Shown here piece after piece: positions 1 through 64,000 of a stretch of DNA of 64,000 nucleotides. The position numbers and the translations under genes were made by a program. The notes beneath the pieces are model-generated. The model was not told where the DNA came from. It worked only from the letters and a program-made list of their open reading frames with translations, and ran no database searches. The stretch lies in assembly GCA_938007965.1 (NCBI GenBank), contig CALLMH010000075.1:1-64000 (forward strand). Direction: 5' to 3'. The first letter of the stretch is position 1, and the number at the start of each line of letters is the position of its first letter. The DNA is from an uncultured Saprospiraceae bacterium (GTDB taxonomy: Bacteria; Bacteroidota; Bacteroidia; Chitinophagales; Saprospiraceae).

Positions 1-65
1 ATTCACATCTCGAATATATGATCTTTGAAAAAATTTTCTAATCGAACAATAATGGGTTTAGATAG

Positions 66-421
66 GGATATTCAGTAGATCTGAATATCCTTATTTATAT
101 AGCCCTTCACTCCGCTTACTGCTGAATGAATACCCCGTTAACGCTTGATTTTACGTAAATAAGAGGTAATAAATTTCAACCTAAACTTCCACTCGCCGTT
201 CGGGCTTTCATTTTTGGCTTGACCCAAAAACGAAACAAAAAACGAGTGTTTGCTAAACAAGCCATCTCTTATCTTAAGACTTTACCTGACTTTTAACGCT
301 ATTGGGATCACATTTTGACTAAACTTGCAAAACTCGCTTACGCTCAGACAGTTGCAAGTTCTTAACGCCAAAATGAAATCCAAATACCTAAGCCAGCTAA
401 GGTCGATATAATCTCTACCAC
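66..421 (-). repeat. Dispersed intergenic repeat, diverged copy D (inverted)
   Basis: Read on the minus strand, this stretch shares blocks with the repeat at 48996-49335. About 405-363 matches 49060-49105 (common word TTTTGGCGTTAAGA), and about 270-195 matches 49121-49210 (common word AGAGATGGCTTGTTTAGCAA). The element ends in a hairpin at 66-90 with a 10-bp stem (GGATATTCAG/CTGAATATCC) and a 5-nt loop, and the other copies end with the same GGATATTC word. It fills most of the gene-free first 627 bases. The small reading frames crossing it do not look like genes. No transposase is present, so this is a non-autonomous or decayed element. Confidence 0.6.
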
Positions 422-627
422 AAATTAATGCTCCTTGTAAGTGATATAATTTTAATATTGTCCTTACTTCTAAATAACCATAGATATACTTGCAGTTAGT
501 AGCACACAATCTTAGTAAATTAAAAATGATGCTGTACTTGATGCTGACCAATTGTAATAATCATAGTTTACCGGAGAGTATATCCTCGACTATCATTTGT
601 GATTATTTTCGAGAGCCTTAGTCGATC

Positions 628-2079
628 TTACATCTTTAATCCAAAGCCTTCTCTGTATTCGCGTCTCACAAATTGATTTGCAGGTTCATAGTTTGTGATA
701 TTCATAGCTTCTCCATCCCATGCAAGTCTAATTCCCGTGCCTGTATATGCCATATATTTCTTTCCTCGATCTTTTCGTTCTTCTTGAGCGTAGAGTGACC
801 TAATTGCTAAATTTCCCATCAGTACGATTTCAGTAAGTGGACCAGCGTAATCAAATCCGGAACTTGCTTCAGCTTCTCCTCTTATTGCCGCAATCCAATT
901 TTGTTGGTGATTTTCGTCCTTTACTCTAACTAAGGTTGGTTTAGGTTCTTGGAAATTTTTCATTTTTTCCAATGGCAATAATCTAGGATTTGCACCATAG
1001 CAATCACACATGATCTTCCCCTGACTGCCTTCGAATATTACTCCACCATCCCAGTTGCCCATAGGCTCATCGTCCATCAATTCGCTAGGTCGAGGTGGCA
1101 TCATGCCCCCATCATACCAAGTCAATCTTACGCTAACCATATCTGCCCTAGCTGGAAAATCGTAATGCACAATCGTAGAAAGTGGTGGTGACTCAAATGA
1201 ATTGACTCGACTCCAATCCTTAACTTTGAATGGTGCAAATGCCTGAACGTGTGTAGGATATTTCAACTTTAGTGCTCTAACTGCTGGATCTATTATATGA
1301 CAGGCCATATCTCCAAGTGCACCGGTACCAAGATCCCACCAACCCCTCCAACCAAACGGATGATAAGTAGGGTGATATGGTCTTTCTGGCGCGCTGCCCA
1401 AAAACAGATTCCAGTCAATATGAGATGGAACGTCCATCTTTTCGGTCGGTCTATACATAGCTTGCTCCCATACAGGTCTATTCGTCCAAGCATGTACTTG
1501 CGTTACATCACCGATAATACCTGAATCTATCCATTCGCATATCCGTCGTATATCATCAGAAGAGCTACCTTGATTACCCATTTGAGTAACTACATCGTAC
1601 TTTCTTGCGGCTTCTGTTAGCATTCTGGCTTCATATACATCATGAGCAAGAGGTTTTTGGATGTATACATGCTTTCCCCTCGATATTGCATCCATTCCTA
1701 CGGGTGCATGCATGTGATCAGGTGTACTTACGATAACTGCATCTATCTCGTCGTCCATTTCGGCGAGCATCTTTCTGTAATCTTTGTATTGCTTAGCTTG
1801 GGGAAACATGGCAAAAGTCTTTGCAGATGTCTTAGAATCCACATCACATAATGCCACTATTCGCTCCTTAGCTTTGCCTCGTGCTTTCTTCATTCCAGCT
1901 GCTCTCCAGGTATCACTATGTCCCTTTCCTCCTGCACCTACGGTGGCGATTCTGATTTGATCACTCGGAGCTATATATCCAGAACCGCCTAATACATGAC
2001 GAGGTACAATTGTAAACCCTGTCGCAGCAATGGATACTTTTTTCAAGAAATCTCGTCTTGTCGATTTAGTAGTTCTCAT
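628..2079 (-). CDS. Tat-exported Gfo/Idh/MocA family oxidoreductase
   Basis: An NAD(P)-dependent sugar or inositol dehydrogenase-like protein of 483 aa. The N-terminus has a twin-arginine signal (R8-R9 in TRRDFLKK, then a hydrophobic stretch), so it is probably folded in the cytoplasm and exported. A Rossmann dinucleotide fold follows (IRIATVGAGGKG, about residues 42-53), and the family lysine lies in the YIQKPLAHD motif near residue 142. The C-terminal half matches the Bacteroidota and Planctomycetota secreted subfamily, which commonly acts on carbohydrates, but the substrate cannot be read from sequence. It is transcribed on the minus strand, downstream of an unknown exported protein, with a 232-bp gap that holds a terminator, so the two are probably separate units. 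Confidence 0.9.
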   Translation of the reverse strand: MRTTKSTRRDFLKKVSIAATGFTIVPRHVLGGSGYIAPSDQIRIATVGAGGKGHSDTWRAAGMKKARGKAKERIVALCDVDSKTSAKTFAMFPQAKQYKDYRKMLAEMDDEIDAVIVSTPDHMHAPVGMDAISRGKHVYIQKPLAHDVYEARMLTEAARKYDVVTQMGNQGSSSDDIRRICEWIDSGIIGDVTQVHAWTNRPVWEQAMYRPTEKMDVPSHIDWNLFLGSAPERPYHPTYHPFGWRGWWDLGTGALGDMACHIIDPAVRALKLKYPTHVQAFAPFKVKDWSRVNSFESPPLSTIVHYDFPARADMVSVRLTWYDGGMMPPRPSELMDDEPMGNWDGGVIFEGSQGKIMCDCYGANPRLLPLEKMKNFQEPKPTLVRVKDENHQQNWIAAIRGEAEASSGFDYAGPLTEIVLMGNLAIRSLYAQEERKDRGKKYMAYTGTGIRLAWDGEAMNITNYEPANQFVRREYREGFGLKM

Positions 2080-2231
2080 TATTGTAGTGTGTATATTAAT
2101 ATAAAAAAATCAAGTACAGTCAGATATCTTAATTACTGATAAAATATAAGGTACAATATAAAAAATCTTAGCTGTTTATTACTTTTTAATATTCATAATT
2201 AATGAAGACAAGATTATCTACTTTATACTAA

Positions 2232-2269
2232 TAAAACAAAACCTAGTCTAACAATATCGCTAGACTAGG
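2232..2269 (-). terminator. Rho-independent terminator of the 581-aa exported protein gene
   Basis: CCTAGTCTA and TAGACTAGG form a 9-bp stem around a 10-nt loop. On the minus strand it is followed by the T-rich run TTTTGTTTTATT. It lies 42 bp downstream of the stop codon of the gene at 2312. Confidence 0.75.
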
Positions 2270-2311
2270 CTAAATTTTTCACAGTAGTTTTAAAATCACT
2301 AATGAATTAAG

Positions 2312-4057
2312 TTATAGAATCTCGTGATAGGTCCTATACAATTTCAATTTAGGATATGAAGAGCCTAGAACTGCGCCTAAAAGCCCCCCACTCTTCTTCA
2401 TGGACCTCAATTTCTTACCGCTAGAAAGAAGATCTAATACTTTCTTCTCTCCATCTCTCACCTTAGCAATTGCTGTATAAGTATTAAGTAATTCATCAAT
2501 TTTCACCTCAACCACTTGCTTTACTTTCTTACCAATCGGCTTGTCATAGAATTCATACTTATCTCCTTTTTCAAGTGGTGCATGACTTGTTACTATAACT
2601 GACTTAACTTTCCCTTTCTTTTCTTCCTCTGGACCTAATATAGTAAGTGCATTATCCTGTATCAGCGATCTTACTGATCCGAAATCTGCTTCATGAGTAT
2701 CGAAATAATATCCTGATTTATTTTTCAATAATTTCCTGTCTTCATTATCATTCATTTCTACAACTCCATCTTTGTATTTGATAGTAGATTGGAGGTACAA
2801 AGCGTCTGGATCGTTTGTTCTACCAAAGAGTTTTGCAAGACTTGTAGGTACTTTCTTAGGATTAGACAAACCGACATAGATGGTGTTTGTTGATTTTATA
2901 TTATCAAGATTGAGCTCTACTTTTGCATCTTTTCCTTCACCTACAGAGTATATACTTTTCCCCATTGTCTCGTTAATAGATTGAGTTACAGCATCATTGG
3001 CGATTACCCTTACATCACGATAGCCTATCATACTAGCTTGATACAAAAACTCAATATGCAATCTATCCAAATCAGAATATGGGTGCGTAGGATCATACAT
3101 AAATACGAAGGAGATATCCGTAGGATTCTCTACTTTGAATTTCGAAAGGTTACTCTGATCTATAGCATTCGCATCTGCTACATATAGTTCTGAGTCAGAA
3201 TTAATCAATGGCAATAATTCTTTTTCTCCTTTTCTAATTCCTACAATAGATTCATCCTTATCATAATAACATGTACCAACTTCTCTATATATTTTTTGCC
3301 CCTTGTATTCACTTGCCTCTTTGATACCATAGTAAAGTGCGCCATATTTTCCTATATCTACTTCATCGCACTTTTCTATTTTAGCCTTCTTTACTTTATC
3401 TTTCTTTTGCTTAGCAACCCCTACTATCTTGGCCTCTTCCAGCAGATTATCTGCTACCATGAGTTTGATCGACTCTGACAACTTCTCTTTCAGTGAAGTA
3501 ACATTTGCCGCTCTCCCTTCTGTCACTATATCTTCATTATTGAATAATATATTTTCTTGTATTCTTCTAAATTCTGTCGGATCCTTTGTCCAACTCTCCG
3601 CAACCTCTGGCACATCATATTCATGCCCTACCGTTCCTAAGAGTACAAATAGATCGATTACGGATCCAGATTCTCGTTCTGTCATTCTTCCTAATATCTT
3701 AACCTCGTCTTGTACCGCTATCCCTGCTACTTTGCGCTTCGTTACTGTTTCCTTGCCTTGAGGAGATGTCTTGGTTTCTTTCCTTGTTAGTTTAAATATT
3801 TTTTGGTCTAAATATTCTTTAGAATCCCATAACTCTATGACGATATCATTTTGCGCTGCCTCAGCATTCGGAATGACTGTATACTCCACACATCCCGTAG
3901 ATAGCTCCGAGCTTACAGCGGATACTAAATCCATTAACTTATAGGTTTCATTTTCTTTGTTGGCATTGACTATCAAATCTACTTTGACATCCTGGCTTAT
4001 AGATAATGTAATGGCTAACAGTACAATAGCTACGGTTTGCATAAATTTTGACTTCAT
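2312..4057 (-). CDS. Exported protein of unknown function, 581 aa
   Basis: I do not recognise this protein. It starts with a clear signal peptide (MKSKFMQTVAIVLLAITLSISQ, cleavage near residue 21) and has no T9SS tail, lipobox or further membrane segment. The mature part is rich in Lys and Glu, with a Lys-rich linker around residues 210-230. A central portion (about 300-420) reads as a mixed alpha/beta fold (SDLDRLHIEFLYQASMIGYRD). The C-terminus has a short Gly/Lys stretch and no sorting motif, so a periplasmic location is likely. It has its own terminator and no functional link to the neighbouring oxidoreductase or trmL is evident. Confidence 0.75.
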   Translation of the reverse strand: MKSKFMQTVAIVLLAITLSISQDVKVDLIVNANKENETYKLMDLVSAVSSELSTGCVEYTVIPNAEAAQNDIVIELWDSKEYLDQKIFKLTRKETKTSPQGKETVTKRKVAGIAVQDEVKILGRMTERESGSVIDLFVLLGTVGHEYDVPEVAESWTKDPTEFRRIQENILFNNEDIVTEGRAANVTSLKEKLSESIKLMVADNLLEEAKIVGVAKQKKDKVKKAKIEKCDEVDIGKYGALYYGIKEASEYKGQKIYREVGTCYYDKDESIVGIRKGEKELLPLINSDSELYVADANAIDQSNLSKFKVENPTDISFVFMYDPTHPYSDLDRLHIEFLYQASMIGYRDVRVIANDAVTQSINETMGKSIYSVGEGKDAKVELNLDNIKSTNTIYVGLSNPKKVPTSLAKLFGRTNDPDALYLQSTIKYKDGVVEMNDNEDRKLLKNKSGYYFDTHEADFGSVRSLIQDNALTILGPEEEKKGKVKSVIVTSHAPLEKGDKYEFYDKPIGKKVKQVVEVKIDELLNTYTAIAKVRDGEKKVLDLLSSGKKLRSMKKSGGLLGAVLGSSYPKLKLYRTYHEIL

Positions 4058-4323
4058 AAATGGTTGATTTTAAATTGAATTATTAATGAGGTTTTTATTG
4101 ACGTAAATCGATTATCTAATTACACAATTCGTAATGTATAAATTAATACTAGCATTTCAAAAGCGAGCATGCTACAATTCAATACTTTACAGAGTATCAA
4201 TGTCGTTCGGTGGCGTAATTAATTTCACTTGAAGACTATTATATCTATAAGAAACAACACGAAATTCATCATAGTCCTAAAGAAATAAAATATACAAGCG
4301 GATAAATATCTACTGGAGAAACA

Positions 4324-4776
4324 TCAAGTTAATTTTCCGAGGCAATGATAAGCTACGACACTCACTGCATTCGCAAGATTTATACTCCTTATGTGTGGAC
4401 TTATTATTGGTATCCGATACAATCGATCTTCATACCTAGATCGCAAATCATCGCCTAGACCTACTGATTCTTTACCAAAAACTAAAAATATGTTATCGTT
4501 TTGGCATATCTCTGTATAATTTTTTGTTCCATGACTAGAAAGAAATACCATAGTCTCCTTTTCATACTTTAGAAAAAATGCCTCCACACTGTCATGAATT
4601 TCAAGGTCTACAAATTTCCAATAGTCTAATCCTGCACGCTTTACTCTTTTATCACTTAACTCAAACCCAAATGGTCTCACCAGATGTAGCTTAGCGCCCA
4701 CCGCAAGACTGAGTCTACCAATATTACCTGTATTGTTCGGTATTTCGGGTTCTACAAGGACGATATTGATGGCCAT
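4324..4776 (-). CDS. trmL: tRNA (cytidine(34)-2'-O)-methyltransferase TrmL
   Basis: A SPOUT-class 2'-O-methyltransferase of 150 aa, the usual size for TrmL/YibK. In the family it methylates the ribose of the wobble nucleotide of tRNA-Leu isoacceptors. Visible signatures are the N-terminal VEPEIPNNTGNIGR motif, the LVFGKESVGLGDDL loop and the C-terminal knot IRSINLANAVSVVAYH, which binds AdoMet. The gene stands alone between the exported protein and the divergent rpsU. A possible promoter box, TACATTTG, lies on the minus strand at 4818-4811, about 34 nt upstream of the start. Confidence 0.93.
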   Translation of the reverse strand: MAINIVLVEPEIPNNTGNIGRLSLAVGAKLHLVRPFGFELSDKRVKRAGLDYWKFVDLEIHDSVEAFFLKYEKETMVFLSSHGTKNYTEICQNDNIFLVFGKESVGLGDDLRSRYEDRLYRIPIISPHIRSINLANAVSVVAYHCLGKLT

Positions 4777-4810
4777 ATATTTTATTGATATTATTGTATA
4801 GTTAATGAGA

Positions 4811-4818
4811 CAAATGTA
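4811..4818 (-). promoter_or_regulatory. Candidate -7 box of trmL
   Basis: TACATTTG on the minus strand matches the Bacteroidota TAnnTTTG box and lies 34 nt before the trmL ATG. I do not see a clear -33 TTG at the expected distance, so support is partial. Confidence 0.4.
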
Positions 4819-5005
4819 AAAAGAATACCGAAGTAAATCGTACTCGTCCGTTTCTCACCAAATCTTGAAAATGATCGATCTAAAAAACTATAAATACAAT
4901 TTAATTCAATCTGTAAATAATTACTAGTCAACACATTAAATTTAACATAGATCATACATCTAGAAAATAAACGCTCAAACGACCATAAATCAACTTAAAT
5001 AATAT

Positions 5006-5013
5006 TACTTTTG
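5006..5013 (+). promoter_or_regulatory. Candidate -7 box of rpsU
   Basis: TACTTTTG matches TAnnTTTG and ends 23 nt before the rpsU ATG. No convincing -33 element was found. Confidence 0.45.
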
Positions 5014-5036
5014 CGGACGAAATCAAACACAAAAAC

Positions 5037-5225
5037 ATGCTTATAATCAACGTAAAAGAAGAAGAGAATATCGACAGAGCGCTGAAGAGATATAAGAGAA
5101 AAGTCAACTCTACCAAAATCATAAAAGAATTAAGAAATCGCAAACACTTCGAGAAGCCATCAGTAGCTCGAAGGAGTGAAGTATTAAGTGCTGCTTACCG
5201 AGCTGAAAAATATGGTAAGGCATAG
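5037..5225 (+). CDS. rpsU: 30S ribosomal protein bS21
   Basis: A 62-aa basic protein with the bS21 pattern: an N-terminal strand (MLIINVKEEENIDRALKRYK), then a helix rich in Lys and Arg ending in RRSEVLSAAYRAEKYGKA. bS21 sits on the small subunit near the 3' end of 16S rRNA and the anti-Shine-Dalgarno. In Bacteroidota it is known to help hide the anti-SD, in line with the weak use of Shine-Dalgarno sites there. The gene is single, with a TACTTTTG box upstream and a terminator downstream. The opposite-strand frame over it is a shadow. Confidence 0.95.
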   Translation: MLIINVKEEENIDRALKRYKRKVNSTKIIKELRNRKHFEKPSVARRSEVLSAAYRAEKYGKA

Positions 5226-5265
5226 TTTTTTGAAATTCCAATTTTCATTCCAAAAATAGGAGAAG

Positions 5266-5298
5266 CGGGATAGTCGTAATTGATTATTCCGTTTTTGT
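5266..5298 (+). terminator. Terminator of rpsU
   Basis: CGGGATAGTC and GATTATTCCG pair over 10 positions with G-T wobbles around a 6-nt loop. The run GTTTTTGTTT follows. Confidence 0.65.
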
Positions 5299-5438
5299 TT
5301 ATATACTATACTTGATAAAATGTAAACTAAAATAATGAACATGTAACCTTGAGATCATATGTTCTATAGAAAGTAATTATTAATTTTATTGTCTTCTCAT
5401 TTAGATTAGAAAACCTAAATCAATATAGCCGGCAAAAA

Positions 5439-6035
5439 ATGACTACAGAAGCAAAAGTAACAGCATACATTTCCAACCACGACAAATGGACTATCGGATT
5501 AACGATACTAAGAGAGCTACTCATCAATACTGAACTGACAGAAGACGTAAAATGGGGAATGCCAACATACAGGATAAATGGTCGAAATGTTGTATCAATG
5601 TCAGCATTCAAAAATCACTTCGGAATCTGGTTTCACAATGGATCATTCTTAAAAGATGAACATAATCTGTTAGAAAATGCACAAGAAGGGAAAACAAAGG
5701 GGATGCGCCACATCAGGTATAATGATGTAAAAGATATAGATATTTCTATCTTAAAATCCTACATTTTAGAAGCCATCCAAAATCAAAAAGATGGCAAAGA
5801 AATCAAGCCAACAAGAAGTAAGAAACCGCTCGACATACCAAGTATTATGACTACCCACTTAACAGCACATACTCTTGATAATCTAAATAAACTAAGCTTA
5901 GCAAAGCGAAACGATTACATCCGATATATCATCTCCGCCAAAAAGCAAGAAACAAAACTAAATAGGATACAAAAGATCATACCCATGATAGATCGGGGTG
6001 TAGGTATCAATGATATTTATAAGTCAAAGAAGTAG
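5439..6035 (+). CDS. YdeI/OmpD-associated family protein with DUF1801 domain
   Basis: A cytoplasmic protein of 198 aa. Residues about 10-110 carry the DUF1801 fold (EDVKWGMPTYRINGRNVVSM and FGIWFHNGSFLKD are typical). The C-terminal part (about 125-198) is the Lys-rich YdeI helical region (LDNLNKLSLAKRNDYIRYI, with KKQETKLNRIQKII following). Members are widespread in Bacteroidota and linked only loosely to bacteriocin or antimicrobial peptide tolerance, so the role is unproven. The gene stands alone and converges on mutY, with 26 bp between the stops. Confidence 0.85.
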   Translation: MTTEAKVTAYISNHDKWTIGLTILRELLINTELTEDVKWGMPTYRINGRNVVSMSAFKNHFGIWFHNGSFLKDEHNLLENAQEGKTKGMRHIRYNDVKDIDISILKSYILEAIQNQKDGKEIKPTRSKKPLDIPSIMTTHLTAHTLDNLNKLSLAKRNDYIRYIISAKKQETKLNRIQKIIPMIDRGVGINDIYKSKK

Positions 6036-6061
6036 TTGCACGCAACATATACACTTTTTAA

Positions 6062-7141
6062 TTAGGAAAATAATTTATCTTTCTTTGTATCGTCTAGGTA
6101 GTTTGTGATCAATACTGGCATAGCATATTTGGGGATCGCACCTTGATCGATATTTAGATATGGGGAGTTAATATTTGATATTTGATCTACTTTTATTTGA
6201 TAGAACTGTCCATATAGCGTTTGATGTGTCAATATATGCTTGTAGGCTTTTGTTGGATATATTATAGATTCGACCTCTAACCCAAAATTATCTAGTACAT
6301 CTTTTCTAATCTCCTCTTCGCCAAGTTGAGTATCTGTCAAAGATTCTATACAATGGTAATCATACAAAGACTGCCATATATCCTTCTCCCGTCTATGGTG
6401 AATAATCACTCGCCCAGCACTATCTTCTAAGATCAAATAGTGTAAATACCTTGTCCTTTTTTTTATCTTTTTTGCCTTTGTGGGGATGATAGACACGAGC
6501 TCTTTTTGATAGGCTGTACAAGTATCTTCGAAGGCACAAATAGCACAATTAGGAGACTTGGGTGTACACTGTAATGCACCGAAATCCATAATGGCCTGAT
6601 TATAGTCAGATGGATCGCTGCCTTTTATTAACAGATCCGCTTTCTCTTGGATGAATCTCAGAGTAGAGGATTGGTCTACTGCATCCGTGATGCCATAATA
6701 TCTAGATAGCACCCTGATTACATTACCGTCTACTACTGCGTATTCTAGACCGTAAGCAAAACTAGCGATCGCCGCGGCAGTATACTTCCCTACCCCTTTG
6801 AGTGATAATATATCTTTATATGCTGTCGGAAAATCTCCATCAAATTCGTCTCTCACTGTTTTGGCCGCATGGTGAAGATTGCGAGCTCTACTATAGTATC
6901 CTAGCCCTTGCCAGAGCTTCATAATATCGTCCTCCGGCGCATCGGCTAAGTCAGTAATTGTTGGATATTCTGAAACAAACTTGAGATAATACGGAGTTCC
7001 TTGTGCGACTCTCGTTTGCTGCATGATGATTTCTGACAACCAGATCTGGTATGGATTTCTGTTCTTCTTCCATGGCAGATCCCTATCTATCCCTTCATGC
7101 CATCTGAGTAATCGAATAGCGAATTGTGTAGGTTTTGCCAT
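6062..7141 (-). CDS. mutY: A/G-specific adenine glycosylase MutY
   Basis: A DNA repair glycosylase that removes adenine mispaired with 8-oxoguanine. The 359-aa length is normal. Catalytic residues align with the E. coli enzyme: E37 in WLSEIIMQQT and D138 in VVDGNVIRVLSRYYG. The helix-hairpin-helix is LKGVGKYTAAAI near residues 114-125. The [4Fe-4S] ligands are C192, C199, C202 and C208 (C-X6-C-X2-C-X5-C). The C-terminal third is the NUDIX-like 8-oxoG recognition domain. It is transcribed alone on the minus strand; no operon partner is seen. Confidence 0.96.
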   Translation of the reverse strand: MAKPTQFAIRLLRWHEGIDRDLPWKKNRNPYQIWLSEIIMQQTRVAQGTPYYLKFVSEYPTITDLADAPEDDIMKLWQGLGYYSRARNLHHAAKTVRDEFDGDFPTAYKDILSLKGVGKYTAAAIASFAYGLEYAVVDGNVIRVLSRYYGITDAVDQSSTLRFIQEKADLLIKGSDPSDYNQAIMDFGALQCTPKSPNCAICAFEDTCTAYQKELVSIIPTKAKKIKKRTRYLHYLILEDSAGRVIIHHRREKDIWQSLYDYHCIESLTDTQLGEEEIRKDVLDNFGLEVESIIYPTKAYKHILTHQTLYGQFYQIKVDQISNINSPYLNIDQGAIPKYAMPVLITNYLDDTKKDKLFS

Positions 7142-7233
7142 AGTCTATTTACTATTATAAAATATCAAATCAGTATTAATCACAAGATAGCCTTGTTACA
7201 TTGATCAACGAAAAGGATCTCGGTAATATTAAT

Positions 7234-7264
7234 AAAAAAACGGCACTCTATTCCTAGAGTGCCG
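7234..7264 (-). terminator. Terminator of the 1647-aa surface protein gene
   Basis: A perfect 10-bp stem (CGGCACTCTA/TAGAGTGCCG) with a TTCC loop. On the minus strand it is followed by seven T. Confidence 0.85.
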
Positions 7265-7345
7265 CATATCAGTCAAGCCTTTAATTGATACCAATTTCCT
7301 AAGAGATTGGTACAGTTGCTATTATAGAATTCCTATACAGAAATA

Positions 7346-10300
7346 TTATTTCTGCACGAGTACTTTCTTACTATACTTGCCATCCATAGATCGTAAGAGG
7401 TAGACACCATTTGGTAATCCACTAAGATCGATCGATTGACTTCCATTTGAAAAATCAAGCGTTGAGTTCATTGCTTTCTTTCCTTCAGAATTCAATAGTA
7501 TAAATTCAACTTCCTTATTGTCCTTCAACTCTACATTCAAAATATGAGTTGTAGGATTAGGATACACTTGAATCTCACTTTTGCTATTCGTATTAAACGC
7601 ATCAGGTGACTGTCTTGCCAAAATATCAGCTTCTAAATCCGTAGACACGCTTCGCTTGCTCACCTCATTTGATCCCAATAATACCGGAGCATCTGCATCT
7701 GTCGTAAGCTGAAGCCCATTGAAAGATGAGCTACCACCTGAGATATTCACACAATAATCCTCGACTTCTCCATGAGAGAATATCGCACAAGGACCACTTG
7801 GATAAGCTCCATACTTCATAGATACTCTCATCGTAGTCTCGCCTAATATACATGAAGTAGGTATCGTCACTACTCCATTCAATTCCTGATGTCCAGCTCC
7901 ATAAGCGATATACTCTCCCGCATCTAGATAGTCTCCATCATGATTATAATCAATCCATACTTTCCAGTACATGGTATATATATTCGATGCGAATCCTGGT
8001 GTGAGTGTAATAGGAAATGGATGTCCTGAGACGATATCTACACACTGCCCGTCTGTAAAATCTCCATAACCTCCATTATTACCTGATGGGTTAGCGTATG
8101 ATCCTAATCCGAAGTTCTCTATCCATGTATACCATGACTCCTGACCGTATGACTGACATCCAACCGTACCATTGATAGTGATATCAAAGCTACAGGTATC
8201 AGTATTTCCACATGCATCTATACCAGCATAAGTAATCGTAGTAACTCCTATTGGTAATGAAGAACCACTCGAAGGTCCACCAATTTGAACCACAGAACTA
8301 CAAGGTATTTCCATGATATATTCCATAGCTATGTTATTATACTCGTCATTCCACTGACCATCATTTAGCATAGCCACATAATCTTGATAATTATTAGTAT
8401 TATTCGGCTGATTAGCGTACCAGTTCGTATAGGTAGGTGCACTTCCTGTAGACCATTTGAATGAACCTTCTGATCCAGCATCATTCAGACCGATCCAAGC
8501 TCTCTGTAGCGTAAGTATATTTGCTAAGAATGCATTCTCATATGCATCGTTAATCTCTGCCAAGTAACCTCCGTGTGACTTAGAAATACTATTGGCTGCT
8601 GGCCATGTCGCATTCGCAAGCGAACAATAATACTTAGATCCCCCATAACTTCCCATATACATGTATCCAGCTATCTCATCATTACCTGAGTCACATCCTG
8701 TACAACATGTCTCTAGCTCTGGAGTATCCCAATAAGCTGTCACATTAGTAGCACCGGCAGGACAAGTGAACGTATAGTCACCAGGACAAACCAAATGAAC
8801 TGATTCATCAACAGTAACTGTAAAGCTACAGCTCAACTCAGTACCACAAGCATCAGTAACTAGATAAGAGATCGTATCTGTTCCAACTGGGAAGATAGAT
8901 CCATTTGGCAATCCAGAAGTCTGCTCATATGTCGTACATGGTATCTCCATTATAAACTCATATGCCACTTCACATTGAGTATCATTCCAGCCGTCTGCAC
9001 ACAATACTGTACAATCTTGGTTACCTCCTTCATTATTAGGCTGATAATTAGCCCAATTCGTATATTCTAGAGGTTCGCCGTTACTCCATACAAATGTTCC
9101 TTCGTGCGCACTATCGCTTAGTCCTATCAATGCACATTGAGAATTAAGGAACCCAGAAAGTAGATCATTTTCTTCTTGACTATTGATAGTAGCAAGATAT
9201 CCCCCATTACTACTAGCTATCGCACTAGCACTTGAAGATGCAGCTGGAGCAGTACTACAATAATATAAACTACCATCCAATGATCCCATGTAAATAAATC
9301 CTGGAATAGAATCTCCAACATTACAATTACTACATCCTGTCACTATCTCTGGTAAGTCCCATGAGATCGGTGTACCCGCGGCATCTCCACATTCTACTAC
9401 TATATCATCATTACAGGTAATCGTTCCTGCACTCTCTACTGTAACTGTAAACGAACATAACGTAGTATTTCCGCAGAAATCCTGTGCTGTATAAGTCACT
9501 TCTGTAACTCCAATTTCAAATGTATCTCCCGATGTGAAATCACCCATTAACCATTCGAGACCACATCCGTCTTGAGCTGTAGGCTCGTTCCATGTTACTT
9601 GAGCTCCTCCTGTCGATGTCTCAATAGTAATATCTGAAGGACAATTACTTATTACTGGTGCATTTTCATCCGTTATAATTACTGATTGTTCGCAAGATGC
9701 AGTCAGTCCGTTATCAGGATCTGTAGCGGTCCATGTTCTGATTATTGAAATCGCTCCATCACAAGGCCCAGCACTTATTATCTCATCATCGTAGCTGATT
9801 ATTGGTGACTGGCAAGTTGATGATCCAGGACTTGCAGTGGCATTACCTGTAAAATTAGTACCGATAGAAGCTCCTATACATTCTTGATAGTCAGCTGGAC
9901 AGGTAATCGTAGGCGGTGCTACACAACATGCCGATACCGTAACCGTAAATGATGCCGTAGTGGACAAGCCACAGTTGTCGATAGCCGTATATGTTACTGC
10001 AGTAGTACCTTCGTCAAATGTGGATCCACTAGTAATATTGCTAGAACTAGATGCCAGTCCACAATTATCATCAAATGTAGGTTCTGTCCATGTGACTATA
10101 GCTGTACAATCATTATTAGGAGCTATAGTAATATCATCTGGTAAATTGGTAATAGCGGGCGCTTCCGTATCTTCAAGAGTAATCACTTGAGTACATGAAG
10201 AAGAAAGAGTACTGTTGTTACTATCAGTAGCAGTCCATATTCTATTTATGGTGATTGCACCACATGTTCCTTCAGATATGATATCATCTTCGAATGTTAT

Positions 10301-12289
10301 AAGTGCCTCACCACATCCATCGGCTGCAGTTTCTGCAGTCGCTACTCCTGTTTCAGGTGCCGTTATAGTCACATCGGCTTGGAACACCTCGACATCTCCT
10401 AGATCTCCCTTCTGGACGAAGTTATCATATACTCCATCGAAATCAACGATTATATCAGTTTCTGTATTTGGATCTATATCCGCCGTGTTAGGATTATTAC
10501 CATCGACATTCATACCTTGTATACCGTAGTATAGGTTACCATCTTCAGTTCTGAAATAATTCATCGTTGTCCATACTAATTGATCACAACCTTCTATATC
10601 ATCATTCACATCAATAGGTCCGAATGATACACCACCAGCTGTATTTTCTCCTGGATCGACTACTATGCCTGGATATTGCTCAGTTACCCAAGACCCTACA
10701 AAATATTGAATATCATACGTCCAAGTACCATTATTGAGATTATATTTTAGGGTTTTTACATCATGGGCTCCTGTAGTAAACTTAGTGCCCCGCTCCGAAA
10801 AGATCATCTGCGAATTATCTGCAGAAAACGCAATATCAGAGATTCTTTCTCCTACACCTGGGACGTTAGAAATCTCTACTGTTTCACTTCCAGCTGCTGG
10901 AAAGTTTCCATTAGTTAGAGTGATACTATACATATCTCTAATGCTGCCGTCTAATCTTGCAAAATAAATTTTCTGTACTCCATCTTCACTATTGAGACCT
11001 ATACCCCATACTTGTTCGGAAGGTGCAACTATACCGTCTGATCCGTTATCAGCATCCCATGGATCGTATGTATCCAAAATAGATCCATCAGCACCGATTC
11101 TATAAATCTTACCATCTTCTAGATTACTAGCAAAGAGCTGATGATTCAATCTATCGTAGACTATATTTCCAATACCATTAAGTGCCCCGCCTGTATTAGG
11201 AAGTGCTACAAAAGGCTCAGCTAAGAAGTCATTATCAGGATGTGCTACGAAAATTTGGCCAGGACCAAATGGATCTGTATTGTATCCAGTATCATATATG
11301 TCAGATGCAGCTAGATACACGACATCGTTACTCCCAATCGCAATCCCGAAGATCTGACCAATCTGACCTAGAGTCCAATTAGCAGGATGTAAATCTGTAA
11401 TACTCGGTGCCCAATCAGATGACTGCGGTGCTGATCCAGTATTACGGATATCATATATAACTCCAACAGGGTCATCTGTATTGGCTTCTGCATTACAAGT
11501 GGCTACTGCCCATCCTGTGTAGGTTGTTGGTTCAGCGTCACAGTAACTTCCTAATGCGACATCAACCTCTGTTTCGGGACACCCGTTAAAATCTTCAGGA
11601 CAAGATATAGTAGGAGGTGCAGTACAACAACTGCCCTCTACAGTTACTGTAAAAGTACAGACAGTACTATTTCCACATAGGTCTGTGGCTGTGTACGTTA
11701 CGATAGTTTCCCCTTGAGCAAATGAATCACCACTATTATGAGATGAAACTAAATTATCCAACCCGCATACGTCTGTTGCTGTTGGCGCGGTCCAATTGAC
11801 AATTGCTTCACAGTTTTCGCCTGGACTAGTAAGAATATTATCTGGACATCCACTTATTGAGGGCCCATCTTCATCTTTTAAAAAGATTAACTGAGTACAA
11901 TCCGCAAATAAATAATTGTAGGTTTCATCTGGATATGTTGCGGTCCACATTCTATGGATTTCTAATTCCCCAGTGCAAGGACCTTGCGAAATTATTTCAT
12001 CTGTATAGGTCACGACTGGTGCTTCACAGAATGCATCACCTGCGACAGCTGAAGCAAAGCCTGTATTATCTGGAGCAATCTCCTCTCCAGCACAGCCTGT
12101 ATAGGTAGAAGGGCAAGTAATTATGGGTGCAGTACTACAATCTGTAAATGCAGAAGCACTCGGAAGAGATTTAATCTCTAGTTGATTGAGAAAGACTGGT
12201 CCCTGTGCATAAACACTGTTGTAGGTTACTGAAATTGAAAATACACAAATGATCAATAAATTGATCAACGTTGTAAATTTTGTCTTCAT
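7346..12289 (-). CDS. Giant HYR/C-type lectin/GEVED surface protein with T9SS tail
   Basis: A secreted protein of 1647 aa with a signal peptide (residues 1-29, ending SVYAQG). Domains in order: HYR-type beta modules from about 40; a region with an NHL or propeller look (about 276-530); further HYR modules (CTFTVTV and CSFTVTV ends); a C-type lectin-like domain (about 993-1116, GGYLATINSQEEND then YTNWANYQPNN); a HYR spacer; a second C-type lectin-like domain (about 1206-1333, GGYLAEINDAYENA then YTNWYANQPNN); a GEVED domain (about 1386-1515, ending HGEVEDYCVNI); and a type A T9SS sorting tail (about 1576-1647, VYPNPTTHILNVEL). It is probably anchored on the cell surface for carbohydrate or protein adhesion. 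Cysteines are frequent and paired in each HYR module. It forms a single-gene unit. Confidence 0.9.
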   Translation of the reverse strand: MKTKFTTLINLLIICVFSISVTYNSVYAQGPVFLNQLEIKSLPSASAFTDCSTAPIITCPSTYTGCAGEEIAPDNTGFASAVAGDAFCEAPVVTYTDEIISQGPCTGELEIHRMWTATYPDETYNYLFADCTQLIFLKDEDGPSISGCPDNILTSPGENCEAIVNWTAPTATDVCGLDNLVSSHNSGDSFAQGETIVTYTATDLCGNSTVCTFTVTVEGSCCTAPPTISCPEDFNGCPETEVDVALGSYCDAEPTTYTGWAVATCNAEANTDDPVGVIYDIRNTGSAPQSSDWAPSITDLHPANWTLGQIGQIFGIAIGSNDVVYLAASDIYDTGYNTDPFGPGQIFVAHPDNDFLAEPFVALPNTGGALNGIGNIVYDRLNHQLFASNLEDGKIYRIGADGSILDTYDPWDADNGSDGIVAPSEQVWGIGLNSEDGVQKIYFARLDGSIRDMYSITLTNGNFPAAGSETVEISNVPGVGERISDIAFSADNSQMIFSERGTKFTTGAHDVKTLKYNLNNGTWTYDIQYFVGSWVTEQYPGIVVDPGENTAGGVSFGPIDVNDDIEGCDQLVWTTMNYFRTEDGNLYYGIQGMNVDGNNPNTADIDPNTETDIIVDFDGVYDNFVQKGDLGDVEVFQADVTITAPETGVATAETAADGCGEALITFEDDIISEGTCGAITINRIWTATDSNNSTLSSSCTQVITLEDTEAPAITNLPDDITIAPNNDCTAIVTWTEPTFDDNCGLASSSSNITSGSTFDEGTTAVTYTAIDNCGLSTTASFTVTVSACCVAPPTITCPADYQECIGASIGTNFTGNATASPGSSTCQSPIISYDDEIISAGPCDGAISIIRTWTATDPDNGLTASCEQSVIITDENAPVISNCPSDITIETSTGGAQVTWNEPTAQDGCGLEWLMGDFTSGDTFEIGVTEVTYTAQDFCGNTTLCSFTVTVESAGTITCNDDIVVECGDAAGTPISWDLPEIVTGCSNCNVGDSIPGFIYMGSLDGSLYYCSTAPAASSSASAIASSNGGYLATINSQEENDLLSGFLNSQCALIGLSDSAHEGTFVWSNGEPLEYTNWANYQPNNEGGNQDCTVLCADGWNDTQCEVAYEFIMEIPCTTYEQTSGLPNGSIFPVGTDTISYLVTDACGTELSCSFTVTVDESVHLVCPGDYTFTCPAGATNVTAYWDTPELETCCTGCDSGNDEIAGYMYMGSYGGSKYYCSLANATWPAANSISKSHGGYLAEINDAYENAFLANILTLQRAWIGLNDAGSEGSFKWSTGSAPTYTNWYANQPNNTNNYQDYVAMLNDGQWNDEYNNIAMEYIMEIPCSSVVQIGGPSSGSSLPIGVTTITYAGIDACGNTDTCSFDITINGTVGCQSYGQESWYTWIENFGLGSYANPSGNNGGYGDFTDGQCVDIVSGHPFPITLTPGFASNIYTMYWKVWIDYNHDGDYLDAGEYIAYGAGHQELNGVVTIPTSCILGETTMRVSMKYGAYPSGPCAIFSHGEVEDYCVNISGGSSSFNGLQLTTDADAPVLLGSNEVSKRSVSTDLEADILARQSPDAFNTNSKSEIQVYPNPTTHILNVELKDNKEVEFILLNSEGKKAMNSTLDFSNGSQSIDLSGLPNGVYLLRSMDGKYSKKVLVQK

Positions 12290-12376
12290 AATAAGTTTGA
12301 TTTGATTCTACATACCTATTGCAATGCAGAATAAGATCATTGTTGTCTCTCATGGTAATTTCATTTTAATGCAAAA

Positions 12377-12388
12377 GACATGCATGTC
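12377..12388. promoter_or_regulatory. 12-bp perfect palindrome upstream of the giant surface protein gene
   Basis: GACATGCATGTC is a perfect palindrome 88 bp upstream of the start codon at 12289. It could be an operator. No regulator is identified, and a 12-bp palindrome can arise by chance. Confidence 0.25.
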
Positions 12389-12813
12389 GTACTCTATCAA
12401 TTCTATTAGTTGTAGAATGTGTTAGATAATTATACCTGATTCATATGACGTTTCAAATGAGTGGCAAGGATGTGTAAATTGTTTTGTCAAGTAGTTGACA
12501 TTACATTAGATAGACGGGTAGAATTGGACGTAGGTACCACTTTAGTATGTTATAGTTTTCATAAACAAGTGTTAAGGGTCTGAAAATTAAACCTCTGCAA
12601 TGAATGAAATGAATGGTAATGTGATACTAAATAAATGCTGCACGAGGGAACACCACAAGTTGAAAACTGATAATTGATCTTAAGATTTCGTGGTTATTAG
12701 GCATTTATTATTATCGAGTGGAGTGATAATAGACATGCCTTGCGAAGCTATAGCTGCAATTGTGGAGTAGTATGATAAATAACACCTTCCTCTCCTACAA
12801 ATAATTGAAGGAC
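12389..12813. other. Gene-free stretch with one clear hairpin
   Basis: Together with its flanks this makes a 630-bp gap without a credible gene. It holds a hairpin at 12700-12739: outer arms GGCAT/ATGCC and inner arms TATTATC/GATAATA around GAGTGGAGT. There is no T-run beside it, so it is not an obvious terminator. The minus strand has a short open stretch here, but it lacks a start and family resemblance. Confidence 0.4.
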
Positions 12814-12857
12814 ACAAAAAAATAAAGTGACAACAGAATCAACTGCTATCACTTTAT
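12814..12857 (-). terminator. Terminator of the ECF sigma factor gene
   Basis: ATAAAGTGA and TCACTTTAT form a 9-bp stem. On the minus strand a run of seven T follows. It lies 63 bp beyond the sigma factor stop codon. Confidence 0.7.
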
Positions 12858-12919
12858 ATTAACTAACTAAAACTATTCTTAAAAAACTACAATATTCTTA
12901 ATTGAATGCTACAGTGTTA

Positions 12920-13462
12920 TTAGCTATAGGCCAATTTTGTTCTTACTAAATTATAATCACCGTAGTGGCTTTTTATGCTTGCTTTCAGAGCCTTTCTGGC
13001 AAAAAAGATTCTACTCTTTACAGTTCCAAGTGGTAAATCCAACTCATCTGCAATTTCTTGATATTTAAATCCAGTATAATGCATCATAAATGGCTTTCTG
13101 ATACTCTCGTCCAATTTTTTGATCATACTTGTGAGCTCATTCATAAGTATATTTCTACCAGCATCATTATCTACTGATTTATCTCCACTATTTATAAAGA
13201 ATTCATTTTCAGTAGTATCTATGATCGTATTTCTCTTAACTTTCTTCCTGTAGTTGTTAATGAAAATGTTCTTCATTATTGTAAAAGTCCATGCCTTGAA
13301 GTTTGTACCAGGTCTGAACTTTTCCCTATTCGTCATTGCTCTGAATGCCGTCTCTTGATATAAATCTTTAGCATCCTCTTGGTTCTTTGTAAGATTATAC
13401 GCAAAAGAATTAAGTGATGATGTAAGAAAGTCAAATTTTGAATCAAATTCTATGGTTGACAT
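12920..13462 (-). CDS. ECF-type RNA polymerase sigma factor
   Basis: A sigma-70 family factor of 180 aa with only regions 2 and 4. Region 2 is near the N-terminus (DAKDLYQETAFRAMTNREKF, then FKAWTFTIMKNIFINNYRKK). Region 4 is at about 110-165 (MMHYTGFKYQEIADELDLPL, followed by TVKSRIFFARKAL). It directs RNA polymerase to alternative promoters. No anti-sigma factor or SusCD pair lies beside it, which leaves its signal unknown. It has a good promoter of the housekeeping type (13495-13525) and its own terminator, so it is monocistronic. Confidence 0.93.
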   Translation of the reverse strand: MSTIEFDSKFDFLTSSLNSFAYNLTKNQEDAKDLYQETAFRAMTNREKFRPGTNFKAWTFTIMKNIFINNYRKKVKRNTIIDTTENEFFINSGDKSVDNDAGRNILMNELTSMIKKLDESIRKPFMMHYTGFKYQEIADELDLPLGTVKSRIFFARKALKASIKSHYGDYNLVRTKLAYS

Positions 13463-13494
13463 AAGCTTGAATTTATAGTGTTAAATTGATAGAA

Positions 13495-13525
13495 CAAATA
13501 TAGATGAAGTTAAACAGAATACCAA
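13495..13525 (-). promoter_or_regulatory. Promoter of the ECF sigma factor gene
   Basis: On the minus strand TTG (13525-13523) is followed after 20 nt by TATATTTG (13502-13495). Both the words and the spacing fit the Bacteroidota housekeeping promoter. It predicts a leader of roughly 30 nt. Confidence 0.65.
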
Positions 13526-13622
13526 CATTAATTAAACAAAAACCTAAATTAAATATCCAATAAATTAAAATACCCAATTTAATCATTGACTATCAGTTAT
13601 TTATGGATTGTAAATAAATTGT

Positions 13623-13664
13623 TAAATATTTTACTTTCAGTACGTACTGAAAGTAAAATATTTA
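13623..13664. repeat. 42-bp perfect palindrome without spacer
   Basis: The left arm starts TAAATATTTTACTTTCAG and the right arm is its exact complement, meeting at GTAC at the centre (13642-13645). All 21 pairs match. It lies between two divergent transcription units and has no adjacent T-run. It could be a protein binding site, a cruciform or recombination site, or a processed RNA hairpin. Confidence 0.85.
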
Positions 13665-14189
13665 CTCCTTGGATTAAAACATCAAATTCACCATTGAATT
13701 TTAGTGTTTTTCATCAGTTTTTGATGGTTTATAATATTATCGCTAAGAGCATACTCAAAAAGGTATGAGTAGATATATCGATAAGTAAGAACACTTTGTG
13801 GATTCAAGAGCTTTATATAGTTGTAGTAGTTTTTGATACTATATCAAGCGATTTATAAAGTTGACCAATATTTTTTTCGAAAATGATCAGCTAGAATACA
13901 CAGTTGTGTTACGTATTTCTATTAGTTTAATAGTCCTCATTTCAGATCCATCTATTTAGAATGCATTCATTCCACAAGATTATCAAGCATATTCTCGAAC
14001 ACATGCTTCTATCAGCACCATCGGCTAGAGAGGATATACTATCGATTGTAATCTAACGCAATACGTATATAATATATAATATATCTAAGGGAGCCCAATT
14101 ATGGCTCACATTAAATTTTATTTATATCAGTTAAATAAAATTGTAATAATTACCAGTATATTTTTTCTTTTTAATGAGAAATTGCAACA
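13665..14189. other. Gene-free, very AT-rich stretch
   Basis: Part of the 959-bp gap between the sigma factor and the 1375-aa surface protein. I see no gene here. Short frames on both strands lack family resemblance and overlap the structured elements. The palindrome lies on its left and a candidate small RNA on its right. Confidence 0.4.
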
Positions 14190-14197
14190 TATATTTG
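14190..14197 (+). promoter_or_regulatory. Candidate -7 box of the small RNA
   Basis: TATATTTG matches TAnnTTTG exactly, and its end is 7 nt before the first predicted helix of the RNA at 14204. A clear -33 TTG is absent; the upstream region is T-rich. Confidence 0.4.
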
Positions 14198-14203
14198 CAC
14201 TTC

Positions 14204-14310
14204 GAGGATTAGATATTGTATGACGAATCAATATCAATACAAAGCTGCCCCCAGCAGTATTCTCCTCAATAATCTGAACCTTAGACGCATACGGCGTTCT
14301 AGGCTTTTTT
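14204..14310 (+). ncRNA. Candidate structured small RNA, about 107 nt
   Basis: The sequence folds by hand into a compact three-way junction plus terminator. P1 is GAGGA (14204-14208) with TCCTC (14263-14267). P2 is GATATTG (14212-14218) with CAATATC (14229-14235). P3 is AATAC (14236-14240) with GTATT (14257-14261), capped by GCTG/CAGC around CCCC. A bulged 9-bp stem (14279-14303) followed by CTTTTTT ends it. A TATATTTG box lies just upstream. It sits 111 bp before the 1375-aa surface protein gene and could be a separate sRNA or an attenuating leader. I do not recognise a known RNA family. Confidence 0.4.
14279..14310 (+). terminator. Terminator of the candidate small RNA
   Basis: C279-C280 pair with G302-G303, TAGA with TCTA and CGC with GCG, with one bulged T on each side and an ATACG loop. 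The run CTTTTTT follows. Confidence 0.6.
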
Positions 14311-14421
14311 ATACTTTGTACTAAGTAGATTATTGAGATTATTAAAAGCAATTCTTTCATTATCCATTTGGTACAAGGTTTTACTCATATACTTATTTAA
14401 TAACCAAAACTTTATTTACCT

Positions 14422-17400
14422 ATGGTAAAAACCTATCCTATTAACTCAGAAAGGAAATGGTATTTCGCAAGCGTTATACTTATTTTCGCTCTTTCTTTTC
14501 TATCTTTTGCAGAAGCATCGGCGCAGGCACTCGCTTGTAATGATAATGTACAAGTATCTCTAGATCAAGACTGTGAGGCAGACATCACTCCAGGTATGAT
14601 TTTAGAAGGAGAAGACGAAGATCTTATCGACAATTATTCCGTATCTATAAGTGGCATCACTGGTACTATCGTCACTTCCCCTGGTGTATATAGTGTTACG
14701 ATCACTGATAGCTCAAACGGCAATAGCTGTTGGGGAAACATCACAGTAGAAGACAAACTAGCTCCAGCGATACTTGGATGTGATTGTCCTCCAGGAAATG
14801 ATGACCCCGAATGTCAGTTTCTATGTACTGACCTTGACAATGTATTAAACAACTTAATCCCAGTACCGCAGCCAGAAGTTGAGGAGAACTGTGGTTCTTT
14901 TGTTTCAGAATATTCAGATCAAGTAACAGACGGAGGTTGTGGAGAAAAGATAATCACTAGATCGTGGTTATTCACTGATAACAGTGGCAACACAGCTGTC
15001 GGCTGCACACAACAATTTACAACATTAGCAGTAGCTTTGACTGATATAACTGCTCCAGTAAGCCCTATAGAACTTGGCTGTGGTGCAGATATAAGCATGC
15101 CTGCTATTGTAGACTTTTTCACTCCTTCATTAGGCGCGAGTACTGCCCTTACCTATGGTTACCCGACTGCCAACGGAGTAGCGATCAATGGTACGATTTG
15201 TAACCTTGCCGCTACGAAAGTAGATTTAGAAATTCCAGCATGTGATCAATCTTGTAGCAATAGTTTCAAAGTGATCAGAGATTGGACGATCTTAGATTGG
15301 TGTACTGGAGAAGCTACTAACTTCACTCAGATTATAAAAGCTATAGATAATGAAGCGCCAACAATCCAAGCGCAAGACATTACTGTAAGTACTGATCCAT
15401 GGGTATGTGCGGCAAACTTCTATCTACAAGCACCATCAATCTTACATGATGACTGTACTGATTTCGTAGAGTATACTGTAACTGGACCAGCGGGAGTAAC
15501 GATTACTTTTGATTCTCAATTGAATCTATATTTCGCATCCAATGCTCCAAAGGGAACAAATACATTCATATATACAGCATCAGACTGTTGTGGAAATACT
15601 GCCGTAGATCCTATCCAAGTAACTGTAGTGGATCAGACGGCTCCAGTAGCTGTAGCAAAACAAAACATTGTTATTTCATTAACTCAATCAGCGACCGCAA
15701 ATGGAACAGCGAAACTATTCGCGCCATCTGTAGATAATGGATCGCATGATGGATGTACAGGTGTAAAATTAGAAATCAGAAGAGACAATGATGAATGTAA
15801 CGAACCAGGAAATTCAACTTACAACAATGACGGTCATTCATTTGATAGTACAAGTGATATAGATGATGGTCAGTGGGTTAAATTCTGTTGTGAAGATCTT
15901 ACGAATGCTGAGGTAGATGTAGATGGCGACGGAGTACTAGATGCAGGATACGTAAAGGTATGGCTTAGAGTATGGGATGACGGCGACATGGATGGTACAT
16001 TCGGCTCAGCTGGAGACAACTTCAATGAGACATGGTCATTCGTCAAAGTAGAAGATAAATTAAACCCAAGTATCCAATGTCCATCAGATATTACAATCGC
16101 TTGTGATGATGACGCTGATGACTTAAGTCTTACAGGTATGGCTACTGGGTCATTCACATGTGACGGAGCAAATGTAATATACAATGACATAATAAATAAT
16201 GTAAATACATGTGGTGTAGGATTCATAAGAAGAAGATGGTCTATCGAAGGTAATCCTCAAGTATTCTGTGATCAGACGATTACAAAATCAGCTGGTGACC
16301 TATTTAATGGTAATATCTCTTGGCCGTCTGACTATACGACAGATTGCACAGATATCGATGGAAATGACAATATCCCTACTTGGTCAGCTCCTGGTTGTTC
16401 GCTTGTAGGATACAATGTTGAGTCAGATACATTCCAATTCGAAGATGGAGCTTGCTTCAAAATCATAAACGAATGGACAGTACTAGATTGGTGTCAATAT
16501 GATCCAAACGCTAATAACCCAACTGGAATCTGGTCGCACATACAAGTAATCAGAGTCCTAGATGATGAAGCACCAGTATTAACATGTACTGATGAAATGT
16601 TCGCTGTATCAGATAATCAAGATGTAGATGGTGATGGCAACAAGTGTGAAACCAAATCTCTCATGCTGACGAATATGGCAGACGATAATGGTGACTGCGC
16701 TAGTGAATGGTTGAAGTGGACTGTACTCGTAGATCTATGGGGTGATGGTACTTATGATTATGAATATTCTAGTTTCTTACCTTCATTTGATGGTAACTTC
16801 AATGATACAAATGGAAACGGAATCGATGATATCTATCTTGCACCTACATCATCAGGCGAAGAAGTAAAGATTACACTACCAGAAGATATCCAAGGATCGA
16901 TGAGTAATCATAAAGTTAGATGGTCAGTATCTGATGGATGTCAGAATGTAACAAGTTGTGAAAATACATTTATGGTCGTAGATAAAAAAGCACCTACGCC
17001 TTACTGTATAGATATCAGCACTGCACTCATGGATAATGGAATGGTAGAGCTATGGGCTTGTGATTTCGATCTTGGTAGTTTCGATAATTGTACTACTGAA
17101 GAAGAATTAAGATTTACATTTACAAGTACGCCGCCGCAAAACGATCCTAACTACAATCCAGATACAAAATGTTCTTCTAGAGTGTTTGATTGTGATGATT
17201 TGACAGGAGAACCAGTAATGGTAAGCATGTACGTATGGGACGAAAAAGGCAACTCTGACTTCTGTGAAGTAGAACTTACGCTAGTAGATAATCAAGGTGG
17301 ATGTGAAACAGGTAATGGTATGAGAATAGCTGGATCTATCACTACACCTAATAATGTAGCATTAAATGACATCACTGTAGTACTACAAGCGCCAGATCTA

Positions 17401-18549
17401 GAATATACTAAAATTGATAACACAAATGAAGAAGGAGATTACGCATTCAACAACAATCCAAATCTAGCATCATATAGCATTACTCCTAAGAAGGATGATA
17501 ATTATCTAGATGGTGTGAGCACACTGGACCTTGTAAAAATCCAAAGACATATCTTAGGATTAGAGGAGATTGAAGATTCGTATAAAGTAATCGCTTCTGA
17601 CATCAACAATGATGAGAAATTAAGTGCAGCTGATTTACTTCAACTGAGAAAATTGATTTTAGGTGTCATCACTCAACTGCCAGAACAAACAAGTTACATA
17701 TTGGTAGATGCAAATCAAGAATTCACTAATGCTACTCAGCCTTGGCCACTTCAGACTGACATCACAATAGATGCACTCGATCAGCATATCGACGACCAAA
17801 ACTTCATCGCTGTAAAAGTAGGTGATGTGACGGACAATGCTACTTTCGGATTGACTGCAACACATACGAGTGAAGTAAGAAGTAACAAAGCACTTGGGCT
17901 ATCTATCGACAATGAGATGTTGACTGTAAATGAATCAGCTAGCATAAATGTGAATGCTCATAATAGTCAATCAGTTATAGGATTACAATTCTCTATTGAT
18001 ATCGAAGGACTACATAACATTAGATTATCAGCTGGCTCGCTGAATATTACAGAGGCCAACTACTCTATCGAGGGATCTGAGATAAAATTCTCTTGGTCAG
18101 CTGCACAGTCGATGAATCTAATCGCAGGTGAGACACTATTCTCTATAGAAGGTATAGCAACAAAATCTATATCCACTGAAAGTGTGATCACATTGAACGA
18201 GAAGGCATCAGTATCCGCTGAAGCATACGGGTCAGATCTAAAAGTAATGAATCTTGAGATCGTAACAAGAGATCTAGTTGAAAATAATAACTTTGAAGTA
18301 TTACAGAATGAGCCGAATCCATTTGGCGAAACGACTACGATTTCATACAACCTGCCTCAAGCGGGGACTGTGAGCCTATCTATTGCTGATGTAACAGGTA
18401 GTATCGTATATACAAAAAACACAGATGCGCCCAAAGGCGAAGGTCAGTTTGCAATAAATGCTGAAGATCTATCACAATCAGGAGTATACTACTACACCGT
18501 TACTACTGGTGATCAATCTGTGACGAACAAAATGATTTTAATAAAATAA
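14422..18549 (+). CDS. HYR/dockerin/cohesin-like surface protein with T9SS tail
   Basis: A secreted protein of 1375 aa with a signal peptide (about 1-34, ending AEASAQA). The first 1000 residues are Cys-rich, Asp-rich beta modules related to HYR repeats (DKLAPAI, DNEAPTI, DQTAPVAV and DDEAPVLT starts). A dockerin type I-like region lies at about 1024-1081 (DGVSTLDLVKIQRHILGL and DINNDEKLSAADLLQLRKL, two Ca-binding-like loops). A cohesin-like domain is at about 1154-1280 (VIGLQFSIDI). The tail is a T9SS type A signal (NEPNPFGETTTISYNLPQAG, ending KMILIK). It probably sits on the cell surface. The dockerin resembles that of the thioredoxin-like protein at 20546. It has its own terminator. Confidence 0.88.
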   Translation: MVKTYPINSERKWYFASVILIFALSFLSFAEASAQALACNDNVQVSLDQDCEADITPGMILEGEDEDLIDNYSVSISGITGTIVTSPGVYSVTITDSSNGNSCWGNITVEDKLAPAILGCDCPPGNDDPECQFLCTDLDNVLNNLIPVPQPEVEENCGSFVSEYSDQVTDGGCGEKIITRSWLFTDNSGNTAVGCTQQFTTLAVALTDITAPVSPIELGCGADISMPAIVDFFTPSLGASTALTYGYPTANGVAINGTICNLAATKVDLEIPACDQSCSNSFKVIRDWTILDWCTGEATNFTQIIKAIDNEAPTIQAQDITVSTDPWVCAANFYLQAPSILHDDCTDFVEYTVTGPAGVTITFDSQLNLYFASNAPKGTNTFIYTASDCCGNTAVDPIQVTVVDQTAPVAVAKQNIVISLTQSATANGTAKLFAPSVDNGSHDGCTGVKLEIRRDNDECNEPGNSTYNNDGHSFDSTSDIDDGQWVKFCCEDLTNAEVDVDGDGVLDAGYVKVWLRVWDDGDMDGTFGSAGDNFNETWSFVKVEDKLNPSIQCPSDITIACDDDADDLSLTGMATGSFTCDGANVIYNDIINNVNTCGVGFIRRRWSIEGNPQVFCDQTITKSAGDLFNGNISWPSDYTTDCTDIDGNDNIPTWSAPGCSLVGYNVESDTFQFEDGACFKIINEWTVLDWCQYDPNANNPTGIWSHIQVIRVLDDEAPVLTCTDEMFAVSDNQDVDGDGNKCETKSLMLTNMADDNGDCASEWLKWTVLVDLWGDGTYDYEYSSFLPSFDGNFNDTNGNGIDDIYLAPTSSGEEVKITLPEDIQGSMSNHKVRWSVSDGCQNVTSCENTFMVVDKKAPTPYCIDISTALMDNGMVELWACDFDLGSFDNCTTEEELRFTFTSTPPQNDPNYNPDTKCSSRVFDCDDLTGEPVMVSMYVWDEKGNSDFCEVELTLVDNQGGCETGNGMRIAGSITTPNNVALNDITVVLQAPDLEYTKIDNTNEEGDYAFNNNPNLASYSITPKKDDNYLDGVSTLDLVKIQRHILGLEEIEDSYKVIASDINNDEKLSAADLLQLRKLILGVITQLPEQTSYILVDANQEFTNATQPWPLQTDITIDALDQHIDDQNFIAVKVGDVTDNATFGLTATHTSEVRSNKALGLSIDNEMLTVNESASINVNAHNSQSVIGLQFSIDIEGLHNIRLSAGSLNITEANYSIEGSEIKFSWSAAQSMNLIAGETLFSIEGIATKSISTESVITLNEKASVSAEAYGSDLKVMNLEIVTRDLVENNNFEVLQNEPNPFGETTTISYNLPQAGTVSLSIADVTGSIVYTKNTDAPKGEGQFAINAEDLSQSGVYYYTVTTGDQSVTNKMILIK

Positions 18550-18651
18550 GTTCTGGAAATCCATAAACTCAGACGGAATGGCAGTTCTGTCACAGAGATT
18601 AATTATGGAGAGTTTAGAAATTAGGTTTTTTAAGTGATGGTTTAAGTTAAA

Positions 18652-18688
18652 AGTCAGCATCTCATTTGAGGTGTTGGCTTTTTTATTT
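18652..18688 (+). terminator. Terminator of the 1375-aa surface protein gene
   Basis: AGTCAGCATCTC and GAGGTGTTGGCT form a 12-bp stem with three wobble pairs around ATTT. A T-run follows. Confidence 0.75.
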
Positions 18689-18759
18689 TTCAGTCAAGCT
18701 TCAATTTATGTTCTATTTATGATACACTTAGTATTAACTATTTCTTATAAAATTGATTT

Positions 18760-18790
18760 TTGACATTCCCGTAACGAATGCGTAATTTTA
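18760..18790 (+). promoter_or_regulatory. Candidate promoter of the serine hydrolase gene
   Basis: TTG (18760-18762) and TAATTTTA (18783-18790) are 20 nt apart. The -7 box overlaps the first in-frame ATG (18778), which favours the second ATG at 18796 as the true start. Confidence 0.4.
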
Positions 18791-18795
18791 CAACT

Positions 18796-19884
18796 ATGAA
18801 GATATTTCTCGTTGTAATCCAATTATTGATCGGCATATCACTTTATGCACAAAACGGTGATCTCAAAGTAGAGATAGAGCGTATCATTCTTCATGATACA
18901 GACATCAGTCTTGAGGATACTCCTGGATTTATAATAGGGATAGTGGATCAAGACTCTACCTACTATGTTGAATTTGGTAGTAAGGAGAAAAATAAAACTC
19001 AACGTCTGGATGCATCTGATATTTTTGAGACGGGGAGTATATCTAAAGTATTCACCTCTAGTCTGGTATCTATATTGGCAGAAAATGGTTCGATAACTTA
19101 TGACTCGAAGATCAATGATTACTTACCAATAGAATCTCAGAATCCCAGAATGGATGAAGTAAGCATTCTCGATTTGATTCAGCATACTTCGGGGCTCCCT
19201 GTTCGTCCATATTTTTTTGGAGCAAAAGAAAAAGACCCCCAAAATCCATATGGCTATTATGAAAAAGAGGATTTGCTAAACTTCTATACAAACTTCATCC
19301 CCAAAACCTCCGGAGAGTTCAATTATGCTCATACTGACTATGGACTATTAGAAATCATATTGGAACGAGCGACTGGAACTCCGTTTGACAAATTGATGGA
19401 ACAATTCATCATAAAACCACTTGGACTAAAGAACACCTTCGTATTCTTTAAGGAGAGAAAAAAAGATGTCATTACACAAGGATACGACAGGGCTGGACGC
19501 GAAGTAGAACCGTGGAGTTTTGCTTCTTTTGGAGCCTCAGAAGGCGTCAAAGCCTCAGCTGCAGACCTTATGAAATTCATGAAAGTTAATATTGGCTTGA
19601 TAGATCATCCTTACACAGAGACATTTGCTCAAAATCACAAAAAAGAAGTAGACACAAACTTCAACGAATCTATCAAAACGGGAAGAGGATGGCAAATCAT
19701 AGACCAACGAAAAAGGTATGATATCATAACACACAATGGAAAGACGAACGGGCACAATGTATTCATGGCATTCATAAAAGAAACTGGCACAGGTGTAATC
19801 GTACTATCTAATAGCAACATTGGAACTAGAGACTTAGGTTTTCTTGTTCTCAGAATGATCAACTTCAACTGGAAAAGAAGCTAA
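18796..19884 (+). CDS. Exported serine hydrolase, beta-lactamase/class C family
   Basis: A penicillin-binding-like serine hydrolase of 362 aa from the chosen start. A signal peptide (MKIFLVVIQLLIGISLYAQ) comes first. The SxxK nucleophile motif is GSISKVF, the second motif is YAHTDYG and the third is HNGKTNG, the last two being variants of YxN and HxG. Members hydrolyse peptides, esters or beta-lactams; the substrate is unknown and resistance should not be assumed. The ATG at 18778 would add six residues before the signal peptide and lies upstream of the apparent -7 box, so I prefer 18796. The gene is followed after 40 bp by the SUI1-like gene. Confidence 0.87.
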   Translation: MKIFLVVIQLLIGISLYAQNGDLKVEIERIILHDTDISLEDTPGFIIGIVDQDSTYYVEFGSKEKNKTQRLDASDIFETGSISKVFTSSLVSILAENGSITYDSKINDYLPIESQNPRMDEVSILDLIQHTSGLPVRPYFFGAKEKDPQNPYGYYEKEDLLNFYTNFIPKTSGEFNYAHTDYGLLEIILERATGTPFDKLMEQFIIKPLGLKNTFVFFKERKKDVITQGYDRAGREVEPWSFASFGASEGVKASAADLMKFMKVNIGLIDHPYTETFAQNHKKEVDTNFNESIKTGRGWQIIDQRKRYDIITHNGKTNGHNVFMAFIKETGTGVIVLSNSNIGTRDLGFLVLRMINFNWKRS

Positions 19885-19924
19885 AAACTATACCTTTTCA
19901 TAGTGAATAACTAGAATAAACAAA

Positions 19925-20278
19925 ATGGGTAAACAAGAAACAAACTTATCGTGGGATGCATTCAAAGCAATGGGAAATCCTGCAAATGCTCCAGAAATGG
20001 AAGATGAAAAAGTAGATATTGATAAAAAGCAATTCGATTCAATCCGAGTGCATCTTGAAAAAAAACATCGTGGAGGAAAAGCTGTAAGCCTAATCAGAGG
20101 ACTAGAAAAACTGCCTTCTGACGAACTGAAAGCACTAGGAAAAAAACTAAAATCTAAATGTGGTGTGGGTGGTTCAGTAAAAGACGGCGAAATCATCATA
20201 CAAGGAGAACATCGAGATAAAATCATCACAATCCTCAAAACCGAAGGCTACAAAAACATCAAAAAAGCTGGAGGATAA
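19925..20278 (+). CDS. Translation initiation factor SUI1/eIF1-like protein (YciH family)
   Basis: A 117-aa protein with the SUI1 fold in its C-terminal 80 residues: HRGGKAVSLIRGLEK, then LKSKCGVGGSVKDGEIIIQG and HRDKIITILKTEGY. Bacterial YciH proteins resemble eukaryotic eIF1 and are thought to affect start-codon fidelity; their cellular role is less certain. The N-terminus is a charged tail. The stop codon is followed without a gap by four 31-bp tandem repeats, so the 3' end of its transcript would carry them. Confidence 0.9.
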   Translation: MGKQETNLSWDAFKAMGNPANAPEMEDEKVDIDKKQFDSIRVHLEKKHRGGKAVSLIRGLEKLPSDELKALGKKLKSKCGVGGSVKDGEIIIQGEHRDKIITILKTEGYKNIKKAGG

Positions 20279-20398
20279 GCGTGGCTTGCGCAGCAAACGA
20301 GCCTACCAAGCGTGGATTGCCCAGCAAACGAGCCTGCCAAGCGTGGATTGCCCAGCAAACGCGCGTTCCAAGCGTGGCTTGCCCAGCAAACGAGCCTA
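20279..20398. repeat. Four tandem copies of a 31-bp repeat
   Basis: Units begin at 20279, 20310, 20341 and 20372; the last is cut at 27 bp. The core is GCGTGGMTTGCCCAGCAAAC and the rest varies. The period of 31 is not a multiple of three, so it is unlikely to encode a repeated peptide. The GC content is clearly higher than in the neighbouring DNA. There are no spacers between the units, so it is not a CRISPR array. The remaining sequence to 20545 shows nothing else. Confidence 0.9.
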
Positions 20399-20545
20399 CA
20401 TCAAATATTATATTTAACAAATACCAACCCACAGATCTCACAAATCGATACGTCCCCTAGAAGATACTAAATCTACATATTCCCTATTGTCCTTGACATT
20501 CTAATCTACTCTCCATACCTTTGAGAATAATTAAAATCTACGTCG

Positions 20546-21577
20546 ATGAAACTCCTACTATCCAATTTCTTCATACTTTGTTCATTTTTCACTTCGGCTC
20601 AGATGGCACCTGATTTTCAGATTACAGATTCTGATGGGCTGGTACATAACTTATATGCAGATCATTTAGACCAGGGCCAAACTGTAGTTATCAAATTATT
20701 CTTTACGAATTGTCCTCCGTGCATACAATTGGCGCCTTGGATGGAAGAGAAGTATCAAAATTGGGGAGCTGGGCAATACGATGTAGAATTTATAGAACTG
20801 AGTATATTGTCTAGTGATTCAAATGCGGATGTGGCGCAATTTAAATTGGACCATGGGGTTACATTCCCAGGGGCTGGATTCGATGGTGGCGGAAAAGATG
20901 CAGCGGAAGTTTACAAATCTGGAATATTTGGGCCATACTTCGGCACGCCAACTCTAGCCATCATAGCGCCCAATGGATCAGTAACACAAGGATTCAGCTA
21001 TGATGACTTCGATAGTATCATCGCAGCTACTGGTGCCACAGGAAACTCTGGTGGCAATGGTGGCGGAGGCATGACCGATGAGGTGACTATGTACAATTTT
21101 TCTTCGAATATACCTACAACCTCAGTCCCTACAGATATAAAATACATACTAAAACCTGCCAATGCAGATAGTCCAACATATGATATTTTAAGTATTACAG
21201 GTGGTGTCTTGAATTTCGAATATCCCTCTATCGACTTTCCTGAGATGACTGATCCGGTAATCGTTGTAGAAGCCTCAGGTGACATCGTGGATAATACTGT
21301 GAAGCCTCATGATCTAGTACAAATAAGAAAGCACATTTTGGGTTTGGAGCCATTTACAGAAGAATACCAATTCTTAGCGGCAGATTTCAATTCTGACGGT
21401 CTGATTAAAGCGCATGATTTATTGACATTGCAAAAAGCACTATTGGGACTCATCTCCGAATTTCCAAATGAGACACCATCTTGGAAGTCAATCCCTGCGC
21501 AGATATCTTTGACACAAAGTTTTGGTAATACGATCGATCTAGACTTTCAACTTATTAAGATAGGAAATGTAGATTAA
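20546..21577 (+). CDS. Exported thioredoxin-like protein with C-terminal dockerin module
   Basis: A 343-aa protein with a signal peptide (1-19, ending FTSAQ). A redoxin/TlpA-like domain at about 20-155 has the active-site C56-P-P-C59 and the FGTPTLAIIAPNG cis-Pro loop. A Gly-rich linker (about 165-175) and a beta-rich segment follow. A dockerin type I-like pair is at about 250-305 (VKPHDLVQIRKHILGL and DFNSDGLIKAHDLLTLQKA). It ends FQLIKIGNVD, like the segment after the dockerin in the 1375-aa protein. No T9SS tail is seen. It is probably a periplasmic or surface thiol oxidoreductase recruited by its dockerin; partner and substrate are unknown. Confidence 0.87.
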   Translation: MKLLLSNFFILCSFFTSAQMAPDFQITDSDGLVHNLYADHLDQGQTVVIKLFFTNCPPCIQLAPWMEEKYQNWGAGQYDVEFIELSILSSDSNADVAQFKLDHGVTFPGAGFDGGGKDAAEVYKSGIFGPYFGTPTLAIIAPNGSVTQGFSYDDFDSIIAATGATGNSGGNGGGGMTDEVTMYNFSSNIPTTSVPTDIKYILKPANADSPTYDILSITGGVLNFEYPSIDFPEMTDPVIVVEASGDIVDNTVKPHDLVQIRKHILGLEPFTEEYQFLAADFNSDGLIKAHDLLTLQKALLGLISEFPNETPSWKSIPAQISLTQSFGNTIDLDFQLIKIGNVD

Positions 21578-21589
21578 GGCAGATCTATA

Positions 21590-22456
21590 TCAACCTAAGT
21601 AACTTTTTAGGGCATTTCTATTGACAGATCTTCTGAGTCGTTTGATGGCTCTTTCACGGATTTGTCTGACCCTTTCTCTAGTGAGTCCAAACATATCTCC
21701 AATCTCATCTAGCGTGTGTGTGCTTTTACCATTGAGACCGAAATAGTAAGATATAATTTCTACCTCTCGAGGGGAAAGTAGACTCAAACCATGCGATATC
21801 TCATCAGCGAGAGATTGCTCCATTAGTTCTAGATCAGGACTATCCTCCTCACCGAGTGAATACAGATCAATCCTAGAAGCTGCCCCTTCGTCGCTATTGA
21901 TTGGAGCATCCATGGACACATGTCTGTTGCCCCCTCTTAGCATATTGGATACATCTTTGACCTTTACATCTAATATCTCTGCGAGTTCTTCGTGACTTGG
22001 TTCTCTCTCGTATTGTTGGGTAAACTTTACATGCGCCTCATTGACTTTATTATAAGAAGTAACTTTGTTGAGCGGTAATCTTACGATTCTGCTGTATTCG
22101 ACTATTGCTGCTAAGATGGATTGTCTGATCCACCATACAGCGTAAGAGATAAATTTGAACCCCTTGGTCTCATCGAATCTTTTTGCAGCCTTCATCAATC
22201 CGACATTGCCCTCGTTGATAAGGTCAGGAAGGGACAATCCTTGATTTTGATATTGCTTTGCTACAGAGACTACGAATCTCAGATTTGCCTTTGTCAGTTT
22301 TTCTAGCGCATCTTGATCACCTTCTCTTATCAGTTTCGCGAGACGTATCTCATCATCAGCAGATATTAAATCTATCTTAGCTATATCAGTCAAGTACTTC
22401 TCTAGTGCTACACTCTCTCGATTCGTTATTTTATTGGTAATCTTTAACTGACGCAT
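21590..22456 (-). CDS. rpoD: Primary RNA polymerase sigma factor RpoD/SigA
   Basis: A group 1 sigma-70 factor of 288 aa, the short Bacteroidota form that lacks most of region 1.1. Region 1.2/2 includes YLTDIAKIDLISADDEIRLA and DLINEGNVGLMKAAKRFDET, then FKFISYAVWWIRQSI. Region 3 follows from about 120. Region 4.2 is LDEIGDMFGLTRERVRQIRE. It recognises the TTG/TAnnTTTG promoters seen throughout this window. It converges on the thioredoxin-dockerin gene, with 12 bp between the stops. Confidence 0.96.
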   Translation of the reverse strand: MRQLKITNKITNRESVALEKYLTDIAKIDLISADDEIRLAKLIREGDQDALEKLTKANLRFVVSVAKQYQNQGLSLPDLINEGNVGLMKAAKRFDETKGFKFISYAVWWIRQSILAAIVEYSRIVRLPLNKVTSYNKVNEAHVKFTQQYEREPSHEELAEILDVKVKDVSNMLRGGNRHVSMDAPINSDEGAASRIDLYSLGEEDSPDLELMEQSLADEISHGLSLLSPREVEIISYYFGLNGKSTHTLDEIGDMFGLTRERVRQIRERAIKRLRRSVNRNALKSYLG

Positions 22457-22776
22457 ATCTTTTTGTTTTTGCAGTGAAATCGGTGTTAGCCAAATAACTG
22501 CATGTAATAAATCTAAAAATAAGAGATGTTTATATTACTACAATATAATATGTGAAATAGTTTCTTTCTATCTAGAAACTGTAGCACAAATCGAATAAAT
22601 GATCACAATAACCATCCAAGATAGATTCGTAAGAAAGAAATACAACTGTGTAATTTCCGATTTTAATGTTAATTATATGATATTTTATAAAATATCGCCC
22701 CAGATAACCGTTGATAACTTATAACTTAAGATGCTATTTAACAAGAAATCTGATCACTTAGGCAATCAACAACCCG
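22457..22776. other. 320-bp divergent gap with an 18-bp palindrome
   Basis: The gap between rpoD and the divergent membrane protein gene holds the perfect palindrome GATATTTTATAAAATATC at 22679-22696. It is a possible operator or merely AT-rich symmetry. A partial -7-like word for rpoD (TTATTTG, minus strand, near 22487) is present. I see no gene. Confidence 0.35.
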
Positions 22777-23877
22777 ATGAAATGGCTTGATCTACATACC
22801 ACCATCACCAATGTAATAGGTCTTACACTCATAGGTGTACTGGCATCTACACTTACCTCTCATTGGTGGTCTTGTGCTTATGACAGTGCAGATGTATTTC
22901 GCGCGTGGTTACTGGGATCGGTGATGTTTGTAGTTGGTAGTTCGAGCACCATCGTCTTACGGCATTTTGGTTATAACAAGCATCTGCAGTACTACACCGA
23001 ATTAGTTTTGAGGATTATGATCGTATATGCGATAGTGACTACTGCACTTCTCAAGGCTGAGGGACACTTCTATAGTTACTCTCTTTTTGATGGACAGACT
23101 AAACTTGCCGATCTAGAAGCGAATTCATTTGCCAATGCATTCTACGGATTCAGCCCTATGTTTCAGGCTTACATTGGATATGCTATATTACTTGGTCTCG
23201 TCTTACTCTCATTCAGACAGACACAGAGAATGGGTAATCTACTACTCGGGGCTATACTTATAAATGCCGTAATGCTCAATATAAGCTTCGAAAGTTGCTT
23301 TGTTTTCAAAAACAGTATCTACCTAGCTGTAGTAGCATATTTCGTGTTGAATGATTTACCGAGCTATCTAACCTTTTTCACAAAACAACAAAACATCGCT
23401 GAATATAGGTATCATCCATTAACAGACAATACACATCTTCACAATTCTTCCTCATTGATGAAAATGATACTTCTGGTGGGTCTATTTTATTATAATCAAG
23501 ACTATATAAAAGACACAAAGAATTACAGATCTAGAAATGCTGAGAGTCCAATCACAGGAGTCTGGCAAATAATAGAATTGAAATTCTTCCAAGAAGAAAT
23601 CGATACTCAAGATAAAATGACAATAGAGTCATTTGAATCTATAATACTGGATAAAGGGAGGTACGGTGCAGTGAAGATAGCAGACTCACTTTCATTTTTT
23701 GAGTATCTGATTGTACCTGATGATAATCATTTGGAAATATGGAATTTTCAAGATTTCTATGAATTAGATATCAAAGGAAGATATACTCAGATAAATAATG
23801 ACTCAATGATCTATACAGGTAGAAATAATAATGACTCACTGACCATAACAATGAAAAGAAATATTGATTCAGAATGA
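22777..23877 (+). CDS. Multi-pass membrane protein of unknown function
   Basis: A 366-aa protein I cannot name. The N-terminal 230 residues hold about six hydrophobic helices (for example VIGLTLIGVLASTL, VMFVVGSSSTIVL, AYIGYAILLGLVLLSF and LLLGAILINAVML), in a DoxX/HTTM-like layout. After residue 235 comes a short hydrophobic segment (MKMILLVGLFYY) and a soluble domain of about 110 residues that looks like a lipocalin-type beta fold (ITGVWQIIELKFF to MIYTGRNNNDSLTITMKR). It is probably in the inner membrane. No operon partner is seen. Confidence 0.75.
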   Translation: MKWLDLHTTITNVIGLTLIGVLASTLTSHWWSCAYDSADVFRAWLLGSVMFVVGSSSTIVLRHFGYNKHLQYYTELVLRIMIVYAIVTTALLKAEGHFYSYSLFDGQTKLADLEANSFANAFYGFSPMFQAYIGYAILLGLVLLSFRQTQRMGNLLLGAILINAVMLNISFESCFVFKNSIYLAVVAYFVLNDLPSYLTFFTKQQNIAEYRYHPLTDNTHLHNSSSLMKMILLVGLFYYNQDYIKDTKNYRSRNAESPITGVWQIIELKFFQEEIDTQDKMTIESFESIILDKGRYGAVKIADSLSFFEYLIVPDDNHLEIWNFQDFYELDIKGRYTQINNDSMIYTGRNNNDSLTITMKRNIDSE

Positions 23878-24067
23878 TCGTGGATCAAGGAGAATCCCTC
23901 TTCACATACTTATTATTCTAATAGAAAACTACATATTTTAATCATTTTCAATCAATACAAATCCAAAAACTAATACCTACTATTAATTGTTACTTACAGA
24001 CATAACCGATAACTTTGTCGAAAGATATGAACCAATAATTTAAATAGAGGATAATTAATACTTCCAT

Positions 24068-24979
24068 ATGTCAGTCAATATTCAGCATTTAGATAGTGTA
24101 CTAAAAGCACTTTTCACACCTTACAAGGAAAGGGTTCCTGATGTCAAGAAAATAACCAATGCGATGGTAGAAAAAGGACTCATAAAAGACGACTCTGAAA
24201 TCATCAATGATCATATTGCATTTAGAACATTGGGTGTACCTAATTTGGGTATGGCTTCTTTTGAGAAAATATTCCTTCATTATGGCTACAAAAAGAAATC
24301 CCCCTACTTCTTTGAAAAAAAGAAATTGGATGCGTACTGGTACGAACCACCGTATAGCCACTATCCTAGAATTTTTCTGAGCGAATTGAGAGTCGCTGAC
24401 TTATCACAGCAAGCACAAGACATCATCTACAAATATACCTCTGACATTACTTCTGACCCTGTAGATGCCATCGATTTAGATAATCCTGATCAGGTCGGTT
24501 CTTTTTTCTACCAACCGCTGTGGAAGCTACCAAGTAAAGAAGATTATCTCACATTGTTGGAAGAAAGTGAGTATGCTGCATGGGTGATCTATAATAGGTA
24601 TTATCTGAATCACTACACGATCAGTGTACACGAATTACCAGGTGAGTATAGTAAACTTGAGAACTTCAATAATTTCTTAGAATCAATAGGTGTAATTTTG
24701 AATACAGCGGGCGGTGTAATCAAAACAAGCAAGGATGGATTACTAAAGCAGAGTAGTTCAGTAGCTAAAATAATCAAAGCTAAATTTGCTGACGGCGAAG
24801 AACAAGATATATCTGGTAGTTATGTAGAGTTTGCCGAAAGATTGGTTCTTCCAGAATTTCAGTCGCTACCAAAGAATCAACTTACCAAAGAGCACAGAAG
24901 AGATGGATTCGAGTCAGCTAATGCGGACAAAATATTCGAAAGCACCTACCTAGAACAAACTTCAAAAAATATTAAATAG
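24068..24979 (+). CDS. DUF1338 family, 2-oxoadipate dioxygenase/decarboxylase-like
   Basis: A 303-aa protein of the HglS/YdcJ type, a non-haem Fe(II) enzyme that in characterised members converts 2-oxoadipate to 2-hydroxyglutarate during lysine catabolism. Likely metal ligands are the His in DHIAFRT near residue 51, the His in YTISVHELPGEY near 194 and the Glu in GSYVEFAER near 258. The protein is shorter than the Pseudomonas enzyme but normal for the Bacteroidota form. No other lysine-degradation genes are adjacent. Confidence 0.85.
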   Translation: MSVNIQHLDSVLKALFTPYKERVPDVKKITNAMVEKGLIKDDSEIINDHIAFRTLGVPNLGMASFEKIFLHYGYKKKSPYFFEKKKLDAYWYEPPYSHYPRIFLSELRVADLSQQAQDIIYKYTSDITSDPVDAIDLDNPDQVGSFFYQPLWKLPSKEDYLTLLEESEYAAWVIYNRYYLNHYTISVHELPGEYSKLENFNNFLESIGVILNTAGGVIKTSKDGLLKQSSSVAKIIKAKFADGEEQDISGSYVEFAERLVLPEFQSLPKNQLTKEHRRDGFESANADKIFESTYLEQTSKNIK

Positions 24980-25086
24980 ATACCATACAAATAGGAAATA
25001 TCTATATTTCGTCCGGCTCAAAGTTTGCGAAAATAACGACAGTGTACAATCGATAGATTTATGCTAGATTTACACAAACATCATAA

Positions 25087-26163
25087 ATGAGGTATAATAA
25101 GTGTCACCTTCAAGTCTTTTCTTTGATTCTCGTTTTGGGAAGTCTCCTATCCTGCAATGGTCAAAAAAAAGCAAATCCTATTATAAGAAATACAAACAAA
25201 AGTACTCCATCTTTTCTCCCGGAAGTTCAGACGGATAATAAGATATCAGAATACATACGAAATATATACGAAGACAGATATGGCGGTCTATGGTTCGGAA
25301 CGAATGGAGATGGAGTCGCACATTATGATGGATACAACCTATCCTATTATTCTAGTGTGAATGGGTTTATAGGACATCAAATAACAGGTATTACGGAAGA
25401 TTCAAATCAAAATATCTGGTTTGCAACCGATAAAGGGATCATACAGTATAACTGGTCAGAAGACGAAGAAGGTCAGAGAAGGTTTATCAATCATCAGGAT
25501 TACTTATTGTTCGGAAATGAGCAGTTCTGGAGCATATATGCAGATAGTAAAGGTCAGATCTGGGCTGGATCTGCCTCTGATATATTCCTATATGATGGAG
25601 CGCACTGGTCCGCTTTTGAATTGCCTCTTCCAGAGGATATTTCTGGGACATTCATCACTAAAGCAACAACTTGGTCGATCTCAGAGGATGAAGATGGGCA
25701 TATGTGGTTCAGTACAAATGGGTATGGAGCATACGAGTATGACGGCAAGTCATTTACCAGATATACTACTGCAGACGGGCTCACAGATGATAGTGTGGAT
25801 AACATCATGCAAGATCGAAATGGCAATATATGGCTAGGTACACGGTATGGTGGGGCAAGTAGATTTGATGGAAAGAAATTTATCAACTATACATCATCTG
25901 ATAGCATCGGCAATAATGAAGTCTGCGTGATCTATGAAGACGAATCGGGTCACATATGGATGAGTGCTGAAGGCTACGGCGTATATCGATACGATGGTAG
26001 ATCATTTACCAACTATGGTGAAAAGCAAGGTCTGAAGGTGAAAGCCGTTCAAACTATTTTTGAAGATCGAAATAATCGTCTATGGGTCGGTGGTGGAGGA
26101 GGACTATACCGATTTGATGGAGTTTCATTTGTTCATATTACGAAAGACGGTCCATGGAAATAG
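25087..26163 (+). CDS. Lipoprotein with two-component-regulator propeller repeats
   Basis: A 358-aa protein with a lipoprotein signal ending LLSC (C23). It is built from repeats of about 40 residues of the Reg_prop type (IYEDRYGGLWFGTNGDGVAH, DSNQNIWFATDKGI, DRNGNIWLGTRYGG, DESGHIWMSAEGYG and DRNNRLWVGGGGGL), giving roughly seven blades. Such propellers are usually the periplasmic sensor of hybrid two-component systems. Here no kinase or transmembrane helix follows, so it stands alone as a lipid-anchored propeller. Its binding target is unknown. Confidence 0.85.
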   Translation: MRYNKCHLQVFSLILVLGSLLSCNGQKKANPIIRNTNKSTPSFLPEVQTDNKISEYIRNIYEDRYGGLWFGTNGDGVAHYDGYNLSYYSSVNGFIGHQITGITEDSNQNIWFATDKGIIQYNWSEDEEGQRRFINHQDYLLFGNEQFWSIYADSKGQIWAGSASDIFLYDGAHWSAFELPLPEDISGTFITKATTWSISEDEDGHMWFSTNGYGAYEYDGKSFTRYTTADGLTDDSVDNIMQDRNGNIWLGTRYGGASRFDGKKFINYTSSDSIGNNEVCVIYEDESGHIWMSAEGYGVYRYDGRSFTNYGEKQGLKVKAVQTIFEDRNNRLWVGGGGGLYRFDGVSFVHITKDGPWK

Positions 26164-26315
26164 ATCGCAACCTAAGTATCATGACCCTAGTATTGTGATC
26201 GTTGTTACAATTTAAAGTGATAACAATAAGAAATAGTAAAACAGACAATGTACGAGTAGATATATTTTATACTATCTACCGACATACACCATAAAAAGAT
26301 TAATTTAAGTCAAAT

Positions 26316-27146
26316 ATGGATTATAATCCGCATTATAGTTTTGATCTTCCTCCCGAGGAAAAGGTAATCAAGCGCAATAGAACGATCACCACTTACTATG
26401 CGCAACTATATCAGAATGAACCTCAACTATATAAATGGGCAGGCATGGCTGCGTTTGCCTCTTTTCATATCGGAGAGAAACTAAAAATGTGGGACTGGGA
26501 ATCATCAGGCATCAAATCTTTTGCAACTACCTGTTTGAAAAAGAATAAAACCCTAGAGGATGATTTTCAAATCATCAGGATCATCAACAATAGAATATTT
26601 AATGAGATCGGTGGATTACATCTCGCATTCTGCCAAATGGATTTCGTATCATTTCAATCGCTTCTATTGGTAGAAGGAAGACATAAGCTCATCATCAACG
26701 CTTTCGATAAACTTAATACCGCTAGAGAGCAGCTCAAGAAAAATGGAATCACCAAAGACATCGAAGAACTAATATGGGACGCAAATACTGAAATCCTATG
26801 GCACGAACAATCAGAGGTAGTGCAGCCCCTATTTGACAAACTAAGTAATCTATTTTCAGGATTCATGACTATTTTTGCCAGTTTTGATTATAAGATCAAT
26901 CACCATAAAACAAGTTGGAAGATACCGTCCGCATTTATACTCTTTATGCTTTTTAATGGCTATCGCTTGATTATAAAATCGAGAATGATACCCAAAGTTA
27001 CCCATCTACAGCATCGTTGGTATTGGATATGCAATGATCTTTTAAAAAAATGGAGAAGGATAGAATCTGACTCAAACTTGGTTACTGAAGAAATCGAAGT
27101 ACTATCAAAAATAGAGTTACGAAACCTTAAAATGAAAAAACCATAA
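26316..27146 (+). CDS. Uncharacterised protein, possibly DUF2515-like
   Basis: A 276-aa, mostly helical cytoplasmic protein. The N-terminal RNRTITTYYAQLYQNEPQLYK and the later DANTEILWHEQSEVVQPLFD loosely recall DUF2515 proteins, where similar motifs occur, but I am not certain. A hydrophobic patch (SAFILFMLFNGYRLII) is too short and isolated to show a membrane anchor. The gene is single and converges on the TIM-barrel gene. No function can be given. Confidence 0.7.
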   Translation: MDYNPHYSFDLPPEEKVIKRNRTITTYYAQLYQNEPQLYKWAGMAAFASFHIGEKLKMWDWESSGIKSFATTCLKKNKTLEDDFQIIRIINNRIFNEIGGLHLAFCQMDFVSFQSLLLVEGRHKLIINAFDKLNTAREQLKKNGITKDIEELIWDANTEILWHEQSEVVQPLFDKLSNLFSGFMTIFASFDYKINHHKTSWKIPSAFILFMLFNGYRLIIKSRMIPKVTHLQHRWYWICNDLLKKWRRIESDSNLVTEEIEVLSKIELRNLKMKKP

Positions 27147-27201
27147 AAACAGAACTTTGAGATAGCATCTATAGCACTTCATACAAGAACAAGTAGTACG
27201 A

Positions 27202-27236
27202 AAGAAGGCTTACGATGCTAAATCATAAGCCTTCTT
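27202..27236. terminator. Hairpin between convergent genes
   Basis: AAGAAGGCTTACGAT and ATCATAAGCCTTCTT form a 15-bp stem with one mismatch and a GCTAA loop. It has no strong T-run on either side, but its position between two stops suggests a bidirectional terminator. Confidence 0.55.
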
Positions 27237-27263
27237 GCGTATCACGTTATAGCTATTGAGAGA

Positions 27264-28241
27264 TTATACTCTGAATTGCTTCATGTAAGTAGCATCCTTT
27301 TGGACTGCTTCCATCGAAGTCATATCATCGTATCTTTCGTGCTCTACGATAAACCTTTTCATACCATTTTCTTTGGCCACGGCTAATATCTTTGGGAAGT
27401 CTAACTGGCCCGTGCCCAATACACAAGAAGCGGACACTGCAGACTTATCCTCTACCCCCTCTTCTTTCATGATTTCCATAATCTTAGGTTCTTTATATCT
27501 ATCCTTTACGTGACTGAGCACGAATCTATTGGGATATTTTTTCAACCATTCTATAGGATCAGCTCCGGCAGCGGCTACCCAATATATATCCATCTCGAAC
27601 CCAACCGGACCTCCTGCGGTTCCGTCCATCATGATATTCTGAGGCAGTACTCCATCTATAGGTTGGAATGAGTAAGCATGATTATGGTAACAGTATTGAA
27701 TCCCATACTTCTCACATATCGTACCTAGTTGATTCATACCATCAGTTGCTTTTTTGAATTCGTCCTGTGTCTTCAAGAATGCCATATAAGGATTTACTAA
27801 ATACTTCAAGCCGATCTCAGCTGTATCATCAACAAGCTTTTTAAATTCATCTCTTTTTTTAGTATCTAGAGCATATTGAGGATCAGTGTGCGTCGATATC
27901 GTTTTCAAGTTATGATCGGATAAATAAGTCGCATATTCTTTGGGTTTCATTCCCCAAAACACGCCTTGTTCTCCCTGGAAACTTTCTATTGTATTGTATC
28001 CATATTCACCAAGTGCTTTCAGAGTTCCTTTTGCATCTTTTGCCATGTAGTCTCTTACAGACCACAACTGTATACCAAACTCATCAAGAGTAAATCCTGA
28101 CTTTACAGCTTCTTTTACCGTTTCTTTGATAGTATCAGCTCCTTTGCTGACTTCTGACTTACATCCTAATCCTGTACTCATTAATGGTAGAGCTATGGAT
28201 AGTGCACCTGCCTTTTTTATAAAATCTCTGCGATTGTTCAT
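27264..28241 (-). CDS. Tat-exported sugar phosphate isomerase/epimerase (TIM barrel)
   Basis: A 325-aa AP endonuclease 2-type TIM barrel. The leader has R4-R5 in NNRRDFIKK and a lipobox-like LGC (C27), so it may be a Tat-exported lipoprotein. Motifs include FGIQLWSVRDYM, IQYCYHNHAYSF, GFEMDIYWVAAAG and FVLSHVKDRY, with metal-binding His, Glu and Asp expected in these segments. Homologues act on keto sugars or inositol derivatives and often pair with Gfo/Idh enzymes. No such partner is directly adjacent. Confidence 0.88.
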   Translation of the reverse strand: MNNRRDFIKKAGALSIALPLMSTGLGCKSEVSKGADTIKETVKEAVKSGFTLDEFGIQLWSVRDYMAKDAKGTLKALGEYGYNTIESFQGEQGVFWGMKPKEYATYLSDHNLKTISTHTDPQYALDTKKRDEFKKLVDDTAEIGLKYLVNPYMAFLKTQDEFKKATDGMNQLGTICEKYGIQYCYHNHAYSFQPIDGVLPQNIMMDGTAGGPVGFEMDIYWVAAAGADPIEWLKKYPNRFVLSHVKDRYKEPKIMEIMKEEGVEDKSAVSASCVLGTGQLDFPKILAVAKENGMKRFIVEHERYDDMTSMEAVQKDATYMKQFRV

Positions 28242-28510
28242 AGTTAGTATAGTTAGTTAATATCAATATTTTCGAAACGGAAGATAGTAATATTTGTACA
28301 AAAAAATACGAACAATAAAGGATTGTCGATTGATGTGAATGATATACATAATGGAATTGCATTTTGATGATGAGCAATGGCATTTAATTCATATTATGTG
28401 TAGTATCCGATTGTCGATGAATGGATGGCAATTTCATACTTACCCGTATCTTATTTTGATAACTCGAATAATGAATTTACCTTAACACTTTAATTAATGA
28501 AAATAACCCG

Positions 28511-30100
28511 ATGAAAATATTGAAATCAAAAATTATATTATTTCTTGCAATGGTGCTATTGCCACTTATGTCTTATGGCCAAGAAATGGGATTAGATGAA
28601 AAAATCGACCAAGCATTTGGTAAGGCAACTGGCTGGTTTGTCAACTTAATATTCTATCAGATACCGTTTACCGATGATGTAAAAGTATTTTGGGTATTGT
28701 TTCCGCTTATACTAGGAGCACTTTATTTTACCGTTTATTTTAAGTTTATTAACTTCACAGGATTCTGGACCTCGATCAATATCGTAAGGGGTAAGTATGA
28801 TGACCTAGAGACAGGTGGTCACGTGAAGCAATCAGCATCAAAATTCACAGATGATGAAGACAATCCTGACACCATCAGAGTAGAGGGAGCTGGAGAGGTA
28901 TCTCACTTCCAAGCACTTACAGCGGCGCTATCCGCCACAGTAGGACTAGGTAATATCGCAGGGGTAGCCATCGCCGTATCTATCGGTGGAGCTGGAGCTA
29001 CTTTTTGGATGATCATAGCGGGATTCATAGGTATGGCATCTAAGTTTGTAGAGTGTACCCTTGGTGTAAAATATCGTGATGTAGGACCTGATGGTACGAT
29101 CTATGGTGGTCCGATGTATTACCTAAGGAAAGGATTAAAACTAGATGGTAAAGAAGGACTAGGAAAGGTGTTGGCTGTGCTTTTTGCAATATTCTGTATA
29201 GGAGGATCTTTTGGCGGTGGAAATATGTTTCAAGCCAATCAAGCATTCCAACTGGTAGAAAACATAAGTGGAGGCGAACAATCATTTCTACATGATAGAG
29301 GGTGGCTATTCGGATTGGTACTGGCTATATTCGTGGGTATAGTGATCATCGGAGGCATCAAGAAAATCGCATCGGTAACTGATAAGATTGTTCCTTTCAT
29401 GGTTGCGATCTATGTAGGAGCATCGTTATTCGTACTTATTGCTAAGTACGATATGATCGGAGAGGCGTTTGGCCAGATATTTAGTGGAGCATTCAGTCCT
29501 GTCGGAATAGCGGGTGGAGTCATAGGTGTATTGGTGCAAGGATTTAGAAGAGCGGCATTCTCCAATGAAGCTGGTATCGGATCGGCTGCAATAGCGCACT
29601 CCGCTGTCAAAACAGATCACCCTGCATCAGAAGGTCTTGTTGCATTATTAGAGCCATTCATTGATACTGTAGTAGTATGTACGATGACAGCACTGGTACT
29701 TATCATCACAGGAAATGTAGCTGCAGAAAATGCATCATTAAGTCAGGCTCAAGCAATATTGCTGACATCATCAGCCTTTGAATCAGTGATTAGTTGGTTC
29801 CCATATGTCCTTACTGTAGCCGTAGTTTTATTCGCATTTAGTACGATGATTTCGTGGTCATACTATGGATATCAAGCATGGTCTTACCTATTCGGCAGGA
29901 GTAAGCGTGTAGAGTATACCTATAAGGTCCTATTCTGTATATTTGTTGTGATAGGTTCTGCGGCAAGTCTGGGCTCAGTACTCGACTTCTCAGATGCAAT
30001 GATATTCGCTATGATGGTTCCGAATATGGTCGGTCTAGTATTACTAGCCCCTAAGGTAAAGGAAGAACTTAATAAGTACTTTGCGCTGATCAAAAAATAA
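28511..30100 (+). CDS. Alanine or glycine:cation symporter (AGCS family)
   Basis: A sodium- or proton-coupled amino acid transporter of 529 aa in the inner membrane. After a signal-like first helix (ending MSYGQ) come about ten transmembrane segments. Family motifs are [20 protein letters not shown] near residue 137, then [20 protein letters not shown] and [20 protein letters not shown] near 345. A charged acidic loop lies near 100-120. The gene is single and has a strong terminator. The exact substrate (Ala, Gly or Gln) is not determined. Confidence 0.93.
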
Positions 30101-30130
30101 AGTCTTAATACAAGCTATCAATATATTAAT

Positions 30131-30166
30131 AGCCCTTCTTGTAAATCAAGAGGGGCTTTTGTTTTT
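30131..30166 (+). terminator. Terminator of the AGCS symporter gene
   Basis: AGCCCTTCTTG and CAAGAGGGGCT form an 11-bp stem with one mismatch (T:G) around TAAAT. The run TTTGTTTTT follows. Confidence 0.8.
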
Positions 30167-30193
30167 ACAATTATCTATATTATGATACCTTTG
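30159..30193 (+). promoter_or_regulatory. Candidate promoter of ppa
   Basis: TTG (30159-30161) and TACCTTTG (30186-30193) are separated by 24 nt, somewhat longer than usual. The -7 box fits TAnnTTTG and the leader would be about 45 nt. The -33 word overlaps the T-run of the preceding terminator. Confidence 0.45.
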
Positions 30194-30243
30194 CAGCCCC
30201 AAATAAAAAACCTATTTACAATTTACATTAAAAAAGAAAAGAG

Positions 30244-30798
30244 ATGAACACTAATAATCCATGGCACGTAGTAAATATCGGTGTAGATGCGCCGAAAATC
30301 GTAACCGCCATGATAGAGATCCCAAGAGGAAGTAAATCAAAATACGAATTAGATAAAGAGACAGGTTTTCTAAAATTGGATAGAGTACTGTATTCATCTT
30401 TAAATTATCCTTACAATTATGGATTTATACCGCAGACCTATTGTGATGATAATGATCCATTAGATATCCTCATATTGACCCAGGTAAAAGTAATGCCAAT
30501 GTGTCTTATGAGAGCTAAAGTGATCGGAGTAATGCGTATGATAGATGGCGGAGAAGCTGACGATAAGATCATAGCTGTATCCCCTGACGACATGAGTGTG
30601 AGCCATATCGAAAACATCGAAGAACTGCCTCCACATGCACTGAGAGAGCTACAAGCTTTTTTCGAAGATTATAAGAAGTTGGAAAATAAAGAAGTTGAGG
30701 TGGAGAAATTCCAAAACAAAGAAAAAGCTTGGAAGATAATCGATAAAAGTATTGAAGATTATAAAGTATTTATGTCTGGAAAATCAGAAGCAAAGTAA
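30244..30798 (+). CDS. ppa: Inorganic diphosphatase (type I)
   Basis: A cytoplasmic pyrophosphatase of 184 aa that hydrolyses the PPi from biosynthesis and so drives those reactions. The family signature D-x-D-P-x-D is seen as [11 protein letters not shown]. The substrate-binding segments [18 protein letters not shown] and [15 protein letters not shown] are intact, and the Mg-binding Asp of DDKIIAV is also present. It forms a single unit with a -7 box and a terminator downstream. Confidence 0.96.
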
Positions 30799-30825
30799 TT
30801 AAATGAACCTATATTTCATTACCGA

Positions 30826-30859
30826 ACAAAGGCTTGATGTAATCACATTGAGCCTTTGT
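30826..30859 (+). terminator. Terminator of ppa
   Basis: ACAAAGGCT and AGCCTTTGT form a 9-bp stem, with a partly paired inner TGATGT/ACATTG, and are followed by GCGTTTGTATTT. The T-run is weak. Confidence 0.6.
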
Positions 30860-30923
30860 GCGTTTGTATTTATCTGAGATAATAGGATCTTCTTGAGGAA
30901 CATCTTCTGATCTTATGTGTTTT

Positions 30924-30950
30924 TGCTTCATAGTTCGATACTGTGAAGCA
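30924..30950 (+). promoter_or_regulatory. Inverted repeat upstream of the CrtA-like gene
   Basis: TGCTTCATAGT and ACTGTGAAGCA pair over 11 positions (one G-T) around TCGAT, ending 23 bp before the start at 30974. It lacks a T-run, so an operator or a 5' leader hairpin is more likely than a terminator. Confidence 0.4.
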
Positions 30951-30973
30951 TATACCTACTATCAAATAAAAAT

Positions 30974-31675
30974 ATGAGCAAACAAATCACTACCATCTCC
31001 TTTTTCAGATTCTCTTCATTGAGAGATAAGTTATGGGGGTTCCAGATGATGCAATTTGCGCATAAGGATATAGCAAAAGCAGAAGGATTGACCTTCTATC
31101 GTCTTATGGGGAGCGGCAAAGGAAAAGGATTTAATCCCCTACCCGACTGGTCCGTCTATAGCCTTCTTCAAGTATGGGATTCCGAAGATGCTGCCCAATT
31201 CTTTTTCGAATCTTCTCATCTTATGCAGCAGTATTCCAATCACACCTCGGAGATATTTACACTCTACATGAAAAACATATCAGCAGGAGGTACTTGGGTG
31301 GGTAAGAATCCATTTGAAAAAGGAGCGGATTTGGATCCAAAACTACCGATTGCTGTTATTACTAGAGCTACTATAAAGTGGAATTGGCTCATTCGATTTT
31401 GGAAGTACGTGCCTACATCTCAGGAGGCTCTAGATGGAAATGAAGGATTGATTTACACCAAAGGCGTAGGAGAAGTACCGATCGTGCAGATGGCTACATT
31501 CAGCTTATGGAAGGACTTCGAGTCGGTAAAAAAATTCGCATACAACAGTAAACAGCATAAAGAAGCCATACGCAGAACTCGAAAAAACGAATGGTATAAA
31601 GAAGAGTTATTTTCTCGATTCCTACCCTATAGATCTACGGGCACTTGGGACGGGAAGGATCTATTGGCAGTGTAA
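30974..31675 (+). CDS. CrtA-like (spheroidene monooxygenase family) protein
   Basis: A 233-aa protein related to spheroidene monooxygenase, which oxygenates the ends of acyclic carotenoids. Family features are the N-terminal ISFFRFSSLRDKLWGFQMMQ, the GSGKGKGFNPLPDWSVYSLL segment and PIAVITRATIKW. Its carotenoid role is inferred from the family, since no other crt gene is in the window. It has an inverted repeat just upstream and ends 6 bp before the stop of the convergent methyltransferase. Confidence 0.82.
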   Translation: MSKQITTISFFRFSSLRDKLWGFQMMQFAHKDIAKAEGLTFYRLMGSGKGKGFNPLPDWSVYSLLQVWDSEDAAQFFFESSHLMQQYSNHTSEIFTLYMKNISAGGTWVGKNPFEKGADLDPKLPIAVITRATIKWNWLIRFWKYVPTSQEALDGNEGLIYTKGVGEVPIVQMATFSLWKDFESVKKFAYNSKQHKEAIRRTRKNEWYKEELFSRFLPYRSTGTWDGKDLLAV

Positions 31676-31681
31676 GTCATG

Positions 31682-32611
31682 CTACATAGGTGTCGCTACT
31701 ACCGTCATGATTCCAAGCGAAGATCGCTTCTCCGACCACTTCTTGGGCATGAATGATATCATCCCTAGGACAAACTTCCAAAACTCATTCTCCATATTTT
31801 TGGACCAATTGATTTGTTTTTTCTCCATTTTACTCATCCAATACAGTAGGTACGGATCCATCGTTCCGTAGTCTAGCAGCTTAGTGACTTTCCAGCCACT
31901 CTTATTGAGCAGGAGCTCTACATTACTCGGTGAGAATAAAGATGTATGCCTAGGCGTATGCCACCCTGCCCAATACTTACCATATTGTTTTCTGCTTTCT
32001 GATTCGAAATTTGGTATTTCTATAATCAGCGTAGTGGACGGCTTAGATATGGACTTCAGATGACTAAGATTCTTTAGCGGCGTATAGTCATGCTCTAGAT
32101 AGTGCCACATCGTAATCACGTCTGGTCGAAGATCTTCTGATAAATCCTTAATCTCAGCTACCTGCAAATCTATCTCTGCATAGCGCTGAGGCTCGTCCTT
32201 CCAACCTTCATCGCTGAAGTCGATACCCATCGTTTTGCAATGGAGCTCAGAATGGCATGCCTGCAGAAAACTTGGCAAACCGCATCCAACATCTAACACC
32301 AATGTATCCATTGACACAGAATGAGCTTCCCGCACTCGATTTACCCTTTTTTGGTCCAATTTGATCTGACTATTCTCGACCAATTGTTGATACTTCCCCC
32401 ATGCCTTCGCACCTCTATATGGCAAGTAATATGATGTGTAGTAGTCCTTGAGTCGATCTAGTGGAACTCTAGGATTTAGAAATACTAAATTGCAATCTGC
32501 ACACTGGTCAAAATTAAAAATCTCTCTGTCCGAATGCATCTGAGCCGTAGTCTCAATATATGAAGTTATTGAGGAAGAAGAACACACCGGACATGCAGAA
32601 AGTCTAAGCAT
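31682..32611 (-). CDS. Class I SAM-dependent methyltransferase with N-terminal zinc ribbon
   Basis: A 309-aa protein. The N-terminus has two Cys pairs (CPVC at 7-10 and CADC at 36-39), likely binding zinc. The AdoMet motif I is VLDVGCGLPSFLQA near 110-123, and a WHYLEH segment near 170 is typical of the Methyltransf_23 group. These enzymes often modify sugars or lipids in surface polysaccharide pathways. The substrate is unknown and no glycosyltransferases are nearby. The C-terminal 60 residues include two semi-hydrophobic helices. Confidence 0.88.
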   Translation of the reverse strand: MLRLSACPVCSSSSITSYIETTAQMHSDREIFNFDQCADCNLVFLNPRVPLDRLKDYYTSYYLPYRGAKAWGKYQQLVENSQIKLDQKRVNRVREAHSVSMDTLVLDVGCGLPSFLQACHSELHCKTMGIDFSDEGWKDEPQRYAEIDLQVAEIKDLSEDLRPDVITMWHYLEHDYTPLKNLSHLKSISKPSTTLIIEIPNFESESRKQYGKYWAGWHTPRHTSLFSPSNVELLLNKSGWKVTKLLDYGTMDPYLLYWMSKMEKKQINWSKNMENEFWKFVLGMISFMPKKWSEKRSSLGIMTVVATPM

Positions 32612-32763
32612 AAAGCCAAGATAGTAATCTTATTTAAAATTATGATGCAGAGATGAAAATGTTGCGCAAGGCTAAATACAATTTCTGGCTATAGTATATC
32701 TTGATGTCACAGAAAAATATTCAATAGTGGAAAACACACAGTTAGAGTATAGATTCTAATATT

Positions 32764-33792
32764 CTATTTCTTATTTGTATAATAATTTTTGGTCATTTCT
32801 TCCATTACCCAATTCGTACGCGCAGCACTCTGCCCCATACTAGGACAGACTCCTATCCCTAATATATCGTCCACGATAGTCTGTATCAGCGGTTGCTGAA
32901 TATGGGCTGGCAAATCAAACCTATATTTCTTGTGTTCTTTCAGAGTAGCTTTTTCTAATATAATCTCTGCAGGTCCAAAAAATGGGATCACTAATTTACC
33001 TTCTGTTCCGATTATGCTTAGCTCATCTAGCTCTGCTTTTTTATCTACTGTAAAGCACCAACTTCCGACACCTTGGATCCCGCTTTCAAAAGTGAAAGAA
33101 CTCGTGATTATATCCGCGGCTTTGTACAACTTTCCTTGGTTTCCAGCATGACCCATGGCAGATCGGATCGGACCAAAAATAAAGTCTAAATAATCCAATT
33201 GGTGCGCTGCCAAATCATAGAAATATCCTCCACCTGCTACTTCGGGATCAACTCGCCAATTGGCCGACATCGTTCCTGACTCTACGGCTGCTATATCAGA
33301 AGCATTGGATTTATAGAGTTCTATTTTTACCAATTGAATCTCTCCTATTATGCCAGATTCTATGAGTTCTTTCAGCTTCAAAAAATTAGGCAATCTTCTT
33401 CTGTAATATGCGACATAGAGCGGTACATCGGCTTCCTTACATGCCTCTATCATTTGCTGGCATTCTGCATATGATCTAGCCATGGGTTTTTCTACATAGA
33501 CTGGTTTTCCAGCTTTAGCCGCTTTGATGGTAAGTTCTAGATGGGCGTCTGGTGGTGTTGCAATATAAATGGCATTTACTTCAGGATCATTTATTAAGTC
33601 ATCTGTCTTATCATACCATTTTGACACTTGATGTCTTTCTGCATAATTTTGAGCTTTCTTTCCATTTCTTCGCATGACGGCGACCAATTCAGAGTTGTCA
33701 ATTAACTGCATCGCTGGAGCACTCTTCACTTCGCACACATCTCCGACACCTAGTATTCCCCATTTAACAATATTACCCTTTATTTTTGTCAT
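32764..33792 (-). CDS. Gfo/Idh/MocA family oxidoreductase
   Basis: A cytoplasmic NAD(P)-dependent dehydrogenase, 342 aa from the chosen start. The frame opens 19 codons earlier, but the internal Met (MTKIKGNIVKWGILGVGDV) places the Rossmann strand at the usual distance from the N-terminus. The catalytic Lys lies in YVEKPMARS near residue 104 and the C-terminal domain has GGGYFYDLAAHQLDYLDFI. It lies 116 bp downstream of the YiaK-like dehydrogenase on the same strand, so the two may share a sugar-acid pathway. No signal peptide is present, unlike the paralogue at 628. Confidence 0.88.
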   Translation of the reverse strand: MTKIKGNIVKWGILGVGDVCEVKSAPAMQLIDNSELVAVMRRNGKKAQNYAERHQVSKWYDKTDDLINDPEVNAIYIATPPDAHLELTIKAAKAGKPVYVEKPMARSYAECQQMIEACKEADVPLYVAYYRRRLPNFLKLKELIESGIIGEIQLVKIELYKSNASDIAAVESGTMSANWRVDPEVAGGGYFYDLAAHQLDYLDFIFGPIRSAMGHAGNQGKLYKAADIITSSFTFESGIQGVGSWCFTVDKKAELDELSIIGTEGKLVIPFFGPAEIILEKATLKEHKKYRFDLPAHIQQPLIQTIVDDILGIGVCPSMGQSAARTNWVMEEMTKNYYTNKK

Positions 33793-33908
33793 ATCATTTA
33801 TTTTATCCGTCCGAAAGATTGAGATACAGCTGTACTGTACAATACACAAAATTCAAATGTAAATATCTACTGTATTTTGCACACCTTTCAAGTCCAAAAA
33901 ATCAGAAA

Positions 33909-34907
33909 TCAGAGCTTCATTATCTCTTTCCAAATACCGTCATTCACCAAAATCCCTTCTTTTAAATTTTTTGCTCTAGTTTGGGCACTTCGTTCTCCAG
34001 GATAGTAAATAGCAGAATCCGAATCTATAGGTTCTACGTCATGGGTAAAAGATATAATCTCATCAATAATTTGTTGTTGAAGACCTTTATCACCAAAAAT
34101 CTCAGGATACACACATATATATATTTGAGAAATCGCTGTTTCGATCTCTTTACTGCCGATTCTATAAGTAGAGTTTCCGGCAGACAACAAGCTTGCTAGC
34201 ATATCCAATACCATAGATAGCGCTGAACCTTTCCAATAGCCTATGGGCAGTCCCCGTTCTTTTTCTAGTATCTCAGTAGGATCATATGAGAGATCATCGT
34301 TGTCATCCCAGCCACCATGATATGGCAACTTTTCGCCCCTCAATTTATAATCATTAATCTTGCCGAAAGAAAATTGTGAAATAGCCATATCCAATACCAC
34401 ATTACCTTTCTCCCTGGGTATGGATACCACAAATGGGTTGTTTCCGATTCTATTTTCTCTACCGCCCCAAGGTGGCATATTAGGTTTCGTATTTGTAAAT
34501 AGTATAGATATACAATCCGCATTGGCCGCTTGTTTTCCGTATGTTCCTCCTCTCATCCAGTGATTTGTGTTGCGCAAGGCGACCATCCCCATCCCAAATT
34601 CTTTCGCTAATTCTATAGCTCTAGCGGTACACTTCTTTGCATTGAGAATTCCTGCGCCTAGATTTCCATCCCACCGTTCCATGTTACCAAAAGACGCTAC
34701 CTTCTTCGGATCGGCATGTGCATTCACGATCCCTTTCTTAATATGATCTATGAACAATGGGACTCGATTAATTCCATGAGAGCTAACTCCATCCAAGGTG
34801 CTTTCTACAAAGACACTGGCAAGTATTTTAGCTTTCTCTTCAGTAAATTTATACTTTATAAAGAGTGCAATCAATACCTCTTCTATTTCTTTTGGCGAAA
34901 TGTGCAT
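33909..34907 (-). CDS. YiaK-like 2,3-diketo-L-gulonate (3-dehydro-L-gulonate 2-) dehydrogenase
   Basis: A member of the Ldh2/malate-lactate dehydrogenase family. From the ATG at 34907 it is 332 aa, the length I recall for E. coli YiaK; an upstream GTG at 34940 would add 11 residues. Shared motifs are SHGINRVPLFI, MVALRNTNHWMRGGTYGKQA (His-Trp is part of the active-site region), PPWGGRENRIGNNP and LPIGYWKGSALSMVLDM. The enzyme uses NAD(P)H to reduce a diketo sugar acid. The adjacent Gfo/Idh gene fits a sugar-acid catabolic unit, though no kinase or transporter is nearby. Confidence 0.87.
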   Translation of the reverse strand: MHISPKEIEEVLIALFIKYKFTEEKAKILASVFVESTLDGVSSHGINRVPLFIDHIKKGIVNAHADPKKVASFGNMERWDGNLGAGILNAKKCTARAIELAKEFGMGMVALRNTNHWMRGGTYGKQAANADCISILFTNTKPNMPPWGGRENRIGNNPFVVSIPREKGNVVLDMAISQFSFGKINDYKLRGEKLPYHGGWDDNDDLSYDPTEILEKERGLPIGYWKGSALSMVLDMLASLLSAGNSTYRIGSKEIETAISQIYICVYPEIFGDKGLQQQIIDEIISFTHDVEPIDSDSAIYYPGERSAQTRAKNLKEGILVNDGIWKEIMKL

Positions 34908-35062
34908 GAGATTATTTTCATTTTTATTGAAATCGGACACTTAAAAAATAGAGTCGCTGTCTGATAGATCTATCAAAGAAATATAAAATTAGTCTCAAAA
35001 CAAATCAATCAAAGCATTACCTTACTCATCCAACCTTCTCATCGGAGTGATCTAATGTGATA

Positions 35063-35803
35063 TTAAGTACTTAGAACAAGCATAGCTACACTCATAAGTA
35101 TCATACCTACATCTTCTACTATCGTGACAGTACTCATAGGAAGATTAAACACATCACCGAGGCAGGCACACTTAATCGCTCGTTTTTGTAGATTACTTTG
35201 GACCACTCCTATTGTGCTCACTCCGAGAATAATTATTGTAGCCACATTCGTATAAATAGGAAATGCATTAATCAAAAACAAAACACCTAATCCCAACTCT
35301 ACGAATGGGTAAATAAAACCCCAACCGTACCACTTGGAAGCTACAACATCATACATACTGTAACTAGAGGCAAATCCTGAGAGGTTCAAGAGTTTAAAAA
35401 AGGAAAAAACTATAAAAAAACCGGCCATGAAATGCCGCATAAAAAGCATCCACTGGAATGAATCAGATGGATATTGACTCAGTGCACTTACACCTGCTAT
35501 GAAACCTATGATAAGTAATAACGGTTTATAAGTGGTCAATGTCTTTTGAGGAAGTGATTCTTGGGCATTGTCAATGTTACCGTCTTCAAACATCTTAGCT
35601 TCTGCCTCCAAAAGAGAATATTTCTTACCCAATGCAGATTCCAATATTGTAATCGGGACTGGCATGTCCATAGAGATCGTAGCTTGAGGCGGATCGAGTG
35701 TCACCTCAGCTCTAGTGACCATCGGATGTTCTTCCAAATTTTGCTTTACTGACGCTACACACCCTCCACAGGTCATCCCACTTATTCGATATTGCTTGAT
35801 CAT
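35063..35803 (-). CDS. HMA domain fused to MauE/DoxX-type membrane protein
   Basis: A 246-aa fusion. Residues about 1-66 form a heavy-metal-associated domain with the CxxC motif in GMTCGGCVASVKQNL. The rest has about five transmembrane helices in a MauE/DoxX arrangement (for example FMAGFFIVFSFFKLLNL and YPFVELGLGVLFLINAF) and a conserved CACLGD motif near residue 213. It is likely an inner-membrane protein for metal or thiol redox handling. It is the last gene of the ArsR-DUF6428-ArsC cluster, 17 bp after the phosphatase, where an arsenite pump might be expected. Confidence 0.85.
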   Translation of the reverse strand: MIKQYRISGMTCGGCVASVKQNLEEHPMVTRAEVTLDPPQATISMDMPVPITILESALGKKYSLLEAEAKMFEDGNIDNAQESLPQKTLTTYKPLLLIIGFIAGVSALSQYPSDSFQWMLFMRHFMAGFFIVFSFFKLLNLSGFASSYSMYDVVASKWYGWGFIYPFVELGLGVLFLINAFPIYTNVATIIILGVSTIGVVQSNLQKRAIKCACLGDVFNLPMSTVTIVEDVGMILMSVAMLVLST

Positions 35804-35820
35804 TTATTGTTTGGTTATAT

Positions 35821-36438
35821 CTATGAAGGATCTTCGACCTGAGAAAAAACATACATCATCTCCGTCCCAATCTGAATACTTCGATCGAGATATGTCTGAG
35901 CTTGATGCGGCGTCCCATCTGATACTTTCGGATCATCATATCTGATCGGCAGACGGATATCTGATCCGTGTACTATTGGACATCCTTCATCTGCTGAAGC
36001 ACATGTCATGATAGCTCCATAATCTTTCGTAGGATTGAACTGGTCATCGTACTTTTTAGAAAATGCAATGATAGACCTAGATACACTATCATAGCGAATG
36101 GCGTATACTGGATTATCTTGTTCTGCGAGCTTTGAAATCACGAAGCCTTGACCGATCAGTGTGTCACCTACTACAGGGAACATAGCCGTAGATTCGGTGC
36201 CTCCCGAGTAACACTCTACATTACGAATATCATAATATGCCGCCATAGTCTGTGCCCAGATCTGAGACAAATGGCTCCGTCGCGAGTTGTGCGTACAGAT
36301 AAAATTTAGATTTACGTCACCTCCTTCGAGTAGTCTATTATTGATATAACTTATCAGCTTATCTAAGAGTAATTTTCTCTCTTTAGTTATACTGTTTGTA
36401 TCGAATGTTCCTATCGAGTTTTTTAGTTTTTGGTACAT
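35821..36438 (-). CDS. ArsC-like arsenate reductase / low-molecular-weight phosphatase family protein
   Basis: A 205-aa protein with the phosphatase P-loop CX5R in NFICTHNSRRSHLSQIW (about residues 46-62). The family includes thioredoxin-coupled arsenate reductases and protein tyrosine phosphatases. A second Cys pair (CASADEGCP, about 150-158) could act in the reductase disulfide relay. It lies 12 bp after DUF6428 and 17 bp before HMA-MauE, in an ArsR-led operon, which supports arsenate reduction. Dephosphorylation of another substrate cannot be excluded. Confidence 0.88.
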   Translation of the reverse strand: MYQKLKNSIGTFDTNSITKERKLLLDKLISYINNRLLEGGDVNLNFICTHNSRRSHLSQIWAQTMAAYYDIRNVECYSGGTESTAMFPVVGDTLIGQGFVISKLAEQDNPVYAIRYDSVSRSIIAFSKKYDDQFNPTKDYGAIMTCASADEGCPIVHGSDIRLPIRYDDPKVSDGTPHQAQTYLDRSIQIGTEMMYVFSQVEDPS

Positions 36439-36450
36439 ATATATTGTATT

Positions 36451-36915
36451 TTAGCAACATCCGCCGCCTGGAGTGCAAGCATCTGCCGTCAATGACCCAA
36501 GATCAAATTTAACTTTATCCTGTGGTACTCCACATTTATCTCTAGCTAAACAATCCGTATGCTTTGTCACTAATTTGAAGTGTTTACCGTCGAAGTCTAG
36601 ACCATACTTTTCAATGGTAGATCCTTGGTATTCTACTTCGATCTCTAGATTCTCAATTCCAAGAATTTTCTGAGATAGCTCTATGATATCAACAAGTTTC
36701 TCAGGATGTAATCTATGGTCATAATCATCCGCTTCCCATAATTGAAAATTTGCTACTGATTCATGGCGTACAGTTCCCCCACAATCAATAAAGTCCTTGG
36801 TAATCTTCCCTACCTCAGTTACGTGAAAATGGTTTGGCACCAATGACCCATCTGGTAATTCAAATGCTATGGTCTTGAGGCTTTTGAGATGTGATTTAAT
36901 TTCTTCTAGTTTCAT
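36451..36915 (-). CDS. DUF6428 family protein, Cys-rich C-terminus
   Basis: A 154-aa cytoplasmic protein of DUF6428, a family often found next to ArsR and arsenate reductase in Bacteroidota. Recognisable parts are VPNHFHVTEVGKITKDFIDC, KHTDCLARDKCGVPQDKVKF and the end ACTPGGGCC. The Cys residues (CLARDKC and the terminal CC) could bind arsenite or another soft metal. No biochemical role is known to me. It is the second gene of the operon, 80 bp after arsR. Confidence 0.85.
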   Translation of the reverse strand: MKLEEIKSHLKSLKTIAFELPDGSLVPNHFHVTEVGKITKDFIDCGGTVRHESVANFQLWEADDYDHRLHPEKLVDIIELSQKILGIENLEIEVEYQGSTIEKYGLDFDGKHFKLVTKHTDCLARDKCGVPQDKVKFDLGSLTADACTPGGGCC

Positions 36916-36995
36916 GTATTTTAGTTTTGTACTTTTTATTTCAGGTTTTAGACCACTTTGCTTTTTGAGTTTTTTTATACCTATCTAAGTGAAAA

Positions 36996-37334
36996 TCAAC
37001 AACCACAATTATGAGAACAGTTGCATTTGCAGGCATCAAAAAACCGATCAAAAACTGAACGTATTTCTAATAATACGCTCTGGTCTATACAATAACATAC
37101 GCTCGTCCCCTCGATATTTCCTTTTAGTATTCCTATCTTCTTTAGCTCTTTGAGATGCTGAGATATTGTAGGTTGTGCCAACCCTATCTCATTTACCAAT
37201 TCACCGCAGACACACGAATTTCTCTTTACTAAATATTGCAAAATAGCAACCCTGGCTGGATGTCCTATCACTTTTGCGAAGCTAGCAATTCGATTTTGTT
37301 CTTCTGTGAAAATTTCTGTTTTGGTAAGTCCCAT
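36996..37334 (-). CDS. ArsR/SmtB family transcriptional regulator
   Basis: A winged-helix repressor of 112 aa from the ATG at 37334. The frame opens 75 codons upstream, inside pepT, but the promoter at 37339-37369 lies immediately before this ATG, so the short form is chosen. The recognition helix region is NEIGLAQPTISQHLKELKKI. Metal-binding candidates are the CVCGEL motif near residue 42 (ELCVC-like position) and the C-terminal CKCNCSHNCGC, which is unusually Cys-rich. It probably represses the downstream DUF6428-ArsC-HMA-MauE genes until a soft metal or arsenite binds. Confidence 0.93.
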   Translation of the reverse strand: MGLTKTEIFTEEQNRIASFAKVIGHPARVAILQYLVKRNSCVCGELVNEIGLAQPTISQHLKELKKIGILKGNIEGTSVCYCIDQSVLLEIRSVFDRFFDACKCNCSHNCGC

Positions 37335-37338
37335 ACTA

Positions 37339-37372
37339 CAAACATAGATACTTAATCGCAATATTGCAATAT
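37339..37372 (-). promoter_or_regulatory. arsR promoter with overlapping palindromic operator
   Basis: On the minus strand TTG (37369-37367) is followed after 20 nt by TATGTTTG (37346-37339), then only four bases and the ATG. Two overlapping palindromes, GCAATATTGC (37358-37367) and ATATTGCAATAT (37361-37372), cover the -33 element. They are likely the ArsR binding site, giving autoregulation. Confidence 0.65.
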
Positions 37373-37483
37373 ATGGTTTAATTATTTTATTGTAGATTAT
37401 CAATAAAACTACCAAGTCCACCATATAATAATCGATAGCCTTAGAAATTCTTGATATACTTTTAGATGAGAATGCAGATTCTT

Positions 37484-38716
37484 CTACTTCGCTTCGACTA
37501 ACTTTATGATTTCTAATACTGTGTCGGTTGCTTTCTGCATATCTTGAACAGTCGTCCATTCCAACTTAGAGTGTATACCATGCTGACCTGAAAATAGGTT
37601 GGGGCACGGAAGCCCCTTATGCGATAATACAGAACCATCTGTTCCACCTCTAATTGCTGAAACATAGGGGTCGATATTAGCATTCTTCATGGCTTGTATC
37701 GCCGTATCAACAATATACATATGCTGGTCTACTACATCCTTCATATTTCGATATTGTTCATATACTTCGAAGGTGTAGCTGCTACCTGGATAGTTTTCTA
37801 ATACTTTTTTAGTCGTATTTTCTATAATCGCTTCATACTCCGCTAGCTTTTCGGTTTCGAAAGATCGTATGATGAACTCTATGGATGCGTCTTCGAGCAT
37901 CCCTTCTATCTTATTGGGATGAATGAAGCCCTCCTTCCCTTCGGTAGACTCTGGAGATAAGTGATCTTTTGGCAATTGTGACAATATATCCGCAGCGATT
38001 CTAGAAGCGTGTTCCATCTTTCCTTTTGCGTATCCAGGGTGAGCACTGACACCTTTTATCTTTAGTATAGCACCATCGGCAGAAAAATTTTCATATTCGA
38101 AGTGCCCTACATCTCCACTATCAAGAGTATAGCCAAAGTCAGCTCCTATCTTAGCAATATCTACATACTTCACTCCCCTTCCGATCTCCTCATCTGTCGT
38201 AAATAGCACATTCACTTCTCCATGCTTGATATCTGGGTTATGTACCAATTGATAGACTGCATCCATGATACATGCAACTCCAGATTTGTCATCTGCACCT
38301 AGAAGTGTCAGCCCACTTGCTGTAATGATATCTTGGCCTAGTTTATTCTTGAGTTCTGGAAATTTATCTTGTGATATTACTTGCTCAGGATCATCAGGAA
38401 GTACTATATCTTGCCCTTGATAATCCGTATGGACGATAGGCTTCACATCCGTACCACTGCAGTCATAGGCTGTATCTACATGACTACAAAAGAATATAGA
38501 TGGCACATCTGACTTCGTTGTATTAGAAGGGATTCTAGCATACACATAGCCGTGCTCTGTCAGCTCATTTTGCACACCCATCTGCGTGAGTTCCTCGCTC
38601 AGCAGTTTAGACAGATTAAGCTGTTTGGCTGTAGAGGGTACAGTATCTGAATATGGATTCGCCTGTGTATCTATCTGTACGTATCTGAGAAATCTCTCTT
38701 TGGATGTATATGTCAT
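37484..38716 (-). CDS. pepT: Peptidase T (tripeptide aminopeptidase)
   Basis: An M20 zinc aminopeptidase of 410 aa that removes the N-terminal residue of tripeptides. Metal-binding and catalytic motifs are intact: FFCSHVDTAYD (His), LLGADDKSGVAC (bridging Asp), FTTDEEIGRG (catalytic Glu and ligand Glu), LDSGDVG (Asp) and GQHGIHSKLE (His). The length is typical. The start at 38716 gives MTYTSKERFLRYVQIDTQ, the normal N-terminus. It ends about 150 bp upstream of arsR and belongs to a separate unit. Confidence 0.95.
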   Translation of the reverse strand: MTYTSKERFLRYVQIDTQANPYSDTVPSTAKQLNLSKLLSEELTQMGVQNELTEHGYVYARIPSNTTKSDVPSIFFCSHVDTAYDCSGTDVKPIVHTDYQGQDIVLPDDPEQVISQDKFPELKNKLGQDIITASGLTLLGADDKSGVACIMDAVYQLVHNPDIKHGEVNVLFTTDEEIGRGVKYVDIAKIGADFGYTLDSGDVGHFEYENFSADGAILKIKGVSAHPGYAKGKMEHASRIAADILSQLPKDHLSPESTEGKEGFIHPNKIEGMLEDASIEFIIRSFETEKLAEYEAIIENTTKKVLENYPGSSYTFEVYEQYRNMKDVVDQHMYIVDTAIQAMKNANIDPYVSAIRGGTDGSVLSHKGLPCPNLFSGQHGIHSKLEWTTVQDMQKATDTVLEIIKLVEAK

Positions 38717-38787
38717 ATCTTTTATATTTTATATTTACGGCAATAAAAATCTATGGGTTTATTCTTTATTATTATCCGCTCTATTAT

Positions 38788-39453
38788 TTAATTATTTGCT
38801 ACATATTCCATAAAAATGGACATCAGCATCAATTTAATTTCTTCTTGTTTAGTGATAGATTTCATCAAATCAACCAATTCGTCATCTTTTGTAATCAACT
38901 TAAATATCCCTCTACATGATTTATAATATCGCTCAACTTCTACTATCGTTGGAATATTTCGAGACTCGAACTTCTCCATCATACTGATAAAAGATTGATA
39001 GTCAAACAAACAGTACAGCTCAGGATACTCAAGCGCTAAATATAAACATAGAATCGCTCTATCATCGTGAAAATGAGTAGATAGTTTTGGATTCTTACCC
39101 ATCATAGGTTGCAAGATCTGATTCGCATGATACCCAAATCGGTCAAGCCGCAATCCAAGATCTAAGTTCTCGTTAAATAAATCACGAAAACAAGCTCGCA
39201 TAAATTCTTCATTTTGGTCGATCAAAGCTATCATCATGGACTTGGCCGAATTAGTACTACCTCCCCATATTCTCCCAGACACATCAGACTGGAGGCTGGC
39301 GTCATAGATCTTACTAAAACTTGTCCCTTCATTATTCCAGTTTTCTTTCCAATTGTGAATAAGATCAAAGTAAAACCCATTCTCTAGGTAATCCTTAGAC
39401 CGTAGATATGATTTGAATTTATCTTTGTATTCGTTAATTAGTATAACTTTCAT
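38788..39453 (-). CDS. Stand-alone protein resembling the N-terminal domain of McrB-type ATPases
   Basis: A 221-aa helical protein. The pattern around FYFDLIHNWKENWN, MRACFRDLFNENLDLGLRLD and FHDDRAILCLYLALEYPELY resembles the N-terminal region of McrB-like AAA ATPases of type IV restriction systems (FRDLF and DDRAI..YLALRYP). Here no AAA or nuclease domain follows, and the next gene downstream is pepT. It is 50 bp after sbcC on the same strand and may be co-transcribed with it. The similarity is from memory and needs a profile search; it could be a remnant or a small partner protein. Confidence 0.65.
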   Translation of the reverse strand: MKVILINEYKDKFKSYLRSKDYLENGFYFDLIHNWKENWNNEGTSFSKIYDASLQSDVSGRIWGGSTNSAKSMMIALIDQNEEFMRACFRDLFNENLDLGLRLDRFGYHANQILQPMMGKNPKLSTHFHDDRAILCLYLALEYPELYCLFDYQSFISMMEKFESRNIPTIVEVERYYKSCRGIFKLITKDDELVDLMKSITKQEEIKLMLMSIFMEYVANN

Positions 39454-39503
39454 TAAATTTCAATTTTACTGTCGGAATGAGAGAATTTTCCGAGCCTTTA
39501 GTA

Positions 39504-42500
39504 TTAGCTTTCTACTAATATTGAGCTATAGCCCATTGCGTCTTTTTGCAGTTTGATTTGCACATTGATTCTTTCTTTCAGCGTCTCTACATGCGAGATT
39601 ACGCCGACTGTTTTCTGTGATTCAGTTTGCAACTTCTCTAATGTATTCATGGCGATTTCCAGTGTATCTTGATCTAGAGTTCCGAAACCTTCATCGATGA
39701 ATAAGCTCTCTAGTTTTACATTCTTCGATGCCATATCGGACAGGCTTAGTGCGAGCGCAAGACTTATGAGAAATGATTCTCCACCTGATAGCGTGGTTAC
39801 AGATCTTTGAATATTACCTTGATATTGATCTAGAACTGTAAGCGGACCATCCCCTACGGGTTTATTGAGCAGGTATCTATCACTGAGGTTCTTCAATCTT
39901 CTATTTGCAAATACCAATAGGTTCTGTAGTGTAAGACCTTGTGCAAAGTTGGCAAATTTGTTTCCTTTTGCATCTCCGATCATTTTGTTTAATAAATCCC
40001 ACTTCTCCAGTTTTTCGGTCAGCTTCTGCAGTTCATTGGCTTTATTTTTTAGCCGCAATTGATCTTCATCGTCCTTTTTCAGTAATGCTGATTTCTCTGC
40101 TCCAGATTTTATGTGTTGATCCCGCAATATTTCCTTTTCAGTTAATTTTCTGATTATTTCATCAAGTTCTATTTCAAGATTTTCATCATTCTTCATTTCT
40201 GTTTCTAAGCTATGACACAGTGTCTTGAGTTCTGTTTCTATGGCTGTCTTGTCTCTTATTATTTTGTCTTTTGTAGATTTTAGGATAGTCAACTCCTCTT
40301 CCGATATCAATCGCGCATCGGCTTCTTGGATATCTGCAAATCCCATCGAAGTAATGATGGGTTCTAGCTTCATCTTACTTCCTACTACTATTTCATTTGT
40401 CTCAGCTAGAGATTTTTTAGCGGCTTCTAGCCGTGAAGAATAGGTCGCCACACGTGTTTTTGCATTTACATTTTTGTCTTGTAATTCATTACATACTTGT
40501 GATACATTCTCGCCTGTAAATTTTGACTTTCGATCAGCACCCAATGTTTTGTACTGTGTGGTTATTAATTTGAGCTCCCTGAAGTCGTGCAATAATTCAT
40601 CAATCACTGATAATCGCTCAAGGGACTCGATTGCTTTTGATTGAGTATCTATCTTAGCTTTGAGCTGTTCCATGATCTCACTCAATTTGCCATCTACAAT
40701 ATTTTCACTGCCTTCATAATTTTGGACTTTTTCTTTGATTGAAAGAATGATCTGCGATGACTCCGACTTCAAACTCTCCAGTTGCTTTGCGTTCAAGACC
40801 TGATTGGCTTGGTTTGTAGTTAGCGTCTTATTGGCTGATTTTAGATCTGACTGTGATTGTATATATGACCTAGTAGCATCTTCTATCTTCTTATCTATAT
40901 CACTTATACCTTTGGGCTCATGTGCTGACCAAGGATGCTCTTCCGAACCACAGAGCGGGCACGGAGTACCGTCCACCAATCTAGACCTATGATCGGACAG
41001 TGAAGCGATCAGCATTTTATCTTGCTTTTGTTTTTTGAGCAACTCTATTTTTTCTTCTATCGAAGAGACCAACTGATTCGTAGTCTCTACTATAGGTTTG
41101 TACTTGAGTATCTCTTGCTGGTATATCTTGTCATTTTTCTCACATTGGTTTAGTTTCGTATTGACCTCTTTCTCATGCTCTCGGGTGTGATTGAGATCCT
41201 TGAGATAATTAAGATTATCCGTATACTTCTGCAGTTGGAACCTGATCATTTTCAAGTCGCTATTCACCTCTAGTCCTGCATTAGATATCTGTCTTGTAGC
41301 TCTATCTTTCTTCTCTTCTAGTGTGGGAATAATAGCTTCGGGGATAGCCTTTGCCGTTATATCTAATTTTGATTTTTCGATCTTATCACCGATTCTATTT
41401 CTTGTCTCAGTGCCCTTCTTGATTATATACTTTAGTTCTTGATCGATTGTATTTATCTCCTTTTCGAATGCACTCATTACTTCTGAAAAATTGCTTCCAT
41501 CGACCTGTTTTCCTGTCAGTTCCGTCATGGATGCGAGTGTATCTTGATATTCTTTTTGCGCTTGATTCAGTTGTAAGTTTCCACTTTCGATCTGGCCAGA
41601 CAATACAGAAGTAAGTTTGATAGCATCTTGATATCTAGTCATTTCTCCCCTCATTGGGGATAATCTATCATAGATATCTAGTTTTGTTTTTTGTAGTTCG
41701 AAAGCCTGCTCATTTTCGAGCACTTTCTTTTGTATTATTTTCTTCTCAGAAATCGCTGCATTCAATTTTTCGATTTCTGATTTTACCGTTTTTATTTTTG
41801 TTAGTGCTGAGATAGACTTGGCAAAAATCTGTTGTTGTTTTTCTGATTCAGCTACTTCTAGCTTTAATTTCGCTCTATCCTCTTCAGACAGACAGCTGAT
41901 ATTTTCTAGTCTGTCTTTCTCCATAGTGACAGATAGTTTTATGTCTTTCCATTTATCGTATGTTGCGATTCCTATTTTACGATAGATAGATGAACCTGTG
42001 AGATTTTCTAATAGTTGTCCACGTTCGTCCTTATCTGCTTTGAGAAACTTAGCGAACTGCCCCTGAGATAATATGATGGACTTTACAAACTGACTATACT
42101 TCAGCCCTATGATCTCTTCATTCCGACCTGGCACCTCACTCTTTTTGAGATCAAGTGGCTTACCAGATACGTCATAAATAAACATTTCATAATCTACGAA
42201 TTTGCCTGCCTTGGTGTTTTTAGTAATCCACTCTGATGTATATCTCTGACCTCTGATTTCGTATTCTATCCTAGCATAGGCTTCCGTAGTATGATGCGTA
42301 ATCACTGACCCCAGTCCCTCGATCGCATTCTTACTTATCGACCCCTTGAATCTCGGTATCTTGTTAAATAATGCAAGCGTAACAACATCCAAAATGGTAG
42401 ACTTCCCGGCACCCGTAGGTCCTGTAATCGCAAATATTCCAGCAGAAGAAAGTGGCTCTTCATCAAAATTGATGGAATTTTCCCCTTTGAGATTATTAAT

Positions 42501-42530
42501 GTTTTTAAATGATACCTTGAATATTTTCAT
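39504..42530 (-). CDS. sbcC: SbcC/Rad50-type nuclease-associated ATPase
   Basis: A 1008-aa SMC-like ATPase. The Walker A motif is GPTGAGKST (37-45). Long coiled coils flank a zinc hook CPLCGSEEHPW near residue 522. The C-terminal ABC signature is TTLSGGESFLISLALALSLS near 910-925, with Walker B FIDEGFGTLD near 950. SbcC with SbcD cleaves hairpins and DNA ends during repair. SbcD usually lies next to sbcC, but the 358 bp upstream hold no gene, and the downstream neighbour is a McrB N-terminus-like protein. The single frame is intact. Confidence 0.93.
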   Translation of the reverse strand: MKIFKVSFKNINNLKGENSINFDEEPLSSAGIFAITGPTGAGKSTILDVVTLALFNKIPRFKGSISKNAIEGLGSVITHHTTEAYARIEYEIRGQRYTSEWITKNTKAGKFVDYEMFIYDVSGKPLDLKKSEVPGRNEEIIGLKYSQFVKSIILSQGQFAKFLKADKDERGQLLENLTGSSIYRKIGIATYDKWKDIKLSVTMEKDRLENISCLSEEDRAKLKLEVAESEKQQQIFAKSISALTKIKTVKSEIEKLNAAISEKKIIQKKVLENEQAFELQKTKLDIYDRLSPMRGEMTRYQDAIKLTSVLSGQIESGNLQLNQAQKEYQDTLASMTELTGKQVDGSNFSEVMSAFEKEINTIDQELKYIIKKGTETRNRIGDKIEKSKLDITAKAIPEAIIPTLEEKKDRATRQISNAGLEVNSDLKMIRFQLQKYTDNLNYLKDLNHTREHEKEVNTKLNQCEKNDKIYQQEILKYKPIVETTNQLVSSIEEKIELLKKQKQDKMLIASLSDHRSRLVDGTPCPLCGSEEHPWSAHEPKGISDIDKKIEDATRSYIQSQSDLKSANKTLTTNQANQVLNAKQLESLKSESSQIILSIKEKVQNYEGSENIVDGKLSEIMEQLKAKIDTQSKAIESLERLSVIDELLHDFRELKLITTQYKTLGADRKSKFTGENVSQVCNELQDKNVNAKTRVATYSSRLEAAKKSLAETNEIVVGSKMKLEPIITSMGFADIQEADARLISEEELTILKSTKDKIIRDKTAIETELKTLCHSLETEMKNDENLEIELDEIIRKLTEKEILRDQHIKSGAEKSALLKKDDEDQLRLKNKANELQKLTEKLEKWDLLNKMIGDAKGNKFANFAQGLTLQNLLVFANRRLKNLSDRYLLNKPVGDGPLTVLDQYQGNIQRSVTTLSGGESFLISLALALSLSDMASKNVKLESLFIDEGFGTLDQDTLEIAMNTLEKLQTESQKTVGVISHVETLKERINVQIKLQKDAMGYSSILVES

Positions 42531-42888
42531 CTATCTCTACTTACCTACTAGACTATATCGTTCATCCCAAAAGTAATAGATTTTCTAGATAAAAAGAGCG
42601 TTTGCCAAGAATCAGAAATATTTATTGATCACTTATATAATGATCTTACTCCAATCTAGCTTTTAGCTATCTGTATTTAAATATTCGCATACTCTTCATC
42701 ACTACGATGAGGATCACTTTTAGAAAGTGATTTTTATAATCATCATAATTCATTTACAAGTAATTGGTAAAAAAAATGCCTCTCAACGTTAATCGAAAGG
42801 CATCTTACTTATTGAAGAGAACTTAAAATCATTATGTTATTTCTGTAAACATATTTTTCAAATCACTCTATTTAGATTTTAGAATTGC
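42531..42888. other. 358-bp gap between sbcC and the CotH gene
   Basis: No gene, in particular no sbcD, is present. It contains the terminator of the CotH gene (42767-42803). I see no clear promoter of the TTG/TAnnTTTG type for sbcC. Confidence 0.4.
42767..42803 (-). terminator. Terminator of the CotH-family gene
   Basis: On the minus strand ATGCCTTTC pairs with GAGAGGCAT (one wobble), followed by eight T. Confidence 0.75.
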
Positions 42889-45411
42889 TTATTCCACAAT
42901 AGTTACTTTCTTATTTATATTTTCATTATCCAATCTGATATTTAATATATATACTCCAGTACTCAAGCCATATTTGTTTATATCTATGATCAGACTTTTA
43001 GGTCCTGCGGATTGGTTATTTTCACTGCTTATGAGTATAGATCTTCCTTGTGCATCTATCATAGAGATTTGCACATCAGAAGATTGATCAAGACTATATT
43101 CTAACTTCATCATATCTGTAGCTGGATTCGGATATAAGGAGAATCCCTTATCCTCAAATAGGTCTTCGACGGAAGTACTGAGACCAAAAACCGCAATTAA
43201 TGTATCGGCTGCGATCAATTCTATCTCTGCCTTTCTAGTAAATTCGTCAGGAAAAATCACATTTCCAGACTTACTTTCCCAGTGACTAAAAACATATTCA
43301 TCTTCAAATTCATTAAAAACTTTGGCTTTGATTTTATTCTTCATCCCTCCGAAGTAGTTACCGTTCCATGGAAATTCTTCGATATCCAATGAATTGAAAT
43401 CGATCTCTCCTATCCCGTCAGGCTCAGCCATGAGCGTAATATTATAAGGACCTGATAATTCATCATAACATTCTAGTGCTCCATCATCTAGTAGTGTACA
43501 TCTCTCTTCGATGAATCCTCTCAATTGCTCAACATTTTCTTCCCACTCTTCCAAAGAATCATTTTGACCAGCCCATCTTTCGATTTGTCTTGGCATTTCT
43601 GGTTCTATCTCAGCTATCATTCTATCGAAAGTAGACAACATATTTTCACACGTAAAAGCCGTATTCATCATATCTGCATATCTTTGAAAATATAGCTCTC
43701 TAAACGTTTCGTTTTGATCCAATAATCGTAAGAATATCACATTATGCCTCGCTTCTGGCACCCACTGAAATAGTTCTTCGATATCACATGGTACAGCATC
43801 AGGATTGATATTCGGCACGGCTGTATAGTTTATATAATAATCAAAAGTAGCATCCATATCCCACACAATATAACCCCATTTCTTATGCTTTCCCTCGGGA
43901 TCCATTCCTCGCCACCATCCTGTATTCCACTGAAGCCAATCTGCAGCGACAGTATTCGTATTGATCAATACCCAATCGATAAGACTTGTCAGATTGATAA
44001 GGCTATCTACATAATTATAATTTTCCTCGATGGCCAAATTCTGAGTAAGAGCAAACTCTTGAAGATCTAACCAATCATTGGCTGCAGCTTCTCCTCCATA
44101 TCTCTGTAGGTAGTTACCCCAAGTAGAGTTAAATTGGATATCATACTTACCTTGATCGTAGTACTCGCCGATGTAATCGTGATCCGCTATCTTTTCTCTG
44201 AGACCGTATACACCCCAGTAGTCTCCATTCAAAAATAATATGGCTCTTTGAGGTGTACGAACATCTAATTCCATACCACCTTCCAATGCCAATGTGTGGA
44301 CATATTCGTCTCTAACATGTGCTGATCCCCTATGATCTGGTCCAGGTCTAGCTGGATAATTATCATCACCAGATGCTCTGAACATCAACCGTTGAAACTC
44401 ATCTCTCGATTTTTGTGGGAATAGTTCTGCTTTTATAGCCTTACTATATCCCATCTCATCTCTACAGATATAATCGAGACTTCTGTGATTAAGTGACCAA
44501 GAATCTTGACCGTGTCTATTGAGTTCTCCATATGAAACAGATTCTCTCTCCTTATCTAGATTGAAATATTCTACAGAACCTATTGGTATAACTTCTCCTT
44601 GACCATTCGCCAGATCTTGTACACGGTCTGCAGCCACAGAAAATACTGGTAATGTAAAGTCCTCATTGATAAAGAATGTTGAAAAATCCATTCTTCCTGG
44701 TAATATATCGGGATCGTCACTGTATGCTCTCGCTTTTATTACTCTCGTATTCGTTAGTTCTATTGCGCCTTCATATAGCGGAGAACTTTCGGTTACGTTA
44801 TCACCATTGGTCGTATATCTCAGTGTTGAATTTTCCTCATTATTGGTAATCTGGACAGATATCGCTTCGTCATAGTATCCAGCTTCTAGTAGAATGGTTG
44901 GTGAGGCAGTGTATCTTTTTTTAGTGGCTACGTTATCCCCCATTGGAGTAGGATTAGTAGCGATCATCCACTCTCCATCCATCCTAGCCACCGAATGCTC
45001 AGCGTCAGTTATAATGATCTCTGTGAAATCTTGCTCTTCTTCTTGAGCATTCGAAAGTAAGAGGATATCTTTTTGTTCAGTTTGTGATAATTTGAAATTT
45101 GTATGAACTTCATCTGTATCCATAAGGTCTCTTCCTGAGCATACCACGATCTTGTAGCTATTGCCTTGGATGATAGTACCTTCAGGAAATTCGAATTTAG
45201 TAGGTTTAGACATCTTATCTGAAATATACCAACCCGAAATATTTACTGCATCTTCTGACGCGTTATATAGCTCAACCCAATCGTCAAAAGCACCATAATT
45301 ATCTATGTATGTTTCTAAATTTGCGGCTGAATATTCATTAATTGTTACCTGCCCATTTGCAAATACAACTGCGCAAATGAAGAGAAAAAAGGACTGTAAA
45401 AAACTTCTCAT
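42889..45411 (-). CDS. Lamin-tail/CotH kinase-like secreted protein with T9SS tail
   Basis: An 840-aa secreted protein with a signal peptide (1-20, ending VVFANG). Domains in order: a lamin-tail domain (about 21-150, VTINEYSAAN and FDDWVELYNASEDAVNISGW); a chitobiase C-terminal-like beta domain (about 172-245, TLRYTTNGDNVTESSPLYEG); a CotH domain (about 260-640), with NGDYWGVYGLREKI and GYIVWDMDATFDYY, the latter likely binding metal in the kinase-like site; a linker; and a type A T9SS tail (about 770-840, LYPNPATDMMKLEY). CotH proteins phosphorylate or bind proteins in spore coats; the role here, on the surface of a non-sporulating bacterium, is unknown. Confidence 0.9.
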   Translation of the reverse strand: MRSFLQSFFLFICAVVFANGQVTINEYSAANLETYIDNYGAFDDWVELYNASEDAVNISGWYISDKMSKPTKFEFPEGTIIQGNSYKIVVCSGRDLMDTDEVHTNFKLSQTEQKDILLLSNAQEEEQDFTEIIITDAEHSVARMDGEWMIATNPTPMGDNVATKKRYTASPTILLEAGYYDEAISVQITNNEENSTLRYTTNGDNVTESSPLYEGAIELTNTRVIKARAYSDDPDILPGRMDFSTFFINEDFTLPVFSVAADRVQDLANGQGEVIPIGSVEYFNLDKERESVSYGELNRHGQDSWSLNHRSLDYICRDEMGYSKAIKAELFPQKSRDEFQRLMFRASGDDNYPARPGPDHRGSAHVRDEYVHTLALEGGMELDVRTPQRAILFLNGDYWGVYGLREKIADHDYIGEYYDQGKYDIQFNSTWGNYLQRYGGEAAANDWLDLQEFALTQNLAIEENYNYVDSLINLTSLIDWVLINTNTVAADWLQWNTGWWRGMDPEGKHKKWGYIVWDMDATFDYYINYTAVPNINPDAVPCDIEELFQWVPEARHNVIFLRLLDQNETFRELYFQRYADMMNTAFTCENMLSTFDRMIAEIEPEMPRQIERWAGQNDSLEEWEENVEQLRGFIEERCTLLDDGALECYDELSGPYNITLMAEPDGIGEIDFNSLDIEEFPWNGNYFGGMKNKIKAKVFNEFEDEYVFSHWESKSGNVIFPDEFTRKAEIELIAADTLIAVFGLSTSVEDLFEDKGFSLYPNPATDMMKLEYSLDQSSDVQISMIDAQGRSILISSENNQSAGPKSLIIDINKYGLSTGVYILNIRLDNENINKKVTIVE

Positions 45412-45493
45412 ATATTTAAAAATTTTGCTTTTACTAAAAATGAAGTGATCGAGGTTAAATCTATTCTTTCACCATTGCCTCATGATTATTTAT

Positions 45494-45508
45494 AACGCCA
45501 TGGGCGTT
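45494..45508. promoter_or_regulatory. Short inverted repeat upstream of the CotH gene
   Basis: AACGCC and GGCGTT flank ATG, 83 bp before the CotH start codon. It is GC-rich against an AT-rich background. It could be an operator, but it is short. Confidence 0.25.
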
Positions 45509-45647
45509 TCAACAACGGCAAGACAATTCTAAATCCAATGTAATCAAAATTTAATCAGTAACATGAAAAGAATTATCAATTAAGATTTTATTTATATTGC
45601 AGAAGACATATGAGTTTGTATGTTTCTATATAAATGCTTACAAAAGT

Positions 45648-45956
45648 ATGTTTCAGTTCTCAACAACCAAATCATTATCCCTTACCGAATGGCTTACCGA
45701 GCTCAAAGAATTCCAACTGGACGGCTACTTCAGCACACCGATACTTGGAAGATCATATGATTACATACCGATGGTCACTTCTATAACAACTACAAAAAAT
45801 CAAAACTTATATAAATTAATAGGCAGTCAAGTATATGACGTCAAAATAGAGATGATTGATGGAGGGATCTTTGGACAGTGCAGTTGTCCCTATGATCGAC
45901 CTTGTAAGCATATAGCAGCAGTCATACTTTGGGAAATGAAGTTAGATCTTAGCTAG
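45648..45956 (+). CDS. Stand-alone SWIM zinc-finger protein
   Basis: A 102-aa protein from the ATG at 45648; the frame opens earlier with a TTG (45597), but the extra 17 residues lack family features. The SWIM motif CxCx(n)CxH is FGQCSCPYDRPCKHIAAVIL near residues 74-93. SWIM domains bind DNA or proteins and usually occur in large SNF2 helicases or transposases. Here the protein ends eight residues after the motif's helix, so it is either a true small SWIM protein or the N-terminal fragment of a helicase gene. A dispersed repeat starts 15 bp after the stop. Confidence 0.7.
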   Translation: MFQFSTTKSLSLTEWLTELKEFQLDGYFSTPILGRSYDYIPMVTSITTTKNQNLYKLIGSQVYDVKIEMIDGGIFGQCSCPYDRPCKHIAAVILWEMKLDLS

Positions 45957-45971
45957 ACCACTTAAACATAG

Positions 45972-46060
45972 AAGTAAGGCGGTCACAGTCTAGTGAATAT
46001 ATGGACACTCTGTATCTCGGAAAATCTCTGAGTATTTAAGACAGCAAAGGGCACTTTCGA
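45972..46060 (+). repeat. Dispersed intergenic repeat, terminal module (copy A)
   Basis: The start AAGTAAGGCGGTCACAGTCT is nearly the same as at 49272 and 52037, and TAGTGAATA follows in all three. After about 40 bp this copy diverges. Only the 3' module of the longer element is present. Confidence 0.7.
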
Positions 46061-46088
46061 AGGCTACCACTTGGTAAGTTCATCGGTA

Positions 46089-46514
46089 CTAGTAATTATA
46101 CGCATCTATTATGAAATTGGATACCCAGCGTTGATCTTCATCAAATTTGAAAATGCGCCATCTCTGTCTTAGCTCCATATCGCTCTCAATCACTTGTATG
46201 AAATTCCTAAGCGGATTCTTACGCTTTAGCGCATTGGTCATTTCTTTTCTGATGGATTTATCACTCATCTCATCTATGAAGTATCTCATTATTTCTATCT
46301 GATCTTCTGTACTTTGAGGCTCAATTTTTAAATGATCATCGATTTTCAATTCTATTGCTGCAATTGCTTTTGCTTGTTCGGCGATGAGCTTTTTATCTTT
46401 CAACTCATTGTTGATAGTCGTAATCTTCCTAGATGTGTGATGTATATAACAGGTGTTCCCGTTCGCTATCTCTTTGGCTAATTCTTTGATCGCTGCTTGG
46501 TGTAATCTTGACAT
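46089..46514 (-). CDS. UPF0158 family protein
   Basis: A 141-aa protein of UPF0158, an uncharacterised family found in many bacteria. Visible pattern: an N-terminal part that reads as NTCYIHHTSRKITTI, then a middle IEPQSTEDQIEIMRYFIDEM, and the C-terminal MTNALKRKNPLRNFIQVIES and WRIFKFDEDQRWVSNFI, similar to the family's RALRGRGAFRRFKD and WYAFRDERLREIA segments. No function is established. A repeat copy lies just downstream of its stop. Confidence 0.8.
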   Translation of the reverse strand: MSRLHQAAIKELAKEIANGNTCYIHHTSRKITTINNELKDKKLIAEQAKAIAAIELKIDDHLKIEPQSTEDQIEIMRYFIDEMSDKSIRKEMTNALKRKNPLRNFIQVIESDMELRQRWRIFKFDEDQRWVSNFIIDAYNY

Positions 46515-46660
46515 TACTTTATCTTTAATGCTTGGTAAAAAAGTTAATTACTTTCTCAAATGTACACAATACCGTGTCCTAGGCGACGATTTATCTGTAG
46601 AATATTAAATCATCAAGAATCAACTATGGATCAGCATTTCGATTATTTCAATCGAGAAGC

Positions 46661-46987
46661 TTAACTCTTATATTGGATTCTATCTGCCACTGCCTGAGCA
46701 TCTAGACAGTACTTATCACCTCCTTTTAGTGTCCATTTTCCTGTTTTATCTATATAATATTTGACGGTTTTCTCCACTACTTCTTCATAACCGCCAAGTA
46801 GGGTAAGCATACTTTCTACCTTCTGCCCATACTCTTCCATGCTCATTTTATCTTTTTGGACTAGACCCCACAATCGATTTATTCTTTTAGATTTCTCTTT
46901 ATAAGAAGTACCTGTAGACTTGTAGGCCATTAAGAAAAGAGAAAGTGCTTTCGCTTGATGTGATGGTTTATCCTGTTTCATCTTCAT
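46661..46987 (-). CDS. Small hypothetical protein, 108 aa
   Basis: I do not recognise this protein. It is basic, mostly helical and soluble, with no signal peptide. The composition (many Lys, a regular helix pattern and a conserved-looking KYYIDKTGKWTLKGGDKYCL) and an intact ATG start support a real gene. It lies 146 bp upstream of the UPF0158 gene on the same strand. No role can be given. Confidence 0.55.
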   Translation of the reverse strand: MKMKQDKPSHQAKALSLFLMAYKSTGTSYKEKSKRINRLWGLVQKDKMSMEEYGQKVESMLTLLGGYEEVVEKTVKYYIDKTGKWTLKGGDKYCLDAQAVADRIQYKS

Positions 46988-47291
46988 GATGTATCAATCT
47001 GTATATGAGTCAAAAAATCCCAAATGTACTCCAATATCCTCAGTAGACCTATCAATAATTGTCGCTTAATCATTATTTTGATCATTGAAGGAATTATTAC
47101 TTTAAAGTATGATCAATTTCTTCTAGATTGTTTTCAGTTGTATCGGGCTACATATTTGATCTATAAACAGGGTAAATGTTTTCCCTCATATAGAAAGAAA
47201 AAGTCTGAAATCGAAGTGATCCAAGTATAGCTTACTCATAGGAAATATAAGCTATCCTATAAACCAACCAACAGTCTAAAAAAAGTAAAAT
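46988..47291. other. 304-bp gap upstream of the AraC-type regulator
   Basis: No credible gene. A CATATTTG word occurs at 47151-47158, as in the two regulon promoters downstream, but without the 21-bp-spaced repeats, so the regulator gene probably does not share their control. Confidence 0.35.
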
Positions 47292-48131
47292 ATGAAGTTA
47301 ACTTATAGTAGTCTCAAAGATAATGACATCTTTATTTTGACTAATTTCTCCTGTCAGCCATCACAGGAACTATTGAATGATCGTAATCTGTACAAGATAT
47401 TATGGAGTAAAAAAGTAAGCACTAATATAGTAGTCGATGATTATAATCTAGAACTAAAACCCAATGAGGTTATATTCTGTACACCGCTCAATATCATGGA
47501 GGTTCCTATGGATTCCGAAGATCTTTTGGCGATTGTTTTCAACAAAGAATTTTTCTGCATTCAGACCAATGATGATCAGGTATCATGTCATGGCTTTCTG
47601 TTTTTCGGATCTTCCCAACCTCCGATAATTCAATTGAACGAAAAAAAATCTGCCGACTTCGAAAATATAATTCGCCTATTCAAAGAAGATTTATTGATCA
47701 AGGATCACCTACAAGGAGAGATGCTCCGTTCGTTATTGAAACGCTTACTGATTCAATCTACGAGAATGGTCAAAAATGAACTCCCCCAACCTACAATACC
47801 TAATGCCCAATTGAATGTTATAAGAGAGTATAATATCCTTGTCGAAAAACATTTCAGAGAGTATCATCATGTAAAAGACTACGCAAACTTGATGTTCAAA
47901 TCTCCAAAAACATTATCCAACTTATTTCCAAAATTCAGCAATAAGACACCGAGTATGGTTATAAATGATCGTATCTTATTAGAGGCTAGACGTCTTCTAT
48001 TGTATTCTGATCTTTCTACTAATGAGATCGCAACCGAACTAGGATATAAAGATCCTGGTCACTTTTCTAAGTTTTTTAAGAAGCACGAAGGCCTAAGTCC
48101 CTCCGTTTTTAAGAAAAGTAAGCAAAATTAA
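47292..48131 (+). CDS. AraC family transcriptional regulator
   Basis: A 279-aa regulator. The N-terminal 170 residues look like a small cupin or ligand-binding domain (VVDDYNLELKPNEVIFCTPL), and residues about 180-279 form the double helix-turn-helix (VKDYANLMFKSPKTLSNLFP and STNEIATELGYKDPGHFSKF, ending FKKHEGLSPSVFKK). It ends 18 bp before the first of two direct repeats that precede the cupredoxin-like gene, and a matching pair lies before the AhpD-like gene. I infer that this protein activates both. Confidence 0.93.
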   Translation: MKLTYSSLKDNDIFILTNFSCQPSQELLNDRNLYKILWSKKVSTNIVVDDYNLELKPNEVIFCTPLNIMEVPMDSEDLLAIVFNKEFFCIQTNDDQVSCHGFLFFGSSQPPIIQLNEKKSADFENIIRLFKEDLLIKDHLQGEMLRSLLKRLLIQSTRMVKNELPQPTIPNAQLNVIREYNILVEKHFREYHHVKDYANLMFKSPKTLSNLFPKFSNKTPSMVINDRILLEARRLLLYSDLSTNEIATELGYKDPGHFSKFFKKHEGLSPSVFKKSKQN

Positions 48132-48149
48132 ACTCTACATATTTCATAT

Positions 48150-48216
48150 AAGGAAACATTGACAATTACTAAGGAAATATTGACCTATAGCATGGGTTGA
48201 ATCCGCCCCATATTTG
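48150..48216 (+). promoter_or_regulatory. Activator-type promoter of the cupredoxin-like gene
   Basis: AAGGAAACATTGAC (48150-48163) and AAGGAAATATTGAC (48171-48184) are direct repeats 21 bp apart, two helical turns. CATATTTG (48209-48216) is the -7 box. There is no -33 TTG at 20 nt, and the second repeat covers that position, as expected for activation by an AraC-type protein. The same layout is at 49383. Confidence 0.65.
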
Positions 48217-48251
48217 CATTATAATCTTAACAACAAATAAAAAATATTATA

Positions 48252-48917
48252 ATGAAAAAAATGAAATTAGTATTCGTAGCATTATTTGCTCTTACTCTCT
48301 CTTTCGGAAATGCACAAGTAAACCAAGTAAATCTAGACCAAACTGATGGGAAATTTGTACAGGAAAATATAACCTTGACTCCGGGTGACTACCAATTTAA
48401 TATTTCTAATACAGATGTAGATCACGAAGTTGGTTTTGTATTAGTACCAAAAGGAAAAACTGGCCCTGAGAATCATATCAAGAATGCATATGTTACAGCT
48501 CCGGTAAAATCAGGTGCTAGCTCACCGTCAAAGGTAGTCACTCTCTCAGCTGGAGAATATGAATATTTCTGCCCGCTGAATCCTACGCCGAAGTACACAC
48601 TGACAGTACGTGATGATGTAGAACCTATCAAACTGACTCAAGTAGAAGGTAGATTCGAAAATCAAGAAGTGACAGTCTCTGAAGGTTCTTATCAATTCGA
48701 AATCGCCAACAATGGTGTAGATCACGAAGTTGGATTCGTACTGGTACCAAAAGGAAAATACGATGCAAGCAATCATATAAAAGCAGCTTATGTAACCGCT
48801 CCTGTAGCAGACGGAAGTAGCTCCAAAACAGGCATCGTAGAACTCTCAGCTGGAGAATATGAATATTTCTGCCCACTGAATCCTACGCCGAAGTACACGC
48901 TGACAGTACTAAAATAA
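48252..48917 (+). CDS. Exported protein with two cupredoxin-like domains
   Basis: A 221-aa protein with a signal peptide (1-21, ending SFGNAQ) and two domains of 100 residues each (about 23-120 and 123-220), alike along their length. Each has NHIK.AYVTAPV, a DHEVGFVLVPKGK strand with the first His, and SAGEYEYFCPLNPTPKYTLTV with the Cys. The usual second His and Met after the Cys (C-x-x-H-x-x-M type) are absent; LNPTP follows instead. A type 1 copper site is therefore doubtful. It is probably periplasmic. It follows an AraC-type regulator and has an activator-type promoter. Confidence 0.85.
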   Translation: MKKMKLVFVALFALTLSFGNAQVNQVNLDQTDGKFVQENITLTPGDYQFNISNTDVDHEVGFVLVPKGKTGPENHIKNAYVTAPVKSGASSPSKVVTLSAGEYEYFCPLNPTPKYTLTVRDDVEPIKLTQVEGRFENQEVTVSEGSYQFEIANNGVDHEVGFVLVPKGKYDASNHIKAAYVTAPVADGSSSKTGIVELSAGEYEYFCPLNPTPKYTLTVLK

Positions 48918-48938
48918 AACACCCTTCTTTCCATCTAG

Positions 48939-48975
48939 ATGGCTAGGTTCGCATAAGTGGATCTAGCCATTTTTA
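48939..48975 (+). terminator. Terminator of the cupredoxin-like gene
   Basis: ATGGCTAG and CTAGCCAT form an 8-bp stem, with an inner partly paired loop, followed by TTTTTA. Confidence 0.7.
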
Positions 48976-48995
48976 TGTTATAAATAGGGGTACTC

Positions 48996-49335
48996 AAAAG
49001 TAAGGAGAGCAATACAATTGTGTGACGATTTGGTTTTTGAGTCGATAGTCGATAATGGCCTTAGCTAGCTTTGGTATTTAGATTAAATTTTGGCGTTAAG
49101 AGTTAGATAGAGTCATGATGTAAGAGATGGCTTGTTTAGCAATCACTTGTTCTTTGTTTCGTTTCTATGTCAAGAATGAAATCACAAGCTAGCGGCGAGC
49201 GAAATGATATGCTTAAATATATTGGATCGTTTTTACGATTAAATCAAAAATAAGGGGGTAATATTTTCAGAAAGTAAGACGGTCATAGTCTAGTGAATAA
49301 AAGGATATTCAGTTTTTTGGAAGATCCCTAACTAG
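48996..49335 (+). repeat. Dispersed intergenic repeat, long copy B
   Basis: It starts AAAAGTAAGGAGAGCAATAC, like copy C at 51946. A middle part of about 170 bp (about 49082-49255) is absent from copy C but present, inverted, in copy D at the window start. It ends with the common AAGTAAGACGGTCATAGTCT at 49272 and GGATATTC. It fills most of the 590-bp gap before the AhpD-like gene. No gene is seen in it. Confidence 0.75.
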
Positions 49336-49382
49336 TCTAATAATTGGTTAATTGGTGTTTTTTTTAGTGGAATATGTGCAAT

Positions 49383-49449
49383 AGGGAAAAACTGACATGA
49401 ATAGAGGAAGTATCACCCTATAACAAGGGGTAAAACAGCTGCATATTTG
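49383..49449 (+). promoter_or_regulatory. Activator-type promoter of the AhpD-like gene
   Basis: AGGGAAAAACTGAC (49383-49396) and GAGGAAGTATCACC (49404-49417) lie 21 bp apart and are diverged forms of the repeats at 48150 and 48171. CATATTTG (49442-49449) begins 38 bp after the start of the second repeat, exactly as in the other promoter. Confidence 0.6.
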
Positions 49450-49507
49450 TAATGTAATTAAAAGGGAAGCAACCCTAACAATAATAAATAAACTAAAAAT
49501 AATAAAA

Positions 49508-50044
49508 ATGAACACACAATTTAACGTTCCAACAAGAAGTGAAGTAAGTCAAACGAATCAGGCAATTTTTGACAATCTAGAAAAAGGGCTTGGTTTCGTT
49601 CCTAATATTTTCGCTACTTACGCATACAGTGAAAATGCACTTAAAAACTATCTCGACTTTAGCAATGCAAAAACATCTCTAAAAACAAAAGAAAAAGAAG
49701 TTGTAAATCTAGCGGTCAGTGAAGCGAATCAATGCGAATACTGTCTTGCAGCCCACACAGCGATTGCTGGCATGAATGGCTATACACCTGAACAGATATT
49801 GGAATTGCGAGCGGGAAAGGCATCGTTTGACACGAAGTTGAATGCATTAGCAAATTTAGCAAAAGACATCACTGAAAACAGAGGCGCTACTAGTCCTGAA
49901 GCATTGAATGAATTCTTCGCACAAGGATGGACTAAAGAGAATCTGATAGATACAATCAGCTTGGTAGGAGATAAGACAATAACCAACTATCTTCACAAAA
50001 CTACACAGGTGCCTGTAGATTTTCCTGTTGCTCAACCGCTATAA
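49508..50044 (+). CDS. Carboxymuconolactone decarboxylase / AhpD-like protein
   Basis: A 178-aa cytoplasmic protein of the AhpD fold. The redox CxxC-x-x-H motif is QCEYCLAAHTAIAG near residues 75-89, the pattern of peroxidase-type members that receive electrons through the Cys pair. The N-terminal segment FDNLEKGLGFVPNIFATYAY is typical. Members reduce alkyl hydroperoxides or act as decarboxylases; the substrate is unknown. It shares a promoter module with the cupredoxin-like gene and is probably part of the same AraC-type response. Confidence 0.9.
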   Translation: MNTQFNVPTRSEVSQTNQAIFDNLEKGLGFVPNIFATYAYSENALKNYLDFSNAKTSLKTKEKEVVNLAVSEANQCEYCLAAHTAIAGMNGYTPEQILELRAGKASFDTKLNALANLAKDITENRGATSPEALNEFFAQGWTKENLIDTISLVGDKTITNYLHKTTQVPVDFPVAQPL

Positions 50045-50098
50045 TATATAGCTAGAAGTCGCTAAATATAAGAAACAATAAATACTTGATATTTTAAA

Positions 50099-50137
50099 AA
50101 ATAAGTCCATCAACTTTGTTGGGCTTATTTTTTTTTA
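50099..50137 (+). terminator. Terminator of the AhpD-like gene
   Basis: AATAAGTCCA and GGGCTTATT pair, with one bulge, across a short loop. A run of nine T follows. Confidence 0.75.
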
Positions 50138-50193
50138 TAATCGGTACCACTAAGTATATTCTAATGATTAATCATATTATAAAACGAATAGAA

Positions 50194-50556
50194 TTAAGAA
50201 CGTAATATCTTATCCATTTTTCTACCTCTCGCCAGTTCTTCTACTAATTTATCAAGATATCTTGTCTGTTTTGTTATCTGATTATCGATTTCTTCTATTC
50301 TATAGCCGCATATGACACCTTTTATCATGTGTGCATTAGGATGCAGGTTCGCCTCCTCAAAAAATGTTTTGAAGGTTACTTGAGTATCTATTAACTCTTG
50401 TACTTTATCCTTATCGTATCCAGTCAGCCACTCTATCACCTGATATAATTCTTCGATGGTCCTACCTTTCTTCTCTACCTTTTCCACATAATGTGGAAAT
50501 ACTGAGAAAAACTTCATATTCGCTACTCGTTCATTGTGCTCAGGCGTTGTTTTCAT
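50194..50556 (-). CDS. DUF2200 family protein
   Basis: A 120-aa protein of DUF2200, a widely conserved small cytoplasmic family of unknown function. The characteristic FSVFPHYVEKVEKKGRTIEE, VIEWLTGYD and KGVICGYRIEEIDNQITKQT are all present. The length is normal. It converges on the AhpD-like gene and has no operon partner. Confidence 0.9.
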   Translation of the reverse strand: MKTTPEHNERVANMKFFSVFPHYVEKVEKKGRTIEELYQVIEWLTGYDKDKVQELIDTQVTFKTFFEEANLHPNAHMIKGVICGYRIEEIDNQITKQTRYLDKLVEELARGRKMDKILRS

Positions 50557-50700
50557 AATTATCAGTTTATTTATCTAAAATAAAATAATTGACTTCCGAT
50601 CCTACATGCATTTATAAATATCGTAATTGGAATTACTTAATTCGAAATATCCATCTTTAAAATCATACGGTAAAGGAAATCAGATAAAAAATTATTGCTA

Positions 50701-51657
50701 TCATTTTGTTGCTCTTTCTAATCTATCATTGATAGACTTGCCGAGGCCATAATCAGGAAATCGTTGTGCAACTATCATATCCAGATTCAAGGCGTCTAGC
50801 GAGTGAAGTGCGCCATACAATTTTGAAGCTGCCTCTTTGAGGTCTTCGCTCTTTGACAGTATTTCTATTTGTTCGATATTAGAAGCTGATACAGACTTTG
50901 AAAAACTGAGCACTCCTATTCTTTTATTTTCATACTTTTTCACAAAACTATCCAAATTATCCGTTAGGTATATTTTTGTTTTGGGAGCGTAATGTTTCGC
51001 TAGCATACCTGGCGCATCAGGAGAATCCTTGCTTTTGTTTTTGACGTCTATTTTCCCCACGACATCTTCTATTTCTTCTATTGATATAGACCCAAGTCGG
51101 TAAATCAGCGGTTCACCATTCTCGAATCCGATAATGGTAGATTCTAGTCCGTTCTTACAATCACCCCCTTCAAGCACCATCCGTATTGAGTTTTTAAAAT
51201 AATTCTCTACATGTATAGCCTTCGTGGGACTGACACAGTTGAATGGATTCGCACTAGGCGCTGCAAGTGGAAAAGATAATTTCTCCAACAATTCCAAAGC
51301 AACAGGATGATTAGGAATTCTCACGGCTACAGTTTCTTTCCCCGCAGTAATTATATCAGGAACAGAAGACTTTTTTTTCAAAACCAAAGTCAATGAACCA
51401 GGCCAAAATGCCTCCGCCAGTAACTGTGCCTTGGGTGGAATATCACTAACAATTGCATCCAATTTCTCTATCGAATGAAGATGTACAATTAATGGATTGA
51501 ATAATGGTCTTCGCTTGACTTCAAAGATTTTTCGAATGGCTTTATCACTATATATATTGCCAGCTAATCCATAGACAGTCTCAGTAGGTATTGCCACCAA
51601 ATCCTCACTCTCCAAGATATGTACAGCCTTGGTTATATTATCCGAAATTATAGTCAT
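50701..51657 (-). CDS. L-threonylcarbamoyladenylate synthase (Sua5/YwlC type)
   Basis: A 318-aa enzyme that makes threonylcarbamoyl-AMP from Thr, bicarbonate and ATP, the first step of t6A37 formation in tRNAs reading ANN codons. The YrdC domain (about 1-200) has VAIPTETVYGLAG, KRRPLFNPLIVHL and PSANPFNCVSPTKA. The C-terminal Sua5 domain (about 225-318) starts after PDAPGMLAKHYAPKT, so it is the long two-domain form. It is monocistronic as far as I can see. Confidence 0.95.
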   Translation of the reverse strand: MTIISDNITKAVHILESEDLVAIPTETVYGLAGNIYSDKAIRKIFEVKRRPLFNPLIVHLHSIEKLDAIVSDIPPKAQLLAEAFWPGSLTLVLKKKSSVPDIITAGKETVAVRIPNHPVALELLEKLSFPLAAPSANPFNCVSPTKAIHVENYFKNSIRMVLEGGDCKNGLESTIIGFENGEPLIYRLGSISIEEIEDVVGKIDVKNKSKDSPDAPGMLAKHYAPKTKIYLTDNLDSFVKKYENKRIGVLSFSKSVSASNIEQIEILSKSEDLKEAASKLYGALHSLDALNLDMIVAQRFPDYGLGKSINDRLERATK

Positions 51658-51945
51658 GCTACCTATATTTGATCATAAGTGGAGAAAAAAACTTCAAATT
51701 GAGCCACGTTGATACAAAATCTATCCGCGCCGAATATCTATGCCATTCTTTCCTATCTATCGTTTTTTAGAAGGACAGCTTCCGTCCGCAAATATATTAT
51801 AATTTTGAAACACAGAGCTGATTTCTAACCATCGAAATACGTTACACAATCTCGATTTCAGTTTTGGATTATACAAATAGGTTCATAATCTATTATGAGA
51901 TTATAGTCTTTGTAATTATAGTCGGTATAGTATTTAGAATAATAT
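51658..51945. other. Gene-free stretch upstream of repeat copy C
   Basis: Together with the repeat and the leader of the E1 gene this makes a 643-bp gap. I see no gene and no clear structured element in this part. Confidence 0.35.
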
Positions 51946-52098
51946 AAAAGTAAGGAGAACCATACAATTTGTGTGATGATATGGGTTTTAAGTCGTTGGT
52001 GACTTTTGTCTTAGGTATTTAGGGTAATCTTTTCATAAGTAAGCCTGTCATAGTCTAGTGAATAAAAGGATATTCTATATTCGGAATATCCCTATTTA
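51946..52098 (+). repeat. Dispersed intergenic repeat, short copy C
   Basis: It starts AAAAGTAAGGAGAACCATAC and continues to TCATAGTCTAGTGAATAAAA, matching copy B without its 170-bp middle. It ends in a hairpin GGATATTC/GAATATCC at 52068-52091. A long open frame that runs into the E1 gene crosses it, but the frame is not coding here. Confidence 0.75.
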
Positions 52099-52300
52099 CT
52101 CATCGCTTGATAATCGACATATAGCATGGACTATGATTCTATCTTTTGTATCTAATTTGATGATAGTGATTAGTCTAATAAACAAATATACAGAAGAAAG
52201 AAAAAGTAACAACTCAACGACTAACAACTCAACAAATCAAAATTTCGCTTCCTTTACGAACAATCATTCGTATATTTACCTACCTAATCAGAAGTTTGAA

Positions 52301-54373
52301 ATGACAAAGCCCAAAAATAGTATTACTCCCGATATAGTAGAACGCGCATATAGTATCCTGCATACCGCAAAATCCATGTCAGAGCTGTATGAAGAAAACA
52401 TGAAGATCGTCTCAAAATATGTCCATGCTACCAGCCGTGGTCATGAAGCCATACAGATAGCTGCGGGGATGCAACTTACACCACAGGATTTTGTGACACC
52501 GTATTACAGAGATGATGCGATGCTGCTATCTATCGGATGTTCACCTTACGATCTTATGCTGCAAGTACTCGCCAAGAAAGATGATCCTTTCTCGGCAGGA
52601 AGGACGTACTACTCGCACCCTAGTTTGAAGGATGATGACAAACCGACTATCCCTCACCAATCTTCTGCCACAGGTATGCAGGCTATCCCTGCAACTGGGA
52701 TAGCCATGGGCATACAGTACAAGGAAATAACAGGTCTTTCAACAATAAAGAATAACAATAACCCGATAGTCATATGCTCGATAGGAGATGCGGCTATGAC
52801 CGAAGGAGAGATTAGTGAGGCACTCCAGATGGCAGCACTCAAGCAATTTCCCATTATCTACCTCGTACAGGACAATGATTGGGACATCTCAGCCAATGCG
52901 GCCGAGGTCAGAGCGATGGATGCTTACGAATATGCGCAAGGTTTCCCCGGTATCGAGGCTATATCCATAGATGGAAGTGACTTCCTGACCTGCTACGAAA
53001 CTATGAATACTGTCATCGAAAAATGTAGAAAGGAGCGAAGGCCATTCCTAGTACATGCAAAAGTACCATTACTTAATCATCATACATCTGGTGTACGAAA
53101 AGAATGGTATCGTGATGACCTAGAAGAACATATGACCAGAGATCCGTATCCAAAATTACGTCGTATCTTATCAGATTTCGGCATTTCAGATAAGAAAAGA
53201 GAAGCAATAGAAAAACAAGTATCCAAAACAGTAAGTAAAGCTTATAAAAAGGCCTTAAAAGCTCAAGATCCTCTGCCCGAAGATCTATTTACTCATGATT
53301 TTGCGCCTACTCTAGTAACCGAGGAAAAAGGCAATAGATCGCCAAAAAATGGCGAAGAAAAAGTAATGGTAGATAGCGCTCTCATTGCAATACAAGAGCT
53401 GATGGAAGATCATCCCGAGTGCCTCCTCTATGGCCAGGATGTAGGTGCTCGATTGGGCGGTGTATTTCGTGAAGCCGCTACCCTAGCCCAGAAGTTTGGA
53501 GACGACCGAGTATTCAATACCCCAATCCAAGAGGCATTCATCATCGGTAGCACTGTAGGGATGTCGGCAGCGGGATTGAGGCCGATCGTAGAGGTACAGT
53601 TCGCAGACTATATATGGCCTGGACTCAATCAGTTGTTCAGCGAGGTAAGTAGAAGTTGCTATCTATCCAATGGTAAATTCCCCGTAAGTATGGTACTACG
53701 AGTTCCGATAGGAGCATACGGAAGTGGAGGACCATATCACTCTAGTAGTGTGGAGTCTATACTTACCAACATTCGCGGTATCAAGATCGCCTACCCAAGC
53801 AATGGTGCAGATATGAAAGGCTTGATGAAAGCAGCTTACTATGATCCTAATCCTGTAGTAATGCTCGAACATAAAGGTCTCTATTGGTCTAAAGTTAGTG
53901 GTACAGGTATGGCGCGTACTGTTATGCCTGACAAAGATTACATTCTACCTTTTGGCAAGGCAAACATGATAATAGAGTCCTCCGAAGCAAACAAAAAGAC
54001 AGGAGACAACGTTCTAGTTATCGCTTATGGAATGGGTGTACACTGGGCATACAATTCGGCCGATGATTTTAAAAATAAAGTTGGTATTCTAGATTTGCGT
54101 ACATTGTACCCGCTTGATGAAAAAATGATTTTCGAAAAGTCGAAAGAATATGGAAGAATCCTTGTAATCACTGAAGAACCAGTACACAATGGATATGCTC
54201 AGAGTATAGCGGCAAGAGTGCAGCAGGAGTGCTTCCGTCATCTTGATGCTCCCGTGACTGTGATTGGTGCAGAGAATCTGCCAGCCATACCGCTCAATGA
54301 GGTACTAGAAAAGACGATGATTCCATCAGCCGAAAAGGTAAAAATGGCCATTGCGTCATTATTAAATTATTAA
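52301..54373 (+). CDS. 2-oxoacid dehydrogenase E1, alpha and beta subunits fused
   Basis: A thiamine diphosphate-dependent decarboxylase of 690 aa. The alpha half (about 1-340) has the GDAAMTEGEISEALQMAALK ThDP/Mg motif ending in QDNDWDIS. The beta half starts near 355 (MVDSALIAIQELMEDHPECL) with QDVGARLGGVF, EVQFADYIWPGLNQLFSE and LDLRTLYPLDEKMI. Fused E1 proteins of this kind are typical of Bacteroidota and act on branched-chain 2-oxoacids or pyruvate with E2 and E3 encoded elsewhere. The frame opens 81 codons upstream, but that part covers a dispersed repeat and low-complexity Asn/Ser sequence, so MTKPKNSITPDIVERAY is chosen. Confidence 0.93.
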   Translation: MTKPKNSITPDIVERAYSILHTAKSMSELYEENMKIVSKYVHATSRGHEAIQIAAGMQLTPQDFVTPYYRDDAMLLSIGCSPYDLMLQVLAKKDDPFSAGRTYYSHPSLKDDDKPTIPHQSSATGMQAIPATGIAMGIQYKEITGLSTIKNNNNPIVICSIGDAAMTEGEISEALQMAALKQFPIIYLVQDNDWDISANAAEVRAMDAYEYAQGFPGIEAISIDGSDFLTCYETMNTVIEKCRKERRPFLVHAKVPLLNHHTSGVRKEWYRDDLEEHMTRDPYPKLRRILSDFGISDKKREAIEKQVSKTVSKAYKKALKAQDPLPEDLFTHDFAPTLVTEEKGNRSPKNGEEKVMVDSALIAIQELMEDHPECLLYGQDVGARLGGVFREAATLAQKFGDDRVFNTPIQEAFIIGSTVGMSAAGLRPIVEVQFADYIWPGLNQLFSEVSRSCYLSNGKFPVSMVLRVPIGAYGSGGPYHSSSVESILTNIRGIKIAYPSNGADMKGLMKAAYYDPNPVVMLEHKGLYWSKVSGTGMARTVMPDKDYILPFGKANMIIESSEANKKTGDNVLVIAYGMGVHWAYNSADDFKNKVGILDLRTLYPLDEKMIFEKSKEYGRILVITEEPVHNGYAQSIAARVQQECFRHLDAPVTVIGAENLPAIPLNEVLEKTMIPSAEKVKMAIASLLNY

Positions 54374-54391
54374 CGAAAAGACTACTAAAAT

Positions 54392-55108
54392 ATGGAAGAT
54401 AAGAAAGAAAAGTTCGCAAAGAACATGAAAAAATGGACGAAAATAAAAGGTGAGAATAGTTGGACGATGTTCAAAGTGATTGCCGAATTCGTAGATGGTT
54501 TCGAGACGATGAATAACGTAATCCCTAGTATCTCTATCTTCGGATCAGCACGGACGAAACCTGGACAAAAGTATTACGAACTAGCTACTGATATGGCAGC
54601 TAGATTAACTGAAGAAGGATTCGGTGTGATCACAGGAGGAGGTCCAGGAATCATGGAAGCTGCGAACAAGGGAGCATTCGAAAATGGTGGTACCTCAATC
54701 GGATTGAATATAGATCTGCCATTTGAGCAATCCCATAATGCATATATAGATCCTGATAAAGTACTAAATCACAGATACTTCTTTGTAAGGAAGGTAATGT
54801 TTGTGAAGTACGCTCAAGCATTCATCGTAATGCCTGGTGGATTTGGTACATTGGACGAATTATTCGAAGTATTGACATTGATCCAGACTAAGAAGATCAC
54901 GCCAGTGCCAGTCATCTTGATGGGTACAGAATTCTGGGGAGGCATGAGAGAATGGATTCAAAAGACTATGCTAGAAGAACATGCTACGATCAGTGCCAAA
55001 GATATGGACCTCATCCCGATGTCAGATGATCCCGATGAAGTAATCAGTTATATCAAGAATTGGTATGCTGATCATCCTGAAAATCTAGAGCCTAACTATA
55101 ATCTATAA
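54392..55108 (+). CDS. LOG family protein (TIGR00730-like)
   Basis: A 238-aa Rossmann-fold protein. The signature PGGFGTLDELFEVLTLIQ is present near 150, as is the earlier GGGPGIMEAANKGA motif. Members release free cytokinin bases from nucleoside monophosphates in plants and some bacteria, or hydrolyse nucleotide monophosphates such as AMP; the substrate here is not known. It starts 18 bp after the E1 gene, so they are probably co-transcribed, and has a terminator. Confidence 0.9.
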   Translation: MEDKKEKFAKNMKKWTKIKGENSWTMFKVIAEFVDGFETMNNVIPSISIFGSARTKPGQKYYELATDMAARLTEEGFGVITGGGPGIMEAANKGAFENGGTSIGLNIDLPFEQSHNAYIDPDKVLNHRYFFVRKVMFVKYAQAFIVMPGGFGTLDELFEVLTLIQTKKITPVPVILMGTEFWGGMREWIQKTMLEEHATISAKDMDLIPMSDDPDEVISYIKNWYADHPENLEPNYNL

Positions 55109-55165
55109 GGCCTTTGTAGGGAATCGAGAAATTAAATTTCTAATTCCTGATATACTACTATACAG

Positions 55166-55200
55166 AGGATCATCTTTTTATTGAGGTGATCCTTTTTTGT
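55166..55200 (+). terminator. Terminator of the E1-LOG operon
   Basis: AGGATCATC and GGTGATCCT pair (with one mismatch) around a T-rich loop, followed by six T. Confidence 0.75.
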
Positions 55201-55232
55201 TTTTTAAGACCAATTACAAAAATGTATTGTAC

Positions 55233-55535
55233 TTACTTTGATGCTTTTTTCTCTTCTTTAAGCCCCTCGGCAATAAGATCTTCTACAGCGAGTTTAAATT
55301 CTGACCAGTCAAATTTTTTGTTCTTATCCTTGTCTAATCCATCGATCATTTTCCCAGCGACCATTCCTGAAATCATACGGTTCACTTTTGCTTTTTTCAC
55401 TAGGTTTTTAAGTTCTTTTTTATTGAGATAGCCGTCTTCGTTTTTATCGAAGAATGAGAATGCTTCTTCTGGTGTGGCAAATCCTTGAGTTATTAAGATT
55501 CTTATTTTTGACAAGATTGCTTTTTTGGAAGCCAT
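55233..55535 (-). CDS. Small EF-hand protein
   Basis: A 100-aa soluble protein without a signal peptide. Two EF-hand loops are visible: DKNEDGYLNKKE (30-41), with canonical Asp/Asn/Glu ligands, and DKDKNKKFDWSE (68-79), where the usual Gly at position 6 is Lys. It is Lys-rich and helical, like calmodulin-type pairs. A cytoplasmic calcium-binding or sensing role is suggested, unusual in bacteria, where most EF-hands are exported. It is transcribed alone on the minus strand, upstream of nothing obvious. Confidence 0.8.
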   Translation of the reverse strand: MASKKAILSKIRILITQGFATPEEAFSFFDKNEDGYLNKKELKNLVKKAKVNRMISGMVAGKMIDGLDKDKNKKFDWSEFKLAVEDLIAEGLKEEKKASK

Positions 55536-55581
55536 GGTTTAAGTTTATTTATTGTAAATTGTAATATACGCTAGACCTGTA

Positions 55582-56211
55582 TCACCGCAGCGGACGAGAC
55601 TTTACGACGTACTTCTCGAATAGTTCTACCTGATATGAATTGGACTCGTCAAAATCTCCACCATACATGCCAGCTTCGATTCTTTGACGCTTGGCTTCAT
55701 ATAGAGTTACTGCACACGCTACTGATATATTGAGGCTTTTGGTAAGACCTGATTGTGGTATTATAAAGTTTCCGTCTACTAAGGAGAGTGCTTCTTCACT
55801 CATTCCCCTATGTTCGTTGCCGAATAGCAGCGCGACAGATTTATCTAGTTCTAAATCATATAGACCTACTGAATCAGCCCCGAGGTGAGTACCATATATC
55901 TTATCGTATTTCTTTCTTACCGCAGTAAAGCAAGCATCCGCTTCCTCGAAAATATGTACATCTACCCACTTCTTGGATCCTGAAGAACTTTTGTGACCTG
56001 AGATTTTTTTGAGTGCTTCGGGACTTTCTATAGTATATAGTGCGTAAACTTCGGCTATACCGACTGAATCACACGTTCTCAGCACCGCCCCCAGATTATG
56101 AGGGTCATAAATATTTTCCAATATCACCGTCAACCCTTGTTGCCGATTAGCTGCGAGGACCTTCAGTTTTTCAGCTCTAGCTTCTGTGATCAAACTTACA
56201 TCTACTGCCAT
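55582..56211 (-). CDS. trmH: TrmH family RNA 2'-O-methyltransferase
   Basis: A SPOUT methyltransferase of 209 aa, probably the tRNA (Gm18) enzyme. Motifs are VILENIYDPHNLGAVLRTCD (motif 1), LLFGNEHRGMSEEALSL (motif 2) and LNISVACAVTLYEAKRQR (motif 3), which make the knot and bind AdoMet. The start codon abuts the stop of the upstream lipoprotein gene, so it is the third gene of the guaA-lipoprotein-trmH operon. A role on rRNA instead of tRNA cannot be excluded. Confidence 0.92.
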   Translation of the reverse strand: MAVDVSLITEARAEKLKVLAANRQQGLTVILENIYDPHNLGAVLRTCDSVGIAEVYALYTIESPEALKKISGHKSSSGSKKWVDVHIFEEADACFTAVRKKYDKIYGTHLGADSVGLYDLELDKSVALLFGNEHRGMSEEALSLVDGNFIIPQSGLTKSLNISVACAVTLYEAKRQRIEAGMYGGDFDESNSYQVELFEKYVVKSRPLR

Positions 56212-57627
56212 CTATCTAATTTTCCTGGCAAACCTGTTGTTCTTAAATTCGATGATATCTACATTCTTGTTTTCGAAGTAGTTGATTTTTTGCAATCTAT
56301 CATCAGGCGAATCCTGTCTCGTTGCTTCCACATTATACTTTGCCTGTAAGTAGTAGCCTTGATCTTTATTTAGAAAGTACTGAAAGTTCTTACCGTGTTT
56401 CTTAAGGTTACGACCAATGAACATCAAATTATCATAACCTTCGAATGCATCATCGGTTGGAAGCGCTCCATATTTATTGACGAAATCCCTCTTAAATCTA
56501 GCAACATCTCCATCGTATTCATCTACAAATTTTGATCTTGCTACACGCATATTTAGAGAATTATATTGATCGAAACTGATTTTATCTGATTCTATCATAA
56601 TCGGCATTCCGTATACGACCACATCTGTGATTCCCTTCTCTACACTCAATCTGCGCAATGCTCCATATACGAATGCTTCATCTTTGAATGACCAATTCGG
56701 TATGATCATCACGTTAGGCTTGTCTGATACGAAGATACTGTCAAATGCCGTCTCTCCTAAATCGATACTATCCTGACTGAGCATAAACTCCTGCAAGTGG
56801 TTCTCATCACTTTCTCCCCATACATCCTTCGCCAACTTTTGTAATTTTCGAGTTCTCTTCTTATCATTATCCATTGGGCTCGTCTCGCGGCCAAGTAGAT
56901 ATACGTTCTCTAAGTCACTGTAGTTTCTCTTTATTTCCTCCAATATAGCATAGTAGAAGTTATCTGTGTTGGGTCTCAGTTGGATATAATATGGGTTCTC
57001 TTTGGTAATCGTGGCACTTGCTTGCCATGGAGATACTATAGGGATCTGTTTTTGAGCAGCTAGTGTAGCCGCCGCTTTTAGATTATTTCGATTATAAGGT
57101 CCTACTATCACATCGGTGTCAGCACTTATTGAGGTCCGCAGTACATTATCGAAACTTCTTTTTTTCTCATCTACTATATTTAGATTGAGACTTACTCCTT
57201 CTCTTTCCAATATCTCAGTAGCTACCAATAATCCACTATAATATTGGACGAATCTATCAGAAGCTGATTGAGAATTAGCATAGTTGCCTGCATCAAATGG
57301 GATGAAGTAAGTGATGTCATAGATATCTTCTTTCAGAATCTCTATATCTCCTAATCTTTCGACTTTTGGTCGTTCGATCGGTGGTTTAGCATCATCTTTG
57401 GCCTCTGTCCATTCGATTTCTTTGACCTTCTTCTTGACCTTGGTCACATCTCCTCTTTTCGTTGTTTTTTTAGTACTTTGATTAGGTGATCTCCTTACAG
57501 CCTTATCTGTACCCGCACATGCTGATAGTAGCAGGCCAAATACTAAGAGGATGGCAAGATGAGTATATTTTCTATTAAAATTATTATTCCCACTCGATTG
57601 TAGCAGGCGGCTTAGTACTGATATCAT
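56212..57627 (-). CDS. Lipoprotein with periplasmic-binding-protein-like (LpoA/LivJ) fold
   Basis: A 471-aa lipoprotein. The signal ends LLLSAC (C37), after an unusually long n-region that overlaps the end of guaA by 44 bp; no other ATG is available, so translational coupling is likely. A Lys/Thr/Pro-rich linker runs to about 90. The rest has a type I periplasmic-binding fold ([37 protein letters not shown] and [14 protein letters not shown]). Its fold resembles branched-chain amino acid receptors and the LpoA regulator. No ABC transporter is nearby, so a sensing or envelope role is more likely than uptake. Confidence 0.85.
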
Positions 57628-59125
57628 ATACTACTCTATTTATTCCTTTTACTTGATTTATTATTTCACTAGAGACTATTGCTAAGAAGTCATACGGAAG
57701 ATTGCTCCATTCTGCTGTCATTCCATCTACTGAATTAACACAACGAAGCGCTATAGTAAATTCGTATGTACGTTCGTCTCCCATTACTCCTACAGACTGT
57801 ACTGGTAATAGGATTGCCCCCGCCTGCCATACCTTATCATATAGTCCATGTTTCCTAAGATTATTGATGAATATGGCATCTGCCTCTTGGCATAGTTTCA
57901 CTTTATCTTCCGTGATCGCTCCCAACACTCTGATCGCGAGACCCGGACCTGGAAATGGATGTCTGGCGACTAATTCGTCGTTGACCCCCATCTGAGTGCC
58001 GACTCTCCTCACCTCATCTTTGAACAACATTCGCAGCGGCTCTATAATTTTAAGATCTAATTTGTCAGGAAGTCCTCCTACATTATGATGAGACTTGATA
58101 GTTACTGATGGTCCATGCACCGATACCGATTCTATCACATCAGGATATATTGTTCCTTGGCCGAGCCATTTCACGCCTTCTATTTTCTTAGCTTCCGCTT
58201 CGAACACTTCGATGAATACTCTTCCTATTATTTTTCTCTTTTGCTCAGGATCGCTTACACCTTCTAGCTCTGACAAAAATTCTTTTCCAGCACGCACGCC
58301 CTTGATATTGAGTCCCATATGCTTATATGAGTCCAGTACCTGTTCGAATTCATCTTTTCTAAGCAGTCCATTATCTAAGAAGATACAATACAGATTATCT
58401 CCGATTGCTTTGTGTATGAGTGTAGCCGCTATCGTGCTATCTACACCTCCAGAGAGACCCATCAGCACTTTATCATTTCCTAGTTTCGTCTTTAGTGCAG
58501 CTACAGAATCCTCTACGAAATGTGCTGGAGTCCAATCCGCTCTACACTTCACTACTTTATGGATGAAATTACTCAAAATATCTTTACCACATAGACTATG
58601 ATACACCTCAGGATGAAACTGCAAACAGTATATAGGATGATCGAATGCTCCTTCTTTTGATTTATAAGCGGCAACAGGGATATCGACTGTATGAGCTATG
58701 ATTTCAAAATTATCAGGCAGCTCTGTAATCGTATCTCCATGTGACATCCATACCTGGGATTCAGATTCTAGTCCTCCTAGAAGTTTGTCTGTAGCCGCTT
58801 CCGCTTGAAGCATGGCTTTACCATATTCTCTATGTTCTGATCTTGCGACCGTACCACCCATCTTATGGGCTATATATTGCGCTCCATAACATACCGCTAA
58901 TACAGGATAGCTCCCTACTATGGTAGAAAGATCTATTTGCAATGCCTTCTCTTCTAATACAGAAAATGGACTCCCAGATAATACGACACCCTTTATTGAT
59001 GGATCATCTTTAGGGAATTTATTGTACGGCATGATCTCACAAAACACATTCAATTCACGCAATCGCCTAGCTATCAATTGAGTATATTGAGATCCGAAGT
59101 CTAGAATTAATATCTTCTCAGTCAT
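57584..59125 (-). CDS. guaA: GMP synthase (glutamine-hydrolysing)
   Basis: A 513-aa enzyme that converts XMP to GMP using glutamine and ATP. The class I amidotransferase domain (about 1-185) has the catalytic Cys79 in VLAVCYGAQ and the His/Glu in [10 protein letters not shown]. The ATP pyrophosphatase domain has the P-loop GLSGGVDST near residue 225. The C-terminal dimerisation domain ends PPATIEWE, as in the family. It is first in an operon with a lipoprotein and trmH, and its promoter leaves almost no leader. Confidence 0.97.
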
Positions 59126-59129
59126 GTCG

Positions 59130-59163
59130 CAAATATAGTTTTTTATACATATTAAAGGACCAA
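59130..59163 (-). promoter_or_regulatory. guaA promoter, possibly leaderless
   Basis: On the minus strand TTG (59163-59161) precedes TATATTTG (59137-59130) by 23 nt. Only four bases (CGAC) separate the box from the guaA ATG, so the transcript would begin at or next to the start codon. Confidence 0.55.
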
Positions 59164-59686
59164 TTCATCGGCTAGAATTTACAGATCTTAACTTACTTTT
59201 TATTAATCTGTACTCTTTTATTTAATTACATATTTCGTCTTGGTGTATTTCTCGTCCATAGCCATTGATGCGCGATTTCTCAAATCAAGTAGTGCAGGCA
59301 ATAAAGCAAAATCTAAATACTAAGCTTCAATTCTAGAAATCATAGAAAATGATATTTTGAAGTGCACTCTCATTATATACGATGTCCTTTATGTGAATAA
59401 TATTTTATTAAAATGAAAGCAATAATTTACATACATAACACCTTTATGTATATTCGAGCTTTCAAAATAATCGATGAATATTGAAGTGATTTAAAAAACT
59501 AAGGTCAAAATGATACGTAATCGCTCCGCAGCTAAAGCATAAAACTTACAGCTGAGCGTTCATACAGACTCTAGACAACTTAGAATATACAAGTTAATGA
59601 AGAGCTGTGATTCAATGAATTGCATGTGAATTGACATTAAGATCTTAAATCATTTCATAAAGTAAAGACTATACTTCATACCTGAG
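59164..59686. other. Gene-free stretch between divergent guaA and M23 peptidase genes
   Basis: No gene. A hairpin at 59522-59558 has stems CGCT/AGCG and CAGCT/AGCTG with a 3-nt bulge and a 16-nt loop. It is GC-rich relative to the surroundings and has no T-run. I see no riboswitch or tRNA. Confidence 0.35.
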
Positions 59687-60685
59687 ATGCAATATATCAA
59701 CCATTTAAAAAGGGTGACTTTCACCTTCATATTACTATCTATAAACGTAGCTCTACTATCGCAAGAGGTAGATTCTCTAGACGTCAATATTGATTCAACA
59801 GATGTCTTTTTCGAAAAGATAAGACTCGATAACTCCATAGCCTATAGAAATGAGTCTACTGGAGAAATCATCAGCCAATCAGAATATACGATCCTCTGCG
59901 AAGCGGAAAGCCCCGTTATCGGATCCAGTCATGATGGCCATACCCACTACGATTACTGGCATTGTGACAAGATAAATCCGTACAAAGATGTTGTTCTGAA
60001 TACTCCATTCAAAATAGAGTTTGATCAGTCAACATTTACCCACCCGGTAGACGGCAAAATCGTAGTCACCTCAAGATTCGGTAGACGAAGACGTGGACCA
60101 CATAGAGGATTAGACATAGATCTAGTTACTGGAGATTTTGTCAGATCCGTACTACCTGGCAAGGTACGTTTCGTCGGATATAGTAGAGGCCATGGAAAGA
60201 CAGTCGTGGTAAGACATGCCAATGATGTCGAAACAGTCTACGCCCATCTATCAGCATACACTGTCAAAACAAATGATATTATCAAAGAAGGTCAAATCAT
60301 AGGATTCGGTGGCAATACTGGAAATAGCAGAGGAAGCCACCTCCACTTAGAAGTGAGATACAAAGGCGTGTGCATCCATCCTGAATATGTGTTCAATTTT
60401 GATGGAAGCAAAACCGTCAATGGACCAGAGCTCTGGGTGACCAATGGATGGAAGAGTCCAAGAATGCATAACTCCAGAAGAAAAAGCAAAATCAAGCCTC
60501 TATCCTCCGAAGCTCTTGCAATAGAATTTCAAAAAAATGAACCGAAATATCACAAAGTAAAAAGAGGAGATACACTCTCTCAACTGGCAAGATCTTACAG
60601 CTTGAGAATATCTGAGCTCTGCAGTTTAAATTCTATATCTAAAAGGTCTATCCTGAGAATCGGTCAGATCATCCAAATCAGATAA
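59687..60685 (+). CDS. M23 peptidase with C-terminal LysM domain
   Basis: A 332-aa exported cell-wall endopeptidase-like protein. A signal peptide covers about 1-26 (ending NVALLSQ). The M23 domain (about 120-250) has the zinc motifs HRGLDIDL and GSHLHLEVRY, with a His in VYAHLSAY. A LysM domain at the C-terminus (about 283-332, YHKVKRGDTLSQLARSYSLR) binds peptidoglycan. The first ligand His and Asp and the HxH pair are present, so the domain may be active, unlike divisome regulators that lost them. It is monocistronic. Confidence 0.92.
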   Translation: MQYINHLKRVTFTFILLSINVALLSQEVDSLDVNIDSTDVFFEKIRLDNSIAYRNESTGEIISQSEYTILCEAESPVIGSSHDGHTHYDYWHCDKINPYKDVVLNTPFKIEFDQSTFTHPVDGKIVVTSRFGRRRRGPHRGLDIDLVTGDFVRSVLPGKVRFVGYSRGHGKTVVVRHANDVETVYAHLSAYTVKTNDIIKEGQIIGFGGNTGNSRGSHLHLEVRYKGVCIHPEYVFNFDGSKTVNGPELWVTNGWKSPRMHNSRRKSKIKPLSSEALAIEFQKNEPKYHKVKRGDTLSQLARSYSLRISELCSLNSISKRSILRIGQIIQIR

Positions 60686-60802
60686 ACATAGTAGCAAAAA
60701 ATAAATTTCTCACCTTAAACACTCAATTGTCAACACTATCTATAACCACATTGTAAAATATTACCTCTAAAATCAACACGATAAGATTAGTTTAATATTC
60801 CA

Positions 60803-60810
60803 TATGTTTG
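60803..60810 (+). promoter_or_regulatory. Candidate -7 box of the truA operon
   Basis: TATGTTTG matches TAnnTTTG and ends 23 nt before the truA start. No good -33 TTG was found. Confidence 0.4.
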
Positions 60811-60833
60811 CATACAAAATTTAAAAAGACAAA

Positions 60834-61607
60834 ATGCGGTACTTCGTAAGGTGCAAATATAATGGAACAGACTTCCATGGATGGCAATCTCAAAAAAACA
60901 CACCTGATACTGTACAAGGAAATATCGAACGAGCGCTTCATGTCTTCTTGCCCAACAATCCTGAAATCATAGGATGTGGAAGGACAGATGCTGGGGTGCA
61001 TGCCTCTGAGTATTATTTTCATTTTGACAGTATAGAGTTGGATGTCGGACTCATCAAATACAAGCTGAATAGTATTCTGCCATTTGCGATCGTAGTATCA
61101 GAGGTAATCATAGTGCATGATGATGCTCATACAAGATATGATGCCCACAAGCGTGCCTACACCTACTATATAGTCGGAGAGCGTGATCCATTCCGAAAAT
61201 GGACAACTCATAGACACCCACAATTAGAAAAAATAAAACTTGAAGACCTCAACAGCGCCGCCAGTCTACTTCTTGAATATGAAAACTTTGAGACATTCTG
61301 TAAAAACGGTTCCGACGAGAAAACAAAAAAATGTACTATGTACAGAAGCGAATGGGTACAAACGACCGATGGATATACCTATCACGTGGAGGCCAATCGA
61401 TTTCTGAGAGGAATGATTCGTCTCATCGTGGGTATGTGTCTCAATGTAGCACGGGGACAGATCACCATCGAGGAAGTAAAATATGCTATGGACAATAGAC
61501 TCAGACTCAAGAAAGATTGGAGCGTACCCGCAAGAGGCTTATTCTTAAGTAGAATCGAATATCCATATATACCTAATCTTGAATCAAATAGAAATAATGA
61601 AATATAA
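60834..61607 (+). CDS. truA: tRNA pseudouridine(38-40) synthase TruA
   Basis: A 257-aa pseudouridine synthase for positions 38-40 of the tRNA anticodon arm. The catalytic Asp is in IGCGRTDAGVHASEYYFHF near residue 52. Other family motifs are MRYFVRCKYNGTDFHGWQSQ and VEANRFLRGMIRLIVG. The length is normal. Its last codons overlap the start of the HAD gene by 11 bp, so it leads a truA-HAD-mqo operon. Confidence 0.95.
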   Translation: MRYFVRCKYNGTDFHGWQSQKNTPDTVQGNIERALHVFLPNNPEIIGCGRTDAGVHASEYYFHFDSIELDVGLIKYKLNSILPFAIVVSEVIIVHDDAHTRYDAHKRAYTYYIVGERDPFRKWTTHRHPQLEKIKLEDLNSAASLLLEYENFETFCKNGSDEKTKKCTMYRSEWVQTTDGYTYHVEANRFLRGMIRLIVGMCLNVARGQITIEEVKYAMDNRLRLKKDWSVPARGLFLSRIEYPYIPNLESNRNNEI

Positions 61608-62235
61608 ATGTATCATATTTGATTGTGATGGTGTATTGGTAGATAGTGAAATAATATCCAGCAAAGTCCTTGTGGAGTTGGCAAATTCTATTGGTGCACA
61701 TATTGATATTGAATACGCTGATCTGAATTTCACAGGTAAGGCTTTCGAAGATGTATTTGCGCATATAGAGGATCTAGCGGGTAGAAAACTGCCAGAAAAT
61801 CATGAGCGAGATTATCGCATACGCACATTCGAACTATTCAAATCAGAACTACAGCCGATAAAGGGCATCCACAAATTGCTGGATGAAATTACAGTTCCAT
61901 TCTGTGTCGCATCGAATGGACCAAGGGATAAAATAATACTCAACTTAGGGATAGTAGATCTACTATCCAGGTTTGAAGGAAATATATTTAGTGCATATGA
62001 TATCAATAGGTGGAAGCCAGATCCTGCATTATTTATTCATGCTGCAGAAGCTTTAGGATTTTCCCCTGACGAATGCGCCGTAATAGAAGATAGCATGTCG
62101 GGGATCAAAGCGGCAGTAGACGGTGGATTCGATGTATTCGGATTTGCAAATTCTCATAATAGCGTCCAATTTGAACAAGCTGGAGCTACCATATTCTTTG
62201 AGATGGATGATCTGTTGGGTATTATTAATAGGTAA
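61597..62235 (+). CDS. HAD superfamily hydrolase
   Basis: A 212-aa phosphatase-like protein of the beta-phosphoglucomutase/phosphoglycolate phosphatase type. The nucleophile motif is CIIFDCDGVLVDSE (DxD), followed by a small helical cap, motif II VASNGPRDK, a Lys in NRWKPDPALF and the acidic CAVIEDSMSGIKAA. The ATG at 61597 is chosen over the one at 61579 because it gives MKYKCIIFDCDG, the usual start. It overlaps truA by 11 bp. Substrate unknown; a sugar phosphate is likely. Confidence 0.9.
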   Translation: MKYKCIIFDCDGVLVDSEIISSKVLVELANSIGAHIDIEYADLNFTGKAFEDVFAHIEDLAGRKLPENHERDYRIRTFELFKSELQPIKGIHKLLDEITVPFCVASNGPRDKIILNLGIVDLLSRFEGNIFSAYDINRWKPDPALFIHAAEALGFSPDECAVIEDSMSGIKAAVDGGFDVFGFANSHNSVQFEQAGATIFFEMDDLLGIINR

Positions 62236-62281
62236 ATTAGCCCCATGGAATTTAATTATTACAGAAAAAAGTAAAAATATA

Positions 62282-63769
62282 ATGAATACAATACCAAAAC
62301 GTATTGCACTGATAGGAGCCGGTATCATGAGTGCGACATTGGGTATCCTGATCAAGAAATTGATACCTGATGCAACAATAGACATCTATGAGAGACTTGA
62401 TGAGGTAGGTGCCGAAAGCTCGGATGCTTGGAATAATGCAGGCACAGGCCACTCTGCATTTTGTGAACTCAACTATACACCGACCAATGAAGACGGATCC
62501 GTAAATATAGATAAAGCACTAAAAATCGGCGGCCAATTCGAAGTCTCAAAACAGTTTTGGTCTTACTTAGCTGAATCTAAAATGGTCGATACCAAAACCC
62601 CGTTTATCAATGATATAGATCATATGAGCTTTGTATGGGGCGCTGATAATGTCGAGTTCCTCAAGAAGAGATATGCGGCGCTTACACAGTACGCGATGTT
62701 CGAGGATATGATCTATACAGAAGATCATGATCAGATCGCTGAGTGGGCGCCATTGATGATGAAATCCAGAAAGATAGACGAACCTCTCGCAGTCACCCGA
62801 ATGGAAATCGGAACGGATGTCAACTTCGGAGCGGTGACCAGAGATATGATCGGCTATTTACAAAATAGTGATGGTGTCAATATACATCTAGCCCATGAGA
62901 TACAGGACCTCACACAAACAGAAGATGAAAAATGGTCTATTGACATAGAAAATCTAAATACGAAATCAAAATTTACCACCGAAGCGGACTATGTATTCAT
63001 AGGTGCTGGAGGTGGGTCTCTTATCCTACTAGAAAAATCTAATATCCCTGAGGGTAAAGGCTATGGGGGATTCCCGGTAAGTGGACAATGGCTCAGATGT
63101 GACAATCCCGAAATCATCGCCAAACACGAAGCCAAAGTATATGGAAAAGCATCTACCGGATCACCGCCAATGTCCGTCCCTCACTTAGATACGAGAATAA
63201 TCAATGGACAGAGATGCCTGCTATTCGGTCCTTATGCAGGATTCTCTACCAAGTTTCTCAAGAACGGTTCATATTGGGATCTCCCACTATCGATAGAGAT
63301 GCATAATGTATGGCCCATGCTATCAGCTGGAATACACAACATAGAACTTACGAAGTATCTTGTAGAGCAGGTATTCCAATCTATGGAAGACAGGCTAGAC
63401 TTCTTGAAACTATATTACCCTGAAGCAAATCCCGAAGATTGGAAACTAGAGATCGCAGGACAAAGGGTGCAAATCATAAAAAAAGATGAAGAAAATGGTG
63501 GAGTGTTAAAATTTGGCACTGAAGTAGTGATCAATGAAAACAAAACGCTATCCGTACTACTGGGCGCATCGCCTGGAGCGTCTACCTCTGTATCAATCAT
63601 GATCGATGTATTGACAAAATCATTCCCAGAGCAAATGGCCTCAGAAAAGTGGATATCCAGCATCAAAGAAATGATTCCTACCTATGGAATATCACTCGTA
63701 GATAACAGAGAATTATTACACGAAACACGTAAACGGACCACTCGCATTCTAAAATTAGAATCGGATTGA
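62282..63769 (+). CDS. mqo: Malate:quinone oxidoreductase
   Basis: A membrane-associated FAD enzyme of 495 aa that oxidises malate to oxaloacetate and feeds electrons to the quinone pool. The FAD-binding motif is RIALIGAGIMSATLGILIKK at the N-terminus, followed by the family's AWNNAGTGHSAFCELNYTP. The later ASTGSPPMSVPHLDTRIING and the C-terminal PGASTSVSIMIDVL are typical. The frame opens 53 codons upstream, within the HAD gene, but MNTIPKRIALIGAG is the correct start. It lies 46 bp after the HAD gene. Confidence 0.95.
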   Translation: MNTIPKRIALIGAGIMSATLGILIKKLIPDATIDIYERLDEVGAESSDAWNNAGTGHSAFCELNYTPTNEDGSVNIDKALKIGGQFEVSKQFWSYLAESKMVDTKTPFINDIDHMSFVWGADNVEFLKKRYAALTQYAMFEDMIYTEDHDQIAEWAPLMMKSRKIDEPLAVTRMEIGTDVNFGAVTRDMIGYLQNSDGVNIHLAHEIQDLTQTEDEKWSIDIENLNTKSKFTTEADYVFIGAGGGSLILLEKSNIPEGKGYGGFPVSGQWLRCDNPEIIAKHEAKVYGKASTGSPPMSVPHLDTRIINGQRCLLFGPYAGFSTKFLKNGSYWDLPLSIEMHNVWPMLSAGIHNIELTKYLVEQVFQSMEDRLDFLKLYYPEANPEDWKLEIAGQRVQIIKKDEENGGVLKFGTEVVINENKTLSVLLGASPGASTSVSIMIDVLTKSFPEQMASEKWISSIKEMIPTYGISLVDNRELLHETRKRTTRILKLESD

Positions 63770-64000
63770 TAGTATAATGTGAAAACATATCAAGAGTATG
63801 TGATGCTATCCGCACTAAAAAGTCAAAAATGCATTTTTGTCGTAAACGCATATAATAATCTTGCTATATAATTAGCTTAAATTTACTAATTTTAGGATTA
63901 CCATTACACGTTTAAAAAATCAATTTATAAATAGACTCTGTCGAGCATAGCAATATAGACACTTACATAGATGACAATCAAAACCATATTTACATTCTTA
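63770..64000. other. Gene-free right end of the window
   Basis: No gene or clear element is seen; the region is AT-rich. A following gene may start beyond the window. Confidence 0.35.

Follow-up and report, generated by a model that had tools for sequence, protein, structure and literature searches.

Two promoters built on one plan, a pair of direct repeats placed before a -7 box, lie in the window (the whole stretch of DNA analysed here, 64,000 nucleotides from an uncultured Saprospiraceae bacterium). They are probably the targets of a thiol-oxidant-responsive AraC-type activator that would bind the two repeats at promoters lacking a -33 element. One promoter precedes a gene for a cupredoxin-like protein and the other a gene for an AhpD-like protein of the CMD family, and a gene for an AraC-type regulator stands beside them. 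On comparison of sequences, the operator, its pairing with one subfamily of AraC regulators and its set of targets are well supported.

All elements of the two promoters are on the + strand. In the cupredoxin promoter, half-site 1, AAGGAAACATTGAC, is recognised at 48150–48163 from the sequence and from the sites of relatives; half-site 2, AAGGAAATATTGAC with a conserved CTA behind it, occupies 48171–48187 as a direct repeat of half-site 1, 21 bp further downstream. The -7 box CATATTTG follows at 48209–48216, and its columns are 90-94% pairwise identical across sites. The AhpD-like promoter consists of half-site 1, AGGGAAAAACTGAC (49383–49396), half-site 2, GAGGAAGTATCACC with CTA and again in direct orientation (49404–49420), and the box CATATTTG (49442–49449), all three being supported by the sequence and by relatives' sites. 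The repeats, the CATATTTG boxes and the spacings of 21 bp and 38 bp had been reported in a preliminary description of this DNA and are all present; its count of 52 identical positions out of 76 proved exact when 48150–48225 and 49383–49458 were realigned without gaps. It had also pointed to words shared between repeat and box. These do belong to the 52/76 match, but the word GGG varies in relatives and is not a conserved element, so that part of the identity is incidental. Similarly, the -33 TTG is indeed missing, but the 14-bp second repeat, which had been said to cover the -33 slot, ends just upstream of it, and it is the conserved CCTA extension that covers the slot. With this extension, half-site 2 of the cupredoxin promoter reaches the -33 slot.

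Chance resemblance of the two promoters is excluded by shuffling, by a genome-wide pattern scan and by a matrix made from relatives only. Dinucleotide-preserving shuffles of one 76-mer (n=5000) gave a mean of 22.7 identities (sd 3.8) and a maximum of 37, against the 52 of the real pair, and the runner-up pair of 76-mers anchored on CATATTTG within the window reached 35. The genome scan used a degenerate 66-nt pattern, allowing up to 3 mismatches and with the reversed pattern as control; in the 4.19-Mb genome it found 2 places, both of them the window promoters, and the control found 0. A sequence profile search of the same genome returned the window sites at E = 6e-17 and 5e-16 and the next match at 0.01. 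Weak own-genome matches on two other contigs (C58 and C97) cover the -7 region only, without repeats, and were set aside as generic promoters. With the relatives-only matrix, built from 12 relatives' sites with both window sites left out, the window sites reached 64.8 and 62.0 bits, and no other place in the window scored above -12.

Orthologues of the regulator with 62-81% identity occur in other Saprospiraceae MAGs, and the gene order AraC, cupredoxin, CMD is conserved in the orthologous loci. The repeats, which the preliminary description had expected in relatives that retain the regulator, are kept at nearly every readable orthologous locus: the 21-bp direct repeat and the 38-bp spacing to CAT(A/C)TTTG are found in front of at least one of the cupredoxin and CMD genes, sometimes of both. 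This conservation lends support to its reading of the layout as that of an AraC-type activator at both promoters. Pairwise identity over 15 aligned sites is 66-72% in the half-site cores and 94% in the -7 box, as compared to 35% in the 21-nt spacer. Since the operator and box columns are conserved and the spacer is not, the sites are under selection. None of 53 aligned sites, all with 21-bp repeats, has a TTG at N19-N22 before the box. The -7 consensus of flavobacteria has been described as TAnnTTTG (PMC9723704).

The bases just 3′ of the -7 box (48217–48223 and 49450–49456, columns 68-74 of the site alignment; consensus TATTGTNAA) are 54-59% pairwise identical, against 34-35% for the spacer, and perhaps mark the region of the transcription start. 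In one genome (G012, L061:3751-3795), the region upstream of the cupredoxin gene has two intact half-sites, but no CAT(A/C)TTTG box at the usual distance from them. An AraC relative at locus L068 has no operator site, and the loci from the first protein search (L045-L060) gave no operator at a convincing score, the best being L053 with E 0.055.

A first profile (R1), trained on CMD and cupredoxin promoters and applied at E <= 0.01, found matches in 72 of 150 family genomes. A strong site and a subfamily AraC occur together in 50 of the 150 genomes, a site only in 2 and an AraC only in 19 (Fisher p 2e-21, with shared ancestry ignored); the 19 were counted under stricter search filters, and some of them carry the divergent clade described below. 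A subfamily AraC lies less than 2.5 kb away from 11 of 11 sites of at least 50 bits and from 49 of 84 sites overall, chance being about 0.06%. Most sites without an adjacent AraC are in genomes that encode a subfamily AraC at another locus, which fits a regulator that acts in trans.

A divergent paralogue of the regulator supplies a further view of this pairing. On another contig of the same genome (C41:1333-1410; L073, L197), an AraC protein with 33% identity and the cysteine pair kept adjoins an OsmC-thioredoxin operon. The promoter of this operon has a variant half-site, GNACTTNTGTCC, in a double repeat, GAACTTTTGTCC / GTACTTCTGTCC, that keeps the distances of 21 bp and 38 bp. In relatives, variant repeats resembling these lie upstream of genes for OsmC, thioredoxin and cupredoxin (L208, L213, L142). 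The letters of the operator thus change together with the clade of the regulator while the spacings stay unchanged.

Although the profile reads promoter sequence alone, the genes that it leads to are of few kinds. Of 53 family sites, 21 have a CMD gene as the first gene downstream, 19 a cupredoxin gene, 5 thioredoxin, 2 MsrA and 1 OsmC; 2 sites precede other genes and 3 a contig end. A second batch of sites has further CMD, MsrA, OsmC, thioredoxin and cupredoxin genes downstream, and Pfam confirms the thioredoxin, OsmC and PMSR/SelR identities. CMD and cupredoxin genes are over-represented among the matches because the first profile was trained on their promoters; this bias does not affect the thioredoxin, OsmC, Msr and AhpC/TSA targets. 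With a broader profile (R2), sites were found in 26 of 395 genomes from across the phylum, mostly within the same taxonomic class. In this sample, the genes behind 7 of 21 sites do not belong to the profiled classes, and 2 of these are OsmC and AhpC/TSA by Pfam, which adds an AhpC/TSA peroxiredoxin and another OsmC to the genes found behind sites outside the family. The commonest arrangement in distant relatives is an AraC gene followed directly by a CMD gene, with the operator in between. Shared regulation of the cupredoxin and AhpD-like genes is supported by these sequence comparisons, and the "small undescribed regulon" of the preliminary description proves to be the local form of one that is family-wide and partly phylum-wide. 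A literature search, with subscription journals mostly outside its reach, found no published description of an AraC/CMD/cupredoxin regulon in Bacteroidota. Outside the family, operator matches also stand before a YHS-domain protein, before an ECF sigma factor and, beside AraC-CMD, before DUF2938-like membrane proteins (L170:1581-2024, L163:1602-2102, L165:1010-1459, L169:1603-2043). These genes are possible further members of the regulon.

The regulator is a protein of 279 aa (47292–48131, + strand) with a cupin-like N-terminal domain and an AraC HTH domain, as assigned by Pfam and Foldseek. Its gene ends at 48131, 18 bp upstream of the first repeat, as previously noted. The C-terminal HTH matches Pfam HTH_18 (E 3e-21) and also HTH_AraC, and it is present in all 27 members of the subfamily alignment; by Foldseek, the model of the N-terminal domain resembles the cupin-like fold of Rns, ToxT and AraC. 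All 38 subfamily members checked have both Cys89 and Cys99, which are absent from the unrelated AraC proteins that this genome also encodes. The segment from Cys89 to Cys99, encoded at 47556–47588 (+ strand) and marked by the motif FxCIxxxDxxVxCxG, is proposed as a thiol switch; in the predicted structure, it is a loop of low confidence (pLDDT 60-69). W38, D49 and N84 are near-invariant in the subfamily as well. Upstream of araC, a putative promoter spans 47128–47158 (+ strand), with a TTG at 47128–47130, 20 nt and CATATTTG at 47151–47158; this is the canonical -33/-7 spacing, without repeats. Neither profile R1 nor R2 matched upstream of araC, and autoregulation through the operator was rejected. 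The araC promoter is probably of the ordinary -33/-7 type and the regulator made constitutively.

The layout seen here, in which two helical turns separate the direct half-sites and the second one reaches the -33 slot, is that of class II activation by AraC-type proteins. The regulator, as a dimer or as two molecules, would occupy the two direct half-sites RGGAANNATTGAC, whose distance of 21 bp corresponds to two helical turns and would place both on the same face of the DNA. As the downstream half-site ends on the slot that normally holds the -33 TTG, the bound regulator would recruit or activate RNA polymerase at the -7 box in place of a -33 element, in the manner of class II activation. The lack of a TTG in 53 of 53 sites, set against the TTG-N20-CATATTTG of araC itself, suggests that a constitutive regulator probably switches on target promoters that would be unable to work alone. 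The signal is most likely the oxidation of protein thiols, whether by HOCl- or HOSCN-like oxidants, organic peroxides, quinones or disulfide stress, and would be read by the Cys89/Cys99 pair. We infer this redox signal because the targets mostly handle oxidised thiols, methionine or peroxides and because the two cysteines are invariant; binding, activation rather than repression and the disulfide switch are likewise inferred steps. The outputs would be the AhpD-like CxxC peroxidase-type enzyme and the secreted cupredoxin-like protein, to which relatives would add thioredoxin, OsmC, MsrA/MsrB and AhpC/TSA.

The likeness of the two promoters could have another origin, namely recent duplication of one of them with no regulation in common. 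The genes are only 0.6 kb apart and the promoters highly identical; against this, identity falls off towards the edges and within the spacer, across species only the operator and box columns are kept, and the same site recurs upstream of other, unrelated genes. Duplication alone was accordingly rejected as very improbable. The regulator might also act as a repressor in unstressed cells and be released on oxidation, given that half-site 2 at the -33 slot could block polymerase too. This appears improbable, as promoters without a -33 element at all 53 sites look activator-dependent, and the position and direct orientation of the half-sites are those known from class II AraC-type activators.

A different doubt concerns the signal. 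The pairing of operator and regulator may be real while the regulator senses a small ligand, such as an aromatic compound, a quinone or a fatty acid, in its cupin-like pocket; the cysteines would then be structural or metal-binding, and the redox enzymes would detoxify the ligand compound. The modelled N-terminal fold, which is like that of the ligand-binding AraC, ToxT and Rns, would suit such a pocket, and so would the near-invariance of W38, D49 and N84 besides the cysteines; CMD proteins, moreover, take their name from aromatic-ring catabolism. However, the common theme of the targets is thiol or methionine-oxidation chemistry rather than any single catabolic pathway, and both Cys89 and Cys99 are invariant in every member checked. 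A small-ligand sensor is therefore conceivable but unlikely, and activation in response to thiol oxidants is retained as the preferred reading.

The cupredoxin-like gene (48252–48917, + strand) encodes a two-domain secreted or envelope protein of 221 aa, identified by Pfam, alignments and fold. Cupredoxin_1 is matched at 7e-15, and the Foldseek matches are multicopper oxidases and nitrite reductases; the alignment profile found no match among PDB sequences, though the fold search did give matches. The copper ligands of plastocyanin are two His, one Cys and a Met. This type 1 set is not found in the cupredoxin-like protein: in the FCPLNPT motif of these targets, Asn takes the place expected for the second copper His, which makes a classical blue copper site unlikely, and several repeats have also lost the first His. 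The cupredoxin-like proteins of the regulon, judged by their residues, may not be copper proteins. They consist of one to three tandem domains, and every domain ends in CPLNPT.

The AhpD-like gene (49508–50044, + strand) encodes a peroxidase-type protein of 178 aa with the CMD fold, which matches Pfam CMD (2e-14), NCBIfam ahpD_dom (1e-14) and peroxid_rel, and the AhpD-like PDB entries 6e8l and 3lvy. E64, C76-x-x-C79 and H83 are invariant among relatives, and Tyr78 stands at the fifth catalytic position, which is His in AhpD; the roles of these residues we take to be those of M. tuberculosis AhpD. The same residue roles have also been applied to RclX (PMC7950407).

The closest functional parallel appears to be RclR-RclX of Pseudomonas aeruginosa, in which the AraC-type regulator is constitutive and RclX keeps four of the five AhpD catalytic residues (PMC7950407). 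As here, an AraC-type regulator adjoins an AhpD-like gene of the CMD family; it activates that gene in P. aeruginosa, whereas activation is proposed for the present system. Four of the five residues (E64, C76, C79 and H83) are kept here too, with Tyr78 at the fifth. The phylum is different, and the regulon here also covers thioredoxin, OsmC, Msr and cupredoxin. E. coli RclR (rclABC) is likewise an AraC-family protein with two cysteines and adjacent defence genes, whose operon is activated on HOCl; it senses HOCl through Cys21 and Cys89, with a disulfide formed on oxidation (PMC7464077). In contrast, the invariant pair here is Cys89/Cys99, and the targets differ. Homology to RclR does not run over the full length, as an hhalign comparison of the subfamily alignment with E. 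coli RclR covers residues 191-279 only (the HTH). A Cys21 is present in 19 of 38 subfamily members, but without N-terminal homology the RclR positions 21 and 89 are not alignable.

The layout itself recalls AraC at I1-I2, where a protein with a cupin and an AraC HTH domain binds two direct half-sites spaced by 21 bp, of which the downstream one adjoins the upstream promoter element. It differs from it in having the Bacteroidota -7 box CAT(A/C)TTTG instead of -35/-10 elements, and a looping site is not apparent. OxyR-type and other peroxide regulons have the same kinds of target (AhpC/AhpD-like, thioredoxin, Msr, OsmC), but the regulator here is AraC-type and not LysR- or MarR-type.

The chances seem to us about even that these proteins form a widespread Bacteroidota class of thiol-oxidant-sensing AraC regulators, in which a sensor domain unrelated to that of RclR, with a Cys89-Cys99 switch, would act through a fixed double-repeat promoter on genes for protein-thiol and methionine repair, peroxidase and envelope cupredoxin. 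To our knowledge, few AraC regulons outside sugar use have been defined in Bacteroidota. If the reading is true, it would provide a ready-made operator motif for an oxidant-defence regulon of this phylum, name a candidate family of redox sensors and place uncharacterised CMD and cupredoxin-like genes in a function; the covariation of half-site variants with the regulator clade would make a recognition code testable. As a whole, the sequences point to a widespread oxidant-defence circuit across Bacteroidota, sporadic outside the family.
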